24,345 nucleotides of DNA from IMG/VR virus record IMGVR_UViG_3300017990_000056, positions 1-24,345 of that record, one strand, 5' to 3'. Both the position numbers and the translations under genes were made by a program. The DNA is from a virus. Below are positions 1 to 24,345 of the stretch, piece by piece (positions within the stretch are counted from its first letter, which is position 1; each line of letters starts with the position of its first letter). The notes below the pieces were generated by a model. It saw only the letters and a list, made by a program, of their open reading frames with translations. It was not told the DNA's origin and did no database searches.

Positions 1-1
1 G

Positions 2-169
2 AGCGAAAGCCTCGGCGACTACTCGTACACGCAGGCAGGCGTCGCCGAGCTCTCGAAGGCCGCGTCGGCAAGCTCTCCGGCTACCGGGAGATTCGATGAC
101 CATCTCGTCGCTTGTCGATCGTCACGGCGTCACGGTGTCGATCTTGTCGAAGGCGACCGACACGCTTGA
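2..169 (+). CDS. Head-tail connector (gp6/gp15-like), C-terminal part
   Basis: This is the 3' end of a gene that begins before the window. Fifty-five codons are open in frame 2 and end at TGA 167-169. The first residues read SESLGDYSYTQAG, and an 'S-x-G-D-Y-S-Y' segment near the C-terminus is typical of small gp6/gp15-type connector adaptors that sit under the portal ring. Position agrees, because a head closure protein and a gp10-like protein follow directly. The frame overlaps the next gene by 74 bp, which is long for this phage, so the last residues could be unconstrained. The rest of the protein is not visible and the call leans on one motif plus synteny. Confidence 0.55.
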   Translation, partial: SESLGDYSYTQAGVAELSKAASASSPATGRFDDHLVACRSSRRHGVDLVEGDRHA

Positions 170-446
170 CTCGAGCGCCGGCCGTATCGAGACGTGGTCG
201 ACGTCGTCGGTGCTGACTGGCTTCGTCCAGGTCAGGGCAAACACCGACACGGTTGCCGGCGGTGCCGAGCGTTCGACGCAGACGGCGACGATCTACTTCC
301 CAGGGCGACCGACGATCCGCGTCTGTGATCGCATCGCCTACGGGTCGACGACGTACGAGATCAGCAGCGTTCGGATCCCGGACGAGCGGCCGATCTCGGA
401 TGCCTTGTGCTACACGATCGTCGAGGCGACGGAGGTCTTCGGCTAA
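96..446 (+). CDS. Head closure / head-tail stopper protein (SPP1 gp16-like)
   Basis: A 116-residue protein that probably forms the ring closing the filled head and joining connector to tail. The N-terminus LVDRHGVTVSILSKATDTLD, then a G-R-x-E-T-W segment and a VQVR strand, follows the usual pattern of phage head closure proteins: 'RxGxxVxxxR', 'DxxGxxxxxW', then a Q-V/P strand. Length is normal for the family. The start at ATG 96 lies inside the end of the connector gene. The stop TAA shares its last base with the ATG of the next gene, implying translational coupling. Family identity comes from pattern and order, not from a database hit. Confidence 0.7.
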   Translation: MTISSLVDRHGVTVSILSKATDTLDSSAGRIETWSTSSVLTGFVQVRANTDTVAGGAERSTQTATIYFPGRPTIRVCDRIAYGSTTYEISSVRIPDERPISDALCYTIVEATEVFG

Positions 447-868
447 TGGCATCGAAGCACAATCTCCGAGCGAAGCCGGTCGGCGATGCGATGCGTGGCG
501 AGCTGGTGACGCTGGTAAACCGCATCGGCTTGTTCTACCAGACCAAGACGAAAGAGATCCTCAACCTCGCCAAGTCGCCGCCGCCGTCGACGCCAGGCAC
601 GCCGCCGCACAAGCAGACCGGCACGCTCGGCCGGTCGTTCCGAACGATGCCGTCTCGCAAGGTCGGCAAGCGAATCGTCCTGAAGCTCGGCACGAACGTG
701 CTCTACGCTCGGCCGCTTGAATACGGAACGGTCAAGATGGCCCCTCGTCCGTTCTTTGGTCCGACGATGCGGAACCGGAAGCACCGAGCGACGGTTGATC
801 GAGAGATCGCCAAGGTGAGCCGACGCATCCGCTCGGCGATCCGGCGGCGAGTCGGGAGGCTGTCGTGA
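446..868 (+). CDS. HK97 gp10-like neck / tail completion protein
   Basis: A 140-residue basic protein. The central HKQTGTLGRSF, then GTNVLYARPLEYGTVKMAPR and PFFGPTM, are the characteristic blocks of the HK97-gp10 family: 'TGxLxxS', 'Y[AL]xxxEfGt', 'aRPFlrPA'. These proteins act at the neck between head closure and tail terminator. I start at ATG 446, overlapping the previous TAA by one base. An upstream in-frame ATG at 407 exists but lies inside the preceding gene and adds residues unlike the family. The C-terminus is very Arg-rich. The stop overlaps the GTG of the next gene. Confidence 0.8.
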   Translation: MASKHNLRAKPVGDAMRGELVTLVNRIGLFYQTKTKEILNLAKSPPPSTPGTPPHKQTGTLGRSFRTMPSRKVGKRIVLKLGTNVLYARPLEYGTVKMAPRPFFGPTMRNRKHRATVDREIAKVSRRIRSAIRRRVGRLS

Positions 869-1284
869 GCAACTACCTGATGCAAGGCTTCTACTCGCGG
901 CTCAGTGCCGACACGGGCAGCAGCACGAACCCGGTTCGGACGGCGGTCTCGGATCGGATCTACGCGGTCGAGGCTCCGGCGTCGAGTACGCTGCCGCTGG
1001 TGGTCTACTCAATGGAGTCGCCGGACACCGAACGGTTCTTCTCGGGCATCGTCCGATCGAGAGCATTGTTCACGGTCTCGGTCTTCGGCAAGGTTGAGGC
1101 CGGGCCGGACGCGATCGCCGACATCGATCGGAAGGTGTTCGACCTCCTCGATCAGCAAGCGGTCACGGTCACCGGACACGACCGTGGGTACATTCGCGGC
1201 GTCAGTCGCGGCACGCCGATCGCGGACGGCGAGTATTTCCGCTCCGATTCGACTTTCGAACTAGTCGCCACGACTACTTCCTGA
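865..1284 (+). CDS. Tail terminator / tail completion protein (gp17/DUF3168-like)
   Basis: A 139-residue protein starting at GTG 865, where GTGA overlaps the previous stop. The region IYAVEAPASSTLPLVVYSM, then the segment around FTVSVFGKVEAGPDAI and a predicted helix 'DIDRKVFDLLD', resembles small tail terminator proteins: 'rvy...aPq.t.lPyvvy', a core beta strand, then an amphipathic helix with LL. Such proteins cap the head-proximal end of the tail tube. Its place between the gp10-like gene and the tail tube genes is the standard siphovirus order. Length is typical. The assignment rests on pattern and synteny. Confidence 0.72.
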   Translation: MSNYLMQGFYSRLSADTGSSTNPVRTAVSDRIYAVEAPASSTLPLVVYSMESPDTERFFSGIVRSRALFTVSVFGKVEAGPDAIADIDRKVFDLLDQQAVTVTGHDRGYIRGVSRGTPIADGEYFRSDSTFELVATTTS

Positions 1285-1296
1285 CGAGGACTCGCG

Positions 1297-1725
1297 ATGG
1301 GCAGCACTGTAGCCATCGGCTCGGACGGCACTGCGGACCTCGGTTCCGGTTACGTTGCGAGCCTCAACACTTGGTCGGCAACGATCTCCCGCGTGACCTC
1401 GGTCGTGACGGGATTCGGTGACACTGGGCATCGTCGCGTCGCTTCGGGCGTGATTGACATCACCGGATCTGCCGGCGGAGTGCCGAAGTACAACGAGGCG
1501 GATTCGTCACCTCTGGATTTGGAATCGAGCGCGGCTGGCGGTGACGTCTACCTGTCGGTCAATGGTGCTGATGCAGCAACGGCCGAGTGCTCGTTCAAGT
1601 TCCCGGCCGTCTTCAGTTCGGTCGCGCTCAGTTCGACACAAGACGGCGACGCGACTGTCACCTTCAACTTCGAGATCGCGGCCGCGACCGATGCCGATCT
1701 TGAGTTCACTTGGTACGAGGTCTGA
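1297..1725 (+). CDS. Major tail tube-like protein, copy 1
   Basis: A 142-residue, beta-rich, acidic protein preceded by GAGGA at a good distance from ATG 1297. It lies where the major tail protein normally is, between tail terminator and chaperone genes. It shares GSDG, LNTWSATISR, DITGSAGG, PKY, FSS and DGD..TFNFE with the next gene, so the two are paralogues. Strand-rich composition, lack of Cys-rich or membrane features and position all suit the Hcp/gpV-like tube fold. It could instead be a minor tube or decoration variant. I do not recognise the specific family by sequence. Confidence 0.6.
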   Translation: MGSTVAIGSDGTADLGSGYVASLNTWSATISRVTSVVTGFGDTGHRRVASGVIDITGSAGGVPKYNEADSSPLDLESSAAGGDVYLSVNGADAATAECSFKFPAVFSSVALSSTQDGDATVTFNFEIAAATDADLEFTWYEV

Positions 1726-1728
1726 TCG

Positions 1729-2190
1729 ATGGCGAGCTACGCAGTAGGATCCGACGGCTCCGTCACCTTTCCGACGGGCTTCAACGCCGTTCTCAATACC
1801 TGGTCAGCGACGATCAGCCGAACGACTCAGGTTCTTACGGGATACGGAGCAAACGTCCACAATCGTCGCGCGTCGGCGGTCGTCGACATCACCGGGTCGG
1901 CAGGCGGCATCCCAAAGTATTGGGATGGCGATACGGGCTCAGATAACAGCCAGTCGCCGATTTCTCATTCAGATAGCGGAACCGGAAATCTTGCCGACGC
2001 TGGCGATCTGACTGATCGGGATGGTGGAAACATCACGCTCACGGTCGCGACCGGATGCGAGATCACGTTCGGTGCGGTCTTCTCGTCGTACGCTTTTACC
2101 GTCACGAACGACGGCGACTCGGCGATCACGTTCAACTTCGAGATGAACGACGGCGACGGTCCGGACGCAACTTGGGATGAGACTGCGTGA
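1729..2190 (+). CDS. Major tail tube-like protein, copy 2 (paralogue)
   Basis: A 153-residue paralogue of the preceding gene, separated by 3 bp, with GAGG upstream of ATG 1729. The shared blocks are collinear: GSDG, LNTWSATISR, TGYG/TGFG, VDITGSAGG, PKY, FSS, and DGDSAITFNFE. It differs by a Ser/Asp/Gly-rich insertion between PKY and the C-terminal strands (about residues 66-95), which would be a surface loop. Codons for identical residues differ between copies, so the duplication is not recent. Possible roles are alternate tube subunits, or one tube protein and one tube initiator/terminator-type protein. The stop overlaps the next GTG. Confidence 0.6.
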   Translation: MASYAVGSDGSVTFPTGFNAVLNTWSATISRTTQVLTGYGANVHNRRASAVVDITGSAGGIPKYWDGDTGSDNSQSPISHSDSGTGNLADAGDLTDRDGGNITLTVATGCEITFGAVFSSYAFTVTNDGDSAITFNFEMNDGDGPDATWDETA

Positions 2191-2441
2191 CGACGCGACA
2201 CGACCTCATCAACCAAGGAATTATCCGACCGAGCGGCCGTGATTGGCGCGTCCGGTTGGTCTTCGTCGATGGCACTGAGCGTGTCGTCCGGGTTTCGCCT
2301 GGCCGGATTGACGAGGCCGAGGCGATCATCAGAGCAAAGAGGCACGCGAAGATCTTCGACGAGAGCGTGCTCGCGAAGATCGAAGCTCAGCGAGTCGAGA
2401 AGTCGACGCAGGTCGGCGGCTTTGGCATCGTCCAGAAGTAA
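2187..2441 (+). CDS. Small tail-module protein of unknown function
   Basis: An 84-residue protein that starts at GTG 2187, with GTGA overlapping the stop of the second tube gene. It is basic, has a compact N-terminal beta segment (WRVRLVFVDGTERVVRVSPG) and a C-terminal helical region (EAEAIIRAKRHAKIFDESV). There are no Cys pairs, signal peptide or membrane segment. I do not recognise the family. Its place between tube protein and chaperone genes, and its coupling to the tube gene, suggest a tail assembly role, which is inference from position only. Confidence 0.75.
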   Translation: MTTRHDLINQGIIRPSGRDWRVRLVFVDGTERVVRVSPGRIDEAEAIIRAKRHAKIFDESVLAKIEAQRVEKSTQVGGFGIVQK

Positions 2442-2450
2442 GGAGAGAAC

Positions 2451-2831
2451 ATGGAACCTATCGCGGTCCCGGTCGCCGATGGCACGATCCTCGTGCCTCG
2501 GCTGAAAGTGCAACAGATCATCGACCTCGCCGTGCTTCGGCACGAGCGAGAGCGGAAGGAGCTCGTGCAGGATCTAGAGGACGCCGGCGTCGATCCTGAC
2601 GATCGGTTGGAGCGGCTTCGAGAGCATCGCAAGGAAGTCGGTCTGTCGAGCGTCATCGTGCGATGGGCGTTCTCGGTCGACGGTGCGTACAACATCATCC
2701 GAATGGCGATGGGCGAGTTCCCGACGGAGCTTGAGGGCATGGATCCCGGCAACCTCTCGCGGCTGGCTCTGGCGTGCATCGGCGTCAATCTTGACGAATC
2801 GGTGGAAGGTGGGGCCGAGGGAAAGGAGTAG
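2451..2831 (+). CDS. Tail assembly chaperone, gpG-like short form
   Basis: A 126-residue acidic, helical protein starting at ATG 2451 after a strong AAGGAG. It sits directly before the tape measure gene, the invariant place of lambda gpG-type chaperones that coat the tape measure during tail assembly. Near its 3' end it carries GGGAAAG (2819-2825) read as G GGA AAG, the heptamer used in lambda for -1 frameshifting. The zero-frame stop TAG (2829-2831) follows four bases later. The short form is therefore expected to be the majority product and the frameshifted form the minority one. Confidence 0.85.
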   Translation: MEPIAVPVADGTILVPRLKVQQIIDLAVLRHERERKELVQDLEDAGVDPDDRLERLREHRKEVGLSSVIVRWAFSVDGAYNIIRMAMGEFPTELEGMDPGNLSRLALACIGVNLDESVEGGAEGKE

Positions 2832-3040
2832 ACGCCGCCCGCGACTGGATCGCCGAGGCGGCCATCATCGCGAGGCATCTACCTGGTGTCGGCAATCCGA
2901 TGTCGCTTCCGATCGACGAGTTCAACGGCTACCTGCGGCAGATCTTCGACTATCTCAAGAGGCAAGCCGGTGATTCCGGCGGCGGTCCCGTAGACCATCG
3001 AGCCTACGTCGAGCAGCAAATGAGGCGAATGCATGGCTGA
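2451..3040 (+). CDS. Tail assembly chaperone, gpGT-like -1 frameshift product
   Basis: Slippage by -1 on GGGAAAG after codon 2823-2825 resumes at 2825 and gives join(2451..2825, 2825..3040), 196 residues. The extension of 71 residues includes VDAARDWIAEAAIIARH, PIDEFNGYLRQIFDYLK and ends AYVEQQMRRMHG before TGA 3038-3040. It has no good independent start or Shine-Dalgarno, it is open right up to the tape measure gene, and its composition is protein-like, so translation by frameshift is the natural explanation. In lambda the T domain bridges the chaperone to the tube protein. The final codons overlap the tape measure ATG at 3033. Confidence 0.82.
2819..2862 (+). promoter_or_regulatory. Programmed -1 frameshift site with downstream stem
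   Basis: The heptamer GGGAAAG at 2819-2825 is in the required X XXY YYZ register. Eight bases later a perfect six-pair GC stem can form between GCCGCC (2834-2839) and GGCGGC (2857-2862), with a 17-nt loop. Slippery site, spacer and stem are the three elements of a classic -1 frameshift signal. The heptamer matches that of lambda G/GT. The stem as stimulator is inference. Confidence 0.82.
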
Positions 3041-4193
3041 CTTTCAACTAGAGCTCGACGTATTCGCGAGTACAAGCAAGCTCGAAGCCGGTCTGAAGAA
3101 GGCTGAGCGGGCCGTTTCGAAGACAGCCGACGCTGCTGATAAGACGATCGGCAAGCTTGGCGGTTTCCAAGCTGTCGCGAAGACGGTCGGGGTCGCTGCG
3201 GCAGCCGTCGCAGGATTTGAAGCGGCTGTTTCGTTGGCAAACGCTGCTCTCGGCGTGATGAGTGGAGACGCGGAGAAGGTCCGAGCATCGCTTGAAAGTC
3301 TCCCGATCTTCGGAGGTCTGATCGCTCGGACTTTTCAATTTGAAGAGGCTTTGCACGAATCGAGTCAGCGGATGCGAGATCTGCGATTCGAAACGATAGA
3401 GCTCGACGCTGCTCTTCAGAAACTAAATGATCGGACGTCTCTTCTTGCTGAGAATTTGAGCATCCAAGCGCAGGAAATGAAGCTGCTTGGTCAATCGGAT
3501 CTCGATATCGCAATCAAGCAACAGGATCTGAAGATCCGACTCTTGGAGCAAGAGGCAGAACTTGAAGAAGCAGCGATAAAAAAGCAAGGAGATGCACGAA
3601 GAGAAGAGATCCAAAAAGCAAACGTCAGCGAGGAACAAAGACGACAACTCATCGAAGCATCGAGGCGAGAGATTGCCGAGCAGCTTTTCCTTCTTTCTGG
3701 ACAGCTGCAGATGAAGAAGAATCTGATCGGATTGGAAATCGCATCTCTGAAAGCGCAGGAGGAAGCGGCTGCCCTAGCTGAACAAGAAGCTCAAGAAGCC
3801 GAACGCATCAAGCAAATCGCTGATCGCCAGAAAGAGCTGGACCGACAGGCCGAAGAACATCAGAAGCAGATCATGGAGCTCGAGGAACGTGCTCGAAAGA
3901 AGCGCGAAGAGGAAGCCGCCGCTCAGAAGAAGGCTCAGGAGGAGCAGCTCGCATTCGTCAACGCTCGGCTCAAGGCGGAGCAAGAGATCCGAGACGCGCG
4001 TGCCAAAGCCGAACGGCAGACTGCCGGAGCGACCGCGTCATTCTCGACCGCCGGCGGATCGTTCACGACGGCAGCTTCGGCTCAGGTCAACGAGGCGAAG
4101 CTGCTGACGCGGATCTCGCAGCAGTCGCGGGACTTCCTCGCCCAGATCGTGCAAAACACCGCCCGCATGGCTGGAGGCTTTAGCCTTGCCTGA
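3033..4193 (+). CDS. Tape measure protein (short)
   Basis: A 386-residue protein directly after the G/GT pair. The N-terminus (MADFQLELDVFASTSKLEAG) and the regular KAERAVSKTADAADKTIGKL stretch are typical of tape measures. Residues about 44-75 hold an Ala/Val-rich hydrophobic segment, then a long, highly charged Gln/Glu/Lys/Arg coiled coil runs from about 105 to 330. The C-terminus is Ser/Thr/Ala-rich and ends MAGGFSLA. It is very short for a tape measure. With the usual 0.15 nm per residue rule the tail would be about 58 nm. No lysozyme or peptidase domain is present. The ATG at 3033 lies within the last codons of the GT frame. Confidence 0.82.
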   Translation: MADFQLELDVFASTSKLEAGLKKAERAVSKTADAADKTIGKLGGFQAVAKTVGVAAAAVAGFEAAVSLANAALGVMSGDAEKVRASLESLPIFGGLIARTFQFEEALHESSQRMRDLRFETIELDAALQKLNDRTSLLAENLSIQAQEMKLLGQSDLDIAIKQQDLKIRLLEQEAELEEAAIKKQGDARREEIQKANVSEEQRRQLIEASRREIAEQLFLLSGQLQMKKNLIGLEIASLKAQEEAAALAEQEAQEAERIKQIADRQKELDRQAEEHQKQIMELEERARKKREEEAAAQKKAQEEQLAFVNARLKAEQEIRDARAKAERQTAGATASFSTAGGSFTTAASAQVNEAKLLTRISQQSRDFLAQIVQNTARMAGGFSLA

Positions 4194-5004
4194 GGTCATC
4201 GAGTTCATCGATTCGCGGACGATCCAGACGAGCGGCGGTCGCGGGACCGGCACTCGGATCTTTCACGCATCCGGCTACAGCAACGCCGCAGACGTCTACG
4301 CACTCCTCGGCACGACGGTCGGATCGGTTGCGGTTCCTCGGCCGGGCGATTCGCATCCGGAGTTTCCGGGTCTCATCGCTCGAGACTTCACGATCTCAAA
4401 GGTATCCGGTCACTCCGATCTTTGGCGGATCGACTGGCAATACGAGGTCATCAGTCGGAACTTCCCGGACTATCCGGACATCACGCCGCCGGAAGTCCTG
4501 CCGAACGAGATCTCGTACGTCGAGGTGTCTTCGGAGATCCGCTCGGAGTTCGTGCTTGCCTGGCGACTTGATCCGGTGATTCCAGCCAATGGCGAGCCAG
4601 TGCCGGGACAAGACATTCAGGGCAAGAAGATCGACGCAGCCGGGAATCCGACCAGCATTCAGCGACGGATCCAAGAGCTGACGCTCACCGAGACCGTCAA
4701 CACGCCGAACTACGGCGTCTATTCGACGTTCCAGTTCGCCCGGAACTCTGCGTTTTTCCTTGGTGCTGCGGCGGGTACGGTGCTCTACAACGGCGTCTCG
4801 GTTCGTCGTACTGGGCTGAACGTCTATCAGGTCTCGCATCGGTTCACGCAGGACAGCCTGTATCATCTCCAGCAGCAGCCGCTGATCGAGTTTCCAGACG
4901 GCACGCCAAAGCTCGACGCGGCGGGCGAGCACGCGGATCAGGTCTACTTCATTCAGCCCTTCGGAACGCTCCTCGATCTGAACGGCATCTCCTCGAACTT
5001 CTGA
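4186..5004 (+). CDS. Distal tail / virion protein, unrecognised
   Basis: A 272-residue beta-rich protein starting at TTG 4186. The TTG is supported by GGAGG at 4172-4176, nine bases upstream, and the frame has no better start near the previous stop. It follows the tape measure gene, where distal tail (Dit-like) or tail-associated proteins are coded. Visible features are an N-terminal region rich in short strands, a middle Pro-rich stretch (PDYPDITPPEVLPNEISYVE) and aromatic-rich C-terminal strands. I see no Dit or Tal signature. Role as a tail tip component is inferred from position. Confidence 0.7.
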   Translation: MPEVIEFIDSRTIQTSGGRGTGTRIFHASGYSNAADVYALLGTTVGSVAVPRPGDSHPEFPGLIARDFTISKVSGHSDLWRIDWQYEVISRNFPDYPDITPPEVLPNEISYVEVSSEIRSEFVLAWRLDPVIPANGEPVPGQDIQGKKIDAAGNPTSIQRRIQELTLTETVNTPNYGVYSTFQFARNSAFFLGAAAGTVLYNGVSVRRTGLNVYQVSHRFTQDSLYHLQQQPLIEFPDGTPKLDAAGEHADQVYFIQPFGTLLDLNGISSNF

Positions 5005-5011
5005 GACACCG

Positions 5012-5380
5012 ATGGCTAACGAAGTCACGTTCAACGGATCGATCGTCATTCGGTCGGGCTTCTTCTTCGAGCAGATCAATCCCGGCTCGATTCAGATCGA
5101 TCTCGCATCCGATGTCGGCGATGGCGGTGTGCAGGAGATCGGCACGGCAACGCACGAGGCTTTGCCGACTGCGAACGCCGGCGATGGCGGCCTGTACTTT
5201 TTCCGTAATCTCGACGCGACCAACTACGTCGAGGTCGGCCTCGACGATACCGGATCATTCGTTCCGTTTCTCAAGCTGCTGCCCGGCGAATACTCGATCG
5301 GCCGTCTGTCGTCTTCGGCCATCTACGCAAAGGCCAACACGGCCGCGGTCGATCTTCAGTATCGGATGCTGTCGGCATGA
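5012..5380 (+). CDS. Small virion protein, unrecognised beta protein
   Basis: A 122-residue protein with ATG at 5012, seven bases after the previous stop. It reads as alternating strands (FNGSIVIRSGFFFEQI, GLYFFRNLDATNYVEVGLD, FVPFLKLLPGEYSIGRL) with Gly/Asp turns and no Cys, so a single beta-sandwich domain is likely. The 'N-L-D-x-T-N-Y-V-E-V-G' pattern with 'LLPGEYSI' is also seen in small phage structural proteins that present a jelly-roll-like surface, but I cannot name a family. Its ATGA overlap with the next gene links it to the tail operon. Confidence 0.7.
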   Translation: MANEVTFNGSIVIRSGFFFEQINPGSIQIDLASDVGDGGVQEIGTATHEALPTANAGDGGLYFFRNLDATNYVEVGLDDTGSFVPFLKLLPGEYSIGRLSSSAIYAKANTAAVDLQYRMLSA

Positions 5381-5712
5381 ACCATCGTCGCTGGAATCCC
5401 GGTCCGGTTCCCACGACTGACCGCGTCGCAGTTCAGGCGGCGGAGAACGAGCGGATCATCATCGATCAGATTTGGATTACGAACAAGGACAGCAGCAATC
5501 GAAACGTCGACATCCATCACATCCCGTCAGGCGATACGGGATCCGTCGACAACTTCTGCCTGTTGCACGATCACACGATCAACTCCAAGACGTACGAAGT
5601 GATCGACGCGTCGGTCTATCTTGATCCAGGCGACCAGCTGACCGTCAGCGCATCGGCAGCGGACGCTATCATCACGACCTTCTACGGTCGCGTTTTCAGC
5701 AGCACCATCTGA
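5377..5712 (+). CDS. Small virion protein, unrecognised beta-sandwich-like
   Basis: A 111-residue protein starting at ATG 5377, overlapping the previous stop as ATGA. Strands such as ERIIIDQIWITNKDSSNRNV, then DASVYLDPGDQLTVSASAA and ITTFYGRVFSSTI, give the look of a compact beta-sandwich. The 'I-x-N-x-x-x-x-N-x-x-V-x-I-H' and 'LDPGDQLTV' pieces resemble small accessory proteins near tail tips. No catalytic motif is visible. Adjacent to the similarly sized 5012 gene it may form part of one tip complex, which is inference. Confidence 0.7.
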   Translation: MNHRRWNPGPVPTTDRVAVQAAENERIIIDQIWITNKDSSNRNVDIHHIPSGDTGSVDNFCLLHDHTINSKTYEVIDASVYLDPGDQLTVSASAADAIITTFYGRVFSSTI

Positions 5713-6551
5713 TGGATCTACCTCGCTTCCATTCCGGCAGTCTCGGTCCTCTCGGATTCGACCAGATCAACGAGATGATGCGTCGTCTCGACGCGGTGCT
5801 TCCGCTGATCGAGCAGCAGTCGAGAAAGCAGGACGGACCGAACTACGGCCTGCCAGACGCAATTCCGGTCTATGCCAAGCGAGGCGAGGGCGAGTACTCC
5901 GCCCGGTTTTCCTGGAAAGCCATCATCGTCCGCGGATCTGAAAGTTCTAATCCCGATACGATCGTGATGGAGACGGACGACGATCGAGATGAAATCGAAG
6001 AGGCAGCCGAGTTCCGTCAAGGCAAGGCTGACGAGTCGAGTTACGCGATCTCGGTCGACGATCGGTTCGACGAGGGCTTCGCGATCCTTGTGCCGTATCG
6101 TCGCCAGGACGGACGGCGGAGCTACGTTCTATTTCCGGTGACCGCCGGCAACCGCAAACTGGCAATCATCAACGGTCTTCTCGGAGATGAAGATATTGAG
6201 GTTCGAGAGATCGGCGGCGGAACGTTTCTCAATGCAAGCCTCTGGGTCTATGACGCAAGCGAGCTAATCTTTGGTGCGGACAATAACAAGATCTACCTCG
6301 AGAAGCGGAATCCGTTTGCCTTGAACGACTTCAGCTTGCACAACCTCAACGCACCGGCGGTTCCGGATGGCACGACTCTGATTCCGAGAGCTCTTGACGC
6401 AAATACCATCGTTGAGTATTCGACAGCGGTCGTCGGCACGGCCGAGCCGTTTCACTACATGACCGGCCTTCCTCGATTCGATGTCGTGTGCGCTCCGGTT
6501 CAGTTTTCCGATACGGTTCGCGGAATCGTGTCGCAGGTGACCTATCGCTGA
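5712..6551 (+). CDS. Virion protein of unknown function
   Basis: A 279-residue acidic protein starting at ATG 5712, overlapping the previous stop by one base (TGATG). The N-terminal 40 residues form a helix (FDQINEMMRRLDAVLPLIEQ) like the short coiled coils that anchor trimeric tail components. The rest is beta-rich with a charged loop (METDDDRDEIEEAAE). No Cys-rich, protease or glycosidase motif is apparent. The helix-then-beta design suits a small fibre or tip protein, but the family is not recognised. Confidence 0.68.
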   Translation: MDLPRFHSGSLGPLGFDQINEMMRRLDAVLPLIEQQSRKQDGPNYGLPDAIPVYAKRGEGEYSARFSWKAIIVRGSESSNPDTIVMETDDDRDEIEEAAEFRQGKADESSYAISVDDRFDEGFAILVPYRRQDGRRSYVLFPVTAGNRKLAIINGLLGDEDIEVREIGGGTFLNASLWVYDASELIFGADNNKIYLEKRNPFALNDFSLHNLNAPAVPDGTTLIPRALDANTIVEYSTAVVGTAEPFHYMTGLPRFDVVCAPVQFSDTVRGIVSQVTYR

Positions 6552-7468
6552 TGTATTACGCCGTCTGCTGTTGCGGTCGTGACGATGGAGGCGGCGGCGG
6601 CGGCGGTGAGTTCCCGTGCAACGTGTGCTCGGACACGGATCGATATCTCAAGATTGAGATCGAGATCCTCGCTGATATGAACCAAGAGATTCGGGACGAG
6701 TACGAGACAGCGATCGGATTACCAACCTACCGAGGTTTTACTCAGTCGACGACGATTCAACGGACAGCAGTTGCCAATGGCGTCTTGATCTGGGATCTCG
6801 AAGAGCCGGATATCACGCAGGCGATCACGATCTCGTGGTCACTCGCCCGACTTGGGTACGCAAGCAATTGCAGCTTTCAAAAACTTGGCGCTCCGACATG
6901 CTCACTGACTCGCGAAGAATCAGGTGACGTGGACATCCAGCCGACGGTTTCGGTCATCGTTCACAATCCACCATACGTTCCCGGCGCGAACACTTGTCTG
7001 CATTCTGAAGAGGGTATAGAAGCGGACACCTGCTACGTCGACATCTCGATTCGGTTGTTTGGGATCATCCCTACCGAATACAACGTCCAGACTGATTGCA
7101 ACAATTACGGCCTTGATCCTTTTGGCAATGGCGAGCAATATACAGATCAGGTGTTCGTGCAACGGTTCAAGGTAAATCAGACGCAGGACAAGTGCGAGAT
7201 GGCCGACGAGATCACCGGAGAGGTCGCCGACTACCTTTTCGGATACGGACCGCTCGATTTCCGGGATGAGATCAAACAGAACTTCCTGGCCGACTACGGA
7301 TTCCAGATCGGCGATCCGCCAACGGATTGCGATTATCGACGGGACTACATAACACGATACGAGTTCATTAGCAACGATCCGACCGGGCAGTCACGAGCGT
7401 ACAACCTCGACCGAGCGACCTACAGCAGGTCGTTCATGTTCACGCCGTACTTCACGCCGACGCCATGA
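6551..7468 (+). CDS. Cys-rich virion-module protein
   Basis: A 305-residue protein whose ATG at 6551 overlaps the previous TGA. An earlier in-frame ATG at 6488 lies inside the preceding gene and is less likely. It begins MYYAVCCCGRDD followed by seven glycines coded by a (GGC)n-like tract, then PCNVC. Twelve cysteines are spread through the chain, including the triple Cys, far above neighbouring proteins. This suggests metal binding or disulfides formed outside the cytoplasm. No signal peptide is present. Beta-rich middle and aromatic C-terminus suit a virion surface protein. Family not recognised. Confidence 0.68.
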   Translation: MYYAVCCCGRDDGGGGGGGEFPCNVCSDTDRYLKIEIEILADMNQEIRDEYETAIGLPTYRGFTQSTTIQRTAVANGVLIWDLEEPDITQAITISWSLARLGYASNCSFQKLGAPTCSLTREESGDVDIQPTVSVIVHNPPYVPGANTCLHSEEGIEADTCYVDISIRLFGIIPTEYNVQTDCNNYGLDPFGNGEQYTDQVFVQRFKVNQTQDKCEMADEITGEVADYLFGYGPLDFRDEIKQNFLADYGFQIGDPPTDCDYRRDYITRYEFISNDPTGQSRAYNLDRATYSRSFMFTPYFTPTP

Positions 7469-7719
7469 GTCAATGCGCCTACAAGATGGGCACCGGATGC
7501 TCGCTCGGACAGTTCGGCGGAACGCCGACCGACGACAACTGCGCGACCTGCTCTCTGTACGCTGGACCCGATCGCGGACTTGGCGACAAGGTCCACCGAG
7601 CGGCTGTTCGGATCGGTGCCGACAAGATCGCCGGAACCTTTGAGCGATTGACCGGCCGAGATTGCGGCTGCGGCCGTCGGCGGGCGAAGCTGAATCGACT
7701 ATCTCCGAACAAGGACTGA
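7465..7719 (+). CDS. Small Cys-rich protein with C-terminal CGC motif
   Basis: An 84-residue protein, ATG 7465 overlapping the previous stop as ATGA. Six cysteines occur, in C-x7-C, C-x2-C and terminal C-x-C arrangement. The C-terminal half, from GLGDKVHRA to RLTGRDCGCGRRRAKLNRL, matches a recurring small phage and prophage pattern in which a short helical region leads to a 'D-C-G-C-x-x-R-R-x-x-L-N' tail. The function of that group is unknown to me. Coupling to the 6551 gene makes a Cys-rich pair, perhaps sharing a metal site. Confidence 0.7.
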   Translation: MSQCAYKMGTGCSLGQFGGTPTDDNCATCSLYAGPDRGLGDKVHRAAVRIGADKIAGTFERLTGRDCGCGRRRAKLNRLSPNKD

Positions 7720-7722
7720 TCC

Positions 7723-9123
7723 ATGGCCGTCGCTTATACCACCCTGCTCGCTCGACTCGGTCGCCTCTTCGACTTCGCGAAGACAGTGCGTACGCATCAG
7801 GCGACCCTGCGGACCGAGTTCGAGGACACGATGTCCGACTATTCGGACTCGACCCGCGACCTGGTCGTGGCTCTGACCTCGAGGATCGATCGTCGGATTG
7901 ATGAGGCTGGCGGCATCGTCTCGGACATCTCGACCGACGCGACGAAGACGCTGATCGAGATGATGGACGCCGACACGACGCTTCCGGATCGCGGCGTCGG
8001 TCCTGCGGTCGAGGAGCTGATCCGTCAGTTGGCGACGGCCAGCCAGACCGTCGATCGGCCTTCGGGCGGATACGTCACGCTGCCGGCCAGTAACAAAGGG
8101 ACGGCGGGCGGCTCCAATGTCGGGTCTGGGATCCTGCTGCTGTCGGACATGGCACCACTCCGAAATCTGTCGACGTCAGAGGTCTTTGACTTCCCGTCGA
8201 TCCGATCCGAGACCGTGCGGGCGACCTGCGTTCGCGACTCGACCTCGGCAAACGTCCAGGCTGGATCCGAGGTCTTCCGGATCGAAGGACAGCGATCGGT
8301 CGGACGCCTCGACGATGAGTGGCCGCTCGGCTCAGGTACTCGCGGCGTCATCACGGCGGCATCGGCTCGGGTCGACGGCGGCCGGACGCCGAGCGTAAAC
8401 GTCTGCACGAACTCGGACTTCGAAAACTTCACAAGCAACGCGCCGGACAACTGGACCATCGTGACCGGAACCGCCGGCACGCACATCGACGACACGACGA
8501 CGGCGTACACCGGAGCGAAGGCGTTGTCGTTCATCGGCGACGGCTCGACGAACCCGAACATCAAGCAGACGCTCAACACGACCGCGGGCACGGTTGGACG
8601 GATCAACCCGGACCGGCCGTACACGATCACGGCAGCAGTGCGGTACGCAACGGCGGCTCCGACGGTGAGTCTGGTCATCTCCGTTCGGGACTCCGGCGGG
8701 ACCATCCTGCACGATTCAATCGTCGGGCGAGCGATGCAATTGACGGTTAGTTCAGCAAGTCTAACCACCTCCTACCAGTTGTTCAGTGCGGTTGTCTTTT
8801 CGCCGGTTTCGATTCCGAAGGGCTGCGTGATCGACCTTCGATTCAGCGGAAACGTCGCGAACACTTCCGAGGTCTACGTCGATGAGCTCGTAGTCGCCGA
8901 GATGCCGCGACTCCAGGCTGGCGGTCTGGGATATCAGATCGTTCGCGGTGATGACGACTTCGCGATCGAGGACACGTTCACGGCGAGCGTCACGAACAAC
9001 TGCGCGGCCGGTGATGGCGAGATCGCCCTCGAGTTCGATCGGTTCTTCGACATGGCATCGCTCGGTTTGGTGCTGCCTTCCGACACGTCTCCAACGATCG
9101 CGGACGCCACCTACATCTCCTGA
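7723..9123 (+). CDS. Virion/fibre protein with CBM-like jelly-roll module
   Basis: A 466-residue protein with AAGGA upstream of ATG 7723. Residues 1-110 are helical and charged, like a trimerising stalk. Around 111-215 lies a strand region (GGYVTLPASNKGTAGGSN). Residues about 224-393 look like a carbohydrate-binding module of the CBM4/9 type, with 'N-x-C-T-N-S-D-F-E-N-F', 'A-P-D-N-W-T-I', then a 'Y-T-G-A-K-A-L-S-F-I-G-D-G' strand and the closing 'SEVYVDELVVAE'. The C-terminal 70 residues form another beta segment. A receptor- or polysaccharide-binding role is inferred. It is the last gene of the left plus-strand block. Confidence 0.62.
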   Translation: MAVAYTTLLARLGRLFDFAKTVRTHQATLRTEFEDTMSDYSDSTRDLVVALTSRIDRRIDEAGGIVSDISTDATKTLIEMMDADTTLPDRGVGPAVEELIRQLATASQTVDRPSGGYVTLPASNKGTAGGSNVGSGILLLSDMAPLRNLSTSEVFDFPSIRSETVRATCVRDSTSANVQAGSEVFRIEGQRSVGRLDDEWPLGSGTRGVITAASARVDGGRTPSVNVCTNSDFENFTSNAPDNWTIVTGTAGTHIDDTTTAYTGAKALSFIGDGSTNPNIKQTLNTTAGTVGRINPDRPYTITAAVRYATAAPTVSLVISVRDSGGTILHDSIVGRAMQLTVSSASLTTSYQLFSAVVFSPVSIPKGCVIDLRFSGNVANTSEVYVDELVVAEMPRLQAGGLGYQIVRGDDDFAIEDTFTASVTNNCAAGDGEIALEFDRFFDMASLGLVLPSDTSPTIADATYIS

Positions 9124-9322
9124 ACCCCGCCTGCGTGAGAACGCGGGTCCGACCTCGGTCGAGGTCCATCAACCTCGGATCCTCCTCTCCCGTCCCTCGC
9201 GACGGTGATGAGGCCGAGGTCTCTCGATGTATGCCAAAGTTAGGGCGTTTAGCGGGAAACGCTAACCCTTGTGACGAATGGTCGGTCAGTTGGCCTGCCG
9301 CACAGCAGCTTGTCACAAGGCG

Positions 9323-9339
9323 ATCCAAAGCTGGATTTT
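9323..9339 (+). terminator. Weak candidate terminator for the left plus-strand operon
   Basis: Stem ATCCA (9323-9327), loop AAGC, stem TGGAT (9332-9336), then TTT. It is short, but it lies just after the nine-pair stem 9267-9320 and is the only plus-strand hairpin here with a following T-run. Low confidence. Confidence 0.3.
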
Positions 9340-9364
9340 GAATTGCCGTATTTTCTCGCATGAG

Positions 9365-9398
9365 AAAACCGCCGACCGAGCGTGAGCCCGGCCGACGG
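9365..9398 (-). terminator. Rho-independent terminator of the minus-strand operon
   Basis: Read on the minus strand, a 12-pair stem (9387-9398 with 9369-9380) with three G-U pairs encloses a six-base loop (9381-9386) and is followed at once by TTTT (9368-9365). On the plus strand the wobble pairs become A-C mismatches and no T-run follows, so the signal is directional. It lies 22 bases after the last minus-strand stop. Confidence 0.72.
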
Positions 9399-9419
9399 CA
9401 AACGGAAGGAGTGTTCTAA

Positions 9420-9614
9420 TCAGCGGACGCGGATCCGATATCCGAGCTTCGCGCCTTCGAGGATGATACGGTCAAGCTCGCGGATGTGCATGTTGTCTGG
9501 TCGCAGCTTGACGTAGAGATCGTCCGGATCGTACCCGTCGAGGCGGCAGGCTTGAGCCCAGAGTCGTCGGGCCTTGTCGCTGAGGATCCGGTGCAGCTTG
9601 TCCTGGTACTTCAT
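9420..9614 (-). CDS. Small unknown protein, last gene of minus-strand operon
   Basis: A 64-residue protein beginning MKYQDKLHRILSDKARRLWA and ending KLGYRIRVR. I start at ATG 9614, which has AAGGAG eight bases upstream and overlaps the previous gene's stop as ATGA. A longer reading in this frame up to 9773 exists, but those residues are His/Arg-rich shadow sequence of the two upstream genes. The protein is basic and helical with 'ACRLDGYDPDDLYVKL' in the middle. No family is recognised. Together with its tiny neighbours it may act on host functions early in infection, which is inferred only from size and position. Confidence 0.7.
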   Translation of the reverse strand: MKYQDKLHRILSDKARRLWAQACRLDGYDPDDLYVKLRPDNMHIRELDRIILEGAKLGYRIRVR

Positions 9615-9766
9615 CGGCGTCGCTCCTTGATGCGGTGATCGATGCGGTTGGTCAGGTGGTAGGCGATGAACATGATCCCGGCGATGGTTCCGACGACGAT
9701 GTAGGCACCGAGGTCGCTCATCGCGTTCGGGATTACGACGTGTTCGATGATGGCGTCCTTGATCAT
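9611..9766 (-). CDS. Small single-pass membrane protein (51 residues)
   Basis: A 51-residue gene on the minus strand, ATG 9766 to TGA 9611. It overlaps both neighbours as ATGA, so the three are translationally coupled. Residues about 19-36 (LGAYIVVGTIAGIMFIAY) form one transmembrane helix. The C-terminal tail NRIDHRIKERRR is strongly basic, predicting an N-out, C-in orientation. No signal peptide cleavage site or lipobox is seen. Such tiny membrane proteins in phage early operons may affect superinfection or host membrane processes, or serve in lysis. None of these can be chosen from the sequence. Confidence 0.75.
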   Translation of the reverse strand: MIKDAIIEHVVIPNAMSDLGAYIVVGTIAGIMFIAYHLTNRIDHRIKERRR

Positions 9767-10104
9767 CGATCACGATCCCAGGACTCGGCGGTCTGCTCGG
9801 CGAGGTCGTACTTCTCGCGGAGCGTCATCTCCGACCAGGGCTTCGGGAAGAGTCGACCGCTACCGAGCCGCCAGTCGCTGTCGACGTCGCCCTTCGCTCG
9901 CCTCCCCCAGATTCCGGCGACGACGGCCTTCATCCGTTCGACGCGGCTCTGCTCGGTCACGACCTCCTTGATGTGGTTGACGATGACGTCGTCAATCTCC
10001 TTCGCTGGCGGAAGCGGATCGAAGACGCGGAAGCGTTCTGCCTGCTCGGCTCGGAGCTCGGCCTCGTCACGCTCTCGTCTGATGTCCCATGGGTTCCTAT
10101 ACAT
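9763..10104 (-). CDS. Unknown charged helical protein
   Basis: A 113-residue protein from ATG 10104 to TGA 9763. The start has GGAGGTG about five bases upstream and overlaps the previous stop (TGATG). An in-frame ATG at 10161 lies inside the previous gene and lacks such a site. The N-terminal third is a charged helix (MYRNPWDIRRERDEAELRAE), followed by DVIVNHIKEVVTEQSRVERM and a Trp-rich C-terminus. It may form a coiled coil. No family recognised. Its stop is coupled to the membrane protein gene. Confidence 0.72.
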   Translation of the reverse strand: MYRNPWDIRRERDEAELRAEQAERFRVFDPLPPAKEIDDVIVNHIKEVVTEQSRVERMKAVVAGIWGRRAKGDVDSDWRLGSGRLFPKPWSEMTLREKYDLAEQTAESWDRDR

Positions 10105-10301
10105 CAGTTCACCTCCGGGCTGACGTCGATCCGCGGCTCGAAGCCGCGGGCGATCATCCAACGCATGGCGGCTCGAAGAGTCTTGAAGGTCTTCGACGCC
10201 GAGTACGTGCAGGCCAGGTAGTTCTGGCCGTCGGTCCGCCAGATCCCGCAGATCGTCTCGCCGTTGTTCCAGCCGTCGCTCTCAGTCCAAATCGGTTGCA
10301 T
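10104..10301 (-). CDS. Small unknown protein, first gene of minus-strand operon
   Basis: A 65-residue protein starting at ATG 10301 with AAGGAG seven bases upstream. It reads MQPIWTESDGWNNGETICGI and ends with ARGFEPRIDVSPEVN. The middle, TFKTLRAAMRWMIARG, resembles the last helix of small phage proteins in which a beta hairpin precedes an 'L-x-x-A-x-x-W-M' helix. The open frame continues upstream to 10823, but that part crosses the divergent control region and the opposite gene, so I reject it. Function unknown. Confidence 0.72.
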   Translation of the reverse strand: MQPIWTESDGWNNGETICGIWRTDGQNYLACTYSASKTFKTLRAAMRWMIARGFEPRIDVSPEVN

Positions 10302-10380
10302 CGTGTGCTCCTTTCGGTCGAGCCCCATGCCCGACGAGAAGATCATCGGGTGTATCCGGCCCGGTGTCCAGCACTTTCCC

Positions 10381-10430
10381 GAAGAATTCCGGAAGATTGT
10401 CGATTTTTCGGAATCTTCTGGGATTTTCTT
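10381..10430. promoter_or_regulatory. Possible operator: paired GAAGA-type repeats
   Basis: GAAGAAT (10381-10387) and GAAGATT (10392-10398) lie 11 bases apart, about one helical turn. They face AATCTTC (10412-10418) and a degenerate ATTTTCTTC (about 10423-10431) in the opposite orientation. CCGGAAGATT (10389-10398) and AATCTTCTGG (10412-10421) form an imperfect inverted repeat with one mismatch. Position next to a promoter suggests an operator. Inference only. Confidence 0.4.
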
Positions 10431-10458
10431 CCAAGAGACTGGGCGTTCTCTGATTCTC

Positions 10459-10467
10459 TGGTATGAT
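10459..10467 (+). promoter_or_regulatory. Candidate extended -10 promoter of the rightward operon
   Basis: TGGTATGAT at 10459-10467 fits the extended -10 consensus TGnTATAAT with one mismatch. It lies about 50 bases before ATG 10518. The corresponding -35 position (about 10439-10444) reads CTGGGC, a poor match, which extended -10 promoters tolerate. Confidence 0.5.
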
Positions 10468-10517
10468 CTGGGAGTCGAAGGCACGGGGCCGACGACGACC
10501 AGAACAAGGAGCCAACG

Positions 10518-10703
10518 ATGACCACGACCGAACGAACCAAGAAGACCGAAGCCGAAGAGATCCAGCTGGACGCCGAAGACCGGATCTACCGATACGGCTA
10601 CGAGAAGGCCCTCCGAGTCACGATCGGCCTCGCCGAATGGGACGGTCCGGTCGGCAACCGGAACTGGAAGATCCTGAACGCGATCAAGGCCCTCTCGGCC
10701 TGA
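10518..10703 (+). CDS. Small unknown protein, first gene of rightward operon
   Basis: A 61-residue protein with AAGGAG and correct spacing before ATG 10518. The N-terminus is Lys/Thr/Glu-rich and probably disordered (MTTTERTKKTEAEEIQLDAE). The rest is a short mixed helix/strand segment (YRYGYEKALRVTIGLAEWDG). No family recognised. Being first after the candidate early promoter, it is likely made early. It is followed by a strong RNA hairpin before the RecT-like gene. Confidence 0.65.
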   Translation: MTTTERTKKTEAEEIQLDAEDRIYRYGYEKALRVTIGLAEWDGPVGNRNWKILNAIKALSA

Positions 10704-10713
10704 GACTGACCCA

Positions 10714-10756
10714 GCCGAGGTCGCCGGTTGAACGATCCACCGCCGGCGGCCTCGGC
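10714..10756 (+). promoter_or_regulatory. Strong intergenic hairpin before the RecT-like gene
   Basis: GCCGAGGTCGCCGG (10714-10727) pairs with CCGGCGGCCTCGGC (10743-10756) as a 14-pair stem with one G-U and a 15-base loop. No proper T-run follows, so it is unlikely to be an intrinsic terminator. It ends about ten bases before the AAGGAG of the next gene and could be an RNA processing or stability element. Confidence 0.5.
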
Positions 10757-10776
10757 AACTTCTAGAAAGGAGCATC

Positions 10777-11484
10777 ATGTCCAGCGCAATTGTTGCCCAC
10801 GAAGGGCAAGACCTTTTCCGCATCGCGGACGTCTTCGCGAAGTCTGGGATGTTCCCGGAAGCTCGCGACGCCGCTCAGTGTGCCGCGAAGCTCATCGTCG
10901 GGCAGGGCCTCGGCCTGACGCCCTACGACTCGATGAACGGCCTGCACCTCATCCAGGGCAAGGCCGTCCTAGCCGCGAACACGATGGCGGCCGCGATCAA
11001 GCGATCCGGCAAATACGACTACCGAGCGGTCACCGACGACGAGGCCTGCACGATCACGTTCTACGACCTCTCGCAGCGTGACAAATCCGGAGTTCCACTC
11101 CAGATCGGCACGACCACGTTCACGATCGACGACGCGAAGCGTGCGGGACTTGGCGGTCAGAACTGGAAGAAGTACCCGCGAGCGATGCTCTTCGCTCGGG
11201 CGATCTCCGCCGGTTACCGCGAGCACTGCCCGGATGCCCTCGGAGCCGCTCCGGTATACGTTGAGCAGCACGGCGAGACCGAGATCCCTCGGATTGATCC
11301 GCCGGCGAAGACGGAGCCCGACATGGCAAAGATCCTCCTCGACGAACTCCGCGACCTGCTCAACGCTCGCGAGGACGCTGACGCGATTGAAGCGAAGGCA
11401 CTCGCAAAGGCGGGCGTCGATGACCTCGCTGAACTCACGACCGACCAACTCGAAAGGATGGTGGCATGGCTGAAGTTACCATGA
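10777..11484 (+). CDS. RecT/Redbeta-like single-strand annealing protein
   Basis: A 235-residue protein, start ATG 10777 after AAGGAG. Residues 43-83 (QGLGLTPYDSMNGLHLIQGK, then LAANTMAAAIKRSGKYDYR) and 116-154 (TIDDAKRAGL, NWKKYPRAMLFARAIS, CPDAL) are the conserved blocks of the RecT-like family common in phages. These proteins anneal complementary single strands in phage recombination. The C-terminal 60 residues look like a separate helical tail. No RecE-type exonuclease is adjacent. An SSB-like gene lies two genes downstream, the usual partner. The stop overlaps the next gene. Confidence 0.75.
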   Translation: MSSAIVAHEGQDLFRIADVFAKSGMFPEARDAAQCAAKLIVGQGLGLTPYDSMNGLHLIQGKAVLAANTMAAAIKRSGKYDYRAVTDDEACTITFYDLSQRDKSGVPLQIGTTTFTIDDAKRAGLGGQNWKKYPRAMLFARAISAGYREHCPDALGAAPVYVEQHGETEIPRIDPPAKTEPDMAKILLDELRDLLNAREDADAIEAKALAKAGVDDLAELTTDQLERMVAWLKLP

Positions 11485-11666
11485 TAAAGATCGCCGATGT
11501 ACCGGAGCTCGTCGAGCAACGGTGCGGCTGGAAGCCGAGCGTTGCGACGGTTCGCGACTGGCTCGACGCGGGGAAGATCCTGGGACGCAAGATCGGCGGC
11601 AGAGTGTTCGTCGACTCAGGATCGGTGTTCGAACTCTTCGAAGGAAAGGAAGGCATCGACCAATGA
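11466..11666 (+). CDS. Excisionase-like helix-turn-helix protein
   Basis: A 66-residue protein. It reads IKIADVPELVEQRCGWKPSV, then ATVRDWLDAGKILGRKIGGR and VFVDSGSVFELFE. This is the MerR/excisionase-type (HTH_17) layout: a helix-turn-helix with 'V-x-x-W-x-x-x-G-K-I', then a wing with 'R-K-I-G-G-R-V-F-V'. I prefer ATG 11466, which has AAAGGA upstream, to ATG 11481, which overlaps the previous stop but lacks a site. With no integrase in view, a role in transcription or replication control is as likely as excision. Confidence 0.68.
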   Translation: MAEVTMIKIADVPELVEQRCGWKPSVATVRDWLDAGKILGRKIGGRVFVDSGSVFELFEGKEGIDQ

Positions 11667-12205
11667 AGTTCAGACCAGAAGCAGACATGGATCGAAATGA
11701 GGGCATCCCGTCCGCCGAGCCCGGCGAGTACGTCATGCGGATCTCGGCTTGGATCGAGGACCGCCAGACCAAGAACGGCAAGAAGGATCTGATCGAGTTC
11801 GTCGGCGAGACCGAGGAAACGTTCGTCGGCTCGACGATGTGGATCAGCCAGCCGGAGAACGGGAAGAAAGGCAACCTCTGGAAGTATCGTCAGCTCGCTC
11901 AGGCACTCGGCGACGACGCCCTGGAGCAGTACCGATCGAAGGACAAGGACGGCTTCTCGATGTTCAACCCGCTTGACTGGCGTGACCGTGCGGTCCTGGT
12001 CGAGGTCGGCGGCTACGGCATCGAAGAGGTGAAGCGGCTCGACGAGCAGCCGAGTCGATCGCCGGCGTCGAAGCAACGCACCGAGGAGAACTGGCACCAG
12101 ACCGACGACGAGATCTCTGCCGAGATCGCCGCCGCTCGGATCCGGAAGAAGTCGGAAGCAACGAACGTCCGGGATCCGCTCGCCGACGACGACATCCCAT
12201 TCTGA
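11663..12205 (+). CDS. SSB-like / DUF669-type single-strand DNA-binding protein
   Basis: A 180-residue protein starting at ATG 11663 (ATGA overlap). The region PGEYVMRISAWIEDRQTKNG, followed by KKDLIEFVG, resembles phage DUF669-type proteins, and the chain ends in DDDIPF, the acidic tip with terminal Pro-Phe that SSB proteins use to recruit partners. A Lys/Arg/Ser-rich linker precedes the tip, as in SSB. I infer that it coats single-stranded DNA and works with the RecT-like protein coded two genes upstream. The upstream continuation of this frame to 11522 is shadow sequence of the HTH gene. Confidence 0.7.
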   Translation: MKFRPEADMDRNEGIPSAEPGEYVMRISAWIEDRQTKNGKKDLIEFVGETEETFVGSTMWISQPENGKKGNLWKYRQLAQALGDDALEQYRSKDKDGFSMFNPLDWRDRAVLVEVGGYGIEEVKRLDEQPSRSPASKQRTEENWHQTDDEISAEIAAARIRKKSEATNVRDPLADDDIPF

Positions 12206-12215
12206 AGGACGAACG

Positions 12216-12506
12216 ATGCAACCACTACATCGCATCTCTGACCCGTGGACCTCGAAGGTCGCGGCCGACTCGGTGAAGATGAAGGTCGCCGGTCTTGAGC
12301 GGATGATCGTCGAGACGCTTGCCGGTCAAGGACCGATGACCGCGGGCGAGATCCAGCACGAGCTCGAGGAAGCTGGGAAGATCTCCGCGACGAGCAGGGC
12401 CCACAAACGGATGGCCGGTCTGATCCGGCAGGGGCGGATCGTAACGATTGGCGTTCGCCGGGATCCGCATTCCGGTAGAGTCGCGACCCTCTACGCAGCG
12501 TGCTAG
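12216..12506 (+). CDS. Winged-helix phage regulator-like protein
   Basis: A 96-residue protein with AAGGA before ATG 12216. The N-terminus, SDPWTSKVAADSVKMK, is the 'D-P-x-T-S-x-x-A-A' opening common to a group of small phage replication-region proteins. It is followed by MIVETLAGQGPMTAGEIQHE and a recognition-helix-like stretch (TSRAHKRMAGLIRQGRIVTI) with a wing, so a winged-helix domain is likely. The target is unknown. A strong terminator follows the gene. Confidence 0.68.
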   Translation: MQPLHRISDPWTSKVAADSVKMKVAGLERMIVETLAGQGPMTAGEIQHELEEAGKISATSRAHKRMAGLIRQGRIVTIGVRRDPHSGRVATLYAAC

Positions 12507-12552
12507 GATGACGTCGGCGGAGGAGCGACCGCTGACAACCGAATCCCCAGCC

Positions 12553-12604
12553 CCGCCGCCTCCCGTGCGTTCGCTCCTTGAGCACGGTCGAGGCGGCGGT
12601 TTTT
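12553..12604 (+). terminator. Strong rho-independent terminator ahead of the replisome organizer gene
   Basis: CCGCCGCCT (12553-12561) pairs perfectly with AGGCGGCGG (12591-12599), followed immediately by TTTTT (12600-12604). A second inner stem, CCGTGC/GCACGG (12563-12568/12582-12587), extends it. It lies only 12 bases before ATG 12617, so it can gate expression of everything downstream. Confidence 0.78.
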
Positions 12605-12616
12605 CCGGGAGCACCG

Positions 12617-13630
12617 ATGCTCGATGGTGCATTCACATCTCCGAAGATCCGGCGGCTCGCGGCGGTCCTCGGCGTGCCTTGGCCGCACGCTCTCGGCCTC
12701 GCCGGTCTGCTCTGGCGATTCGCGGCCAAGCACGCACCGACCGGCGAGATCGGATTGCACGACGACGAGGAGATCGCGGCCGCCCTCGAATGGCCAGGAC
12801 GAGCCGAGGACCTGGTCGCCGCCCTCGTCCGATGCCGCCTGCTGGATCCGACAGAATCCGCCGCGAGGCTGCTGGTTCACGACTGGCCGGAGCACGCTCC
12901 GCGCTACGTCGCGGCTACCCTAAAGCGCAAGAAATTGGCCTTTTCTGCCGAATATTCCAAGAACGTGGATGACATGACACGCATGTCACGTCATAGCGCG
13001 ACTGCAGTGGGGACTACAGTGGGCACTACAGTGGGGACTACAGACGCCACTGCAGACGGGACTACCTATACCTCCACCTCCTCCTCCACCTCCGCCTCCA
13101 CCGGCTGCGCTGGCGCTCCGCCGGTCATAGGCAAATCCGACACGAATCAGTCGGCGCGCGCACTAGAGATCACCGAGAGCCACGAGGACGCCCCACAGGG
13201 CGTTCCTCGCGTCTCGGCGATCGAGGAGTCGTCTGGACCACAAAATCGATCAGAGGCGATTCTCCGGCCTCTGACGGCATCCCTCGAAAGACTGGCCGAG
13301 GACGTCTGGAATGCCTATCTCCCAGGCCGGAAGGTCGGTCGGAAGCCGGCGATCGCGGAGATCGTGAAATCGATTCACAAAGTCCAGAAGCGCGATCGGC
13401 TACCGCCGGATGCCGCCGCCGCCAAGATCCGCCAGGCGGTCGAGGCCGACGTCGGACGGATGGTCGAGCGGATCCGGACTGGAGAGACTGAGCTCAAATT
13501 CTGCCCGCAGGGCGTGACATACTTCAGACAGGAGCGATGGAACGATGCAGACACAGGACCGACCGACACCGACATCCGCGAAGCCCGGATCGATGACGAG
13601 ATCCGGCGAGCCCGTGCCGAGCTGGGATGA
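12617..13630 (+). CDS. Replisome organizer / DnaD-like replication initiation protein
   Basis: A 337-residue protein. I start at ATG 12617, preceded by GGGAG. The in-frame TTG at 12578 lies inside the terminator. Residues 1-110 (SPKIRRLAAVLGVPWPHALG, then GLLWRFAAKHAPTGEIG, VHDWPEHAPRYV) form the winged-helix N-terminal domain typical of phage replisome organizers. A Thr/Ser/Gly-rich linker (about 130-155) is coded by 12-bp repeats. The C-terminal half (LAEDVWNAYLPGRKVGRKPA onward) is a helical domain like those that contact helicase or its loader. The gene thus couples origin recognition and helicase loading by analogy with lambda O and SPP1 gp38. No DnaC-like ATPase is adjacent. Confidence 0.7.
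   Translation: MLDGAFTSPKIRRLAAVLGVPWPHALGLAGLLWRFAAKHAPTGEIGLHDDEEIAAALEWPGRAEDLVAALVRCRLLDPTESAARLLVHDWPEHAPRYVAATLKRKKLAFSAEYSKNVDDMTRMSRHSATAVGTTVGTTVGTTDATADGTTYTSTSSSTSASTGCAGAPPVIGKSDTNQSARALEITESHEDAPQGVPRVSAIEESSGPQNRSEAILRPLTASLERLAEDVWNAYLPGRKVGRKPAIAEIVKSIHKVQKRDRLPPDAAAAKIRQAVEADVGRMVERIRTGETELKFCPQGVTYFRQERWNDADTGPTDTDIREARIDDEIRRARAELG
12969..13064. repeat. Inverted repeat and five 12-bp iterons, candidate origin
   Basis: Five tandem 12-bp units run from 13005 to 13064: CAGTGGGGACTA, CAGTGGGCACTA, CAGTGGGGACTA, CAGACGCCACTG, CAGACGGGACTA. Just upstream ATGACATGACA and TGTCACGTCAT (about 12969-12994) form an inverted repeat with one mismatch around a short spacer. A pyrimidine-rich tract of TCC/ACC triplets follows (about 13069-13105). 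Iterons inside a replication initiator gene recall the lambda origin within gene O. They also encode a Thr/Gly linker, so a purely coding explanation remains. Confidence 0.5.
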
Positions 13631-14114
13631 GAACTGGCGACTCCTTCGGCAGCTCTGGCCGCACTGGTCGCCGACGGAGGAAATGATCCGGCACGTTTGG
13701 TTCCTCGCCTACGACCGACCGAACTCCACGATCGGTGCCGGCTTCGTCGATCACCGATCGCTGAAGGAAGCGATCGTCGAGCACGCCAGATCCTCGCGAT
13801 GGAAGGAACCCGAGTTCCTCGCGCTCTCCAAGCTCTACGCGGAGATCCGGAACCGCCGGCTCACCGATCGCCAGATCAAAGCCAACCGATCGAAGGTCAC
13901 CGCCGAGCTGCTCGAAATGCGAAAGGACCACGAAAAGCGAATGGCAACCATGGAGCGATGGACCGACGATCGCGTCATCGCCGCCAGAAACCTCATCGCG
14001 AAACGGTTCGCGGCCTTCCGAGGTTACACCAGCAAACGCGAAGAGTGGTCGCCGTTCTACTCCGGCATGCTCGTCGCCGCCGATCAGGAAATTCAACAAA
14101 CAGCCGACCCGTGA
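13545..14114 (+). CDS. Replication-region protein of unknown function
   Basis: A 189-residue, mostly helical, basic protein. ATG 13545 has AGGAG about ten bases upstream and overlaps the end of the replisome organizer gene by 86 bp. Another in-frame ATG at 13593 is possible. The region WDENWRLLRQLWPHW, WFLAYDRPNS and the long helix LTDRQIKANRSKVTAELLEM carry no motif I recognise. Such a gene directly after a replisome organizer is often a helicase loader or accessory factor, but no Walker motif is present here, so no function is given. Confidence 0.68.
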   Translation: MQTQDRPTPTSAKPGSMTRSGEPVPSWDENWRLLRQLWPHWSPTEEMIRHVWFLAYDRPNSTIGAGFVDHRSLKEAIVEHARSSRWKEPEFLALSKLYAEIRNRRLTDRQIKANRSKVTAELLEMRKDHEKRMATMERWTDDRVIAARNLIAKRFAAFRGYTSKREEWSPFYSGMLVAADQEIQQTADP

Positions 14115-14146
14115 TCGGCTGAACGCATCCAACAGAAAGGAAAAAG

Positions 14147-15001
14147 ATGCAAGCTGAATTCTGCAAAATCGATTACCGAGACGCTCTAAAGATGATGATC
14201 CAATCCAAGACTCGGAATCGAAAGCTCAACGAGAAGAAGATCAAAAAGATCAGGGACGACATCGTCTCTGGAAGATGGGTCGTGAATGGCGAAGCGATCA
14301 TCTTCGACAAGGAAAACAACATCATCGATGGGCACCATCGCCTGGTCGCACTCTCTCAGACCAAAGAGCAGATCGAGTCGCTTGTCGTTCGAGGTTGCCC
14401 GATCGTTGCAATGAAGACGGTCGACATAGGACAAAGCCGGAACTTGGCCGATCAGTTTGAAATGATTCTCGGAGTGACGGGAACGATTCCGCGAATCATC
14501 AATGCCATGCGAATCGCAATCACCGGATCCTCAACTACACGATCGGGCTTCATCAATTTCGACGACGCTTCGGACTTCTATCACGCTCACGAGAACTGCG
14601 TCAGGTGGGTTCTTCAAGAAGGCTTCGCTATGCAGCCGGAACAAAGAATCAGAAAGCCAGTACCGATCAGGCGTTTCAATCGGAACGCATGTGAAATCGG
14701 TTTCGTGTGGGCGTGCCTTGGTCTGATCTGGGATCGATCCCCTTCGCTTGCCTACGAGATCATCGATCAATTCGACAAGCATCACGAAGGAAACTCATCC
14801 GAAACGATGAGTGCACTCATGAAAGTCCTGCTTCACAATCACCTCTCGCCGACAGCCCGCGTCGGTCGTTCCTGGTTCCTGCCTCGGATCATCATCGGCA
14901 TGAATCACTTCATCAACGGGACGACCACGTCAAGGATCGTTTTCCGAAACACCGAATGGCCGAAGCTCAAGCTCGACGAAATCGATGCGGAGGCATGGTG
15001 A
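14147..15001 (+). CDS. ParB/sulfiredoxin-fold protein with DGHHRL motif
   Basis: A 284-residue protein with AAAGGA before ATG 14147. Residues 25-70 read RKLNEKKIKKIRDDIVSGRW, then VNGEAIIFDKENNIIDGHHR LVAL. This is the N-terminal ParB-like domain in the stand-alone phage version, whose hallmark is 'G-x-W-x-x-N-G-E-x-I' followed by 'D-G-[QH]-H-R-L'. Members of this fold bind or cut DNA or bind nucleotides. The remaining 200 residues are helical and not recognised. It lies among replication genes, so a DNA-directed role is likely. Its base composition is somewhat AT-richer than its neighbours. Confidence 0.72.
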   Translation: MQAEFCKIDYRDALKMMIQSKTRNRKLNEKKIKKIRDDIVSGRWVVNGEAIIFDKENNIIDGHHRLVALSQTKEQIESLVVRGCPIVAMKTVDIGQSRNLADQFEMILGVTGTIPRIINAMRIAITGSSTTRSGFINFDDASDFYHAHENCVRWVLQEGFAMQPEQRIRKPVPIRRFNRNACEIGFVWACLGLIWDRSPSLAYEIIDQFDKHHEGNSSETMSALMKVLLHNHLSPTARVGRSWFLPRIIIGMNHFINGTTTSRIVFRNTEWPKLKLDEIDAEAW

Positions 15002-15510
15002 AGAAACGAGCACGACATCAGATCGCCGATGCAGCCGTCCGACGGTGGTGCAGGTTCTACGACGTCACGCCCTACTTTTGGAAGGCCAATCCGGACAGCA
15101 ACAAGGCCGGGATCCTCTACCGATCCGAAAGTGAACGACGAGTCCGGAAGCACGGAAGCTTCGTCGAATACGGCGACGCCGAAGACCGAGCCGACTGCAT
15201 GGCCATGATCGTCGGAACGCTGTACGTCAAAGGTTTTGAACGTCAGGAACTTTCAGAACTATTAGAAATCGCCGGATCCACCGTCTGGCGTTTTCTCGAT
15301 CACTACAAGTCGATCCCAAACGAGACGCGACGAGATCTCATCTCGCTCGACGGCGACAAGGCACCGGACTTCTACCGCAGCATCGTCAACGATTGGAAAG
15401 CCGATCAAATCACCCGACTTCAGGAACACCGCAGAAAAGTCAAGGAGCAGCAATGCAAGAAAAGGAATGGAACTTCTCGGCGGCCGTCAAGGACTGGCGA
15501 CTCTCGATGA
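14998..15510 (+). CDS. Helix-turn-helix protein of unknown role
   Basis: A 170-residue protein. I start at GTG 14998, which overlaps the previous stop as GTGA and has GGAGG at 14989-14993. The ATG at 14995 is only one base from that site. Residues 81-102 (ERQELSELLEIAGSTVWRFL) form a helix-turn-helix. N-terminal HQIADAAVRRWCRFYDVTPY and the Lys/Arg-rich C-terminus support nucleic acid binding. It could be a transcription regulator or a small-subunit-type DNA recognition protein. The open frame upstream to 14707 is shadow of the ParB-like gene. Its end overlaps the next gene by 58 bp. Confidence 0.65.
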   Translation: MKKRARHQIADAAVRRWCRFYDVTPYFWKANPDSNKAGILYRSESERRVRKHGSFVEYGDAEDRADCMAMIVGTLYVKGFERQELSELLEIAGSTVWRFLDHYKSIPNETRRDLISLDGDKAPDFYRSIVNDWKADQITRLQEHRRKVKEQQCKKRNGTSRRPSRTGDSR

Positions 15511-15659
15511 GAGGGCGACCGCCGGCAAAGGACTTCGGCGAGCTCGCCTACTGGCACTCCAACGCCATGGTCAGATACAAGAACCTCACGTCGGCACAAT
15601 GTCGACGCATCGTGGAGATCGTTGACGCTGACCTCCTTCGGACGGAGGCGGATGCGTGA
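15453..15659 (+). CDS. Small unknown protein
   Basis: A 68-residue protein starting at ATG 15453 with AAGGAG six bases upstream. It reads EKEWNFSAAVKDWRLSMRGR, then FGELAYWHSNAMVRYKNLTS and ends with a helix (RIVEIVDADLLRTEADA). It has no Cys or membrane segments. Overlap with the previous gene is 58 bp, and the stop overlaps the next GTG. Family not recognised. Confidence 0.62.
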   Translation: MQEKEWNFSAAVKDWRLSMRGRPPAKDFGELAYWHSNAMVRYKNLTSAQCRRIVEIVDADLLRTEADA

Positions 15660-16048
15660 CCAACAGCAAGCAGAAAGGAAAGCGGGGAGAGCTTGAGTTC
15701 GCGGCTCTGCTCCGCGACCTTGGCATCGAGGCACGACGATCTCAGCAATATTGCGGAACCGAAGGACACGCTGATATAACATCGGCCATCCCTGGCGTTC
15801 ATTGGGAGGTCAAGAGATACGCAAAGATCGCCTCGCTCCGATTCCTGGAGCAGGCCGAAAGAGACTGCCTCGCGAACGATCTGCCGGTCGTCGCACTCCG
15901 GGAGGATCGCGGCGAATGGACTCTCCAACTCCGAGCGAAAGACCTGCCAAGGCTGGCCGCGAAAGTCTCCGCCGCTCTCGCGACGTCTGGGACCACCAAG
16001 GCTTCATCACCAACCTCGTCGTCCGATGGCGATCCGCCAAGCACCTAG
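15656..16048 (+). CDS. Hjc/RecU-like Holliday junction resolvase-type nuclease
   Basis: A 130-residue protein starting at GTG 15656 (GTGA overlap, GGAGG seven bases upstream). The PD-(D/E)xK motif set is complete: GKRGELEF with E12, a Gly-rich Q-Q-Y-C-G-T segment then HADI with D40, and WEVKR with E51 and K53, followed by a Q-A helix and PVVALRED. This is the layout of archaeal Hjc-type resolvases and related phage endonucleases, which cut branched DNA before packaging. The last 25 residues are Ser/Thr/Ala-rich and overlap the next gene by 133 bp. Confidence 0.72.
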   Translation: MTNSKQKGKRGELEFAALLRDLGIEARRSQQYCGTEGHADITSAIPGVHWEVKRYAKIASLRFLEQAERDCLANDLPVVALREDRGEWTLQLRAKDLPRLAAKVSAALATSGTTKASSPTSSSDGDPPST

Positions 16049-16482
16049 CCGAGTTCTCCCACACCGAAGTTCTCAGCGCCGCCCTCCTCGAAGGAGAGCG
16101 GCTTTTGCGTTTCAAGTTCGACCCCACCCGCGGCACCGCCTCGACCTGTCTCTCGAAGTTCCTATTCAGCCGAGTCCAGTACCGACTGCTCACGGCCGCC
16201 GGAAAGAAGAAGACGCCCGAAGGCTGGATCGACTCTAGCAAGCTCGACACGCCGGCACGACAACGCGAACCACCGCCGCACCAGGACACCGACTGGGAAG
16301 ACCTGCTCGCCGCCGTGCATCCCGACCTCCGACCCATCGTCCGACGCATCGGCGAAGGCGAGTCGATCGACGACATCCTCGCCGAGGAAGAGTCCGCACC
16401 TCTTTTCGACTCTTTCGGCGACAGCTCGCGCGAGGAGCTGCTTTCCATGCTACGTTCCGAAGTGAGACGGCTTCTGCGATGA
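15916..16482 (+). CDS. Sigma-70-family-like transcription factor
   Basis: A 188-residue protein. I use ATG 15916, with GGAGG ten bases upstream. A start at 15802 in the same frame adds Arg-rich shadow residues. Residues about 54-95 (ALLEGERLLRFKFDPTRGTA, then LSKFLFSRVQYRLLTAAGKK) match sigma region 2: 'L-x-x-A-x-x-x-F-D-P-x-R-G-x-x-F-x-x-Y-L'. The C-terminal part, with VHPDLRPIVRRIGEGESIDD and a final LLSMLRSEVRRLL, looks like a degenerate region 4. It lies at the end of the replication block, before possible lysis and packaging genes, so a late gene activator is plausible. Assignment is moderate. Confidence 0.55.
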   Translation: MDSPTPSERPAKAGRESLRRSRDVWDHQGFITNLVVRWRSAKHLAEFSHTEVLSAALLEGERLLRFKFDPTRGTASTCLSKFLFSRVQYRLLTAAGKKKTPEGWIDSSKLDTPARQREPPPHQDTDWEDLLAAVHPDLRPIVRRIGEGESIDDILAEEESAPLFDSFGDSSREELLSMLRSEVRRLLR

Positions 16483-16745
16483 GTGATAACCACAAGGCCA
16501 GCCTCGGCGTCGTGATCCAGTTCTTTCAGCTTGCGACTCTGATCGTCGGCGTCGCCGGCCTCTTCCTCGCCGTCGGTCGCAAGGATGCGATGCTCGATCA
16601 GAACACGGTCGAGATCGCCGAGCTCAAGGACATCGCGTCCGAACTCGCCAAGACCTCGATCGAATCCACGATGGCGAACCGCGAGCAGGACCGCCGACTC
16701 GACGATCTCCGGGACCGACTTGCTCGCATGGAAGCCAACCGATGA
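16479..16745 (+). CDS. Small membrane protein with coiled coil, holin/spanin-like
   Basis: An 88-residue protein, ATG 16479 overlapping the previous stop as ATGA. Residues 11-32 (VVIQFFQLATLIVGVAGLFL) form one transmembrane helix after a short soluble N-terminus. Residues 40-88 are a charged heptad-like coiled coil ending RDRLARMEANR. The design suits an inner membrane spanin or a phage 'holin-like' protein, and the coupled next gene codes a lipoprotein. No endolysin is recognised nearby, so lysis function remains an inference. Confidence 0.62.
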   Translation: MSDNHKASLGVVIQFFQLATLIVGVAGLFLAVGRKDAMLDQNTVEIAELKDIASELAKTSIESTMANREQDRRLDDLRDRLARMEANR

Positions 16746-17278
16746 TCGAAGCCCTCAAGAACAACCGCCGAGCCTCGTCCCTCCTCGTCGCCGCGATCGG
16801 CTTCATGCTCCTCGCGACCACCATCCAAGGCTGCCAGCTCGAGGACCTCGTGAAGGTCGACGTGCCAAAGGACGTCGCCGCCGCGATCGACTCGGAAGAC
16901 CGGATCCCCTACAGCCAGTCGCCGACCGCATGGGATGACTGGGAAGCCTACGTCGATCGCGAGTCGGCCAAGTTCGCCCGCTCGATCGACAAGGGAGCCG
17001 AGGTCGCCGGCCTCCTCCGATCGCTCTCCGAGACCGGGCTTCAGATCGGCCAGGACGCCGCCTCGACCCTTCCGGGCGGTGCCATCATCTCCGCCGCCCT
17101 CGCCGGCCTCGGCGGTCTTTTCCTTCGCCGGCCTGGCGACGCCAACCGCGAGCGGATGGAAAAGGAGGCCAGCTACCGAGCCGGTCTGGAGAAGGGCAAG
17201 CAGATCGCAGAATCGACCATGGAGGTCGTCAAGGCCGTCAAGGGCACCGAGACCCCTCCGGAGCATTGGGAGGGCTGA
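16742..17278 (+). CDS. Putative lipoprotein with second membrane segment
   Basis: A 178-residue protein, ATG 16742 overlapping the previous stop. Residues 9-31 make a positively charged start, a hydrophobic core (SSLLVAAIGFMLLATTIQGC) and a cysteine at 31 in an I-Q-G-C lipobox-like site. Gln at -2 is unusual. A second hydrophobic stretch lies at 110-128 (PGGAIISAALAGLGGLFL), followed by basic residues and a charged helix. Next to the coiled-coil membrane protein this may form a lysis or envelope pair. The second membrane segment is atypical for an outer membrane spanin. Confidence 0.6.
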   Translation: MIEALKNNRRASSLLVAAIGFMLLATTIQGCQLEDLVKVDVPKDVAAAIDSEDRIPYSQSPTAWDDWEAYVDRESAKFARSIDKGAEVAGLLRSLSETGLQIGQDAASTLPGGAIISAALAGLGGLFLRRPGDANRERMEKEASYRAGLEKGKQIAESTMEVVKAVKGTETPPEHWEG

Positions 17279-17329
17279 GACGCCCTTCTCCGGCCTCTGG
17301 GAGCCCGCAGGAAAATCCGAGGGAATCCG

Positions 17330-18202
17330 ATGCCGCAGTGGGAAATCGAGCGGACCTCGCCGGGCTGCTACCTGATCACGATGGAGGCCGACTCGCCAAC
17401 TTGGCACGCCGACTTCCTCTTCTCGTCTGACCGCCATCACGACAACGCCCACACCGACCAGCGGCTCGAACTGACCCATCTCCTCGAAGCTGAGGAGCGA
17501 GACGCCGGGATCCTCGACATCGGCGACCTCCACTGCGCGATGCAGGGCAAATGGGACAAGCGGGCCTCGACCGACGCCTGCCGACCGGAGCAACGCGAAG
17601 GCCGATACCTCGACTCGCTCGTCGACTGCGCCGCCGAGTTCTACGAGCCGTTCGCCGATCGCTGGCTCTTCATGTCGCCGGGGAACCACGAGGGCTCGAT
17701 CCTCAAACGGCATGAGACCGACCTGACCGAGCGGACCGCCGAGCGGCTCAGGGCCAAGGGCTCGCCGATCATCGTCGGCAGCTACGCCGGGTTCATCCGG
17801 TTCCGCGTCATCTACTGCGAGCGGTCATACAGCCGCGTCATGTACTACACGCACGGCAACGGCGGCGGCGGACCGATGACGCACGGCGTCCTCAACACGC
17901 GACGCCGGCAGTCCTACCTGCCGGATGCCGACATCATCTGGAGCGGTCACACGCACGACTCCTGGGTCGTCCGGCTCGCGAAGACGACGCTGACCAAGCA
18001 CGGCAACGTTCGCATCGAGGACGTGCATCACGTCTCAACGCCGGGCTACAAGGACGAGTTCTCGCCTCTCTCCGGCTGGCACATCGAGCGAGGAGCGCCG
18101 CCGAAGCCGATCGGAGCGGCGTGGCTTCGACTATCAATCGAAAGACAACCGAAGCCCGACGACTACATCTCGCTCGGTGTCGAGATCTCGGAGGCACGAT
18201 GA
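17330..18202 (+). CDS. Calcineurin-like metallophosphoesterase
   Basis: A 290-residue protein, ATG 17330 preceded by GAGGG. All metal-binding motifs of the family are visible in order: D-R-H (D34, H36), G-D-L-H (D66), G-N-H-E (N119, H120), T-H-G (H175) and G-H-T-H (H207, H209). These hold two metal ions and hydrolyse phosphoester bonds. The substrate may be protein, nucleotide or nucleic acid and cannot be told from the motifs. It lies alone after the membrane protein pair, 51 bp downstream, and before the small terminase-like gene, an unusual place. No signal peptide, so cytoplasmic. Confidence 0.82.
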   Translation: MPQWEIERTSPGCYLITMEADSPTWHADFLFSSDRHHDNAHTDQRLELTHLLEAEERDAGILDIGDLHCAMQGKWDKRASTDACRPEQREGRYLDSLVDCAAEFYEPFADRWLFMSPGNHEGSILKRHETDLTERTAERLRAKGSPIIVGSYAGFIRFRVIYCERSYSRVMYYTHGNGGGGPMTHGVLNTRRRQSYLPDADIIWSGHTHDSWVVRLAKTTLTKHGNVRIEDVHHVSTPGYKDEFSPLSGWHIERGAPPKPIGAAWLRLSIERQPKPDDYISLGVEISEAR

Positions 18203-18435
18203 ACGTATCGAAGGAGCATCGCGAACGTCTGGCCATGCTCCTCCGAGAGATCAGCGAAGAGCTCATCACGGACGGCGTTATCATCGCGGTCAGTCGTCGA
18301 CGCAAGCGGGCGACCGAGACCTTCGCGGTTCATGACGGCAACCTGCACACCGTGCGAGGCATCGCCGAGTTTGTATACGCTCACTTCTGCGAGGACCCCG
18401 CCGAGCTCGAGGAGGAACCAGAGGCCGAGCCATGA
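18199..18435 (+). CDS. Small unknown acidic-tailed protein
   Basis: A 78-residue protein, ATG 18199 overlapping the previous TGA with GGAGG nearby. It starts MNVSKEHRERLAMLLREISE, has a beta hairpin (ATETFAVHDGNLHTVRGIAE) and ends in an acidic tail (DPAELEEEPEAEP). In-frame codons upstream to 18121 lie inside the phosphoesterase gene. Family not recognised. Coupled on both sides. Confidence 0.68.
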   Translation: MNVSKEHRERLAMLLREISEELITDGVIIAVSRRRKRATETFAVHDGNLHTVRGIAEFVYAHFCEDPAELEEEPEAEP

Positions 18436-18788
18436 GCGACGAAGACACCAAGAAGCCCGACGAATACAAGCGAGACGCCCGCGGACTCTTCGCACCAGGA
18501 ACCAAAGCCGGCCCTGGCCGACGGAAGGGATCGACGGGCTTCAGTCTCAAGCGGGCGCTCGAACGGGCGATCGAAAAGACCGAGACCGAGGATGGCCGGT
18601 CGGTGCTCGACGCTCTGGCCGTCGCCGCGATCAAGGCAGCGCAGCAGGGCGACTTCCGATTCTGGAAGGAGATCATCGACCGCTTCGATGGACCGATCCG
18701 GCAGCAGATCGAGCAGGACCAGACGATCTTTATCGAACGCATCTCGCGTCAGCAACGGCTCATCGAAGAGCAGGAAGAAGACCAATGA
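18432..18788 (+). CDS. Probable terminase small subunit (DUF5681-like)
   Basis: A 118-residue protein, ATG 18432 as ATGA overlap. The N-terminus 'Y-K-R-D-A-R-G-L-F-A-P-G-T-K-A-G-P-G-R-R-K-G-S' is the Gly/Arg/Lys-rich opening common to DUF5681-type phage proteins often found before large terminase genes. A helical middle (LKRALERAIEKTETEDGRSV) and a repeat-helix ('A-A-Q-Q-G-D-F-R-F-W-K-E-I-I-D-R-F-D-G') follow, as in other small terminases. A coiled coil ends the protein. No large terminase follows, because fibre genes come next. Function is probable, not proven. Confidence 0.62.
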   Translation: MSDEDTKKPDEYKRDARGLFAPGTKAGPGRRKGSTGFSLKRALERAIEKTETEDGRSVLDALAVAAIKAAQQGDFRFWKEIIDRFDGPIRQQIEQDQTIFIERISRQQRLIEEQEEDQ

Positions 18789-19147
18789 GCTTCAGTCTCG
18801 CAGGCAACAAGATACAGATCGAGCAGGGCTCGACGTTCTCGCTCACGCTGAACTGGACCGACTCAGAAGGCGCGATCATGCCGCTCGCCTCCGAGAGCTG
18901 GACGGCACGCATGAAGGGCCGAGAGGACAAGGAGTCGTCCACCGAGGTCTTCAGCTGGACGAGCGGTGCCGAGCTGATCCTCGCCGATACGAATCCGAAC
19001 ATACGCATCGAAGTCGAGGCGACCGCGACCGCGGCATATTCGGCTCCGCTTCTCGGTTGGTATGACTTGGAGCTCGTCGACGCCACGAGCAACGTCTACA
19101 AGATCATCAGCGGCGTCCTTCAGATCGACCGGGAGGTCACTCGGTGA
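18785..19147 (+). CDS. Baseplate/fibre-base protein, BppU N-domain-like
   Basis: A 120-residue protein, ATG 18785 overlapping the previous stop. It reads ISL-free start MSFSLAGNKIQIEQGSTFSL, then TLNWTDSEG and a core of strands ending GVLQIDREVTR. The pattern 'I-x-Q-G-x-T-x-x-L-x-x-x-x-x-D-x-x-G' followed by 'W-x-A-R-M-K' resembles the single beta-sandwich of baseplate upper proteins and related phage fibre adaptors. Coupled by GTGA to the following fibre gene, it probably attaches fibres. In-frame codons before 18785 are shadow. Confidence 0.6.
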   Translation: MSFSLAGNKIQIEQGSTFSLTLNWTDSEGAIMPLASESWTARMKGREDKESSTEVFSWTSGAELILADTNPNIRIEVEATATAAYSAPLLGWYDLELVDATSNVYKIISGVLQIDREVTR

Positions 19148-19800
19148 GCTACGCAATCTCTCTCAGCGGTACGACTGTCACGATCGCCTCGCCTGGTCCG
19201 CGAGGCGTCGGCGTGCCTGACGGTGGTACGACTGGACAGACGCTTCAGAAGTCAAGCGGGACTGATTACGACTTTGCCTGGGCTAACCCCGCAGACACGA
19301 CGATCCCGAGTCTCTCGTCGCCCGCCTTTCTGTTTGCGGACAACACCGGCTACGTCGAAGACTCTACTGTCGCATTCATTCGCACCGAGCCGCTGAACGC
19401 GGTCTATCCAATGGAAACGCCGATATCTTTCGGTGGCTCTGGATCCGGAACCGATTACAGCGACAAAGTCCTCGATGGTGTAATCGGGGCCAAGTTCTAT
19501 CTTCCGCAATACCAAGATCTTTTCCCAGGGAATACGGTCGAAGTTACTGGGTCGGTAAATCTGGTCGATATGACCGGAAATTATTCGCCGCTCGGCCCAC
19601 TTACAAACGTTTCCGTAGCATTCAACAACGGTACCTGCATCGAAACGCTGAGCTCGCCGCATAGAGATGCGGACTCAGGATACGGTCTCGACACTATTCG
19701 GTATAACTTTCTTCGGGTCATGCGAAGTCACGAGGCTCAGGCTTGTAGCGCGGCCATCGATGCAATCGCAACCAACGGCATCGACGGAGGAACCTTCTAA
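19144..19800 (+). CDS. Tail fibre protein, N-terminal collagen-like start
   Basis: A 218-residue protein starting at GTG 19144 (GTGA overlap). After a beta-strand opening it has SPGPRGVGVPDGGTTGQTLQ then KSSGTDYDFAWANP, the widespread fibre motif 'G-G-T-T-G-Q-x-L-x-K-x-S-x-T-D-Y-D-x-x-W'. The rest is beta-rich, with GSGSGTDYSDKVLDGVIG and a C-terminal helix. No enzymatic motif seen. It precedes the large fibre gene and may be a separate fibre or shaft piece. Its stop shares the last base with the next start. Confidence 0.72.
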   Translation: MSYAISLSGTTVTIASPGPRGVGVPDGGTTGQTLQKSSGTDYDFAWANPADTTIPSLSSPAFLFADNTGYVEDSTVAFIRTEPLNAVYPMETPISFGGSGSGTDYSDKVLDGVIGAKFYLPQYQDLFPGNTVEVTGSVNLVDMTGNYSPLGPLTNVSVAFNNGTCIETLSSPHRDADSGYGLDTIRYNFLRVMRSHEAQACSAAIDAIATNGIDGGTF

Positions 19801-22037
19801 TGGCGTATATCAAGTCATGGCCGATTTGGTCTGAGCGAACCGGGCAGTCCGCTCTTGCTGGAGCGACCGATCCGTACGACGACGCTTTGCGAATCTTGAA
19901 CTACGGCCCGGTCGCTGGAAATGACTCCTCGATCCAGAACTTCCCGCTTTCGTCGGGCACTGGCGGGCAGGTCTATCCGGTAGCGATCAACCCTCTCCGA
20001 ACAAGGGCGGCCGGTATGGATTTCTCGCCGTTCGGCTTTCTTCCGAGAAGGCTGAACAATGCCATCAATTCATCGGCAGACGGTCTTGGTGGTACGACCA
20101 TCGATCCGTATCACGTGCCATACGCTACAGCATTGGCCGACCAAGCACTCGACATCAACTGCTTCAACCACGGGTATCGTTCTTGGGTTCGAATCGGTTG
20201 GAACCTTCTGGTTTCGTATTTCCATTTTGATTCAGGAGGTATCGATCAGGCTGCGTGGCTAGCTTTGCCCGGGCAGAACGCTTCTCAGAGAGACACCTGG
20301 TTCGCTTGCAAGGACGGCGTCGTTCGGAATTATCCAGTGCAGTTCGACACGGACTTCATGGATGACATCGAGTCTGAGGCCGGTGGTATTGGTACTTGGT
20401 GGTCAAGAACGAGCGGCCCTGGCAGCTATGATTTCGCATTTGCGAGATTCTCAGGATCAATCCCAAGCGAGGACGAAGTAGCGATTGCACGGCCTCTTCA
20501 GGGGAAGGTCTTCGATAGCTTTTCGCGTGGTCAATTTGAACAAGGCTGGGCGATCGACAGTCAAGGCCGAGTTCTTGCGGCGACCAATAGCAACACAATC
20601 ATCAATGCCGCAACTCGAGACATCAATTCACATAACTGGGGATGGTATCTAGATCCCGTCGCTATTTGGGATGGAGATTCTGGTACACCCCTGTTCATGC
20701 ACACGCATGAGGGTACCGTATGGGTTTGCAACCTTAGCAGTGTTTCCGCTTCAAATTTCAACGGGCTCGATGACGATCGAATTGAGATTATCAACACGGT
20801 CATCAACCTCCCTGCGCACGTAGCCAATCACACCGATGGAGACGGGAACGTCCGAACGATCACGCCGTATTGCGGCGAGGTGCCATCGACGCCGACCAAG
20901 AGTTCGGCATCCGGGACGATCCAGCTGAAGCGAAGCGGCACGCCGTCGAGCACGCCAAGCTCTCTTGCCGAGGGCGAGCTTGCGATCAACTACGCAGACG
21001 GAAAGCTTTTCTACGCTGATGGATCTGGTTCCGTTCAGGAGTTTGTCGCTGGAGTCGAAAGCGTCAATACCGAGACCGGTGCGGTGACGCTGACTGGCGA
21101 AGACATCGACACGACGCCGACGAGCGGTAGCACGATCACCAGCACGCTCACATCTCTTACGGCGAGCACTATCGCAAACACTCAGAGCATCGCCAATCTC
21201 GATTACACCGACATCGAGGACGCCGTCGGCAGCGGATCGGCGGATCACTCGGGCGGCACTGTCGCGGCCGGATCGATCACAGACGTGATCGCACTGACCA
21301 ACACCGAATACACCAACCTCACCGGCGGCGCAGATCCGAACACGCTCTACGTCATCACCGACGCCGCGACGAGCATCGCAGATCCTGACGACGTTACGAT
21401 CACCTCTGCTGCGACGAATGACTTCCTTGTCTTTGATGCGAGCGGAGACTGGGTCGACAAGACGCCTGCACAGGTTCGGGCGATTCTCGATCTAGAAGTG
21501 GGAACCGATGTCCAAGCCTACGACGCGGAGCTTGCCGCGATCGCCGGGTTGACTTCGGCCGCTGGCAAGGCAATCGAGTTCACCGGATCTGGAACGGCGG
21601 CGACCTTCGACATCACAACCGCCGGCAAGGCGCTACTCGATGATGCCGATGCAGCTGCTCAGCGAACGACGCTTGGCCTCGGGACGCTGGCGACCGCTTC
21701 GACCATCACCGACTCCTACGTCGGTCACATCGAAGCACCGGAAGACACGACCTACTACATCGATCCAAAGGTTGCGGAAGCTCGGGAGATCACCGGCGTC
21801 TACTTCGCCTGGACAGCCGGAGCGTCGCCAGACGGCGACATCGATGTTCAGATCGGCGGGACGTCGGTGCTCAGTTCGCTCGGTCGTATGAACTCTGGAT
21901 CAAGCTTTACCGGTACGCTCAAGACCGACGGCACCGAAGACGTTGCGGCTGATGCCGTCATCACCGTCGTGCTCGGTGCGACGAACGGCGTCGCCGACGT
22001 GACTGACCTTCGGTTCTCAGTGGAGTACGCACAATGA
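19800..22037 (+). CDS. Tail fibre with trypsin-like serine protease domain
   Basis: A 745-residue protein, ATG 19800 overlapping the previous TAA. Residues about 110-345 resemble a chymotrypsin-fold protease: strand NLLVSYFHF with His142, SYDFAFARFSGSIPSEDEVA with Asp211 in the 'D-x-A-x-x-R-x' loop, and WDGDSGTPLFM with Ser294 in GDSG. Residues 371-412 (GTIQLKRSGTPSST, LAEGELAINYADGKLFY) form an Mtd-like intertwined segment. From 415 to 660 are fibre repeats, including GTDVQAYDAELAAIAGLTSA and LLDDADAAAQRTTLGLG. The last 85 residues are a beta head. Catalytic assignment of His142 is the weakest point. Confidence 0.65.
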   Translation: MAYIKSWPIWSERTGQSALAGATDPYDDALRILNYGPVAGNDSSIQNFPLSSGTGGQVYPVAINPLRTRAAGMDFSPFGFLPRRLNNAINSSADGLGGTTIDPYHVPYATALADQALDINCFNHGYRSWVRIGWNLLVSYFHFDSGGIDQAAWLALPGQNASQRDTWFACKDGVVRNYPVQFDTDFMDDIESEAGGIGTWWSRTSGPGSYDFAFARFSGSIPSEDEVAIARPLQGKVFDSFSRGQFEQGWAIDSQGRVLAATNSNTIINAATRDINSHNWGWYLDPVAIWDGDSGTPLFMHTHEGTVWVCNLSSVSASNFNGLDDDRIEIINTVINLPAHVANHTDGDGNVRTITPYCGEVPSTPTKSSASGTIQLKRSGTPSSTPSSLAEGELAINYADGKLFYADGSGSVQEFVAGVESVNTETGAVTLTGEDIDTTPTSGSTITSTLTSLTASTIANTQSIANLDYTDIEDAVGSGSADHSGGTVAAGSITDVIALTNTEYTNLTGGADPNTLYVITDAATSIADPDDVTITSAATNDFLVFDASGDWVDKTPAQVRAILDLEVGTDVQAYDAELAAIAGLTSAAGKAIEFTGSGTAATFDITTAGKALLDDADAAAQRTTLGLGTLATASTITDSYVGHIEAPEDTTYYIDPKVAEAREITGVYFAWTAGASPDGDIDVQIGGTSVLSSLGRMNSGSSFTGTLKTDGTEDVAADAVITVVLGATNGVADVTDLRFSVEYAQ

Positions 22038-22447
22038 GTCCGCGATGGTTGTATTGGCCGGATGTTGTATCGTTGGCTGATTTCACCGCTTCTGGAACAA
22101 CGGATGTGGCAGATGGAACAGGTGGATCAAGAGACAACGATCCAACGACGAATCCATCGGAAGCAGACCTTTCATTTATCACGTTCCGAGGGACCGACAA
22201 CGCAAGCCCTCGGATGTTCTTTGTTTTTAGTGTGCCGGCTTCTCGCGATACATTTGTATCGAACTATCCTGACGGATCATCGCTTGCTTTGGTTTTGGGT
22301 GGATCGACCTATACAGCATCCTCCATAAGCTGGAACAGCTTTGATAGCGGAGGAAGTGGATATTGTCTCCTTTCTTCAGCTCAGTTTGATTCTTGGCCTG
22401 CAAATGTGCCGTCTGGAACCTCGTATACATTCGAGATCTTCGTATGA
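22034..22447 (+). CDS. Small virion/adhesin protein, unrecognised
   Basis: A 137-residue protein, ATG 22034 as ATGA overlap. It is beta-rich with Gly/Ser/Thr/Asn turns, for example 'L-x-F-I-T-F-R-G-T-D-N' and GGSTYTASSISWNSFDSGGS. No enzyme motif or membrane segment. Codons become noticeably AT-richer here than in the upstream fibre gene, consistent with exchange at the adhesin locus. Family not recognised. Coupled to the following tailspike. Confidence 0.65.
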   Translation: MSPRWLYWPDVVSLADFTASGTTDVADGTGGSRDNDPTTNPSEADLSFITFRGTDNASPRMFFVFSVPASRDTFVSNYPDGSSLALVLGGSTYTASSISWNSFDSGGSGYCLLSSAQFDSWPANVPSGTSYTFEIFV

Positions 22448-23982
22448 AAGTTATGATCGGCTCAAGCGTTGCCTCTGTAAAATATGGTGCATCTGACACA
22501 ACAATTCAAAAGGGCGAACCGTCAGAAAGTATTGGCGCGAACTCTTTGAGAATTGCGATCGTCGACGGGCAGGTCGTGGAAGATTCTTCGATTGTCGTCG
22601 ATGTTGTTGCGTTCACATACGACCCGTCGGCAAGTATGATCACGCCAATCGTCAACGGTGTGACAACATCGCAAACAACCTTGCAGTGGCCGTCCGTCGG
22701 TGGGAATTCAGTTTCGGTATTCCGCGCAACTGTTCCACTTTCTATCGGAACAAACGAAATCACGGCTGTTTCGGGTGAGTCTGTCGACTCAATTGTTGTA
22801 TATCGAAAGAATTCCCTTAGCACAATCGGCGTTTCAAATGCAAATGATGCGAAGCAAGCGATACAAGACGCCTTTGACGGAACAAGCAATCACGATATTA
22901 TTGAGATCAACTATACGGAGCCAGATTTTGGTTTCAATGTTCTCGACAATATCGGATCAGGACTATCCGCATCTCGTGAGGGCTTCTTGACGGTCAAGCC
23001 AGGAACTGGATCAATCGGTTTCAACACCGACGGTGCTGTTGGCACAAATGATAGATTTATTCCAAAGCTTCCAAGCGGATGCGATTTGCATATCTATGAT
23101 GCCCAGATAGGATCAACTTCGTCAAATACGGCTGTTGGATATTACGATCTGACCAATCATGCAGGACGGCTGTGGTTTGATAATTGCTCAATTTCAGGAA
23201 AATACAACGTCACAGATTATACCGAATCCGATCAGTTCGATCCTCAATACTCGACGCAATGGCCGAGATCAATCACTGGCGACAATCCAGTGTCCTTTAC
23301 TGAATGCGAATGGTATGGCGTGCCTTTCAAGCAGTGTGGAGTGCAACTAGAGCTAGTGCGCGATTGTGTTTTTCGTCAGATTCGCGGTGATGTGAACGAC
23401 CTTGGCAAGCTTGTTGTCAACATATACTGCGAAGATCTAAAGGGAATTACATATCCTGGCGGCGCAGATGTTACGCATCAGGATTTGTTTCAGATATGGG
23501 GACAGTCAACAGGATGGCAGCCAAACGGTTCGATCTTTTACGGATGCAAGGTTGGTCAAAATCTGATTGCTGAGTTTGATGGGCAACCGATCTTTTTCAG
23601 CCGAACATATAATCCATCATATTCTGGAATTGTCGTAGATTCGGTTTTTGTCGATCAACCAGCAGACACACCTAGGCAAACTCAATTTGCTGGTGTTTGT
23701 AGGAATAGCCGGATTTCAAATGTCTCGCATCCGACAAAGCCAGTGACTTTTCGGATGTATGCGACTGGAACAGATACAGCGTTCGAACCTGATTCAACCG
23801 TTTTTTTCGACAACATTGATTCTCAATACGTTGCCAAAGTTCTTTCTACTGGCAATGTCGCCATAAAAATTACCGATGTATCTGATCCAAACGATATCTC
23901 TCCAGAGCTAAATGCAGATACAGATTTGCAGGGTGCTACTGGAGAAACTCCCTCGTTTAGCTCTTGGAAGATCAACGAGTGA
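22444..23982 (+). CDS. Beta-helix tailspike-like protein
   Basis: A 512-residue protein, start ATG 22444 (ATGA overlap); in-frame codons from 22393 lie in the previous gene. Residues 1-130 hold an Ig-like beta domain (IVVDVVAFTYDPSASMITPI). From about 135, AKQAIQDAFDGTSNHDIIEI opens a stretch of short repeated strands with Asn/Gly turns, such as LWFDNCSISGKYNV, VSFTECEWYGVPFKQCGVQL and THQDLFQIWGQ, the pattern of right-handed parallel beta-helices used by phage tailspikes to bind or cut surface polysaccharide. Catalytic residues cannot be assigned. Codon use is clearly AT-richer than in the core genome, a sign of transfer. Confidence 0.65.
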   Translation: MKVMIGSSVASVKYGASDTTIQKGEPSESIGANSLRIAIVDGQVVEDSSIVVDVVAFTYDPSASMITPIVNGVTTSQTTLQWPSVGGNSVSVFRATVPLSIGTNEITAVSGESVDSIVVYRKNSLSTIGVSNANDAKQAIQDAFDGTSNHDIIEINYTEPDFGFNVLDNIGSGLSASREGFLTVKPGTGSIGFNTDGAVGTNDRFIPKLPSGCDLHIYDAQIGSTSSNTAVGYYDLTNHAGRLWFDNCSISGKYNVTDYTESDQFDPQYSTQWPRSITGDNPVSFTECEWYGVPFKQCGVQLELVRDCVFRQIRGDVNDLGKLVVNIYCEDLKGITYPGGADVTHQDLFQIWGQSTGWQPNGSIFYGCKVGQNLIAEFDGQPIFFSRTYNPSYSGIVVDSVFVDQPADTPRQTQFAGVCRNSRISNVSHPTKPVTFRMYATGTDTAFEPDSTVFFDNIDSQYVAKVLSTGNVAIKITDVSDPNDISPELNADTDLQGATGETPSFSSWKINE

Positions 23983-24038
23983 ACACCGAATCAATCCCAA
24001 TCTCCGACCTCACGCCTGATCCGGCGAACGCTCGTTAA
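23979..24038 (+). pseudogene. Truncated ParB-like gene at a sequence junction
   Basis: GTG 23979 overlaps the tailspike stop as GTGA, the same coupling style used elsewhere in this phage. The frame reads 19 residues, NTESIPISDLTPDPANAR after the start, then TAA 24036-24038. 'I-x-D-L-x-P-D-P-x-N-A-R' is the opening motif of ParB-like N-terminal domains of phage ParB and ParB-methyltransferase proteins, normally followed by basic residues and a long helix. It is cut exactly inside the motif where AT-rich sequence begins. This is either a broken gene or the end of authentic sequence in a chimeric contig. Confidence 0.62.
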
Positions 24039-24113
24039 ACAACTAACCTTAACCCTCCCTTGGCTACCGCTAGGGGAGTGTTTTATTTTAACTTATAACT
24101 AAGGAGATTCCTT
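24039..24113 (+). other. AT-rich intergenic start of compositionally foreign DNA
   Basis: From about 24036 the GC-rich composition gives way to AT-rich sequence (for example TTTTATTTTAACTTATAACT). It holds a terminator and an AAGGAG at 24101-24106 before ATG 24114. I see no coding sequence in it. Confidence 0.65.
24051..24089 (+). terminator. Rho-independent terminator in the AT-rich segment
   Basis: CTCCCT pairs with GGGGAG (one G-U) around the loop TGGCTACCGCTA, extended by three more pairs beyond one mismatch, and is followed by TTTTATTTTA. The terminator lies between the truncated ParB-like frame and the next gene. It probably belongs to whatever gene originally ended at this point in the AT-rich source. 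Confidence 0.7.
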
Positions 24114-24345
24114 ATGGATACATTTTTCTTTTTAGTGGATGGTACTAGTGGTGATCTACTTACTGTAGATGCTAGTGGTACTTATCTAGCTTATGAAGCT
24201 GATAGTGATGAAAGTGGTGGAGGAACAGTAACGTATACTATTACTCCTAACTTTGATACCTCAGCTTTTGATTTACCTTCAGATATTGAAGTATGGTATA
24301 GTAAAAGAGGGGAAGGTTTTCCCTTTAGTCGTACTGGTGGTTTTA
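24114..24345 (+). CDS. AT-rich gene of unknown function, 5' part
   Basis: ATG 24114 has AAGGAG at 24101-24106 and opens a frame that runs 77 codons to the window edge without a stop. It reads MDTFFFLVDGTSGDLLTVDA, then a Gly-rich turn and VTYTITPNFDTSAFDLPSDI, suggesting beta strands. Nearly every codon ends in A or T (GAT, GGT, ACT, AGT), in sharp contrast to the rest of the window. Possibly a virion or accessory protein of another phage. No family recognised. Confidence 0.6.
   Translation, partial: MDTFFFLVDGTSGDLLTVDASGTYLAYEADSDESGGGTVTYTITPNFDTSAFDLPSDIEVWYSKRGEGFPFSRTGGF

Follow-up and report, generated by a model that had tools for sequence, protein, structure and literature searches.

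Most known enzymes of phage fibres cut sugar or peptidoglycan. A phage peptidase that strips a polypeptide shielding the host was described for Bacillus phage PhiNIT1 in the form of a poly-gamma-glutamate hydrolase (PMC5380687). It was also reported that two Rhizobiaceae phages carry a trypsin-like serine protease, with no gene position given (PMC10783043). Within the literature surveyed, which comprised mostly titles and the opening lines of abstracts together with portions of PMC10783043, PMC5380687 and PMC8310070, no trypsin-like domain in a tail fibre was found. The phage fibre and the S1-type protease are each of a known kind, and the fusion of both is without an earlier report found.

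The window analysed is the whole of a virus record of 24,345 bases (IMGVR_UViG_3300017990_000056), and the features of interest are collected in Table 1. The gene for the 745-aa protein is an open frame without an internal stop, whose ATG lies 9 nt 3′ of a GGAGG (19786-19790) and overlaps the stop of the preceding 218-aa gene as TAATG. The product of the latter has no tblastn match in the sister loci described below, no Pfam family and only a weak PHROG match. The initial annotation had placed this frame, as well as His142, Asp211 and Ser294 within it, all of which proved to be as stated, with a good start besides. Elsewhere in the window lie a gene with a weak tape-measure match (3033), genes for RecT (10777) and a replication initiator (12578), and one that is exonuclease-like (17330). 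In addition, a 529-aa open frame lies 3′ of the fibre gene in the variable locus (22393-23982), has no Pfam family and no convincing PHROG match, and possibly encodes a second adsorption protein.

Table 1. The predicted protease-fibre gene and its surroundings, in positions of the window
Feature	Position	Strand	Basis
Whole gene, protease-fibre fusion, 745 aa	19800..22037	+	Open frame, Shine-Dalgarno GGAGG, TAATG overlap
218-aa gene, coupled to that of the fibre and belonging to one insert with it	19144..19800	+	Absent from sister
Predicted chymotrypsin-like protease domain, residues ~59-340, borders approximate	19974..20819	+	VIA-align range of S1 chains; alignment with A8 relatives
His142, proposed catalytic His, VSYFH context (SYFHF)	20223..20225	+	Relatives' His in 17/17 rows; strand just before it in model 1
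Asp211, proposed catalytic Asp, GSYDFAFARF	20430..20432	+	Relatives' Asp in 18/18 rows; strand after it in model 1
Ser294, proposed nucleophile in GDSGTP	20679..20681	+	18/18 rows; motif partly the selection criterion
Adaptor segment of the fibre (residues 374-409), corresponding to the sister's N-terminal Mtd_N	20919..21026	+	phrog_19966; alignment to sister N-terminus
Fibre C-terminal part, residues 525-745, common to sister	21372..22034	+	65% identity to G001; tail-fibre PHROG
Hypervariable adsorption locus versus sister; only ~21510-22060 conserved inside	18865..23977	.	blastn blocks versus L073/L074

Read by itself, the stretch of residues ~59-340 looks like a divergent chymotrypsin-like (PA-clan) serine protease. 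The triad order His-Asp-Ser and the canonical contexts are found in the 745-aa protein, and a GDSG-type oxyanion stretch is present (IWDGDSGTPLF, residues 289-299); the counterparts in trypsin are VLTAAHC around the His and DIALLKL around the Asp. The specificity position, which we take to be six residues before the Ser, is by counting Ala288, so that an Arg/Lys specificity as in trypsin is unlikely and was rejected. No Pfam family was matched by the 745-aa protein at E up to 10 or by residues 56-345 at E up to 1, no NCBIfam family was found for the protease half, and phmmer against PDB sequences returned no S1 chain for it, the single row being a chance-level match to another enzyme. The HMM search against trypsin-family profiles that the initial annotation had put forward as a check thus came out negative for the domain itself; as the PF00089 (Trypsin) profile is unmatched, the domain is called trypsin-like here and is not filed under that family. 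At the sensitivities used, tblastn found no direct relatives of the protease domain in the phage, plasmid, viral-contig and genome-contig collections, and relaxation of the phage search to E up to 10 gave only three rows, at chance level.

Because direct relatives did not emerge from tblastn, the first relatives were drawn from motif patterns, such as a WDGDSG[ST]P DNA pattern, and the Ser motif is therefore partly circular as evidence. Three pattern searches yielded 27 distinct loci, 12 of which (L002, L003, L005-L007, L032, L034, L035, L037, L042, L050 and L051) were judged trypsin-like by eye, the other 15 being dropped. The WDGDSG[ST]P pattern led to proteins of 565-602 aa with a C-terminal trypsin-like domain, and other patterns led to RCC1 fusions and further trypsin-like proteins. 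A DGDSGTPhF pattern gave ten stretches in genome contigs, four in open frames longer than 150 aa, which were read, and six in shorter ones, none of which was judged trypsin-like. An alignment of the 565-602 aa proteins recovered 22 loci; all 15 of those read carry GDSG, and most loci of this set (15 of 22 read) show the arrangement 'TPRHxIGAAHY...PDLTIYTLDSDLP...GDSGNPAF'. One relative was found in a named phage record, MW202510, where it is annotated as 'hypothetical protein' and lies amid virion genes.

Profiles built from these proteins point to the S1 fold. A profile of 12 relatives, from which the 745-aa protein was excluded (A3), matches PDB S1 proteases over the whole fold (best E 4.1e-4), and 59 of the 60 PDB chains listed for a 19-row profile comprising the 745-aa protein and others (A8) are S1 chains. 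Pfam Trypsin was matched by four of the 19 A8 members, at best with E 5e-4, while L018 matched it at E 0.0055, under the curated cut-off. Ten proteins encoded next to relatives were scanned; eight gave virion or packaging matches, another matched a family without assigned function, and the last had no match. A tail protein adjoins L018; a head-tail adaptor, a terminase and a sheath protein lie near L034; L051 has a major head protein nearby, L042 has two terminase-like proteins, and the L030 gene has a virion structural protein. These surroundings support, without proving, the assignment of the trypsin-like class to virions.

In the environmental phage contig L002, two unlike serine proteases lie side by side: a 1614-aa protein with a subtilase domain (L002:2767-7608 (-), PF00082, E 1.2e-23) adjoins the trypsin-like one (L002:7608-9302 (-)). 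An RCC1 propeller is fused to the trypsin-like domain in L034:2418-5210 and L035:5236-7905, the former gene being located between the head-tail adaptor and terminase/sheath genes. Free-standing trypsin-like proteins (L015, L016, L017, L020-L022, L024 and L027) bear C-terminal SAETSAETSAE-type tails, the length of which varies among near-identical copies. Residues 10-114 of L018 have 42% identity to a small protein (BAQ94259) of phage record AP013544 that adjoins a head-to-tail joining gene, and the N-terminus of L018 is perhaps a shared virion-docking domain ahead of the protease.

With regard to the tie between the protease domain and these relatives, MAFFT placed His142, Asp211 and Ser294 in the relatives' triad columns in 17/17, 18/18 and 18/18 covering rows, respectively, which are not independent, since ten are near relatives of one another and the Ser motif was partly a selection criterion. 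Early alignments misplaced His142 or Asp211; only wider sets placed both, and under some settings they did not. With the GDSG stretch fixed and the remainder shuffled 100 times, the His fell in place 21 times, the Asp 47 times and the two together 10 times, so that this co-alignment is weak when taken alone. A profile of 11 relatives scores the domain at 16.0 bits unmasked and at 0.4 bits with the GDSG stretch masked, the latter value being equalled by 11 of 500 masked shuffles. The Ser region alone was aligned by hhalign against A3, and residues 248-302 alone against A4 (11.7% probability), with no whole-domain alignment. Similar stretches beyond GDSG occur in the RCC1-type relatives, for instance WYLDGQDRVYS against WAIDSQGRVL in the 745-aa protein. 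Taken as a whole, the sequence support beyond GDSG appears modest to moderate.

Structure models of the domain were poor. The alignments supplied to AlphaFold2, which contained trypsin-like rows in both cases, gave a pLDDT of 44.6 and a pTM of 0.51 for residues 1-365 (model 1, 11 rows) and of 44.4 and 0.45 for residues 56-345 (model 2, 19 rows), and the trimmed domain with 18 relatives gave no better model. Model 1 contains a strand before the His, a strand after the Asp, strands after the Ser and a C-terminal helix. In a Foldseek search of the PDB, all 50 of its best 50 rows belong to the PA clan, Deg8 being the top match with E 0.014 and none falling below 0.001. VIA-align likewise listed S1 or HtrA proteins in 50 of 50 rows, mostly over residues ~58-341, with Z of 5.2-5.8, a range that is common according to the tool. 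For model 2, the S1 fold occurs in 37 of the 50 PDB rows listed, at E 0.08 or worse. The matches include non-catalytic S1 relatives, namely the HGF/MSP beta-chain for model 1 and haptoglobin and heparin-binding protein for model 2. A BFVD search with model 1 returned no convincing viral trypsin.

Residues 374-745 are ordinary fibre, with matches to phrog_19966 (long tail fibre distal subunit; residues 374-409, E 9.9e-6) and phrog_24210 (tail fibre; residues 552-632, E 5.8e-12). The whole 745-aa protein matched 172 phage records in tblastn, and the best 20 of the 172 are short matches, either to residues 373-436, from T4-type long fibres and a single Vibrio phage, or to residues 553-610, from Rhizobium and Manatee Spring phages. 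The initial description of the second half as a phage fibre is therefore borne out; the repeats ascribed to it occur only as fibre-family motifs, Tandem Repeats Finder having reported no arrays within 19800-22037.

When the RecT gene was used as bait, five related contigs were obtained, one of which, a sister phage of 31,969 bases (G001), has the same fibre end; the other four gave no fibre match, perhaps owing to fragment ends. Nucleotide identity between the sister and the window is mostly 74-80% (68-86% across all blocks), and the exonuclease-like protein is 89% identical. The sister locus holds a 250-aa open frame, itself matching tail-fibre families, which begins with the tail-attachment domain Mtd_N (Major tropism determinant N-terminal domain; E 1.4e-16) and ends in the counterpart of residues 525-745 (65% identity). 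Residues 374-409 align with the Mtd_N segment of the sister, and none of 1000 shuffles aligned as well; the Mtd_N profile (PF18454) itself is unmatched by residues 366-745 at E up to 0.01 and by the whole protein at E up to 10. Neither the protease nor the 218-aa gene has a counterpart at the sister locus by tblastn, the N-terminal half has one weak match elsewhere in the sister (E 0.046, residues 7-60 only), and G[DN]SGxP is absent from all six frames of the sister. Identity to the sister ends at 18864 and returns at 23978, save for ~21510-22060. The insert has its two flanks matched by one and the same sister, which makes an assembly chimaera unlikely. The protease thus lies upstream of the normal fibre start of this lineage and, as the sister has the same fibre C-terminus and no protease, forms an extra N-terminal part, inside an adsorption locus that is hypervariable. 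The earlier proposal of a trypsin-like domain in a tail fibre is accordingly supported in part, by distant relatives, fold-library matches of model 1 and a protease-less sister, with models of pLDDT ~44.

We favour, at a probability of roughly 0.5, a siphovirus-type tail fibre with an N-terminal chymotrypsin-like protease that is predicted to cleave host surface protein at adsorption. The fibre gene would have gained a divergent PA-clan protease domain of ~280 residues, in frame and upstream of the usual tail-attachment segment, and the domain would be held near the tail-proximal end of the fibre. During adsorption, it might act on a surface layer, pili, a protein coat or a secreted matrix, as a counterpart for protein of the sugar-degrading tailspike depolymerases. 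The domain very probably folds as a double barrel and is probably active, and the odds are about even that it remains virion-bound with host protein as its target.

The protease might instead release itself by a cut in the linker (about residues 345-373); the remaining fibre would then begin where that of the sister does, and the freed enzyme may act in assembly or be shed in soluble form. Such a course would fit the location of the protease directly upstream of the segment where the sister fibre begins, as well as the Thr/Ser/Pro-rich linker that separates the two; however, the sister has this C-terminal fibre and no protease, so that maturation does not need one, and no cleavage site is identifiable from the sequence, which leaves self-release unlikely. 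That two sisters alike in their fibre end differ in the presence of the domain speaks in particular against an obligatory role in fibre maturation, so the initial suggestion that the protease processes the fibre itself has become less likely in that form.

Two other accounts concern the domain rather than its target. Fibres commonly acquire binding domains, haptoglobin and the HGF beta-chain are non-catalytic S1 relatives in animals, and such proteins (HGF/MSP beta-chain, haptoglobin and heparin-binding protein) are among the best structural rows; the fold could hence serve without catalysis, giving the fibre an additional module for binding or spacing. We consider this improbable, since His, Asp, Ser and GDSG are kept in the 745-aa protein and in all covering rows of the 18 relatives, whereas drifted binding modules usually lose the triad and the oxyanion stretch. 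That GDSGTP, the His and the Asp coincide by chance in an unrelated N-terminal fibre domain would agree with the lack of a direct profile match, the low model confidence and the 10% of shuffles in which His and Asp co-align together, but it is hard to reconcile with the uniformly PA-clan Foldseek and VIA-align rows listed for model 1, with the fitting strands around the triad and C-terminal helix, and with the stretches shared with RCC1-type relatives beyond GDSG; we judge it very unlikely.

If active, a fibre-fused S1-type protease would extend the enzymes of fibres to host surface protein, and its presence and absence in sisters at the same locus provide a with/without pair for testing the effect of the enzyme on host range. 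Judging from the relatives, there may be a broader class of such proteases in environmental phages, so far unannotated and missed by present profile libraries. More tentatively, and at somewhat less than even odds, tailed phages of different build, i.e., a siphovirus-type fibre (the 745-aa protein), a podovirus virion cluster (MW202510) and sheath-bearing phages with RCC1 propellers, may carry dispersed, uncatalogued chymotrypsin-like proteases that form exchangeable modules in their virion proteins and would act as 'protein depolymerases' at adsorption and be gained or lost between sisters.

Among known systems, the PhiNIT1 poly-gamma-glutamate hydrolase, which is not known to be S1-type, is the nearest functional parallel found, being alike in principle. 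The S1-type proteases (PA clan, PF00089) agree with the domain in how His, Asp and Ser are ordered and flanked, in GDSG, in the predicted strand order and in the C-terminal helix, and the profile of the relatives matches S1 chains; the domain differs in having no direct Pfam match, in its fusion to a phage fibre and in Ala288 six residues before the Ser. In the case of Mtd_N-headed fibres (PF18454), the sister begins with Mtd_N and has its C-terminal part in common with the 745-aa fibre, whereas the adaptor of the latter has diverged and is preceded by the protease domain. The closest-looking relatives by eye are the RCC1-trypsin-like proteins (L034, L035 and L032) that environmental phages with a sheath encode, which align with the 745-aa protein at DFS...PR, W.iD.Q.rV and GDSGTP.F; unlike it, they are joined to an RCC1 propeller, and their genes lie between the head-tail adaptor and terminase/sheath genes and not on a fibre.

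Follow-up and report, generated by a model that had tools for sequence, protein, structure and literature searches.

An IMG/VR phage contig whose right end is most likely a chimeric joint inside a ParB-methylase gene

The ParB-terminase (ParB-Tls) locus of siphoviruses, as found for example in Paracoccus phages, is characterized by ParB-methylase fusions encoded upstream of the terminase (PMC6536676). A different kind of precedent comes from simulated viromes, in which fewer than 5% of the contigs measuring at least 10 kb are chimeric (PMC5610896), a rate high enough for such contigs to be common in a collection of millions. The DNA analyzed here (the window) is the whole 24,345-bp linear virus record IMGVR_UViG_3300017990_000056, and the site of interest lies at its right end. 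The ParB-Tls arrangement (PMC6536676) is matched by a related phage record in which a ParB_N + N6_N4_Mtase gene sits directly upstream of the terminase; in contrast, the window contains the first 19 codons only, without the remainder of the gene and without the terminase. Like the chimeric contigs of simulated viromes (PMC5610896), the window appears to combine two unrelated genomes in one contig, joined near one of its ends. It differs from them in that its second parent was not found in the collections, so that no common sequence can be demonstrated at the joint.

The related record, IMGVR_UViG_3300005512_000199 (31,969 bp; hereafter the relative), is a close one. It is collinear with the window and shares 68–79% nucleotide identity with it over most of the window's length, the RecT-like protein being 80% and the metallophosphoesterase 89% identical. 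Because its own two ends overlap (183 bp at 95% identity), the relative represents about one full circle, or genome. Base 1 of the window aligns to position 26482 of the relative, and the window has no counterpart of positions 17377–26481 (~9.1 kb), which encode the rest of the methylase, the terminase, the portal, and the capsid. The two ends of the window thus flank the missing packaging and head module, indicating that the contig broke at both sides of this module; the right-hand break is the attachment point of 311 bp of foreign DNA. Outside this pair of records, Synechococcus phage S-LBS1, in which no ParB gene is annotated, has the RecT-like protein in common with the window (40%). A metallophosphoesterase with 54% identity also occurs in a pond MAG of the Alphaproteobacteria (6.4-kb contig), which hints weakly at the host group.

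The features of the right end are as follows.

22450–23982, plus strand: fibre-like gene directly upstream of the ParB gene (in the list of open reading frames it starts from an earlier TTG at 22393)
23979–24034, plus strand: first 56 bases of a ParB_N + N6_N4 methylase gene, from homology to the relative
24034–24036, no strand: joint, from position-by-position comparison with the relative
24035–24345, plus strand: foreign AT-rich contig end of 311 bp, from its outlying composition and the lack of a match in phage records or the relative
24055–24092, plus strand: intrinsic terminator of the foreign segment, with a stem and a T-rich tail
24100–24106, plus strand: Shine-Dalgarno sequence TAAGGAG, 7 nt before the ATG, from the sequence
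24114–24345, plus strand: beginning of an AT-rich gene, open over 77 aa and cut off by the contig end, an open reading frame with no relatives found

The GTG at 23979–23981 overlaps the TGA of the preceding gene (23980–23982) by four bases (GTGA), and the frame that it opens reads VNTESIPISDLTPDPANAR, comprising 19 codons in all before a TAA at 24036–24038. The original prediction of a GTGA-coupled, ParB-like frame that stops inside its motif was accurate as to coordinates and motif, and its ParB identity is borne out by homology. Positions 23978–24034 match positions 17320–17376 of the relative at 86% identity (57 bp, E 3e-12), and this stretch is the start of a 504-aa ParB_N + N6_N4_Mtase gene, which opens with the same GTGAACACCGAA and the same GTGA coupling and thereby provides the intact homologue that the original prediction had proposed to look for. 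The 504-aa protein is recognized as N6_N4_Mtase with an E value of 2e-24, and as ParB_N with 4e-5, slightly below Pfam's cut-off; its gene is followed 3′ by terminase, portal, and major capsid genes. Taken by itself, the 19-residue frame has no Pfam match and yielded no matches as a tblastn or phmmer query. Judged by its homology to the relative, the 19-codon frame is the start of a ParB gene: an in-frame ParB_N start is present in the window, whereas the methylase domain and a directly downstream terminase, which complete the ParB-methylase of a ParB-terminase locus, are absent from it.

A natural gene end at this point had been called improbable, and the intact 504-aa gene of the relative as well as a wider survey of the motif agree with that assessment. 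When a degenerate DNA pattern for DLTPDPANAR was run on IMG/VR, 23 stretches matched, the relative among them (a longer first version of the pattern had given no matches). In all 23, [K/Q]H comes next and the frame reads through the position of the joint, and the motif-bearing frames, where they do not run off their contig, measure 165 to 529 residues from stop to stop. A separate observation concerns four of the IMG/VR contigs, which have distinct record names (one is 31,332 bp long) and begin at the identical base, 97 bp before DLTPDPANAR, while a fifth contig end near the ParB motif differs from these by one base. Such common ends just upstream of ParB suggest a fixed physical genome end (cos-like) in that phage group.

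Where the homology stops can be read off base by base. Up to 24034, 48 of 56 positions agree between window and relative, but only 11 of 34 do so thereafter, identity falling to chance from 24035 on; at the joint itself, the third base of an arginine codon and the stop codon TAA differ from the relative, which continues CGC AAG CAC. The joint is therefore placed at 24034/24035, 311 bp from the contig end, which fits the earlier advice to distrust the sequence right of about 24035. A left part collinear with the relative and a right part that is not, and that differs in composition, thus meet at a single point, as expected of a chimeric contig. The left part occurs without the right part in the relative, and the right part was not found anywhere in the searches. 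The proposal that two unrelated DNAs are joined inside a ParB gene is supported by this end of homology and by the accompanying break in composition. The original prediction had also named related phages with the same joint and the same AT-rich gene as the observation that would speak against it; neither is carried by any relative found.

The compositional evidence requires some qualification. The window has a GC content of ~60% over most of the phage, but this drops to 43–48%, or about 46% overall, from about 22 kb, within the fibre-like genes, contradicting the description of the DNA left of the joint as GC-rich. Since GC falls well before the joint, the shift toward AT is not in itself the evidence, and the truncation of the ParB gene carries more weight. 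The start of the ParB gene has a GC content of 58%, and homology to the relative resumes exactly there. The last 311 bp, with 37.0% GC, lie below every other stretch of that length in the window (minimum 41.2%) and in the relative (minimum 46.3%). The third-position GC content of the right-hand frame is 0.12, consistent with the predicted use of A/T-ending codons, whereas every stretch of 77 codons within the fibre genes at 19800–23979 reaches at least 0.30. Likewise, the trinucleotide distance between the last 311 bp and the adjacent low-GC module is 0.72 as compared to at most 0.37 within the module. An abrupt change of composition and codon use at the joint, as originally claimed, is thus seen in GC, third-position GC, and trinucleotides; codon choice does not alone set the frame apart, its score of −1.317 against the fibre genes lying above their minimum of −1.337.

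The right-hand segment is nevertheless well formed. The AT-rich terminator noted to the right of the stop codon has a 10-bp stem (24055–24078, with a loop of 4) and a predicted energy of −18.6 kcal/mol (z = −4.0), and 77 open codons would arise by chance in 0.3% of shuffled sequences. The segment has no 14-mer in common with the relative, and a DNA search of the collections, which may omit records very near this genome, gave no match. The 77-aa frame had no relatives by protein search in phage records, IMG/VR, and species genomes, and nothing resembling it was present in Pfam, PHROGs, PDB, or 12 records reached through loci; single-sequence fold prediction gave a pLDDT of 50. Together with its terminator and Shine-Dalgarno sequence, the frame looks like genuine gene sequence of another low-GC genome, and derivation of this DNA from a second phage is plausible.

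We consider it probable, at roughly 0.75, that the contig represents part of a phage genome with a chimeric tail joined in the library or during assembly at 24034/24035. Bases 1–24034 would then belong to one phage related to the relative, stopping 56 bases into the ParB-methylase gene, with which the packaging module begins, and bases 24035–24345 to an unrelated low-GC genome, probably of another phage or a bacterium in the sample. The right-hand DNA would start at or near the end of one gene, cross the terminator of that gene, and enter the next, and the two DNAs would have been united in the library or in assembly. This explanation is favored by the closeness of the joint to the contig end, by the fact that it cuts a gene coupled to its neighbors and would set a strong terminator before the terminase genes, and by the relative, which lacks the joint. 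Chimera formation in a de Bruijn assembly requires a k-mer common to both parents. The main weakness of this explanation is that, as the right-hand parent was not found, no common k-mer can be demonstrated at the joint and a chimeric fragment has to be assumed. We infer an origin of the joint in vitro or in silico, not within a phage; the joint is most likely an artefact of assembly or library at a contig end and not new biology.

Also counting against a chimera is the fact that the fibre genes immediately left of ParB (19.2–23.98 kb) also differ from those of the relative, which points to a naturally recombining neighborhood. A real recombination or insertion event would have placed a cargo gene, AT-rich and equipped with a terminator and a ribosome-binding site of its own, into the packaging-linked ParB-methylase of a live phage, ending the latter after 19 codons, with the packaging genes lying beyond the contig end. 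The orderly build of the right segment (terminator, Shine-Dalgarno sequence, open frame) and the mosaic nature of the adjoining fibre region agree with such an event, and the gene at 14147–14998, which has no counterpart in the relative, shows that this lineage gains or loses genes. It is nonetheless unlikely, given that a coding motif, intact in other respects, is cut through at a contig end, that no repeats or signs of an integrase were noted at the joint, and that the terminator would stop transcription into the terminase genes located 3′ of the methylase in the relative.

If the 19-codon frame were instead a chance frame or a leader peptide, the gene end, the terminator, and the next gene would all be the phage's own. 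This would account for a short frame that is complete and has a strong terminator behind it, but the match to the start of the relative's ParB-methylase gene, its collinearity, and the identical GTGA coupling strongly disfavor it, as does the coincidence of the loss of homology with the change in composition; we regard it as very improbable. Least probable is a prophage boundary, with host DNA making up the right-hand segment. Prophage edges can show up as a sharp change in composition; here, the edge would fall inside a gene of the packaging module, beyond which essential genes are missing, the GC content (37% versus about 60% for most of the phage) is far apart, and the peptide patterns used matched none of the species genomes. 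With the chimeric joint preferred, the final 311 bp of this public record are flagged as unreliable, and annotations are spared both a spurious 77-aa gene and a truncated ParB that is equally spurious. The missing part of the window's genome is the packaging and head module. Apart from these two points, record reliability and missing module, the case is ordinary.

Further differences in gene content exist between window and relative. The fibre-like gene upstream of ParB (22450–23982) is not homologous to the gene at the corresponding place in the relative: it has no Pfam or PHROG match, blastp gave no real match when it was compared with the 836-aa and 216-aa proteins of the relative, and the 745-aa and 529-aa fibre proteins returned nothing when used as queries. 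Across the tail-fibre-like module (19150–23977), which has 43% GC at its end, homology to the relative is confined to about 21495–22061, and the module is an exchangeable region, probably concerned with host range, whose end coincides exactly with the ParB start codon. Further left, the gene at 14147–14998 encodes a 284-aa protein matching phrog_5931 (E 3e-28) and, weakly, a ParB-like partition protein family. At its site, the relative has only ~17 bp (8762–8779) between collinear flanks; the gene was gained or lost between the two. Finally, the neighboring genes at 1297–1725 and 1729–2190 both match one region of the relative (about 27875–28070), and the pair (1297–2190) apparently arose by tandem duplication of a gene for a probable tail protein.
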